Source: a virus
Virus record (IMG/VR): IMGVR_UViG_3300021132_000004
Location: 1-39,352 of that record
Length of the DNA stretch: 39,352 nt
Reading direction: 5' to 3' (one strand)
The number at the start of each line of letters is the position of its first letter. Within the stretch, counting starts at the first letter, position 1. The position numbers and the translations under genes are program-made. The notes beneath the pieces are model-generated. The model did not search any database. It saw only the letters and a program-made list of their open reading frames with translations, and was not told the origin of the DNA. Of this stretch, positions 1-39,352 are shown one piece after another.

Positions 1-125
1 TTTGCTGCTGCTAATAATACTGCTGCTAATAATACTGCTGATACTCGTGCTGCTTATGCAGCGGCTGCTGCTTATCGTGTTGCTGCGGAAAAAATAAAAA
101 ACCAAAAAGACACAGCCGATATTGT
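1..125 (+). repeat. 125-bp exact copy of 38598-38722
   Basis: The identity begins at the first base of the window and ends at base 125 (C against A at 126/38723). It covers the variable part and start of the conserved C-terminus of the paralog family, so it marks a shared array segment or an assembly overlap. Confidence 0.95.
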
Positions 126-195
126 CCGCAAGTACATACCCATTGAGTTATGGAATGTCAATAAAATGATTGAAACAATTAACAAACAAATCTAA
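1..195 (+). CDS. Alanine-rich paralog A, 3' fragment (partial at contig start)
   Basis: The window opens inside a reading frame that ends at the TAA of 193-195. The visible part is an alanine-rich stretch encoded largely by GCT, followed by the family's C-terminal block (KIKNQKDTADIVRKYIPIEL). Bases 1-125 are identical to 38598-38722 in the complete paralog at 38238, so the missing 5' part is probably similar to that gene. After base 125 the two diverge: the end here is WNVNKMIETINKQI, against WNTQKMIDELKTK. It is truncated only because the contig starts here. It could be an allele of the 38238 gene or a separate array member. Confidence 0.8.
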   Translation, partial: FAAANNTAANNTADTRAAYAAAAAYRVAAEKIKNQKDTADIVRKYIPIELWNVNKMIETINKQI

Positions 196-201
196 GAAAA
201 C

Positions 202-843
202 ATGAAAAAATTACTAATTAAACTAAAAGCATGTCAAGAAGCAAAAGAATGGGCAGGAGAAAAATCTTGGGAAGAGGTATACAACACCTGTCATAGAGGT
301 GATTGGTTGTTATGGTTACATAATAGAACCAACATCGAAGATTTGGAAGTAAGAACATTAGCTAAAGGGCATTGTGCCAATACTGTCAGGCATCTTATGA
401 CAGATAAAAGAAGTCTAAAAGCGGTTGATACAGCAATTGCATATGGCGAAGGTAGGGCTACACGCAAGGAATTAGATATTGCTGCCGATGGTGCTAATAG
501 TGCATCTATTGGTGCTGCTTATTCAACTGACATTGCGGGTTATTATGCTGCGGTGGCAGCCTATGCTGCTGATAATGCTAATTATGATAATTATCCTAGT
601 ATTTATGCTGTTTGTACTGCTGCTTATTCTGCTGCTGCTGCTGCTTGTGCTGGTGCTGCTGCTTGTGCTGGTGCTGCTGCTTGTGCTGGTGCTGCTTATT
701 CTGCTGCTGCTGCTAATGATGATGCTCTTGCTGCAAAAATTAAGAACCAAAAAGACACTGCCGATATTGTACGAAAGTATATTCCAATTGAGTTATGGAA
801 TACACAAAAAATGATTGACAAACTTAAAAACCAAATAATCTAA
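202..843 (+). CDS. Alanine-rich paralog B, Imm-5-like 'putative immunity protein' family
   Basis: Three parts are visible. A conserved N-terminal domain (about residues 1-92) has CHRGDWLLWL, RTLAKGHCANTVRHLM and AVDTAIAYGEGRATR motifs. A low-complexity Ala/Tyr/Asn/Asp/Cys/Gly segment (about 93-177) is written mostly in GCT codons. A conserved C-terminal block (KIKNQKDTADIVRKYIPIEL) follows. The N-terminal domain resembles the alanine-rich proteins annotated as Imm-5-like putative immunity proteins in gut bacteria and phages; that name is from memory and the function is unknown. The middle contains three 18-nt tandem units (646-696). It lies 6 nt after paralog A and 5 nt before paralog C, so the array is probably one transcript. 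No toxin gene is adjacent, so an immunity role here is unproven. Confidence 0.85.
   Translation: MKKLLIKLKACQEAKEWAGEKSWEEVYNTCHRGDWLLWLHNRTNIEDLEVRTLAKGHCANTVRHLMTDKRSLKAVDTAIAYGEGRATRKELDIAADGANSASIGAAYSTDIAGYYAAVAAYAADNANYDNYPSIYAVCTAAYSAAAAACAGAAACAGAAACAGAAYSAAAANDDALAAKIKNQKDTADIVRKYIPIELWNTQKMIDKLKNQII
563..610 (+). repeat. 48-bp exact copy of 1168-1215
   Basis: The block encodes the NANYDNYPSIYA segment in both paralogs B and C. Flanking variable sequence differs, which supports segmental exchange. Confidence 0.9.
646..696 (+). repeat. 18-nt tandem repeat in paralog B
   Basis: TGTGCTGGTGCTGCTGCT occurs in about three head-to-tail copies, encoding CAGAAA repeatedly. Identical copies point to recent slippage or unequal recombination. 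Confidence 0.9.
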
Positions 844-873
844 AAACCATGAAACAACTACTAATTAATTTAA
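794..873 (+). repeat. 80-bp exact copy of 39273-39352
   Basis: The identity reaches exactly to the window end. It joins the end of one paralog, a 5-nt gap and the start of the next. Confidence 0.95.
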
Positions 874-1415
874 AAGCGTGTAACGAAGCCATAAAATGGG
901 CGGGTGATAAATCGTGGGAGGAGATTTACAACACTTGTCATCGAGGCGATTGGTTTTTATGGCTGCACCAACGAACCAACAACGAAGATTTACGCGTAAG
1001 AACTCTGGCTAAAGGGCATTGTGTAAACACTGTAAGACATCTTATGCAAGATGAGAGAAGTCTAAAAGCGGTTGATACCGCAATTGCTTTTGGCGAAGGT
1101 AGGGCTACAAGGCAAGAACTAGATGCTTCTGTCACTGGCGCTATTGCTGCTGCTAATGCTGCTGATAATGCTGCTGATAATGCTAATTATGATAATTATC
1201 CTAGTATTTATGCTGCTTTTTCTGCTGCTTCTTCTGGTGCTACAGATAGTGCTTATATTGCTGCTGGTGCTGGTGCTTTTGGTGCTTGTGCTGCAAAAAT
1301 CAAAAACCAAAAAGAAACAGCTGATATAGTCCGAAAATACATACCTATTGAACTTTGGAATGTTCAAAAGATGATTGATGAAGTAAAATTAGAAAAGGAG
1401 GTAAAAAATGGATAG
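849..1415 (+). CDS. Alanine-rich paralog C, Imm-5-like family
   Basis: The architecture matches the 202-843 gene: N-terminal domain with CHRGDWFLWL and LAKGHCVNTVRHLM, a GCT-rich variable segment (about residues 92-149), then KIKNQKETADIVRKYIPIEL. The C-terminus differs (VQKMIDEVKLEKEVKNG), because the gene runs into a strong Shine-Dalgarno that serves the next gene. A 48-bp block (1168-1215) is identical to 563-610 of paralog B although the flanking variable sequence differs, which points to recombination or gene conversion. The first 25 nt are also the last 25 nt of the window, so this gene follows a second upstream neighbour (38801-39322) in another copy or allele. Confidence 0.85.
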   Translation: MKQLLINLKACNEAIKWAGDKSWEEIYNTCHRGDWFLWLHQRTNNEDLRVRTLAKGHCVNTVRHLMQDERSLKAVDTAIAFGEGRATRQELDASVTGAIAAANAADNAADNANYDNYPSIYAAFSAASSGATDSAYIAAGAGAFGACAAKIKNQKETADIVRKYIPIELWNVQKMIDEVKLEKEVKNG

Positions 1416-1629
1416 AGACTGCGCTAACTGCAAATTCAACAAAACTAGCCTAGATAATTATCCTTGTCATTATTGCGACCCTTGGGAAGGAAGTCCTAAA
1501 TGGCAGCCTATGGAAGGATACACCGAACCAACATATACGTGGTTTGAAATATGCCAAGCGTTAAGGGAAATTCCGCTGAATGACTTCCCCGAGGATGATT
1601 TGTACAATGAACTTCAAAAGAAAAAATAA
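1408..1629 (+). CDS. Small cysteine-rich protein, possible zinc-binding
   Basis: This 73-residue protein has an N-terminal CANC and a CHYC pair (C5, C8, C20, C23), spaced like a small zinc knuckle, followed by an acidic C-terminal half. It overlaps the end of the preceding paralog by 8 nt. It is preceded by AGGAGG at 1397-1402, one of the few clear Shine-Dalgarno sequences in the window; this fixes the ATG at 1408 and suggests efficient or coupled translation. I do not recognise the family beyond the short Cys-rich proteins common in Bacteroidota phages. Confidence 0.7.
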   Translation: MDRDCANCKFNKTSLDNYPCHYCDPWEGSPKWQPMEGYTEPTYTWFEICQALREIPLNDFPEDDLYNELQKKK

Positions 1630-1656
1630 ACTGCCAAGTATCCTTGCAGAGAATGG

Positions 1657-1992
1657 ATGCAAATAAAAACCAAAATAATGAAAGTAAACGTAGAAGGCCA
1701 CAATTACGAATTGGGCAATTTTGAAAACAAAGAACAACAAGGACAAACTATTCAGTTTATTCAAAAAGAACCAATAACTGAAGGTTCAACTGTACTGAAA
1801 ACAATAGCCGATGGAACTACTAACGAGGAAGTATTGGCTATGCTAATTGACCGAATGAACTACTTGCAAAGTAAATTCCCTTGTAGAGAAAATGCTATTG
1901 TTATAACCAAATTAGAGGAATCTTTAATGTGGTTGAACAAAAGAACAGCAGATAGACTTAAAAGAGGAGTGGAAGGTAAGCAAATTAAATAA
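1657..1992 (+). CDS. Acb2/Tad1 hairpin-domain protein (probable anti-CBASS/anti-Thoeris sponge)
   Basis: The C-terminal half (about residues 58-111) is two helices carrying FPCRENAIVITKLEESLMW followed by LNKRTADR and RGVEG. I recognise this as the Acb2/Tad1 hairpin-domain signature of phages. Acb2 and Tad1 oligomers bind and sequester cyclic oligonucleotides or cyclic ADP-ribose isomers made by CBASS and Thoeris. The N-terminal part (YELGNFEN, then GQTIQFIQKEP) is the extension often seen in Bacteroidota phage members. An alternative ATG at 1678 (residue 8) has a more typical A-rich context and may be the true start. It lies in the accessory region, where anti-defence genes are expected, and is followed by a GC-rich hairpin. 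The family call is from recognition, not from a search. Confidence 0.72.
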   Translation: MQIKTKIMKVNVEGHNYELGNFENKEQQGQTIQFIQKEPITEGSTVLKTIADGTTNEEVLAMLIDRMNYLQSKFPCRENAIVITKLEESLMWLNKRTADRLKRGVEGKQIK

Positions 1993-1997
1993 AACTA

Positions 1998-2024
1998 AAG
2001 GGGGTGAAAGTCCCCCTTATTTTT
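1998..2024 (+). terminator. GC-rich hairpin with T-rich tail
   Basis: A seven-pair stem, AAGGGGG (1998-2004) with CCCCCTT (2012-2018), closes a 7-nt loop and is followed by ATTTTT. It lies 6 nt after the stop codon of the sponge-like gene, so a rho-independent terminator is likely. A very similar G5/C5 hairpin follows the capsid gene at 13907. Confidence 0.7.
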
Positions 2025-2080
2025 AAAACTTCAAAAGAAAAAGAAATAACACAACAACAAATTGATTTAATAAACAAATA

Positions 2081-2236
2081 ATGAAAATGAATATACTAAG
2101 CCTTTTTGACGGTATTTCAGGAGGACAACAAGCACTCCAGAGAGCAGGAATATCCGACACACAAAAATACAAATCACTCGGCAATGGGTGGACAATAGAA
2201 GTAATCGCTCACATACTTAAATACATGGAACTATGA
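2081..2236 (+). pseudogene. Internally deleted C5 cytosine DNA methyltransferase (51-codon remnant)
   Basis: The ORF encodes 51 residues. It begins MKMNILSLFDGISGGQQALQ, which is the start of Dcm-type enzymes with SAM-binding motif I (FDGISGG). After about 23 residues it jumps to TQKYKSLGNGWTIEVIAHIL, the final motif X region of the same enzymes. The catalytic PCQ and ENV motifs and the target recognition domain are absent, so it cannot methylate DNA. The fusion is in frame and the stop overlaps the next start codon (ATGA at 2233-2236), so it may still be translated and coupled to the next gene. It is either a degraded gene, an assembly deletion, or a kept micro-protein. Confidence 0.75.
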
Positions 2237-2550
2237 TACAAAAGCTAAAAAAAAGATGGCCGTTAGTACTAGATATATTACTCTCCAAGCCGAAAACAAG
2301 GGACAAAGACATCCTACTCTACAAGGAAGTATACAAGTACGAAATAAAAGCCCTTGGACTGAAAAACCCCGACTTCTTTAAGTTAATGGAGCAGGGAAAG
2401 GTATCGAACTTCGAAACCATCGGACGAATAAGGCGACTACTTAACCAAAAATGCCCCGACACTAGAGGCGCAAGTTACAAACCCCGGAAGAAAGCCGAAA
2501 AGAAAGTAAGGAAGGAAATAACAAAACTAACACCTTATTCACGTGCTTAA
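2233..2550 (+). CDS. Conserved phage protein upstream of terminase, function unknown
   Basis: This 105-residue basic protein is mostly helical. The section NFETIGRIRRLLNQKCPDTRG followed by many Lys/Arg resembles small proteins often found just upstream of terminase genes in Bacteroidota phages. Its start overlaps the methyltransferase remnant's stop as ATGA, implying translational coupling. The lysine-rich C-terminus (about 85-98) would suit nucleic-acid binding, but I see no named domain. Position suggests a regulatory or packaging-linked role; this is inference. Confidence 0.7.
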   Translation: MIQKLKKRWPLVLDILLSKPKTRDKDILLYKEVYKYEIKALGLKNPDFFKLMEQGKVSNFETIGRIRRLLNQKCPDTRGASYKPRKKAEKKVRKEITKLTPYSRA

Positions 2551-2581
2551 AACACAATAAACAAGGTTACAAAAAAAATAC

Positions 2582-2589
2582 TACCTTTG
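2582..2589 (+). promoter_or_regulatory. Bacteroidota -7 box TACCTTTG before terminase genes
   Basis: TACCTTTG matches the TAnnTTTG -7 consensus of Bacteroidota primary sigma promoters. No clear -33 TTTG is present; GGTTA near 2565 is the best candidate. Only six bases separate the box from the ATG at 2596, so a transcript starting here would have essentially no leader. Confidence 0.55.
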
Positions 2590-2595
2590 TAATAC

Positions 2596-2940
2596 ATGGC
2601 AAATAAAAAAAACTATCCGATTGAAATAGGTGTAGGGCGCCCAAAAGGCGTACCCAACCTAGTTACTACCCGAATAAAAGAAGCTTTTGCCCATCTATTG
2701 GACCACAACCTATATAGGATACAGATGGACTTAGAAGAGCTTACGCCGAAGGAGAGGTTAGATGTCATTATGAAGTTAGCCGAATACATCCTGCCGAAGC
2801 TTTCAAGGGTCCAAGCCGACATTAACGGGAATGTGGATAGCAACATAAAGACCTTAGTCATACAAACGGCATCCTCTGTTAACACAAATCAGGAGCAAAC
2901 GATAATAATACCCGAGCAGCCAAGCAATGATAGTGAATGA
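2596..2940 (+). CDS. Terminase small subunit (probable)
   Basis: The 114-residue protein begins with a GRPKGVPN segment, common at the start of small terminase-like phage proteins, followed by a helical core (TTRIKEAFAHLLDHNLYRI, then LTPKERLDVIMKLAEYILPK). It overlaps the large terminase gene by 14 nt, which strongly supports the role: recognising the packaging site and loading the large subunit. A flexible Asn/Gln-rich C-terminus probably contacts the large subunit. Sequence similarity within small terminases is weak, so the call depends mainly on position and the GRPKG start. Confidence 0.75.
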   Translation: MANKKNYPIEIGVGRPKGVPNLVTTRIKEAFAHLLDHNLYRIQMDLEELTPKERLDVIMKLAEYILPKLSRVQADINGNVDSNIKTLVIQTASSVNTNQEQTIIIPEQPSNDSE

Positions 2941-4270
2941 TTGCTATATTCCATTCATACAGAGCCAAAAAAGGTATACCGTATTACTTGGTGGCGCAGG
3001 TTCGGGTAAGTCGATTGCAGCCGTACAAAAGGTAGTGGCCCGGACATTAACAGAAGATGGGCACCGAATATTAATAGTTCGGAAGGTCGCCGCTACACTA
3101 CGTAATTCAGTTTATCAAAATATCTTGGACCAAATAATTGACTTAGGTGTATATACGGAGTTTGTTATCAATAAATCCGAAATGCGATTTACCCATTTAT
3201 CCGGGAATGAAATTATCCTATGTGGGATGGACGACCCCGAAAAGATTAAATCAATAGCCGGAATTACTTCTGTATGGTGCGAGGAAGCGACCGAATTAGA
3301 TGAAGGGGATTTCAATCAGTTAGAACTACGTGTAAGAGGAGAAACGAACAATTATAAGCAGTTCATATTAACTTTTAACCCAATAGATGAGAATCATTGG
3401 TTAAAAAGGCGTTTTTTCGACATTCAGGATAATGATGTTTTTATCCTTAAAACTACATTTAGGGATAACGCCTTCCTTGATGAGGCGTACAAAAAGCATT
3501 TGATGGAAAGGGTAAGGATAAACCCGAACTTTTATAAAATCTACGTGTTAGGTGAATGGGGTCGGGTATCGGTCGGAGGTGAGGCATTGAAATGTTGGAA
3601 CTTTACTCGCCATGTTGGTAACTGCGAATACAATCCGAATTTAGCCCTTCACATTAGTTGGGATGAGAACGTAGTTCCTTTTTTACCTGTTGGAGTGTTT
3701 CAATTGGTTGGTAGTCGGGTTTACATGGTGGACGAAATCGCGGCCGAGCATCCTAACAACAAGATTAAATGGGTATGCAGCGAAATAAAAAGGAAGTTTC
3801 AAGGGCATAATTCGGGAATGTTTATTTATGGCGACGCCACCAGCCAAAAGGACGATGTTAAATTGGAGGTAGGGCATGACTTCTTTCGGCTCATCATTGA
3901 TGAGTTGGCAGTTTTCAAACCTCAACGCCGAGTATCGAAGTCAAATCCATCGGTATCAATGTCATTGAACTTTTTCAACATGATACTGGAGAGCGAGTAT
4001 GAAGGTATTTCGTTTTTAGTGTCCGAAAGATGCAAGAACGCAGTAAAGGACTTCGAGCAGACAAAGGAAAGCGCGGATGGAGGTATCGACAAGAAGACAA
4101 TAAGGGATAAGGTAACAGGACAAAGCTATCAACCCTTCGGGCATTTCGTGGACTTAACAAGGTACTTATTAACATACGCATTTGCTGCCGAATATAGCAA
4201 GTACCAAAGGGGCGGACTATCATTTTCAAATGTTAGGGTAGGAAAGAATACAAGTAGGAATGGATTTTAG
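2927..4270 (+). CDS. terL: Terminase large subunit (ATPase-nuclease packaging motor)
   Basis: The ATPase domain has Walker A GGAGSGKS (residues 22-29), Walker B-like SVWCEEATEL (115-124, E119/E120) and the coupling motif TFNPIDENHW (149-158). The nuclease domain has the RNase H-like acidic positions D246 (HISWDENVV), D269/E270 (VYMVDEI), D303 (YGDATSQK) and D409 (FVDLTRY). At 447 residues it is full length for the PBSX-type family. It packages DNA into proheads through the portal encoded at 5317. The start at 2927 lies inside the small subunit gene, usual for this pair. The gene is intact. Confidence 0.95.
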   Translation: MIVNDCYIPFIQSQKRYTVLLGGAGSGKSIAAVQKVVARTLTEDGHRILIVRKVAATLRNSVYQNILDQIIDLGVYTEFVINKSEMRFTHLSGNEIILCGMDDPEKIKSIAGITSVWCEEATELDEGDFNQLELRVRGETNNYKQFILTFNPIDENHWLKRRFFDIQDNDVFILKTTFRDNAFLDEAYKKHLMERVRINPNFYKIYVLGEWGRVSVGGEALKCWNFTRHVGNCEYNPNLALHISWDENVVPFLPVGVFQLVGSRVYMVDEIAAEHPNNKIKWVCSEIKRKFQGHNSGMFIYGDATSQKDDVKLEVGHDFFRLIIDELAVFKPQRRVSKSNPSVSMSLNFFNMILESEYEGISFLVSERCKNAVKDFEQTKESADGGIDKKTIRDKVTGQSYQPFGHFVDLTRYLLTYAFAAEYSKYQRGGLSFSNVRVGKNTSRNGF

Positions 4271-4280
4271 TAGTACAATT

Positions 4281-4312
4281 TACTTTTGTAAATAAAAAAT
4301 ACTATATTTTTG
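4281..4312 (+). promoter_or_regulatory. Two overlapping TAnnTTTG boxes before the connector gene
   Basis: TACTTTTG (4281-4288) and TATTTTTG (4305-4312) both fit the -7 consensus. The TTTTG of the first lies 16 bases before the second and could serve as its -33 element. The second box ends seven bases before the ATG at 4320, so the head operon transcript would be nearly leaderless. Confidence 0.6.
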
Positions 4313-4319
4313 TAGCACT

Positions 4320-5342
4320 ATGGCAGGTTATCTAACATACAATGACTACGCAGTAACTATTCAGGATTTCGCCTTCAAGCAAATTATAGCTAACAACGAT
4401 TTATTAAGGCTCCAAACCGAGCCAAGGGCACAGGCGAAGATAAAAGAATATTTAACGCAGAAATATGACTTGGCGACCGAGTTTGCCAATACCACTATAT
4501 TAAGCGATTCAGCGACCTATCAGGCTAATGCCTTAGTACAGCTTAATTATACGGCGTGGACTTCACAGAACTACATAGTAGGGGCGTACGTTAGTTATAC
4601 CGATGGCAATGTATACAGATGTATACTTAACACTACATCAAGTCAGGTGCCGACAAATACAACTTATTGGATTCTAATAGGTGCCCAATTAGGTTTAATT
4701 TACCTTAACTATCCTTATCCAGTATTCAACAGCGTAAATGTTTACAACATTGGCGATAACGTGTATTGGAATGGAAAAGTCTATTCTTGTTTAGTTCCTA
4801 CTGTTATCCCTTCACATGCTGCCGAGTTACAAGCCTATCAATATCAAAATATACCGCCTCTCAATGTATTCCCCGACGATAAGGTCAACGGAGCGACTTA
4901 TTGGGGGGTCGGTACACCTTATTCCGTAAGTGGAATATATCCTAATTTCGTGGCTACTAAAGGCACATGGACAGGATTGATAACTTACAGCCCGAATGAT
5001 ACAGTTAACTATAATGGCGTTCTTTGGCAAGCAATAAAAACGAATACGAATAAGATTCCGGGCACCGACATTGTTAATTGGAAGTCCATCACGTGGGTAG
5101 TTGGTGACAACAGGAATCAGTCGATAGTTGATACTTACGTGGCCATAGTGCTTTATTACTTATCTTTCAGGATTTCACCTAAGGCAGTGCCGAATTGGAT
5201 ACAAGCTAAATACGATTACGCTATGAATTGGCTACAGATGGGTGCAGAAGGGAAGATAACTTTGGACATACCCGAAATACAGCCATACCAAGGAGGTAGG
5301 ATAAGATTCGGCGGAAATGTCAAACAAATTAATGGATACTGA
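4320..5342 (+). CDS. DUF1320-like head-tail connector with inserted carbohydrate-binding-like modules
   Basis: Residues 1-65 (including EPRAQAKIKEYLTQKYDLAT) and 263-340 (SIVDTYVAIVLYYLSFRISP, then WLQMGAEGKITLDIP) resemble the two ends of Mu gp36-like DUF1320 connectors, which are usually about 140 residues. Between them lie about 180 residues with three modules of the CBM5/12-like pattern (W, then Y..GD.V.Y.G..Y, then P....YW): roughly 80-121, 137-197 and 216-259. The gene sits between terminase and portal and overlaps the portal by 26 nt, in keeping with a head connector. I infer that the inserts project from the neck and bind glycans. The DUF1320 call is moderate; the repeated modules are plain in the sequence. 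Confidence 0.72.
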   Translation: MAGYLTYNDYAVTIQDFAFKQIIANNDLLRLQTEPRAQAKIKEYLTQKYDLATEFANTTILSDSATYQANALVQLNYTAWTSQNYIVGAYVSYTDGNVYRCILNTTSSQVPTNTTYWILIGAQLGLIYLNYPYPVFNSVNVYNIGDNVYWNGKVYSCLVPTVIPSHAAELQAYQYQNIPPLNVFPDDKVNGATYWGVGTPYSVSGIYPNFVATKGTWTGLITYSPNDTVNYNGVLWQAIKTNTNKIPGTDIVNWKSITWVVGDNRNQSIVDTYVAIVLYYLSFRISPKAVPNWIQAKYDYAMNWLQMGAEGKITLDIPEIQPYQGGRIRFGGNVKQINGY

Positions 5343-6741
5343 CATGGCAAAGAAATTACAAAGCAAATCGAATATAGTAACCCGAGTTAAGAATATGTTT
5401 TTTCCAGGTGTTCGAGGTTCGGGACCTCCAACGGATTACACAGGACAGATATACGCGGGGATTGTTAATGACCCTAAAGAATTAAACAAGTATAGAGGTC
5501 CTGTCCAATTACTACGTGTTAAGGTAGACACATCACTATGGAGGGCAGCGATAGCAGAGGCCGAGCGTCCATTGCCATCTTTGCCATATAGGGTATTGAT
5601 GCAGCAAATATTTATCGACACCGTTTTAAATGGACATGTGTCGGCATGTATTCAAAAGCGCAAGAACTTAACGCTTTTAAAGCCTTTCCACATTTGCGAC
5701 GAAGAGGGAAACACGCATGAGGAGGCAACAAAACTGCTAGAAACTGAATGGTTTGGATTGATGCGTAACTATATCCATGATGCTATTTATTATGGGTATT
5801 CGCTGATAACTTTCGGGGATATGGTGGATGGAGCTTTCCCTGATGTTCAAATAACACGGAGGGCAGATGTAAGTCCGGACCGGTTAAATTTAGCATCATT
5901 CATGTATATACCTACTGGTATTAACTTCATGGAAGGCGAATATTACGATTGGTCTTTATATGTTAGCACTCCTTCGGAGAATGGAGTAAGTAGGTGCGGT
6001 TACGGTTTGCTTTACAAGGTGGCTTTGTATGAGATTGTTATGAGGTCTATTATCGGTTGGAATACGGACTATATCGAAAGATTTGGACAGCCGACAACGG
6101 TTATAAAGACAGTAGACAACAGCGAGGAGGAGAGAGGCAAAGCAGAGCAAGCGGCCCAACAATTAGGTTCATCGAATTACATGATACTTGATGTTAATGA
6201 CCAATTTGAATTAGTTAACAACAAAGATTCAGGAAGCGGATGGCAGTCTTATGATAACCTCGAGGCACGATGTAAAAAAACAATTACAGCAATTCTTTTA
6301 GGTCATGAGGATTCAATTACAGGTACTCCGGGCAAGTTAGGAAGTCAACAAGGAAAAGAAGATAGTCCCGTAGCGATGGCTTTGAGGGAATGTGAAAGTA
6401 TTGATACAAGATTTGAGGAGAACGTTGTTAATAACCTTCTTTTGCCGAAGTTGATAAAGTTGGGCATAAACATTCCTGTCGGTTATAAATACCGACTTAA
6501 AAACGACCACGAAACGTTAAAGGAGAGCGAGAACGAAGCTAATAAGGCGCAGTCGTGGGCTAATGTTGCTTTGGCAATGTCGCAGGCGGGATTAAAGTTG
6601 GATGCTAAGGATTTCGAGGAGAAGACAGGTATAAAGACAAGCGATGTAATAATAGCACCCGAGCCAATAGAGCCGATGAATCCAAAATTAAAAGCAAAGT
6701 TAAAACGCATTTATGGAGGAAAGCGATATAAAAAAAATTAA
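5317..6741 (+). CDS. Portal protein, DUF935 (Mu gp29-like)
   Basis: The 474-residue protein matches the Mu gp29/DUF935 portal family. Residues around 90-125 (VLNGHVSACIQKRKNLTLLK) and 230-270 (EIVMRSIIGWNTDYIERFGQP, then TVIKTVD) are typical, as is the ILLGHEDSITGTPGKLGSQQG region near 325-348. Portals form the dodecameric ring that admits DNA and docks the tail. The preferred start at 5317 overlaps the connector gene by 26 nt; a later ATG at 5344 (MAKKLQSKS) is possible. Downstream it overlaps the gpF-like gene by 29 nt. The C-terminus is very lysine-rich. Confidence 0.92.
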   Translation: MSNKLMDTDMAKKLQSKSNIVTRVKNMFFPGVRGSGPPTDYTGQIYAGIVNDPKELNKYRGPVQLLRVKVDTSLWRAAIAEAERPLPSLPYRVLMQQIFIDTVLNGHVSACIQKRKNLTLLKPFHICDEEGNTHEEATKLLETEWFGLMRNYIHDAIYYGYSLITFGDMVDGAFPDVQITRRADVSPDRLNLASFMYIPTGINFMEGEYYDWSLYVSTPSENGVSRCGYGLLYKVALYEIVMRSIIGWNTDYIERFGQPTTVIKTVDNSEEERGKAEQAAQQLGSSNYMILDVNDQFELVNNKDSGSGWQSYDNLEARCKKTITAILLGHEDSITGTPGKLGSQQGKEDSPVAMALRECESIDTRFEENVVNNLLLPKLIKLGINIPVGYKYRLKNDHETLKESENEANKAQSWANVALAMSQAGLKLDAKDFEEKTGIKTSDVIIAPEPIEPMNPKLKAKLKRIYGGKRYKKN

Positions 6742-7537
6742 AGATTTAAAAAACAAAACATTACATAGTATTTATGTAGTGGCCGTTTATCCTTCGCATC
6801 TTCCTAAGGACTTATACGAAGTAACGGCGGATGTATTAACAAAGGCAGTAGTAAAAGGATATAAGGTTAGCGTTAACTTCGATGCCGTGGATGAGGAGTT
6901 TATGAATGAAGTACACGAAAACATTTACTTTTTTTCGGGAGCCAAGACATTTCAACAAACTGCCGAAATGAGCGAAAAGTTATTTAATGAGGATGGGGAG
7001 TTGAGGACATTTGCAGAATTTAAGGATGAAGCGGGGCAAATATTCGATGAATATAATGTAAATTGGTTAAAGTCGGAATATAACACAGCATTGGAAACAG
7101 CAAGGGCGGCGGAGAAGTGGAATAACATCGAATCGAACAAAGAAAGCAGGCCATACGTGCAATATAAGGCAACAGAGGACGAAAGGATGTGCGAAATATG
7201 CGGCGCAGTGGATGGAATAATAGCACCAGTTGATGACCCAGTATGGAATGGGGATGGATGCGTTCCACAGCATTTCAATTGTAAATGTGTATTGATGTCT
7301 TTGGATGATTACGACGCAAAGCAGGATGGAGGAGCATGGAGTAGGGAGAGAATAGATGAAGCGGTTAACAATCAGGTAGGAAAGAATCCGTTGTTTAGTT
7401 TTAATCCTGCGAAGTCGAAAGTAATATTTCAGGACACAGGGAAGAATAAGCACCCATACTTCGAGGTATCGAGAAGGTACCGAGAATTAGCGAAAAAGAA
7501 TTTTAACTTACCGATACCTAAAAGAAAAACTACATGA
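6713..7537 (+). CDS. Head morphogenesis protein, Mu gpF-like minor capsid protein
   Basis: The C-terminal half contains the Phage_Mu_F pattern: SRPYVQYKATEDERMCEICG with C160 and C163, then PQHFNCKC with H187, C190 and C192, a probable structural metal site. About 274 residues is normal for the family. It follows the portal with a 29-nt overlap, the standard order, and probably acts in prohead assembly near the portal vertex. The N-terminal part (about 20-130) is helical and variable, as expected. Confidence 0.88.
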   Translation: MEESDIKKIKDLKNKTLHSIYVVAVYPSHLPKDLYEVTADVLTKAVVKGYKVSVNFDAVDEEFMNEVHENIYFFSGAKTFQQTAEMSEKLFNEDGELRTFAEFKDEAGQIFDEYNVNWLKSEYNTALETARAAEKWNNIESNKESRPYVQYKATEDERMCEICGAVDGIIAPVDDPVWNGDGCVPQHFNCKCVLMSLDDYDAKQDGGAWSRERIDEAVNNQVGKNPLFSFNPAKSKVIFQDTGKNKHPYFEVSRRYRELAKKNFNLPIPKRKTT

Positions 7538-7908
7538 ATATCATCAACAAAGAAACTACGATTAGAGAAACAGGGCAAAAGGTTAGTAAACCGATTTACA
7601 ATATTACTAATCCAGTTGACAAGGCAGGGAATGGATTACCTCGCCCTTTAATGTTTGTGCATCAGTTAGTCCTCCATAGTAGGCAATGGCACCAACCATT
7701 AAAAACTATATACTTATCTCCGGGTTGGTATACTATTGTATTTGATTGGGTGCGAAGGAGAGCGACAGAGGAGGAGGCGGAGTGTAAAGTAGATTTGCTT
7801 ACCTTTGATGGGGCGAACATAGAGATGATGGAGGAGAATCACATTATCAGGGCAAAGAACGGAACCGACGAAATAGACTGGGATTATTATCCTACAAAAG
7901 TTGACTAA
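7534..7908 (+). CDS. Head-region protein of unknown function
   Basis: This 124-residue protein has no domain I recognise. The middle (HQLVLHSRQWHQPLKTIYLS, then PGWYTIVFDWVRRR) suggests a small beta-rich fold. It overlaps its neighbours by 4 nt on one side and 1 nt on the other, between the gpF-like and gpG-like genes, so it is co-translated with head and neck genes and is probably a connector or completion protein. Confidence 0.65.
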   Translation: MNIINKETTIRETGQKVSKPIYNITNPVDKAGNGLPRPLMFVHQLVLHSRQWHQPLKTIYLSPGWYTIVFDWVRRRATEEEAECKVDLLTFDGANIEMMEENHIIRAKNGTDEIDWDYYPTKVD

Positions 7909-8336
7909 TGGCCGAAGGATTTACAATACAACAGAAAATAGCCGCTTTGCAGAGGTTAAAGGTAGACTTACCTAAAGCCATTGCCGAGAGTGGGCAGCTT
8001 TATTTTCAAAAGAACTTTGACAAGCAGCAATGGGATGGTAAGCCGTGGGCACCAAGAAAGAAAGAAACAAAAAAGACGATAGGAAAGCATATATTGGTAG
8101 GTACTGGAGCGTTAAGGCAGTCATTGCAGAATAGTATAATAAGATACGATTGGAAAAGTGTAGAATGGGGAGTAAATCCATTAAGCAAGAAGGATGGAAG
8201 GAGCTATGCAGGGTATTTGAATTACGGAACAGACAAGATGCCTGCGAGGGAATTCATCGGAGGTAGCAAGGAATTAAACAAACGGATAATAAGCTTAATA
8301 AAGCGAGAGTTTAACAAGGTATTCAGCGCAAAATGA
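7908..8336 (+). CDS. Virion morphogenesis / tail completion protein, Mu gpG-like
   Basis: The 142-residue protein carries the gpG pattern: WDGKPWAPR near 42-50, ILVGTGALRQSLQNSI near 62-77, then YLNYGTDKMPAREFIGGS near 105-122. Family members act in head-tail joining or tail completion. It overlaps both neighbours by 1-4 nt. Length and position fit well. Confidence 0.85.
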   Translation: MAEGFTIQQKIAALQRLKVDLPKAIAESGQLYFQKNFDKQQWDGKPWAPRKKETKKTIGKHILVGTGALRQSLQNSIIRYDWKSVEWGVNPLSKKDGRSYAGYLNYGTDKMPAREFIGGSKELNKRIISLIKREFNKVFSAK

Positions 8337-8869
8337 AAAACGCATTTATAGCATTACAGGCTCAATTACTTACGGCGTTAAGTTCGTTAGGGGTGAATTA
8401 TATCCGCATGTGGAATAATCAACTAGAAAGGCTATTGAATGGAGAAATAAGCGACTTCGCTTTGATGAATGAATCAGGCGACACGCCCGCCATTCTTATT
8501 GAGTTCGTAGGTCCATCGACTATTGAAACGTTAGGCAATGGCGACCAATTGTATAATCCTTTCGATATTAAAATTCATATTTTGCATCAATTTTATAATG
8601 CGTCGGATGGTACACAAGACCAAGACCTTAAAGTATTGGACATTGCGCAGGGAGTGTATGATGCTTTCAATGGGTGGATGAGTGGAACTGTAGCCTTCGG
8701 GCAGTTTATCCGGATTTCGGAGGAGTGGGATTATGACCATCCCGATGTTTACCATTTCATTCAAACCTACCGAACGACATTTGTGGATTCAACATTGAAC
8801 GCTCCAGTTAACGGAACGTTGAGTGATAAAAACGATACATTAACATTAAACGTAATACAAGGGGCATGA
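8333..8869 (+). CDS. Probable tail terminator / gp37-like tail protein
   Basis: The 178-residue protein resembles small phage tail proteins: PAILIEFVGPSTIETLGNGDQ (near 49-69) and the strand FDIKIHILHQFY fit a tail-terminator fold. The Mu gene order places a gp37-type protein after gpG, as here. Four-base overlaps join it to both neighbours. Function is inferred from position and fold-like pattern rather than a clear signature. Confidence 0.55.
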   Translation: MKNAFIALQAQLLTALSSLGVNYIRMWNNQLERLLNGEISDFALMNESGDTPAILIEFVGPSTIETLGNGDQLYNPFDIKIHILHQFYNASDGTQDQDLKVLDIAQGVYDAFNGWMSGTVAFGQFIRISEEWDYDHPDVYHFIQTYRTTFVDSTLNAPVNGTLSDKNDTLTLNVIQGA

Positions 8870-9684
8870 GCTACGTAGCAAGGACATATCAAGCCATTCA
8901 GGCTCAAATAGTAACGCAGGTTAATACATTAGTTCCTACGTTGACAAGTAAATCAAAGGCAGCATATTGGAATATGTGGGCCTTTATTGTGGCAGTTAGC
9001 CAAAACTTAATGGAGCAAAGGTTTGTATTATTGCAGAATCAAATCGAATCCATCGTGGCTAATTCAGTAGCCGCTACTGCGGCGTGGATAACATCGCAGG
9101 TACTTTTATTTCAGGATGGGAATACAATTCAGTTGAACTCAAACTTTACTTTCAGTTATCCACAACCTTACTACCAGACGCCAATAACATCGTGCGCAGT
9201 GGTAACGGCACCGAATGGAGTAGTTAACATTAAGGTGGCAGCAAGTGGAAGCGCGCTAACATCAGGACAACAAACCGAACTAAAAGCATATTTAAATACT
9301 ATTCTACCTGCAGGAATGATAACTAATGTTATAAGCGTAGCAGGGGATACGTTGTCGGTTACGGCCAAAGTGTATTACAATGGACAATCTAATAGCGTAA
9401 TACTTGCAAATGTATTAAATGCTATTAATAATTATTGTTCATTGCTTCCTTTTAATGGTTTAGTTCGCGTTTCAGACATCGAAAACGCAATTTTATCGGT
9501 AACAGGAGTTACGGATGTAGTTTTAAATACAGTTATTTGTACTCCAGTCGTTGCGGGAGGTTCACCTGTAACGATGGTAAGCTCTTCACAAACATTAGCA
9601 AGGACATACCAAACGTACTCGGGATACTTGACAAATGCCGATTCAACAGGAAGCTTATTAACTTTTATTGTATCTAACCAATGA
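8866..9684 (+). CDS. Baseplate J-like wedge protein
   Basis: The overall pattern fits Baseplate_J/gp47: an N-terminal helix bundle, a strand-rich centre (VVTAPNGVVNIKVAASGSAL), LTSGQQTELKAYLNTILPAG near 137-156, then INNYCSLLPFNGLVRVSDIE and AILSVTGVTDVVL near 186-220. Such proteins form baseplate wedges in contractile tails. At 272 residues it is shorter than many members. It lies between head genes and the capsid protease, not with the other baseplate genes at 19312-22683, which is an unusual order. Confidence 0.75.
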   Translation: MSYVARTYQAIQAQIVTQVNTLVPTLTSKSKAAYWNMWAFIVAVSQNLMEQRFVLLQNQIESIVANSVAATAAWITSQVLLFQDGNTIQLNSNFTFSYPQPYYQTPITSCAVVTAPNGVVNIKVAASGSALTSGQQTELKAYLNTILPAGMITNVISVAGDTLSVTAKVYYNGQSNSVILANVLNAINNYCSLLPFNGLVRVSDIENAILSVTGVTDVVLNTVICTPVVAGGSPVTMVSSSQTLARTYQTYSGYLTNADSTGSLLTFIVSNQ

Positions 9685-10382
9685 TAACCGTACCAACAAT
9701 ATACACGGACAATGAGGGGCAGGTAGCGTCCGACCTTTCGATACCTTCCAGAAGACAGTCGATTTGGTTAAACTTCCTTACTGCATTGTTGTATCCTCAA
9801 ACGTGGCTTAATAATTTAGTATTTAACAAATGGTTTTCGGGTAGTGGGGCAAGTTTATGGACTTCGGGCAGTACGTATGTTTATGGGGATAATGTAAAGG
9901 GAGCCGACTATGCAGTATATGAGTGTATCAACTTAAATGGGGTTACATCTACTACTCCTCCTTATTCGGACCCGACAAATTGGCAAAGGATATGCGATAC
10001 TTTTGTAGGGGTAGGAGAGCGAGCAATGTATACAGGGCAGCTAGGAATGTTGGAATATATCCTTAATTACTATTTTGGCATAGGGACAGTTACTTTACCA
10101 TGGACAGGAGCAAGCCATTCGACACAAATTTATATTGTCAACAATAACGGAACGTACGGTAATACTTTTTGGCTTACTAATTCAAATACGGCATTAACTT
10201 CATTTATGGCTCAAGGTAGCAGCTTCCAACGTAGTTACATGCGAAATTCAAGCTCGGGACTAAATGCGAATAACTTCACTATTTATGTACCTACGGCTTA
10301 TTCAGCGTATCAATCACAAATAACATCACTTGCAAGTAAATACTGTCAAGCAAACTATTCATTTAATATAATACTTTACTAA
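9681..10382 (+). CDS. Tail/baseplate protein with a carbohydrate-binding-like module
   Basis: The 233-residue product follows the baseplate J-like gene with a 4-nt overlap, where a gpI-type tail protein usually lies. Residues 60-104 (TYVYGDNVKGADYAVYEC, then PPYSDPTNWQRI) repeat the CBM5/12-like pattern seen three times in the 4320 connector. The rest is Asn/Ser/Thr-rich, like tail tip proteins. A structural role and surface exposure are inferred. Confidence 0.65.
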   Translation: MITVPTIYTDNEGQVASDLSIPSRRQSIWLNFLTALLYPQTWLNNLVFNKWFSGSGASLWTSGSTYVYGDNVKGADYAVYECINLNGVTSTTPPYSDPTNWQRICDTFVGVGERAMYTGQLGMLEYILNYYFGIGTVTLPWTGASHSTQIYIVNNNGTYGNTFWLTNSNTALTSFMAQGSSFQRSYMRNSSSGLNANNFTIYVPTAYSAYQSQITSLASKYCQANYSFNIILY

Positions 10383-10383
10383 C

Positions 10384-11223
10384 ATGAACCAAATAATAAC
10401 AAGCAACGTTAATGATTCGATTAATCAGGAACAACCATTATTAGCGACTTCTTTGGCTTTCCTTCAATCGGGAATCATTGAGGGGTTGGGTAATTCTGTT
10501 CAAGCTCAAATCGGAAGTTCTTATTCTACCTCTACTATTTATGTTCTTTGGGGATTAATAAGGACAGGCGCCGCCGATGGTGCTTCGAGCGGAACAGTAA
10601 CCATCACAGCAGGAGCCATCTATTACAATGGGGAGATTTATACGGTACCTGCATTTACGGGCACTATGGCAACAGGTAAAGCGGTTTATTCGGCGTTAAC
10701 TATTACTAATGGAAGTCCGGACCCTACAACATTTTCCAATGGGAATACATTTAACGTTCACAACATCAGGCAATGGATCTTCTCAATAGCAACATCAGGA
10801 AGCAATGCGCAAAGTACATTCTACTATTTAAATACAGATTGGCAAAGCACGGCGTTAACATTAAGTAACGTAACCTCAATTACTGGAGGTTCGGCTACTT
10901 CTGTAACTGGAGGTAACATAGTATGGAAAAAAACAGGTAAAACAGTTTTTATACAATTTGGTATTCAAGTTGTTAAAACTGCCGTGTCGACTTCTCAAAT
11001 AGCTATTGGATTTCCTTCCATTGGATGGACAATAAACTCAAGCTTTTCAGCTTCTGCATATGTTGCTTTTCCTTGTTGGATGCTTGGTAACTCTACAGGT
11101 AATGCCTGTATAGTAATGACGCCATCAATGGTTAGCGGAGTGCCTACGTTTACGTTTACTAATTTTACCGATACAGGAACTTCAATAACTATTTACGGGA
11201 ACTTCACTTTCGACGTGGATTAA
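10384..11223 (+). CDS. Tail fibre / collar-like protein
   Basis: The 279-residue protein starts with an ordered region (residues 1-65) ending in IYVLWGLIRT, then turns into a Ser/Thr/Gly-rich beta sequence (SGTVTITAGAIYYNGEIYTV) typical of short fibres. The last 90 residues (from GNIVWKKTGKTVFIQFGIQV) look like a C-terminal receptor-binding or trimerisation domain. It closes this tail block; the next genes are on the other strand. No enzymatic motif is seen. Confidence 0.7.
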   Translation: MNQIITSNVNDSINQEQPLLATSLAFLQSGIIEGLGNSVQAQIGSSYSTSTIYVLWGLIRTGAADGASSGTVTITAGAIYYNGEIYTVPAFTGTMATGKAVYSALTITNGSPDPTTFSNGNTFNVHNIRQWIFSIATSGSNAQSTFYYLNTDWQSTALTLSNVTSITGGSATSVTGGNIVWKKTGKTVFIQFGIQVVKTAVSTSQIAIGFPSIGWTINSSFSASAYVAFPCWMLGNSTGNACIVMTPSMVSGVPTFTFTNFTDTGTSITIYGNFTFDVD

Positions 11224-11339
11224 CAGCCGTGAATCGGATTGTGTTTGCCATTAGACTTAAAGTAATTAGGGCTATCAATTAATTCGCTTCCTTTCGGGCG
11301 TGGTAGTCCCATTGTTTTAATCCAATCTTGGAAACACAT
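11220..11339 (-). CDS. Small 39-residue ORF downstream of the minus-strand regulator
   Basis: This ORF encodes MCFQDWIKTMGLPRPKGSEL followed by a polar tail ending NPIHGC. It starts 25 nt after the stop of the 11365-11583 gene on the same strand and its stop overlaps the end of the fibre gene. The sequence is not alanine/leucine-biased noise and fills an otherwise empty segment, so it may be a real small protein co-transcribed with the regulator. No family is recognised. Confidence 0.4.
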   Translation of the reverse strand: MCFQDWIKTMGLPRPKGSELIDSPNYFKSNGKHNPIHGC

Positions 11340-11364
11340 TACACGTTGAAGGGTCGATGCTTTT

Positions 11365-11583
11365 TTAGGCTTGTTTCTTTTGTTCTTTGTCATTTTGTTC
11401 TTTTTGTTTGCGTTCGAAAATTGCTACTAAGTTGCGTTGTTCGGATTCGGGAAGTTGCTCAAAGTACCTATCTAGAATCCGAGCCGCAGCCGAGGATACA
11501 TTCAACATTCGGCAGTCTTTATCTGCCATTAACATCATATAAGCGCGGGGTTTTAAAACGACTTGGATTCTGTATTGGTGCAT
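11365..11583 (-). CDS. Small ribbon-helix-helix-like protein on the minus strand
   Basis: The reading frame extends to 11622, but the promoter-like box at 11602-11609 lies inside that extension, so I place the start at the ATG of 11583 (MHQYRIQVVLKPRAYMML). The 72-residue product has a short strand (YRIQVVLKP) followed by two helices and a charged Gln/Lys tail, a layout like ribbon-helix-helix regulators, though the match is weak. It is one of only three supported minus-strand genes, sits inside the structural block and appears to have its own promoter. This is typical of a moron inserted between late genes. Confidence 0.62.
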   Translation of the reverse strand: MHQYRIQVVLKPRAYMMLMADKDCRMLNVSSAAARILDRYFEQLPESEQRNLVAIFERKQKEQNDKEQKKQA

Positions 11584-11601
11584 AGAGTTTTTTTTGTAAT
11601 A

Positions 11602-11609
11602 CAAATATA
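11602..11609 (-). promoter_or_regulatory. Minus-strand -7 box TATATTTG
   Basis: Read on the minus strand, TATATTTG fits TAnnTTTG exactly. It ends 18 bases before the ATG at 11583, leaving a leader of about 12 nt. It supports independent transcription of the minus-strand pair at 11220-11583. Confidence 0.55.
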
Positions 11610-11655
11610 CTATATTATTCAAATGAACCTAATTAGTAATTAATTTTACTATCAA

Positions 11656-12876
11656 ATGGGAAAAGACTTAACATATTGCGAGAATGTGGATGCAGATATT
11701 CCTAAATTGTTCATTGACAAAGAAATAGGAGGCAAAGACGAGGATGGGCAGCCGAATATACAAGGTAATGAGTTCTTAAAGGAACTATTATTTATTTCGG
11801 ACGAACTTCACAAATCAAAGGTAGAGGTATGGATTAATAGTCCGGGCGGAGTAGTAACCGAAGGGCAATCAATATACGCGTCTATTTTATCCTCCGTAGC
11901 GTCAGTTGATACTGTATGCTACGGGATAGCAGCTTCAATATCGGGAGTAATATTCCAAGCAGGCAGGAAGCGCAAAATGTACGATTACGCTACATTAATG
12001 TACCATCCGGCTTATAGTGAGGATGGGAAAGTAGATAAAGGATTGGAAGCTTTGAATAATGCTATTTGTAAGATGATAGCAACACGGACAGGGAAGACAG
12101 AGGACGAAATTTGGGCGATAATGAATCGAGGCAAAGCTGATGATAAAGGGACATGGATAGGAGCAGATGAAGCATTGGCGATGGGATTTTGCGATGAGGT
12201 CATCAGGTCGGATTCAAAGAACAAAAACGCCATAGTAACCGAATCAACTAACGCCCTATGGAAAGAAGCAAATAAAGTTTTAAACCGAAACAATAAACCA
12301 ACAAAAAAGAACATGAAAAACGTATTAAATAAATTAGGATTAGTAGAAGATGCAAACGAAGCATCAGCTATCGCGGCTATCGACGCGCTTAACAAATCTA
12401 TGGATGATTTGAAAAAGCAATACGACAAAAAGAAAGCCGAATTAGAAGACTTGAAAAAGGAGATGGACGAAATGAAGGCTAAAAAGAAAGCCGAAGATGA
12501 GGACGCCGAAAAGAAAGCAAAAGCAGATGCAGACGAAAAAGCAAAAGCCGAAGAAGAAGCTAAAAACAAAAAGGCAGAGGAAGACAAAAAGAAAGCCGAC
12601 GAAGAGTGTAAAAATGCAGTAGCGGCCGGAAAGATTAAGAACGATGCTAAAGTAATTGAATCATTTAAAAACGCATTTTTGAGAGATTACGAAGGCACTA
12701 AAGCAATCATTGACGCAATGCCAGCGACTAAAACATCTCCAGTATTTGTAACCGCAGAAACTAACAGCATCCAAGACAGCGAAGCCGAGCAATCAGCACG
12801 CCGCGCAGGTATCAAAGTAGGATCTGCAAATTGGTACAATCATATTAAAGCTTTTGAATTAAACAAACGTAAATAA
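11656..12876 (+). CDS. ClpP-type (S14-like) prohead protease fused to scaffold-like domain
   Basis: Residues 1-185 are a ClpP-fold protease: INSPGG (60-65), the nucleophile region CYGIAASISG with likely S94, MYHPA with H117, and a third-residue region near D162/D163 before GTWIGADEALAMGFCDEV. Residues 220-330 are a highly charged coiled coil (repeated KKAE/ADEK), and the end (AEQSARRAGIKVGSANWYNHI) resembles capsid scaffolds. Protease-scaffold fusions just before the capsid gene are common; the protease clears the scaffold during maturation. An internal ATG at 12313 could give scaffold alone. Confidence 0.88.
   Translation: MGKDLTYCENVDADIPKLFIDKEIGGKDEDGQPNIQGNEFLKELLFISDELHKSKVEVWINSPGGVVTEGQSIYASILSSVASVDTVCYGIAASISGVIFQAGRKRKMYDYATLMYHPAYSEDGKVDKGLEALNNAICKMIATRTGKTEDEIWAIMNRGKADDKGTWIGADEALAMGFCDEVIRSDSKNKNAIVTESTNALWKEANKVLNRNNKPTKKNMKNVLNKLGLVEDANEASAIAAIDALNKSMDDLKKQYDKKKAELEDLKKEMDEMKAKKKAEDEDAEKKAKADADEKAKAEEEAKNKKAEEDKKKADEECKNAVAAGKIKNDAKVIESFKNAFLRDYEGTKAIIDAMPATKTSPVFVTAETNSIQDSEAEQSARRAGIKVGSANWYNHIKAFELNKRK
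12313..12876 (+). CDS. Possible nested scaffold protein from internal start
   Basis: An in-frame ATG at residue 220 of the protease gene is preceded by an A-rich stretch like the other starts in this genome and falls exactly at the boundary between protease and coiled coil. Initiation here would give a 187-residue scaffold without the protease, as in the lambda C/Nu3 arrangement. Nothing in the sequence proves use of this start. Confidence 0.4.
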   Translation: MKNVLNKLGLVEDANEASAIAAIDALNKSMDDLKKQYDKKKAELEDLKKEMDEMKAKKKAEDEDAEKKAKADADEKAKAEEEAKNKKAEEDKKKADEECKNAVAAGKIKNDAKVIESFKNAFLRDYEGTKAIIDAMPATKTSPVFVTAETNSIQDSEAEQSARRAGIKVGSANWYNHIKAFELNKRK

Positions 12877-12896
12877 ACCGCTAAAAACATAAAAAC

Positions 12897-13898
12897 ATGG
12901 CAGAAGCATTATCAGTAACGGAACAAGTATACGCAGGAGAAGCGAGTGAGTTTTTCCTATTGCGTCCAGTTGTTGAGATGGATACATACGAAAAAGGATG
13001 TATTTCATTAATCAACGACATCAAAAAACAACATACATTAGATAGGTTAGAAGTATCTAACTTCATCCAAGATGCAGCGGCTACGCCGACATCTCAAGGT
13101 TCAATCTTAGTGGATTATAAACAATTGATTCCACAACGTTTCGATTTGTATATGGAGTTTAACCCACATGATTTTGAAACTTCATTTTTTGCTCCTGAAT
13201 TGCAAAAATTGTTAATGGATAGGGCATTACCTCCAACTGCAAATAACTTTTTGTTGTTGCAATTGATGCGTCGTGTTAACCAATACTACGAGTATGCAAT
13301 TTGGCAATCAAGGTTGGCTTACAATCCAACTACAGGGACTCAAACAGTACCAACAGCGTTGACTACTGCAACCAAAAATACTAATTTCTATTATTTCGAT
13401 GGTCTTATCGAAAAGATGTTAAGCGATGCAAACACTATCCAAGTGCCATCGCCAGTTACTTTGACTGCGGCTAACATCCGTTCGACAATGGACACAATGA
13501 TAGGGTTAGTACCTCCTGCAAACTTGGCGAAATACGGAGCTATGGGATTGAAAGTATTGGTATCTTATAACACATGGTTATTATATAACACAGCTTTAAG
13601 AACTGACACCTTCAAAAACCAAGATACTACCGAAGCATCTCAAGACAAATGGAATGGTTACGATGTAGTACGTTGCGCAGGTATTCCTGATAACACTATC
13701 ATCATGTGTTTGGCAAATCCCAATCCTCAATCTTCAGTATTATTTATCGGCGTGAATGAATTCGGAGATAAAGAAAACTTGAAGATGGCACCCATTTTGA
13801 ACTTCTCCGACCTTTGGGCAGTACGTGCGGAACAAAAAGTGGATGTTCAAGTCGGATGGGCCGACCAAGTAGTATTGTATACAACTTTAACTGCATAA
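12897..13898 (+). CDS. Major capsid protein (HK97 fold, probable)
   Basis: The 333-residue protein follows the protease-scaffold gene at 20 nt and ends in a hairpin, the usual place of the major capsid gene. The C-terminal part (MKVLVSYNTWLLYN-like segment near 222-235, then GNDVVRCAGIPDNTIIMC-like region near 255-275, then VGWADQVVLYT) is like the P and A domains of Bacteroidota phage capsids. An A-rich stretch precedes the ATG. No N-terminal delta domain is evident, consistent with the separate scaffold. The call is strong from context, moderate from sequence. Confidence 0.85.
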   Translation: MAEALSVTEQVYAGEASEFFLLRPVVEMDTYEKGCISLINDIKKQHTLDRLEVSNFIQDAAATPTSQGSILVDYKQLIPQRFDLYMEFNPHDFETSFFAPELQKLLMDRALPPTANNFLLLQLMRRVNQYYEYAIWQSRLAYNPTTGTQTVPTALTTATKNTNFYYFDGLIEKMLSDANTIQVPSPVTLTAANIRSTMDTMIGLVPPANLAKYGAMGLKVLVSYNTWLLYNTALRTDTFKNQDTTEASQDKWNGYDVVRCAGIPDNTIIMCLANPNPQSSVLFIGVNEFGDKENLKMAPILNFSDLWAVRAEQKVDVQVGWADQVVLYTTLTA

Positions 13899-13905
13899 AT
13901 TAATC

Positions 13906-13927
13906 GGGGGGCTAATAACCCCCTTTA
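13906..13927 (+). terminator. GC hairpin after the capsid gene
   Basis: GGGGG (13907-13911) pairs with CCCCC (13919-13923) around a 7-nt loop CTAATAA, followed by TTTAAAA. The T run is short, so it may act as a partial terminator or as a 3' end stabiliser that sets capsid mRNA level. It resembles the hairpin at 1998. Confidence 0.55.
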
Positions 13928-13940
13928 AAACCTAAAAAAA

Positions 13941-14405
13941 ATGAAAACAATCTTATCTTTATTTTTAGTACTTGTAATCGGTACAGTATTAGCACAAAAC
14001 ACAACTCCACGTTGGGGTTCAGGACCTCCTACAAATGACAATACAGGTCGTATATTGACTTACGGATATGTATCGTATACAGAGGTGGCAGGAGCCGACA
14101 CCTTGAAAGTAGTACCTAACTACTACACTACTATTGTTAAACCAACTGCAATCAATGACAGCGTAACAATCGTATTGAAATCTAACACTAATGCGTTCTT
14201 AGGCGATGTTTTGAAATTCGAGTTTTTGAATAAAACATCTACTAAAAACAACGTTAAATTTAGAAACTCGGGTTCATCTTCTGTAGGTGGCTTTGCTTTC
14301 TTAGCCGCTGATAGCACTATCGCTTTATCTGCATCAAAAAGGGCTATCGTTATTTTTACTTTTGATGGAGTAAAATGGATTGAAACATCCAAAGCAGTTC
14401 AATAG
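13941..14405 (+). CDS. Putative head decoration protein with Sec signal peptide
   Basis: The 154-residue protein starts with a clear signal peptide, MKTILSLFLVLVIGTVLA|Q, with the Ala-Gln cleavage site common in Bacteroidota. The rest is beta-rich, ending SASKRAIVIFTFDGVKWIETSKAV. The end pattern (I.V...FDG..W.E..+AV) also occurs in the next protein (14430), which has no signal peptide, so the two may be diverged relatives. Position right after the capsid gene suggests a decoration or head fibre protein, but a signal peptide is hard to reconcile with cytoplasmic virion assembly. Alternatively it is a secreted protein made late. Confidence 0.65.
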   Translation: MKTILSLFLVLVIGTVLAQNTTPRWGSGPPTNDNTGRILTYGYVSYTEVAGADTLKVVPNYYTTIVKPTAINDSVTIVLKSNTNAFLGDVLKFEFLNKTSTKNNVKFRNSGSSSVGGFAFLAADSTIALSASKRAIVIFTFDGVKWIETSKAVQ

Positions 14406-14429
14406 TATTAACATTTAATAAATAAATTT

Positions 14430-14816
14430 ATGGCATATACTAAAGGTACTCGGTACTCTCAAGAACCTGCGAATGGAGGATACGCGCAAATGTATTATAG
14501 GGAGATTCAAACCCCTGCATACGCTGCATCGGTGAAAATTACTCCTGCAAATCCTTTGAGCGAATTTATTACAGTATTGTTCGCTCAAATTACTGGAGCA
14601 ATTACAGTAACTGCGGATACAACTACTCCATACGATGGAGATGAAATGTTGTTGAAGTTTCCAATGGATGCGACAGGGCATACAATTACTTTAGGCGCAG
14701 GATTTACGTATACTTCCTCGACTATCGTAGGTACGGCAAATTCAATCGTAGTAATGAATTGTGTATTCGATGCACAATCTCAAACTTGGGTTGAATACGC
14801 AAGAGCAATTAATTAA
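14430..14816 (+). CDS. Probable head decoration / fibre protein
   Basis: This 128-residue beta-rich protein contains alternating hydrophobic strands (AITVTADTTTPYDGDEMLLK, then HTITLGAGFTY) and ends in a pattern like its upstream neighbour (VVMNCVFDAQSQTWVEYARA). Such proteins behind the capsid gene are often trimeric decorations. It has no signal peptide. Function is inferred from position and fold-like pattern. Confidence 0.6.
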   Translation: MAYTKGTRYSQEPANGGYAQMYYREIQTPAYAASVKITPANPLSEFITVLFAQITGAITVTADTTTPYDGDEMLLKFPMDATGHTITLGAGFTYTSSTIVGTANSIVVMNCVFDAQSQTWVEYARAIN

Positions 14817-14836
14817 TAACCAATAAAAAAACTACA

Positions 14837-15280
14837 ATGGCAAAGAAACAAGATTTTCAAATTACAAGGGCGTTGCAAAATACGCTCCTTGCAAATCCTA
14901 AGATTAAAGAAGTATATTTTAACGAAGATGGGGATTTCTTTTTCCAAAAGTTCAAACTCGAAGTTCACGAAATCGACGAAGAAACAGGAATGAGTAAAGG
15001 CTCACAACACGTTGAAACACTACCCGGAGCAGTAAAAGGACTGGTAAAGATTAAAACTGTCATAAATCGTATCCCAACTTACAAAGATGCGTTTGTTAAC
15101 ATTGCTTACAATCCTATTGCAATCACTTTAACAAGGGATGAAATTTTGGCAAGTCAAGCCGTATCGGATAGAAAAACTGAAAAGGAGAAACTAGAGATAT
15201 TAACGGCAGCGGCCGAGATAGCGAAGTCATCCGACTTTCAGGACTTATTAAACAAAATAAACGAAAAAATTAAGAAATAA
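14837..15280 (+). CDS. Conserved structural-region protein, function unknown
   Basis: The 147-residue protein has an N-terminal helix (ITRALQNTLLANPKIKEVYF), a strand-rich centre and a charged C-terminal coiled coil (about 118-147). It lies between the decoration genes and the tail sheath and overlaps the sheath start by one base, so it is translated together with tail genes. I do not recognise the family; a head-tail joining or chaperone role would fit. Confidence 0.6.
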   Translation: MAKKQDFQITRALQNTLLANPKIKEVYFNEDGDFFFQKFKLEVHEIDEETGMSKGSQHVETLPGAVKGLVKIKTVINRIPTYKDAFVNIAYNPIAITLTRDEILASQAVSDRKTEKEKLEILTAAAEIAKSSDFQDLLNKINEKIKK

Positions 15281-16842
15281 TGGGAACTTTCCAAACAGGA
15301 ATAGTAATCAACAAAGGGATTTCGACCAATGGCACACCATTAGCAGGACAAGACTACATCAGTGGTCTTGTTTTGTATGGTACGGCCCCGGCTTCATTTC
15401 CTTCTGCGGGTTACAAGCAAATGTTTAGCGTCCAAGATGCTATCAATGTAGGAATAACTGGAAACTCAACCGACGAAACTCAAGCAGTAGGAGACTTAGT
15501 AATGTCTTCGGCTGCATCTGCCGGGCTTACCTTGAATGTTTACGTTCAGGAGCCAGTGAATCCATTGAATACGAATACCAACCCGAATAAAGTTCTTTTA
15601 TGTACTTACACTACAGTAACTGCGGATAGCACGGCGGGAACTTTTGCCACTAACGTAGCGGCGGCCATCAATGCTAATCAAGCTACAACAGGTGGATACA
15701 CTGCCCTTGCGACAAGTACATCGGTAGCAATAACAGCGCGTAAAGGATTGGGAGTTGCTTTGAATACAGGAACTCCAATATCGGTTACAGGAACGGCATC
15801 AGGAGATGCAGCGATTACTCAATTTGCGAGCGGAGTAGCTTCGACAATTAATAACTGGTATTATCATATTTCGGAATACTTTCGAATGAATCCAAACGGA
15901 CAGTTATGGGTATCAATTACATCGGCTCCTTCGACTGCATTTATAGAGGTTCAAACTTTGCAAGTAGCATCACAAGGGCAAATTAGACAAATGGGAATTT
16001 ATGCTCCTTCGCGTGCCTTTGGTACTTATGGTACTTCCGACATCGTGGCATTGCAAGCTATCGCTACAACTTTGGACAGCAATAAAATGCCTGTTCAGTT
16101 GATTTTAGCAGAGGACATCACAGCAGTAAGCGACCTATCGACATTAACTAACCTTAGCTTACAAACTGCAAACTATGTGAGTGTTAACATTTCGCAAGAT
16201 GGAGCAGCACAAGGATGGGCACTTTACAAAGCTTACGGAAAGTCAATAACTAACTTAGGAGCTTTGCTTGGATGTGTTTCATTGGCTCCAGTATCTCAAG
16301 ATATTGCACAGCCGATTCCATCGTTCAACATCAGCAACGGAACGGAGAATAATTTAGTAGCCTTCGCTAACAATACCTTATTTAGTGCCGTTAGCACAGG
16401 ATTACAAACTCAATTGGATAACTACCGATACATCTATACTGGAAACTACGTAGGATACGTTGGAACTTATTTTAACGATTCTCATTGTGCTATCATCAGC
16501 AATAGTAACTACGCTTATATCGAGCAAAATAGGGTGCAACAAAAAATCGAAAGGTTAATGTACCAAGCTTATTTACCGATAGTGAAAAGCCAAATTACTT
16601 TGAATGCCGATGGTACAATTTATATTCCACTTGTTTACTCGCTTCAATCAGTTGGCGACAACACGTTGACGACAAACATGGTAAGCAAAGGTGAGTTATC
16701 AGCAGTACGTACGGTTATCAATCCGCTACAAAACATCACAACTCAAGGAGGATTAGTGGTTACTTTGTACGAAATAAATAACCCTATTGCTAGGACGATT
16801 ACAATTAACGTAAATAGTGTTTCATCAATACCGACAATCTAA
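15280..16842 (+). CDS. Tail sheath protein (contractile tail, DUF2586-like)
   Basis: The 520-residue protein has the sheath layout: an N-terminal segment (MGTFQTGIVINKG), GQDYISGLVLYGTAP near 24-38, an inserted beta domain with a Thr/Ala-rich sequence at about 75-185, the central domain with LGALLGCVSLAPVSQDIAQP near 327-346, the line ISNSNYAYIEQNRVQQKIER near 406-425 and a C-terminal strand. DUF2586-type sheaths occur in Bacteroidota myoviruses. It is followed by the tube gene with a one-base overlap, which supports the call and shows the virion has a contractile tail. Confidence 0.85.
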   Translation: MGTFQTGIVINKGISTNGTPLAGQDYISGLVLYGTAPASFPSAGYKQMFSVQDAINVGITGNSTDETQAVGDLVMSSAASAGLTLNVYVQEPVNPLNTNTNPNKVLLCTYTTVTADSTAGTFATNVAAAINANQATTGGYTALATSTSVAITARKGLGVALNTGTPISVTGTASGDAAITQFASGVASTINNWYYHISEYFRMNPNGQLWVSITSAPSTAFIEVQTLQVASQGQIRQMGIYAPSRAFGTYGTSDIVALQAIATTLDSNKMPVQLILAEDITAVSDLSTLTNLSLQTANYVSVNISQDGAAQGWALYKAYGKSITNLGALLGCVSLAPVSQDIAQPIPSFNISNGTENNLVAFANNTLFSAVSTGLQTQLDNYRYIYTGNYVGYVGTYFNDSHCAIISNSNYAYIEQNRVQQKIERLMYQAYLPIVKSQITLNADGTIYIPLVYSLQSVGDNTLTTNMVSKGELSAVRTVINPLQNITTQGGLVVTLYEINNPIARTITINVNSVSSIPTI

Positions 16843-17258
16843 TGACACCTTTAATAAATGGCGTTAACTACGCATGGTCTAATGTTACTTGGGTTAACTT
16901 CGGAGTTCCTTTAATCGGGATTCGTTCGATTAGCTACGAAGCAAAACAAAAAACTGAATTACAATACGGTGCAGGAGTTTATCCAATTTCGGAAGCAGTT
17001 GGTAACTACGAATATCATGGAGAGATTGAAATATTTCTTGATGAGTGGAATAGAATTATTCAATCGGCACCGAATAACGACCCATTACAAATACCTAGAA
17101 GCGATTTTCAAGTAGTTTATGGAGGTAGCCGGGTAGCTAGTAAAGCGGATATTTTGCGGATGGTGAAGTTCACTAACGACCCAGTAATGGTAAAACAAAA
17201 TGATACTATCATCGCCGTTAAATTGACTTTATCGATTGCAGGTATCGACCATCAATAA
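16842..17258 (+). CDS. Tail tube protein (probable)
   Basis: The 138-residue protein directly follows the sheath gene, the standard place for the tube. It has a beta-sandwich pattern: IGIRSISYEAKQKTELQYGA, NYEYHGEIEIFLDEWNRI and a last strand IIAVKLTLSIAGIDHQ. The length is normal for tube proteins of this kind. No other role fits the position as well. Confidence 0.8.
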   Translation: MTPLINGVNYAWSNVTWVNFGVPLIGIRSISYEAKQKTELQYGAGVYPISEAVGNYEYHGEIEIFLDEWNRIIQSAPNNDPLQIPRSDFQVVYGGSRVASKADILRMVKFTNDPVMVKQNDTIIAVKLTLSIAGIDHQ

Positions 17259-17278
17259 ACAACTTTTAAAAACTACAA

Positions 17279-17623
17279 ATGAAAAAACTAACAGAAAAGC
17301 AAATCGAGGATAAAGCTATAGCTTTATCCAAGCAATACGACAACAAAGTAACTCCAATTGTTATCACGGATGAAGAAGGGGCCCAAGTAATTGGGTACCT
17401 TCAACAACCATCTTACAACGTATTAATGTACGTTATCGACGCGTACATGGATAAGCAAGTAAGTAAGGCAGCCGAAACTACCCTACAAGATTGTTTACTC
17501 CGCGAGGAGAGCGACCCAAGAATACTAAGTGAATCACGCAAAGATGCAAAGATTAAAGCTTCTTTTGCTTCTGCATGTATGAAGTTGGTTACTCCATTAG
17601 TTGACGAGTATAAAAAAAAATAG
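17279..17623 (+). CDS. Tail assembly chaperone, short form
   Basis: The 114-residue helical protein lies between the tube and tape measure genes, where contractile-tail phages encode the chaperone pair (P2 E/E', lambda G/GT). Features include LQQPSYNVLMYVIDAYM near 39-55 and AETTLQDCLLREESDPRIL near 64-82. The gene ends TAT AAA AAA AAA TAG, with a nine-A run directly before the stop, and an open -1 frame continues without any start codon nearby. This strongly suggests a longer product through slippage. Confidence 0.85.
   Translation: MKKLTEKQIEDKAIALSKQYDNKVTPIVITDEEGAQVIGYLQQPSYNVLMYVIDAYMDKQVSKAAETTLQDCLLREESDPRILSESRKDAKIKASFASACMKLVTPLVDEYKKK
17612..17620 (+). promoter_or_regulatory. A9 slippery run for -1 frameshift
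   Basis: Nine consecutive A bases end one base before the TAG stop. In the zero frame this contains A AAA AAA, a standard -1 slippery heptamer. Reverse transcription of RNA or proteomics would be needed to tell ribosomal slippage from polymerase slippage adding one A; both lead to the same frame. Confidence 0.75.
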
Positions 17624-17805
17624 TTGACACACGTAAGAAGGTCAGGGGAAGTGGATTTGAACGCGATAAGGCGTTAATTAGATATTATTTCGGGGAGGAT
17701 TTCGGGGATATAAGGGACGAAGCCGAAGGAATGAAATTCATCATAGCTCGCGAGCAGTTATACTTCGCTCTCGAGAAAACAGGACAAATGAAAACAGATG
17801 GCTGA
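17620..17805 (+). CDS. Frameshift extension of the tail assembly chaperone (long form)
   Basis: In the -1 frame, reading continues from ATA GTT GAC at 17620 to the TGA at 17803-17805, adding about 61 residues (including GFERDKALIRYYFGEDFGDI) and overlapping the tape measure start by 8 nt. The segment has no ATG before 17731, and the codon pattern and amino acid content look like real protein. The fused product of about 175 residues matches the long/short chaperone scheme needed to load the tape measure protein. Confidence 0.78.
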   Translation: MVDTRKKVRGSGFERDKALIRYYFGEDFGDIRDEAEGMKFIIAREQLYFALEKTGQMKTDG

Positions 17806-19315
17806 AGATGTTAACTATAAAATTCACCTCGATGGAATACAGCAGGTAGAGGATGGCCTGAAAGGCATCAAAGAACACGCCGATATTCTTCACGAAGGAA
17901 TGAGCGAGTTAAAAAAAATGTTTGTTGAGGTCTTTGCCATTGAGAAAATTATCGAGTTTGGAAAAGAATCTTTCAAAGCTTTCACTGATGCTAATGTTGC
18001 GAGCGCACAATTAGAAGCTACGTTAACAAGTACCAATAATGCCGTAGGATTATCCAAGGGAGAACTGGACGAATTGAGCGAATCCCTTTCAAAAAATTCT
18101 CTTTACACAACGACTGCCGTAACATCTATGCAGTCGGTATTAACTACATTTACTTCTATTCATGAGGATGTTTTTCCGCAGGCTCAACAAGCAATAGCAG
18201 ACCTAGCTAGCAAGATGGGCGAGGATTTACAGAGTGCTGCCGTTCAAGTGGGAAAAGCATTACAGGACCCAGTATCAGGTATAACTGCATTGCGTAGGGT
18301 TGGGGTCAATTTCAATGACACACAGAAGGAAGTAATCGCTAATTTGGTAGCTACGGGACATGCAGCCGAAGCGCAAGCAATGATTTTAAATGAGTTAAGT
18401 ACGGAGTTTGGAGGTTCGGCAGAAGCTGCAATGAAGGCCGACACATGGGGGAACTTTAAAAAGAACATGGAAGAAACTCAAGTTGCCGTAGGTGGATTAA
18501 TCAATGATGGCTTAAAGGTCATTATTCCTTATTTGATTGATTTAGCAGAAGCTTTGAAAGCTTCCGTAGCTTGGATAAAAGAACACAAAGAACTAGTTAA
18601 AGGTTTAGCCGTAGGGTTGGGAATATTAATAACCGGATTTATTGCATATAAGACTGCGGTAATTGCTATCGAGTTACCGATGAAAATAGTAACAGCGGCA
18701 CAATTGGCATGGAATATAGCGTTAAATGCCAATCGGATAGGTTTAATTATAGCAGGAGTAGCAGTATTGGGAACTGCGCTATATGCATGCTATCAACATT
18801 TTGAAGGCTTCCGAAGAATAGTAAATACAACATGGATAGCGTTAAAGGATTTCGGCCATGCTATATCCGACTCTTTGACGCTTCCGTTAACAACTGCCTA
18901 CCATGCGGCGGCGGCATTGGTTGGAATCCTAACAGGAGATTTTACTGGAGCCAAAGGACACATGAAGGCCATAGGGGATAACTTCCTTAATGTAGTCGGC
19001 GATGTAAAAAAAGGAATTACTGATGTTAAAAGTGCATGGGGTGCGGATTATGGAGAGGCTAAAAGCCCGGCCGAAAAGTTGAAAGAACAAGGTAATGTAG
19101 GGAAAGAATCATCCGACGCTACCAACCCGGCCAAAGATTCACGTTCTGTAACAGGAACGAAACAAGTAACTATTAATGTCAACATAAATAAGTTAGTAGA
19201 ATTATTAAAGATTGAAGCACATACAGTCAGGGAAGGGGCGACAGAGATGACAGGGCACGTGTCTAGGGCTTTAATTACGGCATTAAACCAATTTAGCGCA
19301 TCGGCCGATATATGA
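17798..19315 (+). CDS. Tail tape measure protein
   Basis: The 505-residue protein is mostly helical, with an N-terminal coiled coil (residues 10-65), Ala-rich helices such as VFPQAQQAIADLASKMGEDL near 128-147, a hydrophobic section near 265-335 (GLAVGLGILITGFIAYKTAV, then LIIAGVAVLGTALYACY) and a polar C-terminus. It follows the chaperone genes, as expected. If about 1.5 angstrom per residue holds, the tail would be roughly 75 nm. The membrane-like helices may insert into the host envelope during injection. Confidence 0.88.
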   Translation: MAEDVNYKIHLDGIQQVEDGLKGIKEHADILHEGMSELKKMFVEVFAIEKIIEFGKESFKAFTDANVASAQLEATLTSTNNAVGLSKGELDELSESLSKNSLYTTTAVTSMQSVLTTFTSIHEDVFPQAQQAIADLASKMGEDLQSAAVQVGKALQDPVSGITALRRVGVNFNDTQKEVIANLVATGHAAEAQAMILNELSTEFGGSAEAAMKADTWGNFKKNMEETQVAVGGLINDGLKVIIPYLIDLAEALKASVAWIKEHKELVKGLAVGLGILITGFIAYKTAVIAIELPMKIVTAAQLAWNIALNANRIGLIIAGVAVLGTALYACYQHFEGFRRIVNTTWIALKDFGHAISDSLTLPLTTAYHAAAALVGILTGDFTGAKGHMKAIGDNFLNVVGDVKKGITDVKSAWGADYGEAKSPAEKLKEQGNVGKESSDATNPAKDSRSVTGTKQVTINVNINKLVELLKIEAHTVREGATEMTGHVSRALITALNQFSASADI

Positions 19316-19962
19316 TAGATACTAATATAATAAAAGATGTTATAGTCGACGCCTTTGGTTTATCTTACGTTAATATCGAAGATTACAAATTGGCGGCAAA
19401 TATAAACGCATTACAGGCTAACAATTACCCGCCATCAACTTCCCAATATAATGGAAAGTTTTTAACTCCAGTAACGGCGGACGCTCCCGATGGAGTTGGG
19501 CAACTTGGACGACCAATATGGGGGAGCCTTACAATAACAGGAGGTAGTTATTTGGACCAAAACTCGGGAGTAACAATAACTTACCCTACTTTCAGGATTG
19601 ATGTATGTATAATGACATTAACGCAAGTTAATAACGTTGTATTAACGCAGATACAAGGAAAAGATGGAGAGGTAGTCGAGTACATCGGAAAGAACTCATT
19701 TCGATTAAATGTAAAAGGAGGTTTTTTTAGCACGGGAAATGCCAGACCAAAGCAACAAGTAGACTGGTTTAAGGCGGCAATTCAATCTAACCAACCTATT
19801 CAGGTTCAATCTACGTTCCTGCAAGATTGGGACATATACGAAATAGTAGTTTTAGATCGGAATATACCTCAAATCGCAGGAGGATATAATTACCAATTAT
19901 TTGAGTTCAATGCAATACAGAACACGCCTGTAATCTTAGCCCAACAAGTCAATGTCACTTAA
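19312..19962 (+). CDS. Baseplate-region protein, DUF6046-like
   Basis: The 216-residue protein follows the tape measure gene with a 4-nt overlap. The pattern FRIDVCIMTLTQVNNVVLTQ near 98-117, followed by IQGKDGEVVEYIGKNSFRLN and a line ending in IYEIVVLDRNIPQIAGGYNY, fits DUF6046-type proteins of Bacteroidota phages as I remember them. It probably joins the hub to the tube, but the role is inferred from position. Confidence 0.65.
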   Translation: MIDTNIIKDVIVDAFGLSYVNIEDYKLAANINALQANNYPPSTSQYNGKFLTPVTADAPDGVGQLGRPIWGSLTITGGSYLDQNSGVTITYPTFRIDVCIMTLTQVNNVVLTQIQGKDGEVVEYIGKNSFRLNVKGGFFSTGNARPKQQVDWFKAAIQSNQPIQVQSTFLQDWDIYEIVVLDRNIPQIAGGYNYQLFEFNAIQNTPVILAQQVNVT

Positions 19963-21316
19963 TCTCATATCGAAAATAACAATTACCCAATGTCCGACAA
20001 CAGACTATCCTTCGCGGAGTGCGGTATTTGTAATAAATGCGGTTAATAATGTTGAAATAGTTTCTAGTTGGAAAAACTTAACAACAACGGCGAAAGTAAC
20101 AATACCTAAAAATATTTATATACAGTTATCATCAGGTCAGGTTATGTCGTGGGTATCTCAACCAACCTATGTTAGTGTATCGGGAAACAACAACCCGCCG
20201 ATATTATTACGTGGGGATAAAATACAAATCGAATTAGGGTACCGATTTCTTAATTCTTCGAATGTTTGGGTAAACCAAACAAACATTGAATTTTCGGGAT
20301 GGATTACTAAGGTTAACCCAAAGATGCCGATGGTTATTGATTGCGAGGATAACATGTGGATATTAAAACAAGCCCAATGCCCTAACATGGTATTCCCTGC
20401 AAGTTCATACAATGTGCAAAGCATTATCCAGTATTTGTTAAAAAATCCAACGGTACCTACCGACACGACATCAAGCACTTATTTATATCTTGTTAATACT
20501 ATTATTCCTGCATTAAAACAAGTAAACGTATTTAACGGAGTAGGTTCATCGGCAAATGTTGAAACTAGTGTAGGAGATTTTAGGACAGTGAATGATACTA
20601 TTTGTTCGGTACTGATGCGGTTACGGAGGGATTATAAGTTGGAATGTTTCTTTCGTACTTCACTCGATTCAAACCTTTCTCCTAATGGGTTTAATAATCT
20701 TTATTGTTCAGGTATTGTGTACTATCCGGGTGATTACTATGATTTGCAGTTGGGGACTTACAAGACTATTGCTTATGGATTTCAGCAGAACATCATCGAC
20801 AATGGGGCAAGCCTTGAATATTTAAGAAAGGACGATATAAGGTTAGGAATAAAAGCTTATTCGGTAGCTAAGTATGATTTGACAACTACCAATTCAGCAG
20901 GAGGTAAAAACACTAAAAATACACGTTTGGAGGTTATTGTCGGGGACAAGGATGGGGACATGAGAACGCAATACTTTTTTCCGGCTACTAACACATCTCC
21001 CGATTTAAACCTTGCCAATCTTACGGCATTAGCAAATCAAAGGTTAAACCGGTTAAAGTTTGAAGGGTGGCATGGTTCGTTTTTATCCTTTGGGCTCCCT
21101 TACGTTCAACATGGAATGGCAGTTTCTTTGAATGACAATGTAAACTCGGGTACCTTTATTGCTAATGATAAACCCGTAGTGATGGAAAGGCAAGGTATTT
21201 ATTTAGTTCGGGGAACGAAGGTTAAATTCGGTATGGGTGGATTCAGGAGGACAATAGAACTACATTTAAGGTTAGATAATCAATTTACGGCTACGGATAT
21301 AGCAAATGGATTATGA
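19952..21316 (+). CDS. Baseplate hub protein (gpD / gp27-like, probable)
   Basis: The 454-residue protein lies between the DUF6046-like gene and the spike gene, where contractile phages encode the hub. The N-terminal beta domain with RGDKIQIELGYRF near 87-99 and EFSGWITKVNPKMPMVIDCE near 113-132 fits hub domains that form a tube-like ring, and the C-terminal part ends with VKFGMGGFRRTIELHLR. Overlaps of 11 nt upstream and 4 nt downstream support co-translation. Sequence similarity to known hubs is low. Confidence 0.75.
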   Translation: MSLNLISKITITQCPTTDYPSRSAVFVINAVNNVEIVSSWKNLTTTAKVTIPKNIYIQLSSGQVMSWVSQPTYVSVSGNNNPPILLRGDKIQIELGYRFLNSSNVWVNQTNIEFSGWITKVNPKMPMVIDCEDNMWILKQAQCPNMVFPASSYNVQSIIQYLLKNPTVPTDTTSSTYLYLVNTIIPALKQVNVFNGVGSSANVETSVGDFRTVNDTICSVLMRLRRDYKLECFFRTSLDSNLSPNGFNNLYCSGIVYYPGDYYDLQLGTYKTIAYGFQQNIIDNGASLEYLRKDDIRLGIKAYSVAKYDLTTTNSAGGKNTKNTRLEVIVGDKDGDMRTQYFFPATNTSPDLNLANLTALANQRLNRLKFEGWHGSFLSFGLPYVQHGMAVSLNDNVNSGTFIANDKPVVMERQGIYLVRGTKVKFGMGGFRRTIELHLRLDNQFTATDIANGL

Positions 21317-21867
21317 GCGCAGAAAAAGACATAGAAATTTCGATACAACGGATGGCAGGTACTTATTTGAAGGACATTATTCAAATATTTATGTGTAACG
21401 TGGTATCGGTAGATAAAGTAAATAGGACTGTAGATTGTACGCCTATTGGTTCGGATTCAACAACGGACCTGCCGAAAGTGCTACTATGTGCGGAAAACTC
21501 AAATGGGTTAGTAGTTTTTCCTAATGTTGGTTCCTCCGTCATAGTGGCCCTGTCAGCACGCAATATAGCCTATGTTACAATGTTTTCAGATATTGATTCT
21601 GTTCAGTTTGCGGATGGGAGTTTTGGTGGAATGGTTAAATTAGTAGACCCTTCGGATAGTAATAGCGGAATACTAGCGAGAATAAACAACATCGAGAATA
21701 CGGTAAATGATTTTATCAATAAGTGGAATGCCTTTTGTACGGCTTATGTGCCAGGAAGCCCATCGACTACGGGACTACCTGCAAGTTTAAGTACTTCCCA
21801 TGAATCGAATTTAGTAGTAACAATACGCGCAGAATTAGAAAATATTAATATATTGCAAGGCAAATGA
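21313..21867 (+). CDS. Baseplate spike protein (gpV / Mu gp45-like)
   Basis: The 184-residue protein has an OB-fold type N-terminal domain (FMCNVVSVDKVNRTVDCTPI, then LPKVLLCAENSNGLVVFPNV near 54-73, and GSSVIVALSARNIAYVTMFS) typical of short spikes. The C-terminal section includes a helix (ILARINNIENTVNDFINKW) and an end compatible with trimerisation. It follows the hub gene with a 4-nt overlap. The spike would pierce the outer membrane on contraction. Confidence 0.78.
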   Translation: MSAEKDIEISIQRMAGTYLKDIIQIFMCNVVSVDKVNRTVDCTPIGSDSTTDLPKVLLCAENSNGLVVFPNVGSSVIVALSARNIAYVTMFSDIDSVQFADGSFGGMVKLVDPSDSNSGILARINNIENTVNDFINKWNAFCTAYVPGSPSTTGLPASLSTSHESNLVVTIRAELENINILQGK

Positions 21868-22175
21868 TATATCAGGATTTCATAATAGATTCGGTTACTA
21901 ATGATTTGCAAATCATTAATGGTGATTTTGTTGTAGGTCCTTCGGATAATCAGCATGTAAGCGATATTATTATGTCTCCCGCAGGAAGTTTCAAACAGTT
22001 CCCATCATTAGGAGTAGGGGTAATGAATTACCTTAAATCTCAAAATGGATTATCTATGGAGGCGTTAATTAAGCAGATGTTACAGAGTGATGGGTACCAA
22101 ATGAGCCAAGTATCGGCGGATTTCAAAAATGGTTTAAATATTAATTTCCCGCAGGGATTGATACGAAATGGATAA
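21864..22175 (+). CDS. Baseplate wedge protein, gpW/gp25-like
   Basis: The 103-residue protein contains NDLQIINGDFVVGPSDNQHV and SPAGSFKQFPSLGVGVMNYL, the pattern of small GPW/gp25-type wedge proteins in Bacteroidota phages. It overlaps both neighbours by 4-8 nt. It is probably the sheath-initiating wedge component with structural similarity to lysozyme-like gp25, but it has no catalytic role. Confidence 0.75.
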   Translation: MIYQDFIIDSVTNDLQIINGDFVVGPSDNQHVSDIIMSPAGSFKQFPSLGVGVMNYLKSQNGLSMEALIKQMLQSDGYQMSQVSADFKNGLNINFPQGLIRNG

Positions 22176-22683
22176 TTACGTAGGAAATAGTGGACAGAAT
22201 TTATTCGATGTTGCTTTGAATACTATTGGCGACTTAAATAAATTGTATTCCATTATTCCAAGTGGAGGTAACATAACAACAGACCCAACGGGAGTAAATT
22301 TTAGTTATGTGCCTTCGCCTTCTACTCCTCCAGTGATTACCTCGACGTTAAATCCTTCTCCAATAACTTCGCAGGTATTTTTAAGCGTTCCAAATCAATC
22401 GGTTTTCGATATTTGTTTGCAGACTTATGGGGATTTAAATTTAACGTATAAGTTAATTTTTGATAGTGGATTTACAGGAGTTTCGGCATATCCTGCGCCT
22501 AATTATAACTTTGTATACAATCCGCAGTTAGTATTTGATGCTTCTTTTGCTTATTATCTTTCAAAGAATAAAATAGTAATAAATTCGGCCCAACCTATTT
22601 TGTATTTAACTTCGGGAGGTCTTGAAACCGACGATGGAATACAAATTCTAACGGATGATGGAGTAAATATAATTGTAGACTAA
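22168..22683 (+). CDS. Tail X-like protein with two LysM-like repeats
   Basis: Two related segments are visible: GQNLFDVALNTIGDLNKLYS (near 9-28) and NQSVFDICLQTYGDLNLTYK (near 76-95), each followed by a proline/asparagine-rich spacer. The pattern matches LysM-type tail proteins (P2 gpX), which usually hold one copy. The C-terminal end (GGLETDDGIQILTDDGVNII) is acidic. It likely attaches to the hub; a duplication of the domain is apparent. Confidence 0.7.
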   Translation: MDNYVGNSGQNLFDVALNTIGDLNKLYSIIPSGGNITTDPTGVNFSYVPSPSTPPVITSTLNPSPITSQVFLSVPNQSVFDICLQTYGDLNLTYKLIFDSGFTGVSAYPAPNYNFVYNPQLVFDASFAYYLSKNKIVINSAQPILYLTSGGLETDDGIQILTDDGVNIIVD

Positions 22684-25559
22684 TGAAAAAGATATTATTA
22701 TTTCTATTAATAAGTTCGGTTACTTTTGCACAGGTGAAGGTTGCTAACTTGCCGACAACGACGACAGGCACAACAGGCGACTACTTAATTAAGGATTACT
22801 ATACAGGAACTACGGGGTCGACGCAGAAAATAACAGTAGGTAATTTTATCGGCACTTACATAAATGGTTCTTTTATTCCGTACACAGGAGCGACGGGAAA
22901 TGTAAACTTAGCAACTTATAGCCTATATGCTAATGGGTTAATAAGTACATCTGCCTTAGCATCAGGTACACAAGGCAGCATCGTAGGGCAATTAAAATTA
23001 GCTACGGGGAGCAATACTTCGGGAATAACAATACAAGGGGCAGCATCGGGCGGATTCCTTCAACATACATTCACTTGGCCTTATTCACAAGGTTCAACAG
23101 GTCAGTTCTTACAAACTACTGACAATGCAGGTACTTTGGGGTGGGCTAATGCAGGTACAATGTCATCTTGGGTAGCGGGTTATGGATTGTCGGGAGGTAC
23201 GATAACGGATGGGGCAACAGCAACGGTAGATACTACCGTATTGGAAAGCCAAACAAGGGCAGGAAAGCAGTTTATACCTTACAAGAACGCTATCGGTAGT
23301 GCAGATTTAGGGTCGTATAATTTGTCGGGAAGCACGTTAACAGCAACGTATAATTTAGTGGCAGGTAAGTCATTGTCGAGCTATGGAGCGTTGACATTTT
23401 ACAATACTGATAACAGTGGATATATCCAAATCAACTCTCCATCATCTCCAACAAGTTACAAGATGTATTTACCTACTTCACAAGGAAGTGCTAATCAAGT
23501 TATGAAAAATGATGGAAGTGGAAATCTTTCTTGGTATTCGCCAACGAACGGAACAGTAACATCAGTAGGTCTTTCAATGCCTTCTATATTCACAGTAAGT
23601 AATAGTCCAGTAACTACATCAGGAACTTTAACAGCAACATTAAATAGCCAATCTCAAAATTTAGTTTTTGCTTCTCCAAATGGGTCAAGTGGTACGCCTA
23701 CATTTAGAAGTTTAGTTATTGCAGATTTGCCTGCATTAAACTATGCTTACCTATCAGGCGGTACATCGGCAAATATTCCATTCTATGCTACAAGTGGTAA
23801 GTTGAGGTTTAATTCTTCTTTTACGTTCGATACTACTAATACTATTTTGTTAACTCCAAAGATTGCAGGCGGAAACTTGGCAGGAAGTACATTAAGACTA
23901 CAAAGCACATCGAGCAATGCAGCTTCTGGCGATTATATTACTTTTGGGGTTAACAATGGAAATTTTGGTAAATTATACAAAAACGGTACGGTATTTTTTG
24001 GCGGTAATGTGGGAGACAACAATAATGTTGACGGAGATATTGGAATAGGCTATAATGTTTTAAAATCAGCAACTACACAGGGCAATAATATAGCACTCGG
24101 CTGGCGTGCAATGGAATATTCCAATACAACTACAACTTATAATATCGGTATTGGTCAATACGCGTGTCAAACCGTTTCGGGATTATTCGGCAACACGGCA
24201 ATAGGACATGGTAATTTACAATCACTTACTGCGAATGGTTCAGGTACGTACAATTTGGCGTTAGGTTATGGATGTGCAGAAGCAATTACTCTGGGTGGTA
24301 CAAATACTATTGTTGGGGGAATAAATTCAGGTAATAATATTACAACAGGAAGCAACAATGTTACATTAGGTGCATATTCTACACCATCAGGTAATTGGAC
24401 TAATAGTATTTCGATAGGGTATCAAGCACAAGCACCAGCCTCAAATACAATACAATTGGGTAATAGTTCATTAACCGGCTACTACTTTGGGGGCACAGGT
24501 AACAACACATTATACGGAGGAAGTGGAGGTACTAATCTATTTAATATCAACTCAACATCAGCAACAGCAACAGGGGGAGGGATTCAGTTCTTTGCAGGGA
24601 CTTTGTCATTGGGTAAAATCAAATGGAACACTGCTTCGGGAGGTTCAACTAATAACTTCTCAATGGGAGGTAATGTTAATCCTGGCGATTATGGACAATC
24701 TAATATTGCCATAGGAGATAATGTATTTTGGAATCATACTAATAATCCAATAGGTAACGTAGCGATAGGATCAGGAGTAATGACATCGGATGTGTATCAC
24801 GGACAAGGTAGTTATAATGTGTCTATTGGGTATGCTGCAATGAATAATAGTAAGGGTGGAGGTAATAATGTTTTCGTTGGAGGCAATTGTGCATCTCAAG
24901 GCGTTGTATATGGTAATTATAATGTCGGAATAGGATATATTAATTCATTTTATACGAATACAGGATTATATAACACATCAATGGGTTATGCAGGGCTTTA
25001 TTCTATTGCAACTGGTTCTTCCAATACAGCCATAGGTAAATACGCTTTGTATAATAATACACGTTCGTGGAATACAGCCTTAGGGGATTCTTCGGGAGTA
25101 ACAAACACAACAGGTACTTATAACACCTGCGTAGGCTATAAGGCGGACGTATCAAGCAACAACCTAACCAACGCCACAGCGGTAGGTAATGGCGCTAGTG
25201 TAGGAGCTAGTAACACGATGGTGCTAGGGAATAATTCGGTAACGAACGTATGTATTGGGCAATCAACAGGAACTTACCTACTTGATGTTAAAGGTGGGGA
25301 TATAGGAATAGCGACAGCAGGAAACACGTTAAGAATAAATACAGCGGCTAATGGGTGCATGGGGACAGGAACAATAGGTGGCGGCGGAACAGTAACTATA
25401 TCTACAACCTGCACAGGAGCAACAACAGCAGGCATATTTGTAACCGAAACAACAGCGGCGAATGGTATTGCGGTTACTTCGGTAGTTGCAAGTACATCAT
25501 TTGTTGTTACAGGCACAGCAGGAGATACTTTTAACTGGCATATTTTTAAATCTTATTAA
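22683..25559 (+). CDS. Large tail fibre with signal peptide and YadA-head-like repeats
   Basis: The 958-residue protein begins MKKILLFLLISSVTFA|Q, a clear Sec signal peptide with Ala-Gln cleavage. Residues of about 30-450 are Ser/Thr/Gly-rich with TGATGNVNL and phage fibre-like segments. Residues of about 455-870 contain many copies of N.(A/S)IG....L/A, as in GNVAIGSGVM, YNVSIGYAAM, SNTAIGKYAL, the trimeric autotransporter head (YadA) repeat. The end is beta-rich and Thr-rich. The protein probably trimerises as the main host-binding fibre. The signal peptide is unexpected for a fibre assembled in the cytoplasm; it may reflect origin from a host surface protein or export of the product. Confidence 0.8.
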   Translation: MKKILLFLLISSVTFAQVKVANLPTTTTGTTGDYLIKDYYTGTTGSTQKITVGNFIGTYINGSFIPYTGATGNVNLATYSLYANGLISTSALASGTQGSIVGQLKLATGSNTSGITIQGAASGGFLQHTFTWPYSQGSTGQFLQTTDNAGTLGWANAGTMSSWVAGYGLSGGTITDGATATVDTTVLESQTRAGKQFIPYKNAIGSADLGSYNLSGSTLTATYNLVAGKSLSSYGALTFYNTDNSGYIQINSPSSPTSYKMYLPTSQGSANQVMKNDGSGNLSWYSPTNGTVTSVGLSMPSIFTVSNSPVTTSGTLTATLNSQSQNLVFASPNGSSGTPTFRSLVIADLPALNYAYLSGGTSANIPFYATSGKLRFNSSFTFDTTNTILLTPKIAGGNLAGSTLRLQSTSSNAASGDYITFGVNNGNFGKLYKNGTVFFGGNVGDNNNVDGDIGIGYNVLKSATTQGNNIALGWRAMEYSNTTTTYNIGIGQYACQTVSGLFGNTAIGHGNLQSLTANGSGTYNLALGYGCAEAITLGGTNTIVGGINSGNNITTGSNNVTLGAYSTPSGNWTNSISIGYQAQAPASNTIQLGNSSLTGYYFGGTGNNTLYGGSGGTNLFNINSTSATATGGGIQFFAGTLSLGKIKWNTASGGSTNNFSMGGNVNPGDYGQSNIAIGDNVFWNHTNNPIGNVAIGSGVMTSDVYHGQGSYNVSIGYAAMNNSKGGGNNVFVGGNCASQGVVYGNYNVGIGYINSFYTNTGLYNTSMGYAGLYSIATGSSNTAIGKYALYNNTRSWNTALGDSSGVTNTTGTYNTCVGYKADVSSNNLTNATAVGNGASVGASNTMVLGNNSVTNVCIGQSTGTYLLDVKGGDIGIATAGNTLRINTAANGCMGTGTIGGGGTVTISTTCTGATTAGIFVTETTAANGIAVTSVVASTSFVVTGTAGDTFNWHIFKSY

Positions 25560-25564
25560 CTTTG
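25557..25564 (+). promoter_or_regulatory. -7 box TAACTTTG before the lysis region
   Basis: TAACTTTG fits TAnnTTTG and ends five bases before the ATG at 25570. It overlaps the end of the fibre gene, so lysis genes could be started separately from the tail operon, on a leaderless transcript. Confidence 0.5.
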
Positions 25565-25569
25565 TAACT

Positions 25570-25971
25570 ATGAAAAACCTAAAACTATTTATCCCCTTAG
25601 CGATTTTATTCTTCGCTTTTACTTCTCCGACAAACCTTCCAAGGTTAGAGGATGCAATTGCCTATCATGATATTGGAACAGATTCAGTAACAGGACTACG
25701 AGAAATTCTTGCTACTTGGAGGCTAGGAATTGACAAGCCGAATAAGACAATAGCCGTTGAATATAGCGTGTTGTTAATTGCTCCGAATGGCAAAGTAGCA
25801 TCTGTATTCGATAAGGGCGTATATACAAGATACAACGCCCCAACAAATGCCCGATTCGATTCTTTGATGCAGTCACCAGTGGGAAGGGCTATTGCAGGAC
25901 TTATACAATTAGATGTTAATGCAGTCGACACTATAACTCATCTTTCTAACCTTCAACAAACCAACCCATGA
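25570..25971 (+). CDS. Small exported protein at the start of the lysis region
   Basis: I start this gene at the ATG of 25570, not the longer frame from 25486, because the longer start lies inside the fibre gene and the shorter product opens with a signal peptide (MKNLKLFIPLAILFFAFTSP). The 133-residue product has no recognised domain; the rest is soluble and mixed (VEYSVLLIAPNGKVASVFDK). Its location suggests involvement in lysis or envelope passage. It overlaps the next gene by 4 nt. Confidence 0.68.
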   Translation: MKNLKLFIPLAILFFAFTSPTNLPRLEDAIAYHDIGTDSVTGLREILATWRLGIDKPNKTIAVEYSVLLIAPNGKVASVFDKGVYTRYNAPTNARFDSLMQSPVGRAIAGLIQLDVNAVDTITHLSNLQQTNP

Positions 25972-26243
25972 CACAGAACGAATACATAACTATTATAGTC
26001 GCTTTTACTACTTTAATTGGCACAGGATTAGGGGCATGGGTTAATATGAAGGACCAAGTAACTAAGAACGAAGCGAACATCGAAAACATTAGGATTTCGG
26101 AACTCATCTCTATTAAAGAACAATTGAGAGTTCAAGAACAAAGATTCGAGGACAGACATTCGAGGTTCGACGATGTCATTACCAAGATATTCGACAAGCT
26201 AGAGAAAATTCAAGAAACACTTAATAACAAAGCCGACAGATGA
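25968..26243 (+). CDS. Membrane-anchored coiled-coil protein, holin-like or spanin-like
   Basis: The 91-residue protein has one N-terminal membrane helix (ITIIVAFTTLIGTGLGAWVN, residues 7-26) followed by a long charged coiled coil (about 29-91). The layout fits several phage small lysis proteins, such as haemolysin XhlA or Bhl-type holins. It lies directly before the DUF5675-like gene with a 4-nt overlap. The precise role cannot be decided from sequence. Confidence 0.65.
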   Translation: MTQNEYITIIVAFTTLIGTGLGAWVNMKDQVTKNEANIENIRISELISIKEQLRVQEQRFEDRHSRFDDVITKIFDKLEKIQETLNNKADR

Positions 26244-26692
26244 ACCTTAAAGTCCAAAGATTTCCAGTAGGGCATAAACTTTATTCAGTAGCGAAAGTTA
26301 CCAATACCGACCCTAAAAAGGGGTTAGTAGGTACTTTTGAATGTGTCTTCGGGCAATGGGTGGACGACAAAGGGAATATTATTTGCTTTAACTTGGAGCG
26401 CAAGGACACGCTAATTGCAGAAGGAACTCGAAAGTTCCACTTTTACAACTCTCCAGAGAATAAATTAAGAGTGCCGATAATGGAGGACGAGCCGGGCTTA
26501 GGAACATTTAACCGATGCTTAGAAGTCCATCCTGCCAACTTCCCTTATGAACTTAAAGGCTGTTCAGCTCCTTGCATAGGGGTAAATGCTCCATTAGGGA
26601 TGGGAATAACATCGAGAGCAGCATGGGATAAACTAATGACTTTAATCAATAATCAAGAAGGGACAATAACTTACGAAACATTAAAACTATGA
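26240..26692 (+). CDS. DUF5675-like protein, candidate endolysin
   Basis: The 150-residue protein has the pattern of DUF5675: strands near residues 5-40, then TLIAEGTRKFHFYNSPENKL, EVHPANFPYELKGC with H97 and C108, C112 in GCSAPCIGV, and a last helix (SRAAWDKLMTLINNQ). The His/Cys arrangement resembles L,D-transpeptidase-type folds, and these proteins are often found in phage lysis regions; activity is not proven. There are genes for small membrane proteins on both sides, which supports a lysis role. Confidence 0.72.
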   Translation: MNLKVQRFPVGHKLYSVAKVTNTDPKKGLVGTFECVFGQWVDDKGNIICFNLERKDTLIAEGTRKFHFYNSPENKLRVPIMEDEPGLGTFNRCLEVHPANFPYELKGCSAPCIGVNAPLGMGITSRAAWDKLMTLINNQEGTITYETLKL

Positions 26693-26793
26693 CTATTTTA
26701 GTGCCGACTTTATTCATTGTAGTATGTATGGTAGTAGCTTCGATTATCATTTCGGAATTCATCGACAAAAACAACAAATTTAACCAAGTATGA
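26689..26793 (+). CDS. 34-residue membrane mini-protein
   Basis: The ATG overlaps the preceding TGA (ATGA), and its own TGA overlaps the next ATG (ATGA at 26790), so it is embedded in a coupled series. The product (MTILVPTLFIVVCMVVASII, then a polar tail KNNKFNQV) is a single membrane helix with a short charged end. It is too short for most gene finders. It could be a small holin-type or inner-membrane spanin-like peptide. Confidence 0.68.
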   Translation: MTILVPTLFIVVCMVVASIIISEFIDKNNKFNQV

Positions 26794-26972
26794 GATTCAC
26801 TAACGAAGACGAAGAGAAAGCGGAAATTGCTATCGTAGTGCTTTGCATTGCGCTTTTTGTAATTATGTGCCTTTCAGTACTTGGATGTTCGACAAGTAAA
26901 CACACCCATAAGGGACAATTAACCATAAAAACTAATAACCATGAGCCTATTAACATTCGAACAAAAAGTTAA
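26790..26972 (+). CDS. Small lipoprotein, possible outer spanin
   Basis: The 60-residue protein has a charged N-terminus (residues 1-12), a hydrophobic segment (IAIVVLCIALFVIMCLSVLG) and a lipobox-like VLGC with C33, followed by a short polar tail. Rz1-type outer spanins are short lipoproteins, so with the neighbouring membrane peptide it may form a spanin pair. The long acidic start before the hydrophobic part is unusual for a lipoprotein signal, so a plain membrane protein is possible. It overlaps the next gene by 32 nt. Confidence 0.6.
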   Translation: MRFTNEDEEKAEIAIVVLCIALFVIMCLSVLGCSTSKHTHKGQLTIKTNNHEPINIRTKS

Positions 26973-27216
26973 AACATTCGTAGTAAACGAATCAAAACAA
27001 GTAGTAGCATTAGTTAAGAATGCAGAAAACGTAATCGAGCCTTTATTAATCGAGATTGCCGATGCTTTGGAAGGAAAAGAACTTACCAAGACAGGAAACG
27101 TAACAGAGGATACTATTTTGGAATTAGTTAAATTACTTTCTCCGAAGTTCCCTAATGCAACTACCGAACTAATGACTGTAATCGAAACTATTTTAACATT
27201 TATCCCAAAGGCATAA
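26941..27216 (+). CDS. Small helical protein of unknown function
   Basis: The 91-residue product is predicted helical with amphipathic character (KVKTFVVNESKQVVALVKNA, then TTELMTVIETILTFIPK). It has no signal peptide and no motif I recognise. It lies between the lipoprotein and the holin-like gene and starts 32 nt before the lipoprotein's stop, so it belongs to the same transcript. The genomic setting suggests a lysis-linked function. Confidence 0.6.
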   Translation: MSLLTFEQKVKTFVVNESKQVVALVKNAENVIEPLLIEIADALEGKELTKTGNVTEDTILELVKLLSPKFPNATTELMTVIETILTFIPKA

Positions 27217-27221
27217 AACCT

Positions 27222-27446
27222 ATGAATCCAAACTCAAGTTTAGGGCAAGTAAATCTTAAAGATTTAGCCCATTCGTTAATTTTCGCATTGGTAGGCGTTA
27301 TTCTTACTACTTTAAATACTCATATTCCTGCAACCAAAGAAGAGTGGGTACAATTAGGATTAGCAATGGTACACACGACTACGGCTTTATTAATCATGAA
27401 GTTCGGGTTTAACTCGAATAACAAAATCGGACAGCCCGAAGCATGA
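27222..27446 (+). CDS. Holin-like protein with two membrane helices
   Basis: The 74-residue protein has two hydrophobic stretches (LIFALVGVILTTLNT and LAMVHTTTALLIMKFGF) separated by a short polar loop, and a polar C-terminus. Size and topology fit a class II holin. It overlaps the patatin gene by 4 nt, which places a membrane-pore candidate directly before a phospholipase. Confidence 0.68.
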   Translation: MNPNSSLGQVNLKDLAHSLIFALVGVILTTLNTHIPATKEEWVQLGLAMVHTTTALLIMKFGFNSNNKIGQPEA

Positions 27447-28297
27447 TTAAGAACTTAGCATTAGTAGGTGCAGGGGTTAGAGGAATAGCCCATGCAGGGG
27501 CATTATCCATACTCGAAGAGCGAGGATTAACCGAAGGTATAAAGAATGTCGCAGGGACAAGCGCAGGAGCTATCGTGGGAACGTTATTTGCCATGAGGTA
27601 CGATTCCCAAGATGTTAAATATATTTTGAATAGTACCGACTTTGCTACCTTCGAGGATGGCGGTATTTTCGACATTCCACAAGATTTTACCCATTACGGA
27701 ATACATAAAGGAGATGTATTCCATAACTGGATAAAGAAGTACATCGCACACCAAACAGGGAACGAAAGGGCGACATTCTTGGACTTTCATAAGAAAGGAT
27801 TTCGAAATTTAGTAATCTTTGCTACTAACTTAAATACACAATCCGTGGAAAGGTTTGATGTTAATAATACGCCTTTGGTTTGTGTTTGTGATGCCGTTAG
27901 GGCTTCGATGTCGATACCTTTCTTTTTTAGGGCTTTCATGCTTGGGTCGGACATTTATGTCGATGGCGGAACAGTTTTAAACTACCCTATCGAAGCATTC
28001 GACATTGACGAAGTAAATCCCGAAACGTTGGGCTTTCATTTTAATGACATTGGGCAGCCCGAAATAAGGAGCGATTTATCATTCGGACAAATTGCAAAGT
28101 TCGTAAAAGCACTTACCGAAACAGCATTAAACTCTCAAAACATTAACCTCGGAAAGAATGTAGCCGATTTAAAGCGGTCCGTTATCATTGATGGACAAGG
28201 AGTATCGGCAACAGATTTTAAAGGAGTAGCGCCAAAAAAAGACCTTTTATACAAGTCAGGAAGGGATGCAATGATGAAATATCTAACAATAAGATAA
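27443..28297 (+). CDS. Patatin-like phospholipase
   Basis: The 284-residue protein has all patatin landmarks: an oxyanion loop GAGVRG (9-14), the nucleophile GTSAG with S40, the ASMSIPFFF segment (154-162) and the catalytic DGG with D174. Patatins cleave acyl chains of phospholipids or other acyl esters, and there is no signal peptide, so it would act from the cytoplasm on the inner membrane. It is the last gene of the lysis block and overlaps the holin-like gene by 4 nt, so a role in breaking the membrane is likely, although superinfection or envelope changes cannot be excluded. The domain is intact. Confidence 0.88.
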   Translation: MIKNLALVGAGVRGIAHAGALSILEERGLTEGIKNVAGTSAGAIVGTLFAMRYDSQDVKYILNSTDFATFEDGGIFDIPQDFTHYGIHKGDVFHNWIKKYIAHQTGNERATFLDFHKKGFRNLVIFATNLNTQSVERFDVNNTPLVCVCDAVRASMSIPFFFRAFMLGSDIYVDGGTVLNYPIEAFDIDEVNPETLGFHFNDIGQPEIRSDLSFGQIAKFVKALTETALNSQNINLGKNVADLKRSVIIDGQGVSATDFKGVAPKKDLLYKSGRDAMMKYLTIR

Positions 28298-28343
28298 TAA
28301 TTAACGGAAAGGTACATTTAACGTGTAAGTATTCCTTACAAGT

Positions 28344-28550
28344 TCATTCCAGTACACCTTCGCACATTACAAAGTAATCCTTCAATAACAATTCAATTTC
28401 TTTGATTTGGTCTGTATTTAGGGCTTCCATAGCCCTAACAATCCGAGAATATTTCCCGTTGATTAGTTCCACTTCGACCGACAGCGACGAATCCAAAAAC
28501 ACCTCTACTACGGCTACTACTTGGATTATTCTCATACGTTCAATTCTCAT
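28344..28550 (-). CDS. Minus-strand small protein facing the early promoter
   Basis: The 68-residue protein (MRIERMRIIQVVAVVEVFLD, then a helical end with IKEIELLLKDYFVMCEGVLE) lies between the lysis genes and the early genes. A -7 box on the minus strand (28558-28565) ends seven bases before the ATG at 28550; the ATG of residue 6 (28535) is the other option. A perfect 10-bp palindrome and a 7-bp inverted repeat overlie this promoter. The location and control elements suggest a regulator, but no DNA-binding domain is evident. Confidence 0.55.
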   Translation of the reverse strand: MRIERMRIIQVVAVVEVFLDSSLSVEVELINGKYSRIVRAMEALNTDQIKEIELLLKDYFVMCEGVLE

Positions 28551-28581
28551 GGTCGACCAAAGGTAGTAAAATAATTTACTA
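28550..28581 (-). promoter_or_regulatory. Minus-strand promoter with overlapping palindromes
   Basis: TACCTTTG (28565-28558 on the minus strand) fits the -7 consensus. TGGTCGACCA (28550-28559) is a perfect 10-bp palindrome over the expected start site, and TAGTAAA (28564-28570) pairs with TTTACTA (28575-28581) around four bases, directly upstream of and overlapping the box. The layout is that of an operator-controlled promoter. The repressor is unknown. Confidence 0.5.
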
Positions 28582-28740
28582 TTTTATCGGAGTGTATTCA
28601 AGGTTAAAAACTTTCAAAAAATCAAAGAAAAAACCTCAAAAACTTATACTTTTTTGCACTTTCTAAACATTTTTTATGCCTGATATTCAGCAAGTTACAG
28701 GAATGATGTGAAAAACTTATGCAGATGTTGAAAATGTACC

Positions 28741-28748
28741 TATCTTTG
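28741..28748 (+). promoter_or_regulatory. Early promoter -7 box TATCTTTG
   Basis: TATCTTTG fits TAnnTTTG; TTATG at about 28718-28722 sits roughly at the -33 position. It faces away from the minus-strand gene and is followed by a long leader of about 145 nt before the first early gene at 28900. Confidence 0.6.
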
Positions 28749-28899
28749 AAGCATCAAATAACAAATAGTACAACGTTCATTGACATACGATAAAAAGCTA
28801 AGGCGATGCTAAGCTAACCTACCCCACCCAAAGAAATGGAAAGAAGCTCGATACTTCGGTGGGGGCTAACTAATTAATTAACCATAAAAACTAGAAATC
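28749..28899 (+). promoter_or_regulatory. Structured 5' leader of the early operon
   Basis: The leader contains CCCCACC (28822-28828) that pairs with GGTGGGG (28858-28864), and an inner GAAG/CTTC hairpin (28843-28846 with 28854-28857). The motif GCTAA occurs several times around the stem. No open reading frame of any size is present. It may be a translational or stability element; nothing matches a riboswitch class that I can name. Confidence 0.4.
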
Positions 28900-29295
28900 A
28901 TGTACACTAACAAAAATCATTGCTACCTAGCAGTCAGTAATCACGGAAATCACGAAGGCCATAACCGCATTTGGAATCTAACATTATTGCCCAATGACCT
29001 CGCAGCCAGAAAAATGGAAAAAGAACTAAAGGAAAAATACCAAGACGACAGAACCGTAGATATAATGACATCCGACGATGTAAGGCACTACCAAGATAAA
29101 GGTAACAGGCTAACAGGCGACATTCAACTATTTGCAAAATGCTATGGCGTTAGGGATAAAGAAGCAGGCAACATCATTGAAGATGGGTTGAGCTATTATG
29201 AAGCCCTTGACGATATACAATATTATGAAGCCCTTGACATCAAAGAAGGTAATTTTACCCCTGATTTTTACGAAATTTTCAATGAAAACGACTAA
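28900..29295 (+). CDS. First early gene, function unknown
   Basis: The 131-residue protein lies first after the early promoter and leader. It is polar, with His-rich residues at the start (NHCYLAVSNHGNHEGHN) and an acidic end. Residues 99-116 contain a duplication, YYEALDDIQ followed by YYEALDIKE, reflecting a 27-nt repeat unit (29194 and 29221). Early location and small size suggest a host take-over or anti-defence function, but the sequence shows no known motif. Confidence 0.7.
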   Translation: MYTNKNHCYLAVSNHGNHEGHNRIWNLTLLPNDLAARKMEKELKEKYQDDRTVDIMTSDDVRHYQDKGNRLTGDIQLFAKCYGVRDKEAGNIIEDGLSYYEALDDIQYYEALDIKEGNFTPDFYEIFNEND

Positions 29296-29297
29296 TT

Positions 29298-29417
29298 ATG
29301 ACGCCAAATCAAACAAAAATTCTAACCATCATCAATCGGGTGATGGTTAGTTTATTCTTTGCAGTAGTAATTTTTTATTTTGCTTACGGAATAATTACTT
29401 ATTTTATTAACCAATAA
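29298..29417 (+). CDS. 39-residue membrane protein
   Basis: The ATG lies 2 nt after the stop of the 28900 gene. The product (MTPNQTKILTIINRVMVSLF, then an aromatic-rich hydrophobic end) has one or two membrane segments. Its tight spacing with both neighbours supports a real gene. The function is unknown; small early membrane proteins of phages sometimes act in exclusion. Confidence 0.58.
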   Translation: MTPNQTKILTIINRVMVSLFFAVVIFYFAYGIITYFINQ

Positions 29418-29428
29418 AAACCAATCAA

Positions 29429-29590
29429 ATGACAAAAAATGAAAGAACTATTAAACGCCTTAAAAAAAGGCTTAAGGAAGTTACACAAGCATTTTACGAA
29501 GTCAATACTTCGGGTTTGGAACTGAATCAAATTATTAATATAAATAAGCCGAAACGTGGAACGACAGATAGTATACTACAATATAATTGA
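29429..29590 (+). CDS. 53-residue basic protein
   Basis: The ATG is preceded by AATCAA and lies 11 nt after the upstream stop. The product begins MTKNERTIKRLKKRLKEVTQ, a basic amphipathic helix, and ends with INKPKRGTTDSILQYN. It could bind nucleic acid. The end overlaps the next frame (29556) by 35 nt. I do not recognise a family. Confidence 0.55.
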   Translation: MTKNERTIKRLKKRLKEVTQAFYEVNTSGLELNQIININKPKRGTTDSILQYN

Positions 29591-29744
29591 GTACTATTGC
29601 AAGTACGAAATCGCAAACAACCAAGTAATTATCCATTCCATCGTAGATGACGATAGTGGGGAGGAAGTAAGTTCTGCCAACTTTCCTTATTACGATGACA
29701 TTGTTAACATTTTAAAACTTAATTATCTCTGCTCACATTTATAA
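29556..29744 (+). CDS. 62-residue protein with GTG start
   Basis: This frame starts with GTG inside the preceding small gene and encodes a mixed, acidic protein (QIVYYNIIEYYCKYEIANNQ, then IVDDDSGEEVSSANFPYYDD). The amino acid use is that of a real soluble protein. The next reading frame begins exactly at its stop region in another frame. The start assignment is uncertain. Confidence 0.5.
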   Translation: MERQIVYYNIIEYYCKYEIANNQVIIHSIVDDDSGEEVSSANFPYYDDIVNILKLNYLCSHL

Positions 29745-30016
29745 ATTCAAAAACAGGCGAAAAAGTAATCTTAACAAAGTTTCCACATTTTATTCATCAC
29801 GACCCCGAAAACGGGGATAAAGGGACTTTCGTTAAAATAAACGAAAACGGAAGTTACATACAAATAGCCTTAAGCAATCAAATTTCGACAAAAATATCTT
29901 ATCGTGCATGGGGTGCTGATTATCAGTGGTCGGATTCAATTAACAACATCATCCAAGAATCAAAATTCTACGAAATGTACAATAAAACCAATAAAATGTT
30001 AGCTAGTATTATATGA
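29741..30016 (+). CDS. Protein-coding frame lacking a standard start codon
   Basis: From 29723 to the TGA at 30014 the frame is open and clearly coding (for example TGEKVILTKFPHFIHHDPEN and ISYRAWGADYQWSDSINN), but it has no ATG, GTG or TTG near its beginning. The first plausible initiator is ATA at 29741, overlapping the previous gene's TAA (ATAA), in the spot where an ATG would be expected. The stop overlaps the next ATG (ATGA at 30013). It may use ATA, may be linked to the upstream frame by a shift, or may have lost its start. Confidence 0.5.
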   Translation: MNSKTGEKVILTKFPHFIHHDPENGDKGTFVKINENGSYIQIALSNQISTKISYRAWGADYQWSDSINNIIQESKFYEMYNKTNKMLASII

Positions 30017-30687
30017 GCAAATCTATCCAAACAACCAAACGACAGCTTCCCAAGCTTGATGAACTTCATCATTCGCCCGTGGAAGCGTTCAAGAACGACC
30101 AGTTTAACCTTTTGCTGAATCAATCGCCCCCCGAAACGTGGCTTAAAAAAGCACCTGCATTTCAAGGAGGAGGCAGTTACCTACCGATTGATAAAGTTGA
30201 GTATTTATTAACAAAGATATTCCAAGAGTTCAAAATCGAGGTTATCGGCTACTGTCAGCTATTCCACAGCGTGACATGCCATGTAAGGGTACATTATAAG
30301 CACCCATTAACGGGTGAATGGTCTTATCATGATGGTTTAGGAGCGATAGCGGTACAAGTCGACAAAGGGTCTAATGCTTCGGACTTAGGCTCAATCAAAA
30401 GTAATGCCGTAACTCTCTCTTTACCTTCTGCGAAGTCATACGCAATTAAGGATGCTTGTGACCATCTAGGAGCGTTATTCGGTCGGGATGTTAATAGGAA
30501 GGACACATTAGAATTCCAAAGCAGTTACGGAGCGACAGAAGACCAAAATTGGGAGGAATTACAGGAACTATTCGAGTTGAAAGGGGAGGTTTTAAGTCAG
30601 GAAGATGCAATCGCAATCGACCGAATAATTAAGAATAAAGAAAAGGAATCATTCAAAAAAGTTAAAAATTTATTAAAAAAACTATAA
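30013..30687 (+). CDS. Rad52-family single-strand annealing protein
   Basis: The 224-residue protein resembles Rad52-type phage annealing proteins: YLPIDKVEYLLTKIFQEFKI near 55-74, then FHSVTCHVRVHYKHPLTGEW near 84-103 and SLPSAKSYAIKDACDHLGAL near 138-157 with the alternation typical of the beta-sheet and helix core. It is followed by an exonuclease gene at 2 nt, the usual annealase-exonuclease pair for recombination-dependent replication. The C-terminal end is basic (KKVKNLLKKL). Confidence 0.8.
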   Translation: MSKSIQTTKRQLPKLDELHHSPVEAFKNDQFNLLLNQSPPETWLKKAPAFQGGGSYLPIDKVEYLLTKIFQEFKIEVIGYCQLFHSVTCHVRVHYKHPLTGEWSYHDGLGAIAVQVDKGSNASDLGSIKSNAVTLSLPSAKSYAIKDACDHLGALFGRDVNRKDTLEFQSSYGATEDQNWEELQELFELKGEVLSQEDAIAIDRIIKNKEKESFKKVKNLLKKL

Positions 30688-30689
30688 CT

Positions 30690-31397
30690 ATGAGCAGACT
30701 AGGTAATTTTACTTCATCTAACATTTGGAAGCTGATGACCAACGGCAGAAATAAAGAAGACTTCGGAAAACCTGCATTAACTTACATTAATGAGAAGCGT
30801 ATGGAGGTTAAATTAGGTCGGGATTTAAATTCGGACCATAACGCCAAGCCAACAGGATGGGGGCAACTTGTAGAGCAGTTTGCGTTTGATAAGCTTCCTA
30901 TTGATTACAAGTTTCAAGCCAAAACAAGGTACACACATCCAACAATCGATTACTGGTCCGGGATGCCTGATGCAATTACGGATAATTGCGTGATGGACAT
31001 TAAGTGCCCTTGGACCATGAAGTCCTTTTGCGAAGGGGTGGAGTTTTTCGGGGACTTGGAATTATTCAAAGCAGAACTTCCCGAATACTACTGGCAACTG
31101 GTGAGCAATGCCGAAATTTTGGAAAAAGAATTTGCCGAAATCATCTACTTTGCGCCATATCAAAAGGACTTAGTCGAAATTCGGGAACTTGCGAACAACT
31201 ACGAAGGCGACCCGAATAAAGTGGCTTTCGTTAATTGGGCAAGTGATGAGGAGCTTCCCTTTATTCCAGACACATGCACGGAATATAAAGATTTAAATGT
31301 CTTTCGATTCAAAGTACCCGAATCCGATAAGGAAGCACTAAGGAATCGAGTTAAAATGGCAATAATCGAACTATATGGAGAAGATAAGAAAGCCTAA
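30690..31397 (+). CDS. YqaJ/lambda-exo-like recombination exonuclease
   Basis: The 235-residue protein has the PD-(D/E)XK motifs in order: GQLVEQFAFD near 58-67 with E62, SGMPDAI with D94, MDIKCPW with D103 and K105, and YYWQLVSNAEI near 133-143. It degrades DNA ends to give the single strands handled by the annealing protein upstream. The next gene begins 23 nt before its stop. All catalytic positions look intact. Confidence 0.88.
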   Translation: MSRLGNFTSSNIWKLMTNGRNKEDFGKPALTYINEKRMEVKLGRDLNSDHNAKPTGWGQLVEQFAFDKLPIDYKFQAKTRYTHPTIDYWSGMPDAITDNCVMDIKCPWTMKSFCEGVEFFGDLELFKAELPEYYWQLVSNAEILEKEFAEIIYFAPYQKDLVEIRELANNYEGDPNKVAFVNWASDEELPFIPDTCTEYKDLNVFRFKVPESDKEALRNRVKMAIIELYGEDKKA

Positions 31398-31905
31398 GAA
31401 GTGCCTAATGTGTACAGCTTCTTTTATTCCTTCCCAACCTTTGCAGGTAGTTTGTTCGGCATCCTGCGCCCTTGAATTTCACCGACAAAAACAATGGAAA
31501 AAGGAAGCAAAAAAAATGAAGGAAAAGCTAATGACACATAAGGACTACCTAAAGATTTTGCAGGTAGTTTTCAACACTTACATCCGAATGAGGGATAAAG
31601 ATAAGCCATGTATATCCTGCGGATGCGATATGAAAAATAGGAAAGGAGATGCCTCCCACTTTTACTCGGTGGGGAGTAATCCTTCCCTTAGGTTTGATGA
31701 GGATAACGTTCATCTATCTTGCGTGCCTTGCAACCAGTACCTACATGGTAATTTACTTGAGTATGCCGAACGTTTGCCCCTTCGCATAGGTGCTTACAGG
31801 TTCGACCAACTTAAATCCCGAAAATCGACAATAAATAAGCTTACCATCCCCGAAATTCAAGACTTAATTAAACTTTATAAAATAAAAAACAATGACTTAC
31901 GATGA
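31375..31905 (+). CDS. ninG: NinG-like recombination nuclease
   Basis: The 176-residue protein has an N-terminal zinc motif (C10, C13, C27, C31) and a central CISCG (C79, C82) followed by GDASHFYSVGSNPSLRFDED and HLSCVPCNQYLHGN with C116, C119 and H124. This is the NinG/Rap pattern, an endonuclease acting on branched recombination intermediates. It overlaps both neighbours by 14-23 nt and belongs to the recombination group. Confidence 0.9.
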   Translation: MEKIRKPKKCLMCTASFIPSQPLQVVCSASCALEFHRQKQWKKEAKKMKEKLMTHKDYLKILQVVFNTYIRMRDKDKPCISCGCDMKNRKGDASHFYSVGSNPSLRFDEDNVHLSCVPCNQYLHGNLLEYAERLPLRIGAYRFDQLKSRKSTINKLTIPEIQDLIKLYKIKNNDLR

Positions 31906-34045
31906 ATTTTTACTAACAAAACAAAAAACACACGTTGAAAGTGGATTTGTCCCTCAAACATTAAACCCTAATTTATTCGATTTTCAGAGGTTTATTGTAT
32001 TAAGGGCATTAAAAGCCGGGAAGTATGCAATTTTCGCAGATTGTGGACTTGGTAAAACTTTGATGCAATTATCTTGGGCGCAAGAAGTAACGAAGCATAC
32101 CAATAAGCCAGTATTGATTTTAGCTCCATTAGCTGTTGTGGGACAAACAAAGCAAGAAGCTGTTAAGTTTGGTATTGATACTTCTTTGCTCGAATTTAGT
32201 AACTATGAACAACTTGATAACATCGACTGCTCTAAATTTTCGGGAGTTGTTCTGGATGAATCAGGAATTTTGAAAAACTTTCAAGGCGCAACTAAATCAT
32301 TAATAATTGAAAGGTTTAAATCAACGCCTTATAAATTAGCTTGTACAGCTACTCCAAGCCCAAACGACCCAATGGAGATGGGTAATCATAGCGAATTTTT
32401 AGACGTTATGAGCCGTAATCAAATGTTGGCTATGTACTTTGTTCATGATGGCGGAAAAACTGCCAAATGGAGATTAAAAAGACACGCAATAAAATCATTT
32501 TATCAATTTATTGGAACGTGGGCAGTAATGCTTAATAAACCTGATGATATTGGATTCCACATGGAAGGGTATAATTTGCCTAAATTAAATCTTATTGAAC
32601 ATAAGATTGAAACCAATAAAAGGGATAATGGCCAACTATTTAATGATGCGATTATTTCAGCAACCAATTTCAACGCAGAGTTAAGGGCAACAAAAGAACA
32701 AAGGATGCAAAAAGTTGTTGATATTGTTAATTCAAAACCATGTGAAACATTTTTGATTTGGATAAAACAAAATGAGGAAGGTGAAATGTTACGTAAAATG
32801 ATACCTAATGCTATTGAAGTAGCAGGAAGTCATTCTAATGAATACAAAGAAAAATACTTGCTTGGATTTGCTAATGGCGACTTTCCTATTTTAATTTCAA
32901 AAACAAAGATTGCTTCATTTGGTATGAACTACCAAAATTGCCACAATCAAATATTTGCTTCATTAGATTTTAGTTTTGAAGCCCTTTACCAAGCAATAAG
33001 AAGGTCATATAGGTTTGGGCAAAAAAATGAAGTAAACATACATTTGATTACTACCGACACAATGGAAAATGTTAAACAATCACTAGACAACAAACAAAAA
33101 CAATTTGAAATTATGCAGAACGAAATGGCATCAACAATTAATGAAAATTTAAACAAAAGTATGATTACTTCTATTATTGACACACAAGAAGAATCAAATG
33201 AATGGTTTAATGTACAAAGAGGAGATTGCGTACAATTGATTCATAATATTCCTAATGAAACAATTGGATTATCTGTATTTTCACCTCCATTTGCTGAATT
33301 ATACACATATAGCAGCCATGTTGAAGATATGGGTAATTCTAAAGATTATAATGAGTTTTTAACTCAATTCGGATTCTTAATAAAAGAATTACATAGAGTA
33401 ATGATTTCAGGGCGTAATGTTGCAGTTCATTGCATGGATTTACCTATTCAAAAAGGAAAAGAAGGATTTATTGGTTTAAGAGATTTTAGCGGAATGATTC
33501 TTAGTGCATTTCAAGATGCAGGATTTATTTATGCTAGTAGAGTAACAATTTGGAAAGACCCTGTAATTGAAATGCAAAGAACAAAAGCATTAGGATTGCT
33601 GCATAAACAAGTAAAAAAAGATAGCACAATGAGCAGAGTTGGTATTCCTGACTATGTAATGATTTTTAGGAAAGATGGGGAAAGAACTCAGCCTGTAACT
33701 AATACTAACCTACCAGTAGATTTATGGCAGAAATATGCTTCTCCAGTTTGGATGGATATTGATTATGGAAACACTTTGCAAGGATTTAGAAATGCAAGAG
33801 ATGAAAAAGATGAAAAGCATATATGCCCATTGCAGTTGGATACTATTGAAAGATTAATTCATTTGTATTCCAATAAAGGAGATACTGTATTTACTCCATT
33901 TATGGGGATTGGCAGTGAAGTTTTTCAAGCCGTAAAAATGGGTCGAAAAGGAGTAGGATTTGAGCTAAAAGAAAGCTACTTTGAATTAGCAAAAAAGAAT
34001 ATAAGCGCAGCAGTAGAACAAAAAAAACAAATAACTTTATTTTAA
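31892..34045 (+). CDS. SNF2-like helicase fused to a DNA methyltransferase
   Basis: Residues 1-400 are a superfamily 2 helicase: GLGKT (52-56), LDESG (121-125), TATP (152-155) and motif VI QAIRRSYRFGQ (367-377). Residues 435-710 are an amino-methyltransferase of beta order: the catalytic motif SPPF (464-467) comes before the SAM motif FTPFMGIGS (667-675). Such fusions protect phage DNA by base modification and occur in Bacteroidota phages. No separate restriction nuclease is present. The gene is intact; codon use from about 32,000 on is more AT-rich than its neighbours, a possible sign of transfer. Confidence 0.88.
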   Translation: MTYDEFLLTKQKTHVESGFVPQTLNPNLFDFQRFIVLRALKAGKYAIFADCGLGKTLMQLSWAQEVTKHTNKPVLILAPLAVVGQTKQEAVKFGIDTSLLEFSNYEQLDNIDCSKFSGVVLDESGILKNFQGATKSLIIERFKSTPYKLACTATPSPNDPMEMGNHSEFLDVMSRNQMLAMYFVHDGGKTAKWRLKRHAIKSFYQFIGTWAVMLNKPDDIGFHMEGYNLPKLNLIEHKIETNKRDNGQLFNDAIISATNFNAELRATKEQRMQKVVDIVNSKPCETFLIWIKQNEEGEMLRKMIPNAIEVAGSHSNEYKEKYLLGFANGDFPILISKTKIASFGMNYQNCHNQIFASLDFSFEALYQAIRRSYRFGQKNEVNIHLITTDTMENVKQSLDNKQKQFEIMQNEMASTINENLNKSMITSIIDTQEESNEWFNVQRGDCVQLIHNIPNETIGLSVFSPPFAELYTYSSHVEDMGNSKDYNEFLTQFGFLIKELHRVMISGRNVAVHCMDLPIQKGKEGFIGLRDFSGMILSAFQDAGFIYASRVTIWKDPVIEMQRTKALGLLHKQVKKDSTMSRVGIPDYVMIFRKDGERTQPVTNTNLPVDLWQKYASPVWMDIDYGNTLQGFRNARDEKDEKHICPLQLDTIERLIHLYSNKGDTVFTPFMGIGSEVFQAVKMGRKGVGFELKESYFELAKKNISAAVEQKKQITLF

Positions 34046-34059
34046 GTAATTAATATTAC

Positions 34060-34067
34060 TATATTTG
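34060..34067 (+). promoter_or_regulatory. -7 box TATATTTG before the initiator leader
   Basis: TATATTTG fits TAnnTTTG exactly and lies 15 bases after the stop of the helicase-methyltransferase gene. Transcription from it would begin at about 34072, the first base of the pseudoknot-forming leader. Confidence 0.6.
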
Positions 34068-34069
34068 CA

Positions 34070-34099
34070 ATGCTTAGTCCGAATGAAAACACTAAATAA
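34070..34099 (+). other. Nine-codon leader ORF overlapping pseudoknot stem 1
   Basis: ATG CTT AGT CCG and six further codons to TAA encode MLSPNENTK. The ORF covers the whole 5' strand of stem 1, so translating ribosomes would prevent that stem from forming. Its ATG lies only two bases after the -7 box, so it may fall just outside the transcript; in that case it is meaningless unless the transcript starts upstream. Confidence 0.3.
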
Positions 34100-34165
34100 A
34101 TCCTACGCTTTACATTGCCTATTAACCCTTTCGGGTTGTCGGACTAAGCCTTTGTACTGCGTAGG
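34072..34165 (+). promoter_or_regulatory. Pseudoknot-capable RNA leader upstream of the initiator gene
   Basis: GCTTAGTCCGA (34072-34082) is perfectly complementary to TCGGACTAAGC (34139-34149). CCTACGC (34102-34108) is perfectly complementary to GCGTAGG (34159-34165). The two stems interleave, which makes an H-type pseudoknot. A third hairpin, AACCC/GGGTT with loop TTTC (34124-34137), sits inside. The structure ends 12 nt before the ATG at 34178 and starts where a transcript from the 34060 box would begin. It is a likely control element for the initiator gene; I know no matching RNA family. Confidence 0.6.
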
Positions 34166-34177
34166 TATTTTATTTTA

Positions 34178-34981
34178 ATGGCTAAAGAAACATTTTATTT
34201 CAGCCACGACTACGGGGCAAGGAATGACCCTAAACTCATCAAACTTTTAATGAAACTTGGACAAGAAGGTAAGGGCATATACTGGGACTTGGTCGAGATG
34301 CTTTACGAGCAAAATGGCTACCTTGACTTACACGAATGCGAAAGCATTGCGTTCGCATTGCGAACGGATTGCGATAAACTCAAAAGCGTATTAAAAGATT
34401 TCGATTTATTTGTCAATGATGGTAATTATTTTTATTCTCAAAGCGTTTTAAATCGACTTGCCCAAAGGTCGGAGAAGTCCCATCAAGCAACATTAGCCGC
34501 GTATCAAAGATGGAATAAAAAAGTAAAACCATCTAATATTCAGGAAGTTACAATAAATGAAGGATGCGAACGCAATGCGGACGCAGTGCAAACGGAAAGC
34601 GAACGCAATGCGGATGGTATGCTAGTAAAGGAAAGTAAAGTAAAGGAAAGTAAAGTAAAGGAAAGTAAAGTAAAGGAAAGTAAAGTAAATAAACATCCCT
34701 ATCGGGATAATGTATTTTTGTCGGAGGAGGAATATTTAAAATTAAGGGAGAATTACTTAGAACCTGAATTGAATGATATGCTCGACAACCTAAGCAACTA
34801 CCAACACTCTAAAGGCACAAAGTACAAAAGCCATTATCACACAATTTTAAATTGGTTTAAAAAAGAAAACAAAACAACACAAAAAAATGGAAAACAAACA
34901 TTTACAAACGAACAACAACGCATTAGGGCCGAACGTGAGGAATTTAGCAACGCTTTTAGAGCGATGCTCAATCGAGAGTAA
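34178..34981 (+). CDS. DUF4373-type replication protein with internal repeats
   Basis: Residues 1-95 (FYFSHDYGARNDPKLIKLLM, then GIYWDLVEMLYEQNGYL) match the Lin1244/Lin1753-like DUF4373 N-terminal domain, a winged-helix found in phage replication initiators. Residues 150-168 are a KESKV repeat encoded by four exact 15-nt units. The C-terminal half has YLKLRENYLEPELNDMLDNL and a basic end (EQQRIRAEREEF). It probably recruits the replisome at an origin inside its own gene, like lambda O. The following gene overlaps its end by 95 nt. Confidence 0.78.
   Translation: MAKETFYFSHDYGARNDPKLIKLLMKLGQEGKGIYWDLVEMLYEQNGYLDLHECESIAFALRTDCDKLKSVLKDFDLFVNDGNYFYSQSVLNRLAQRSEKSHQATLAAYQRWNKKVKPSNIQEVTINEGCERNADAVQTESERNADGMLVKESKVKESKVKESKVKESKVNKHPYRDNVFLSEEEYLKLRENYLEPELNDMLDNLSNYQHSKGTKYKSHYHTILNWFKKENKTTQKNGKQTFTNEQQRIRAEREEFSNAFRAMLNRE
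34566..34614 (+). repeat. Two 16-nt direct repeats GCGAACGCAATGCGGA
   Basis: Copies at 34566-34581 and 34599-34614 are identical and encode ERNADAV and ERNADGM. Their first 13 bases are the reverse complement of 34344-34356. Confidence 0.85.
34625..34684 (+). repeat. Four 15-nt tandem units GTAAAGGAAAGTAAA
   Basis: Four exact units run without interruption and a partial fifth (GTAAAT) follows. They are A-rich and in frame, encoding KESKV four times. They resemble iterons or an AT-rich unwinding segment. Confidence 0.9.
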
Positions 34982-35579
34982 GGCAATGAGCATTCACCAG
35001 TTAGCTTTAGCGGATAACATTCCGACCTTAGCGAAAATTAAACGGACCTACGGAGAAAAAGACCTAAAAGCGTTTATTTGTTTTGAACTTACGGAGATGG
35101 CAAGTTTTTTTAACTTGCAGCTCGAATTTAATTTGAAACAAATCGCTCAAACTGCCGACTTAATTTTAAGCCTTTACAGCCACTTAAAATATTCGGACAT
35201 AGGAAAGTGCCTTGAATGTGGTAAAAGTGGTTTATACGGCAAATTATACGGCAAATTAGATGGGCAAATAGTACTTGATTGGTTTAGGCAGTACGATTCG
35301 GTAAGATTAGAGGCAATAATCGAGGCACGGGCGGCCGAAGGGAGCCAATTTAAAAATCAGATTTTAAACCCGATTTTAGGGGATGTAATCAAGGTTACGG
35401 AGAAGCCGAAGCCAAAAAATGAAGTAACGGAAGAAAGCGAAAATAACAAAAGGATTCAGGATTGGATTCGAGAATTTGACACATTAAGCAATCAACAGGG
35501 GACGATAAGGTTTGTCGAACTTAACGGACTGAATTATAATATCGACGAGTTTTTAATTTATAAAATGAAACAATTATGA
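34887..35579 (+). CDS. Replication-region protein, DUF6633-like
   Basis: The 230-residue protein starts 95 nt before the end of the initiator gene, at an ATG preceded by an A run (the preferred context here). A later ATG at 34987 (MSIHQLALADN) is possible but would remove little. Features: LADNIPTLAKIKRTYGEKDL, LKYSDIGKCLECGKSGLYGK with a Cys pair, and DGQIVLDWFRQYDSVRLEAI. The pattern recalls DUF6633-type proteins next to phage replication genes, perhaps helicase loaders or primosome parts. Confidence 0.68.
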   Translation: MENKHLQTNNNALGPNVRNLATLLERCSIESKAMSIHQLALADNIPTLAKIKRTYGEKDLKAFICFELTEMASFFNLQLEFNLKQIAQTADLILSLYSHLKYSDIGKCLECGKSGLYGKLYGKLDGQIVLDWFRQYDSVRLEAIIEARAAEGSQFKNQILNPILGDVIKVTEKPKPKNEVTEESENNKRIQDWIREFDTLSNQQGTIRFVELNGLNYNIDEFLIYKMKQL

Positions 35580-35941
35580 ACATCAAAGGAAGAGTAAAAA
35601 GAATCGGACAAACGCAAATCGTATCCGATAAATTCAAAAAAAGGGACTTGGTTATCGAAACGGACGAAAAGTACCCGCAAACAATTATCTTACAGGCGAC
35701 ACAGGACAAGGTTAATTTACTTGATTTTCTTCGGCCAGGTACATCGGTGGATATTGATTTTAACCTTAGGGGCAGGGAATGGACTGCACCTGATGGTAAG
35801 GTAAACGTTTTTAATACTTTGGAAATTTGGAGATTTAACGGCAATGTTGAAAATCACGAACGTACCCAACCAACTACCCCACCGACCCACCGACCAACCA
35901 ACCAACCAACTAACCAATACATAGACAACCTTCCATTCTAA
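35576..35941 (+). CDS. DUF3127-type single-stranded DNA-binding protein
   Basis: The 121-residue protein begins with an OB-fold pattern (MNIKGRVKRIGQTQIVSDKF, then FKKRDLVIETDEKYPQTIIL) typical of DUF3127, followed by the low-complexity linker with PTNQPTNQ and an acidic hydrophobic tip (YIDNLPF) like the SSB C-terminal peptide that recruits partners. It overlaps the previous gene by 4 nt and lies among recombination and replication genes. The AACC-rich linker (35875-35920) is a simple repeat that can change in length. Confidence 0.82.
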   Translation: MNIKGRVKRIGQTQIVSDKFKKRDLVIETDEKYPQTIILQATQDKVNLLDFLRPGTSVDIDFNLRGREWTAPDGKVNVFNTLEIWRFNGNVENHERTQPTTPPTHRPTNQPTNQYIDNLPF

Positions 35942-35952
35942 ACTAATTGAAT

Positions 35953-36444
35953 ATGAAATACTTAATAGAACAAAGCACAATACAAAAGTTACTAAATAGT
36001 TATGATGTTTTTGAGATGTCGGGAGAGGTTAATTCAGTACAACAACTGCAAATTCAATCGAAACGGGAGGTACTTAATTACATTGTTAACAACTCAAAGC
36101 ACGTAACAGACGACAAAGACTTGGAAGCATTACAGGTGAGTGCGAAATATGAACTTACCTATTTGTTAGACAAAGTAAGCCAATACACTGGAGTAAGCCC
36201 GAATGATATTCGAGGTAAAGAAAGGAAGGCGGAGATTATCTTTGCTAGGCATTTATTTTGTTATTGTGCCGATAAGTATGGTTACAATCCTAAAAATGCT
36301 TTGATTACCTTAAAATACATTGGGGACTTTGTTAATAAAGACCATGCAACTATTATCTTCTCGAAGCGACAAATAAAGGAAGCCATCGATGTAAAGGATT
36401 CGAGGGGTATTCAAGCAATAAAGTTCATTAATACGTTGGTATAA
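35953..36444 (+). CDS. DnaA domain IV-like DNA-binding protein
   Basis: I start at the ATG of 35953, as an upstream TTG adds only two residues. In the 163-residue product, residues 75-145 match the DnaA C-terminal DNA-binding domain: VSQYTGVSPNDIRGKERKAE, then RHLFCYCADKYGYN and FVNKDHATIIFSKRQIKEAI, the last being the DnaA-box contact motif. There is no AAA+ domain. It may bind DnaA-box-like sites to compete with or replace host DnaA at the phage origin, or act as a repressor. Confidence 0.82.
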   Translation: MKYLIEQSTIQKLLNSYDVFEMSGEVNSVQQLQIQSKREVLNYIVNNSKHVTDDKDLEALQVSAKYELTYLLDKVSQYTGVSPNDIRGKERKAEIIFARHLFCYCADKYGYNPKNALITLKYIGDFVNKDHATIIFSKRQIKEAIDVKDSRGIQAIKFINTLV

Positions 36445-36510
36445 GTTGGTTATTCCCGACATAACAAACAAAAAAGTTAACTAAAGTTGGATTTAACCGA
36501 AAATTAAAAT

Positions 36511-36596
36511 AAGTAACCAAGCCAGTGAGGGGAGTGCTCCCCTGTAAAATGCGAACAATTACAACAGATGCATAAACCCCGAAGGGCTTGGTACTT
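36511..36596 (+). ncRNA. Structured RNA-like element
   Basis: A long closing stem joins AAGTAACCAAGCC (36511-36523) with GGCTTGGTACTT (36585-36596), 12 pairs with one bulged A. Inside are a perfect AGGGGAG/CTCCCCT hairpin (36528-36543), a short ATGC/GCAT pairing and CCCGAAGGG (36578-36586), which competes with the closing stem. The whole forms a multi-branched fold in a 166-nt gap without a gene. It could be a riboswitch or leader for the gene at 36611, or a free small RNA. It does not look like a tRNA. Confidence 0.55.
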
Positions 36597-36610
36597 TAAA
36601 TTAAAAAACT

Positions 36611-36859
36611 ATGAAAATCATCTACCCTCTAATCCTTTTTGGCTTCATTACAGTATGTTTCTTTCAGTCGAGGGACATTCATCGGCAGGACGAAGCGATA
36701 GCCAAGCAGAACGCAACTATTGCCCGATTGCAGCAAAAGATATACCATCAGGATAGTTCATATTGCAAAGGCTACGACACAATGATAAGGTGGTATAAGG
36801 CCAAGAATAGAGCCCCGAAAGTAAAGAAACATAAACAAGACACAATTAAAATTAACTAA
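36611..36859 (+). CDS. Membrane-anchored coiled-coil protein, possible spanin
   Basis: The 82-residue protein has an N-terminal membrane helix (IIYPLILFGFITVCFF), a short coiled coil (QDEAIAKQNATIARLQQKIY) and a basic end (KVKKHKQD). The topology resembles an inner-membrane spanin, but it is far from the lysis block. It directly follows the structured RNA element and is followed by the DUF7666-like gene at 2 nt. Confidence 0.65.
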   Translation: MKIIYPLILFGFITVCFFQSRDIHRQDEAIAKQNATIARLQQKIYHQDSSYCKGYDTMIRWYKAKNRAPKVKKHKQDTIKIN

Positions 36860-36861
36860 AA

Positions 36862-37602
36862 ATGGAAACTAAAAAAGGAGTAAAAGCGTTCAAAAAAGGA
36901 CTTATTTGTCGAGATTACCAATTCAAAGAAAATGAAATTTTTGAAACAGACGAGGTGAAAGTCTGCGAAAAAGGATTCCATTATTGCGAGAATCCGCTCG
37001 ATGTTTTGGATTATTACGATTTATGCGATACGGAATTTGCAGAGGTCGAGGACATGGGAGTAACACAAGTAGATGGCAATAAGTCAGCAACAACTAAAAT
37101 CAAAATAGGGGAAAAATTAGACCTTAAAGGATTTATTAAGTTAGCCGTTGATTTTCTATTTGACAATGTTAAATTAACTGGTAATATAGAATTAGGCGAC
37201 TACTCGCAGGTCGCAACATCAGGCGACAACTCGCGGGTAGTAACATCAGGCAACCACTCGCGGGTAGCAACATCAGGCTACCACTCGCAGGTCGCAACAT
37301 CAGGCGACAACTCGCAGGTAGTAACATCAGGCAACCACTCGCAGGTCGCAACATCAGGCGACAACTCGAAGGTCGCAACATCAGGCGACAACTCGAAGGT
37401 AGCTATTGAGGGTAAAGATTCCGTTGCTGCCAACATTGGAATAAAAGGACAAATTAAAGGGGTAATAGGTACTTGGATTACTTTGGCTGAATATGATTCC
37501 GACAATAAAATCATATTCGTTAAATCAGCTAAAATTGATGGCAAAAGACTAAAAGAAAACACATGGTATAAACTAGAAAATAACAAATTTAAAGAAATCT
37601 AA
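36862..37602 (+). CDS. DUF7666-like protein with nonapeptide beta-helix-like repeats
   Basis: Residues 1-105 (KGVKAFKKGLICRDYQFKEN, then KVCEKGFHYCENPLDVLDYY) match the DUF7666 domain as I know it from gut phages. Residues 112-183 consist of eight 9-residue repeats of the form G(D/N)(N/H)S.V(A/V)TS, likely a small solenoid. The C-terminus is a beta domain (GVIGTWITLAEYDSDNKIIF). Each repeat is 27 nt with high identity, so copy number can change by slippage or recombination. Function is unknown; surface exposure or binding is possible. Confidence 0.8.
   Translation: METKKGVKAFKKGLICRDYQFKENEIFETDEVKVCEKGFHYCENPLDVLDYYDLCDTEFAEVEDMGVTQVDGNKSATTKIKIGEKLDLKGFIKLAVDFLFDNVKLTGNIELGDYSQVATSGDNSRVVTSGNHSRVATSGYHSQVATSGDNSQVVTSGNHSQVATSGDNSKVATSGDNSKVAIEGKDSVAANIGIKGQIKGVIGTWITLAEYDSDNKIIFVKSAKIDGKRLKENTWYKLENNKFKEI
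37195..37410 (+). repeat. Eight 27-nt tandem repeats in the DUF7666-like gene
   Basis: The units encode G-x-x-S-x-V-x-T-S and differ by a few bases, mostly at codons 2, 3, 6 and 8 (GAC AAC / AAC CAC / TAC CAC; CGG / CAG / AAG). Shuffled variants suggest recombination between units. They are not CRISPR repeats: there are no spacers. Confidence 0.92.
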
Positions 37603-37604
37603 TC

Positions 37605-38231
37605 ATGAAAATCAAAGAAATCGAAGACCCAAAGATACAGCAGATGGCTGTGGTGAATACGATAGTGCAACATCCTGAATATGAATTAGGATTTATTATG
37701 GAGAATGAATTATCGAAGTTATTTTTATGGACTACTACACAGCAAGGGTATTCATTTTGGTGGGATTTGGATATGGGAAATCCTGTAACATACACAGATA
37801 AAGGTTTATATTTTAAAAATGAATTTGGAGATATTTTATTATCCGAAAAAGAAATACTTTCCGATGTTGGATTCACCCTCGCAACTCCCGAAGAAGTATT
37901 TAAGCAGTTAAACCCAAAAAATATGGAACACGAACCAATGACAATGTTGGAAAGTGATAATGATATTCTACGTATTCAGGTTGCGGAATTAAAAGCTGCG
38001 AACAATGCCTTAGTTAAAGAAAACAGTAGTATAACATTGGAGCGTGATGAACTTAACAAACTCATTGATGAGATTGAGTATAGAATAAAATCAGTAATGA
38101 TACTTGAGGAAGATTTGGATAATGTAATTAATATAATACACAATTACCGTAACCCATCCTTAGTAGGCACTACCCAAACGATTGAGATTGACGGAAAGAA
38201 GTATGAGGTAACAATTAATAAACAAATTTAA
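37605..38231 (+). CDS. Coiled-coil protein of unknown function beside the array
   Basis: The 208-residue protein has a globular N-terminal part with GYSFWWDLDMGNPVTY near 48-63, then a coiled coil (about 118-165, for example RIQVAELKAANNALVKENSS) and a C-terminal strand unit (IEIDGKKYEVTINKQI). It follows the DUF7666-like gene by 2 nt and precedes the alanine-rich array by 6 nt, so these genes probably form one operon. I do not recognise a family. Confidence 0.7.
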   Translation: MKIKEIEDPKIQQMAVVNTIVQHPEYELGFIMENELSKLFLWTTTQQGYSFWWDLDMGNPVTYTDKGLYFKNEFGDILLSEKEILSDVGFTLATPEEVFKQLNPKNMEHEPMTMLESDNDILRIQVAELKAANNALVKENSSITLERDELNKLIDEIEYRIKSVMILEEDLDNVINIIHNYRNPSLVGTTQTIEIDGKKYEVTINKQI

Positions 38232-38237
38232 GAAACT

Positions 38238-38789
38238 ATGAGAGAACTACTAATTAAATTAAATGCTTGTGAAGAAGCTAAAAAATGGGCAGGAGACAAA
38301 TCTTGGGAAGAGGTATACAACACCTGCCATAGAGGAGATTGGTTGTTGTGGTTGCATAATAGAACTAATAAAGAAGATGTGCAAGTTAGAACCTTGGCCA
38401 AGGGTCATTGTGCCAATACAGTAAGGCACCTTATGGAGTACAAAATAAGTTTAGTAGCAGTTGATACAGCTATAGCATTCGGTGAAGGCCGGGCAACAAG
38501 GGATGAATTAGATGATGTTGCTTATGATGCTGCTTATACTGCTGAATTTGCTGCTGCTTCTACTTATGCTACTTATGCAGCGGCTAATGCTGCTGCTTTT
38601 GCTGCTGCTAATAATACTGCTGCTAATAATACTGCTGATACTCGTGCTGCTTATGCAGCGGCTGCTGCTTATCGTGTTGCTGCGGAAAAAATAAAAAACC
38701 AAAAAGACACAGCCGATATTGTACGCAAGTATATTCCTATCGAACTATGGAATACACAAAAAATGATTGATGAATTAAAAACCAAATAA
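38238..38789 (+). CDS. Alanine-rich paralog X, Imm-5-like family
   Basis: The 183-residue protein has the conserved N-terminal domain (CHRGDWLLWL, TLAKGHCANTVRHLM, AIAFGEGRATR), a GCT-rich variable part (about residues 94-150, with ANNTAANNTADTR) and the C-terminal KIKNQKDTADIVRKYIPIEL. Bases 38598-38722 are identical to the first 125 bases of the window. It is the first full member of the array and follows the coiled-coil gene by 6 nt. Confidence 0.85.
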   Translation: MRELLIKLNACEEAKKWAGDKSWEEVYNTCHRGDWLLWLHNRTNKEDVQVRTLAKGHCANTVRHLMEYKISLVAVDTAIAFGEGRATRDELDDVAYDAAYTAEFAAASTYATYAAANAAAFAAANNTAANNTADTRAAYAAAAAYRVAAEKIKNQKDTADIVRKYIPIELWNTQKMIDELKTK

Positions 38790-38800
38790 ATCTAAGAAAA

Positions 38801-39322
38801 ATGAAAGAACTATTAATTAAACTAAAAACGTGTCAAAAAGCCTTAGAATGGGTAGGTGATAAGACATGGGAAGAGATTTATAAAACTTGCCACAGAGGCG
38901 ATTGGTTACTTTGGTTGCATTACAGAACAAACAAAAAAGATTTAAAACTAAGAACATTGGCTAAAGGGCATTGCGCCAATACCGTAAGATACCTAATGAA
39001 GGATAAAAGAAGCCTAAAAGCGGTTGATACTGCAATTGCATATGGTGAGGGGAGGGCGACACGCGCAGAACTAGATTCTGTTTGTGCTGCTGCTGCTGCT
39101 GCTGGTGATGCTGATGATGCTTATGTTGCTGTTTATGCTGCTTATGCTGCTTATTCTGCTGCTGCTTATGATGCTGTTAATGCTTCTGTTTATGCTGCTT
39201 ATGCTTCGGATGCAAAAATCAAAAATCAACAAGAAACAGCAGATATTGTACGCAAGTATATTCCTATCGAACTATGGAATACACAAAAAATGATTGACAA
39301 ACTTAAAAACCAAATAATCTAA
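38801..39322 (+). CDS. Alanine-rich paralog Y, Imm-5-like family
   Basis: The 173-residue protein has the same layout (CHRGDWLLWL, TLAKGHCANTVRYLM, then YAAYAAYSAAAYDAVNASV). The last 80 bases through the window end (39273-39352) are identical to 794-873, covering the 3' end of paralog B, the intergenic segment and the start of paralog C. Thus Y occupies the same place before C as B does. Its variable part differs completely from that of B. It may be an allele of B or a separate copy in a longer array. Confidence 0.85.
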   Translation: MKELLIKLKTCQKALEWVGDKTWEEIYKTCHRGDWLLWLHYRTNKKDLKLRTLAKGHCANTVRYLMKDKRSLKAVDTAIAYGEGRATRAELDSVCAAAAAAGDADDAYVAVYAAYAAYSAAAYDAVNASVYAAYASDAKIKNQQETADIVRKYIPIELWNTQKMIDKLKNQII

Positions 39323-39327
39323 AAACC

Positions 39328-39352
39328 ATGAAACAACTACTAATTAATTTAA
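39328..39352 (+). CDS. Start of another alanine-rich paralog, cut by the window end
   Basis: The last 25 bases are the ATG and next codons (MKQLLINL) of a family member, identical to the start of the gene at 849. It is partial because the window ends here. Confidence 0.7.

Follow-up and report, generated by a model that had tools for sequence, protein, structure and literature searches.

The window analysed here is a 39,352-nt stretch of viral DNA (positions 1 to 39,352 of IMG/VR record IMGVR_UViG_3300021132_000004), in which a replication initiation gene (rep) of the Lin1244_N/phrog_2562 type lies downstream of a helicase-methylase gene (31892-34045). The leader between the two genes is laid out in Table 1. 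In contigs L512-L513 a helicase-methylase protein 100% identical to that of the window is followed, immediately after its stop, by an unrelated gene; since both leader and rep are missing there, the module appears to have been exchanged at this boundary. Within rep itself, tandem GGAAAGTAAAGTAAA repeats (34620-34690) code for KESKV repeats and could be origin iterons. Further downstream are a small protein with a DnaA C-terminal DNA-binding domain (Bac_DnaA_C, 35947-36444), encoded shortly downstream of a DUF3127 ssDNA-binding-like gene, a DUF7666 protein with GDNSxVATSG-type repeats (36862-37602), and two related tandem proteins with Ala/Tyr-rich low-complexity stretches (38238-38789 and 38801-39322).

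Table 1. Features of the leader in the window, and related leaders in cultured Flavobacterium phages (positions in the records named).
Feature	Position	Strand	Remarks
-7 box TATATTTG	34060..34067	+	Bacteroidota-type promoter, TAnnTTTG; scan matches depend on this motif
Stem 1, 5' strand GCTTAGTCCGA	34072-34082	+	Exact complement of 34139-34149; predicted transcript start
Leader ORF MKTLNKSYALHCLLTLSGCRTKPLYCVGILF	34083..34178	+	31 codons; TAA stop overlaps rep ATG
Stem 2a, 5' strand CCTACGC	34102-34108	+	7 pairs with 34159-34165
Stem 2b, 5' strand TACA	34111-34114	+	Pairs with TGTA 34153-34156, behind a 2x2 internal loop
UUGCC motif	34115..34119	+	Conserved; unpaired in the model
Hairpin H3, TAACCC-TTTC-GGGTTG	34123..34138	+	Abuts stem 1'; a different hairpin in the same place in four relatives
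Stem 1, 3' strand TCGGACTAAGC	34139-34149	+	11 Watson-Crick pairs with 34072-34082
CUU linker (34150-34152) and stem 2b, 3' strand TGTA (34153-34156)	34150..34156	+	
Stem 2a, 3' strand GCGTAGG	34159-34165	+	Pairs with 34102-34108
U-rich tract TATTTTATTTTA	34166..34177	+	From stem 2' to the rep start; possible terminator tail
rep gene	34178..34981	+	Lin1244_N / phrog_2562 replication initiation protein
Leader in FCV-1 (KY979235)	35886		Class II
Leaders in snusmum6-2 (MN812235)	9728, 13667, 14705		Class II; three in one isolate
Leader in FCOV-F14 (MT585281)	37579		Class II

A preliminary description of this DNA had proposed a pseudoknot leader made of an 11-bp and a 7-bp perfect stem with strands in the order 1-2-1'-2', and both stems proved exact at 34072-34165, as did the GC hairpin with a TTTC loop (AACCC-TTTC-GGGTT, 34124-34137) and the 12-nt gap that separates stem 2' from the rep ATG. 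The leader also begins, as had been proposed, at the expected transcript start: TATATTTG, a match to the TAnnTTTG consensus of the -7 element of Bacteroidota promoters (PMC7366714), has its first base 12 nt ahead of stem 1, which therefore lies within 1-2 nt of the predicted start. Each stem-1 strand occurs once in the window. Stem 2 has an extension, stem 2b, that the preliminary description lacked; the corresponding duplex with its internal loop is predicted in the window and in L581, L553 and L580, and a similar one in L586. The segment formed by the CUU linker and stem 2b, together with the end of S1', makes up a GCCUUUG motif. Stem 2, with its long loop, is followed by the tail TATTTTATTTT; it would make only a moderate terminator.

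The leader ORF had likewise been overlooked. Its ATG directly follows stem 1. Given the predicted transcript start, its 5' UTR would consist of little more than the 5' strand of stem 1, and stem 1 covers the region where ribosomes would enter. The ORF contains stem 1' as well as stem 2 with both its strands, and ends in a stop/start overlap with rep (TTTTAATGG).

We determined whether the pairing exceeds what chance would give in such sequence. The crossing stems of the leader have an energy of -37.1 kcal/mol, a value that 3000 dinucleotide shuffles (mean -20.9, sd 2.8) and the 1113 other 140-nt segments of the window all failed to reach, and no shuffle or segment matched the stem pair. A chance origin of the stems was thereby ruled out, in agreement with the earlier claim that perfect pairing here is improbable by accident. 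In a search of both strands of the window for crossing stems that have a T-rich tail and then an ATG behind them, the leader was the best site, the second best (-31.7) being on the other strand; folded without pseudoknots, the region gave z = -3.3. Scans against Rfam 15 returned no family match at gathering level.

A covariation search in related phages had been suggested as a check, and compensating changes do exist in relatives defined by motif. We used a pattern that asks for no pairing (promoter, GC, ATGAAA, GCCTTTG), although the window-type loci had first been spotted via their stems. In 50 viral records this pattern gave three sites (L595, L596 and L597), and its backwards control gave none. 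All five window-type members, i.e. these three sites, the window and L553, have 9-11 consecutive stem-1 pairs. As a negative control, the same pattern gave 21 distinct chance matches in about 740 bacterial genomes, in which stem 1 was absent (typically 2-4 pairs, maximum 7). A search by the motifs and stem 2 alone recovered the same five members, all with stem 1, alongside four other distinct matches with 2-5 pairs and one with 8 pairs that was an artefact of overlapping motifs. Two further motif scans, covering about 100 viral records, gave one match (L619) and recovered no new member.

Because sequence-based alignment misaligns the variable stems, pairs were counted on a structural alignment. 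At stem-1 pairs 3-11, nine of the eleven, both sides have changed across the five members, with G-U pairs allowed, and in the five the pairing of the stem 2 arms far exceeds that of shuffled arms. Hairpin H3 reaches significance in the window, L581, L553 and L580 and weak in L586, and (U/A)UGCC is present in all of these loci. UUGCC and GCCUUUG sit in different frames of the leader ORF among members, which indicates that they are kept as RNA. We regard a pseudoknotted mRNA leader, lying at the transcript start before rep and under selection, as confirmed.

The architecture extends beyond relatives recognisable by sequence. Upstream regions were compared for 105 non-redundant loci encoding Lin1244-type proteins, and about one third had crossing stems at z < -2.8 (best -11.5); in the remainder z was centred near 0, and those inspected mostly lay directly behind another gene and had no promoter motif. 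About thirty leaders with crossing stems were found ahead of other Lin1244-type rep genes, unrelated to one another in sequence and sharing one layout (promoter, S1, S2, S1', S2', T-run, rep ATG). They fall into two classes. Class I has a leader ATG after S1 (the window, L025, L026, L071, L155, L215, L252, L266, L272, L311 and others). Class II (L002/L005, L158, L169, L174, L213, L378 and others) has no leader ORF, and carries S1 in a hairpin loop of about 7-8 nt that is complementary to a second loop, that of a terminator-like hairpin ahead of rep, i.e. a loop-loop kissing interaction; a G+C-rich stem with a U-run, as in a terminator, is clear in L169 and L378. In an alignment of 11 class II sequences (A7), both sides had changed in 9 of 32 pairs, including 4 of the 8 loop-loop pairs; double-change cells numbered 24 vs 6.5 +- 2.1 in shuffles, and the signal collapsed with slid partners.

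In L215, L224, L311 and L160 the 5' strand of S1 is repeated directly before the rep ATG (CAGTCACA in L215, CAACACGCA in L224), which gives S1' two possible partners, one at the leader start and one at the rep start. L042, L263 and L300 belong to another type of leader, whose peptide starts with a conserved MGVKG[FL]HVT and whose crossing stems are weaker; they contain CACGTT/AACGTG segments, with AACGTG repeated before the rep ATG.

Is the leader ORF a regular part of class I? In nine of the 15 structure-only matches with S1 near the start site, an ATG lay between -2 and +3 nt from the end of S1, where 0.97 such cases were expected. Of 23 class I leaders, 20 keep the leader frame free of stops as far as the end of S1', as against 0/23 and 5/23 for the other frames (Fisher p = 6e-10); this list was partly picked by eye, and the stems and T-runs, a non-coding constraint, also shape these sequences. 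In the window, L025, L071, L252, L590, L580, L170, L026 and L570 the leader ends at a stop codon that overlaps or adjoins the next ATG, and in some other class I leaders the stop falls about 20-50 nt before that ATG or shortly past it; the leader ORF of L160 has 4 codons only. A finder that required an ATG after stem 1 gave 59 matches at an energy threshold of -18, compared with 42 and 33 in the controls, and 19 at -28, compared with 4 and 5. Since control matches were too many at weak energies, only strong or motif-defined members were used as evidence. Taken together, there is good support for the structure and its leader ORF.

The same kind of leader was also found ahead of other genes among the relatives of the upstream helicase gene. 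When all loci collected in the analysis were scanned for a promoter, crossing stems of -30 or below, a T-run and an ATG, 44 non-redundant matches were obtained, against 5 and 3 with control motifs. Automatic sorting placed 18 of them before rep genes and 26 before other frames, the latter including at least one Lin1244-like gene (L523) and a few with a trivial next frame. The non-rep neighbours identified include DUF6291, NUMOD4/HNH endonuclease and helicase-methylase genes, and the window's own motif subfamily likewise occurs ahead of non-rep genes. A restriction of these leaders to Lin1244 rep genes was accordingly dropped. Class II kissing-loop leaders are present, unannotated, in the records of cultured Flavobacterium phages (Table 1), and every one of these isolate elements has a stem-1 sequence of its own.

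How might such a leader act? We think it probable, with considerable reserve, that in the window it acts in cis as an attenuator of the phage's replication operon, with translation of the leader coupled to that of rep. From the structure, its selection and the open leader frame, all of which are shown above, we infer the following switch. In the ON state a ribosome would load at the leader AUG ahead of the synthesis of stem 1', which lies 56 nt downstream; as it translates it would pass through stems 1' and 2', holding both open, and it would then stop at UAAUG and restart on the overlapping rep AUG. In the OFF state no ribosome would arrive in time, stem 1 would close the leader start, and stem 2 and the U-rich tail would form 12 nt upstream of the rep AUG, so that rep initiation would be blocked and/or transcription ended. 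Stems 1 and 2 are mutually compatible rather than exclusive, and by anatomy the position of the ribosome would open both. The switch cannot be translation in class II, which has no leader ORF, and the class I leaders that stop short of the next gene count against one universal mechanism.

Leader-peptide attenuators provide a precedent in part: tetQ of Bacteroides, i.e. of the same phylum, is a translation attenuator with a leader peptide (PMC5418344), and there too a small ORF is present whose translation could decide the downstream structure. However, the known examples use alternative hairpins or drug-stalled ribosomes (PMC5418344), whereas in the window the strands cross as a pseudoknot, the peptide is unconserved and no drug link is known. 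The leader appears to be attenuator-type and to belong to an RNA family undescribed within the searchable literature and databases; our literature searches, for which subscription papers were mostly out of reach, found no description of such phage leaders. The STAXI motif, a candidate RNA in which a pseudoknot is repeated two or three times (PMC2864571), also lies near genes for DNA-handling proteins, but the pseudoknot of the window is single, is accompanied by a promoter and a leader ORF, and has no Rfam match.

A bolder reading, which we consider doubtful, is that these leaders make up a large and undescribed class of RNA regulators in phages, each with a private, hypervariable, self-complementary stem 1 as its address; in addition to cis gating, such an address might confer sequence-specific immunity or copy control in trans between co-infecting or resident phages. 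Slightly less likely again is that the leader works chiefly as a same-strand antisense RNA conferring immunity in trans, in the manner of the CI RNA of P4 or the C4 RNA of P1/P7. Stem 1' of a resident copy would then pair with stem 1 of an incoming copy and shut down its replication operon, and the specificity of the immunity would lie in the private stem-1 sequence. In satellite phage P4 a processed trans-acting RNA acts on repeated targets in a seqA-seqB-seqC arrangement (PMC4825925), and the window resembles it in having complementary segments within one transcript heading a phage replication operon; in P4 this arrangement is tied to premature termination. That the stem-1 sequence is private to each leader fits such a role, as does the S1 repeat before the rep ATG in four loci, which recalls seqA and seqC flanking seqB. 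However, the window offers a single target, S1 not being repeated near its leader, and it has a leader ORF and no Rfam match to C4; intramolecular pairing should beat pairing in trans; and the elements also precede genes that immunity need not target, with three in a single isolate.

The pseudoknot of I-complex plasmids reportedly activates initiator translation (Asano and Mizobuchi 1998). If the leader were of this RepY/RepZ type, translation of the leader peptide would permit a rep-promoting pseudoknot and an antisense RNA would oppose it, an arrangement that we rate as improbable here. There is a likeness in that the replication leaders of I-complex (IncI-alpha RepY/RepZ, IncB) and IncL/M plasmids (PMC10286972) also contain a pseudoknot and a short translated ORF coupled to the initiator gene, and in the window ORF and pseudoknot lie directly before that gene. 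Those leaders, however, are controlled by antisense RNA, whereas a consensus scan of 34041-34430 found no TAnnTTTG on the opposite strand, and over 33 leaders antisense TAnnTTTG was not enriched (6 vs 7.3 expected). Two further differences are that stem 1 of the window occupies the extreme 5' end, where it covers the leader start, and that the module is portable, being found ahead of non-initiator genes as well.

Equally improbable in our estimation is a leader that binds a ligand or a protein, whether as a riboswitch-like element or through autoregulation by Rep. The preliminary description had raised ligand sensing, which might apply to the window subfamily, where an unpaired UUGCC, and CUU after S1', are kept in the five members regardless of reading frame; positive support for a ligand is absent, the downstream genes differ (rep, helicase-methylase, NUMOD4/HNH and others), and the other leaders share no common motif and have no Rfam match. 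We give similarly little credence to a separate structured small RNA that has a promoter and a terminator to itself and only happens to lie before the gene. Class II, with a promoter and a terminator-like hairpin followed by a T-run, would suit this, but in class I the leader ORF crosses the structure and often overlaps the next gene, and the window has no strong terminator. The least credible reading, already offered in part by the preliminary description and not upheld, is a DNA element, i.e. a replication origin or an initiator-binding palindrome: the leader does adjoin the initiator gene, but the same architecture precedes unrelated genes, occurs in three copies in one isolate and keeps a fixed orientation relative to promoter and gene, and the unconserved stem sequences together with the tolerance of G-U pairs argue for RNA rather than DNA.

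A leader architecture of this kind, recurring with unrelated sequences before replication, helicase-methylase and endonuclease genes, would amount to a general control of early phage gene expression. Bacteroidota are dominant hosts in guts and many waters, and few RNA regulators are described for their phages. Because it is mainly the pairing of these leaders that is conserved, ordinary homology searches cannot see their architecture. The related elements in cultured Flavobacterium phages make the idea directly testable. Leaders of this design ahead of many early genes point to an undescribed family of RNA on/off gates in viruses that infect Bacteroidota.
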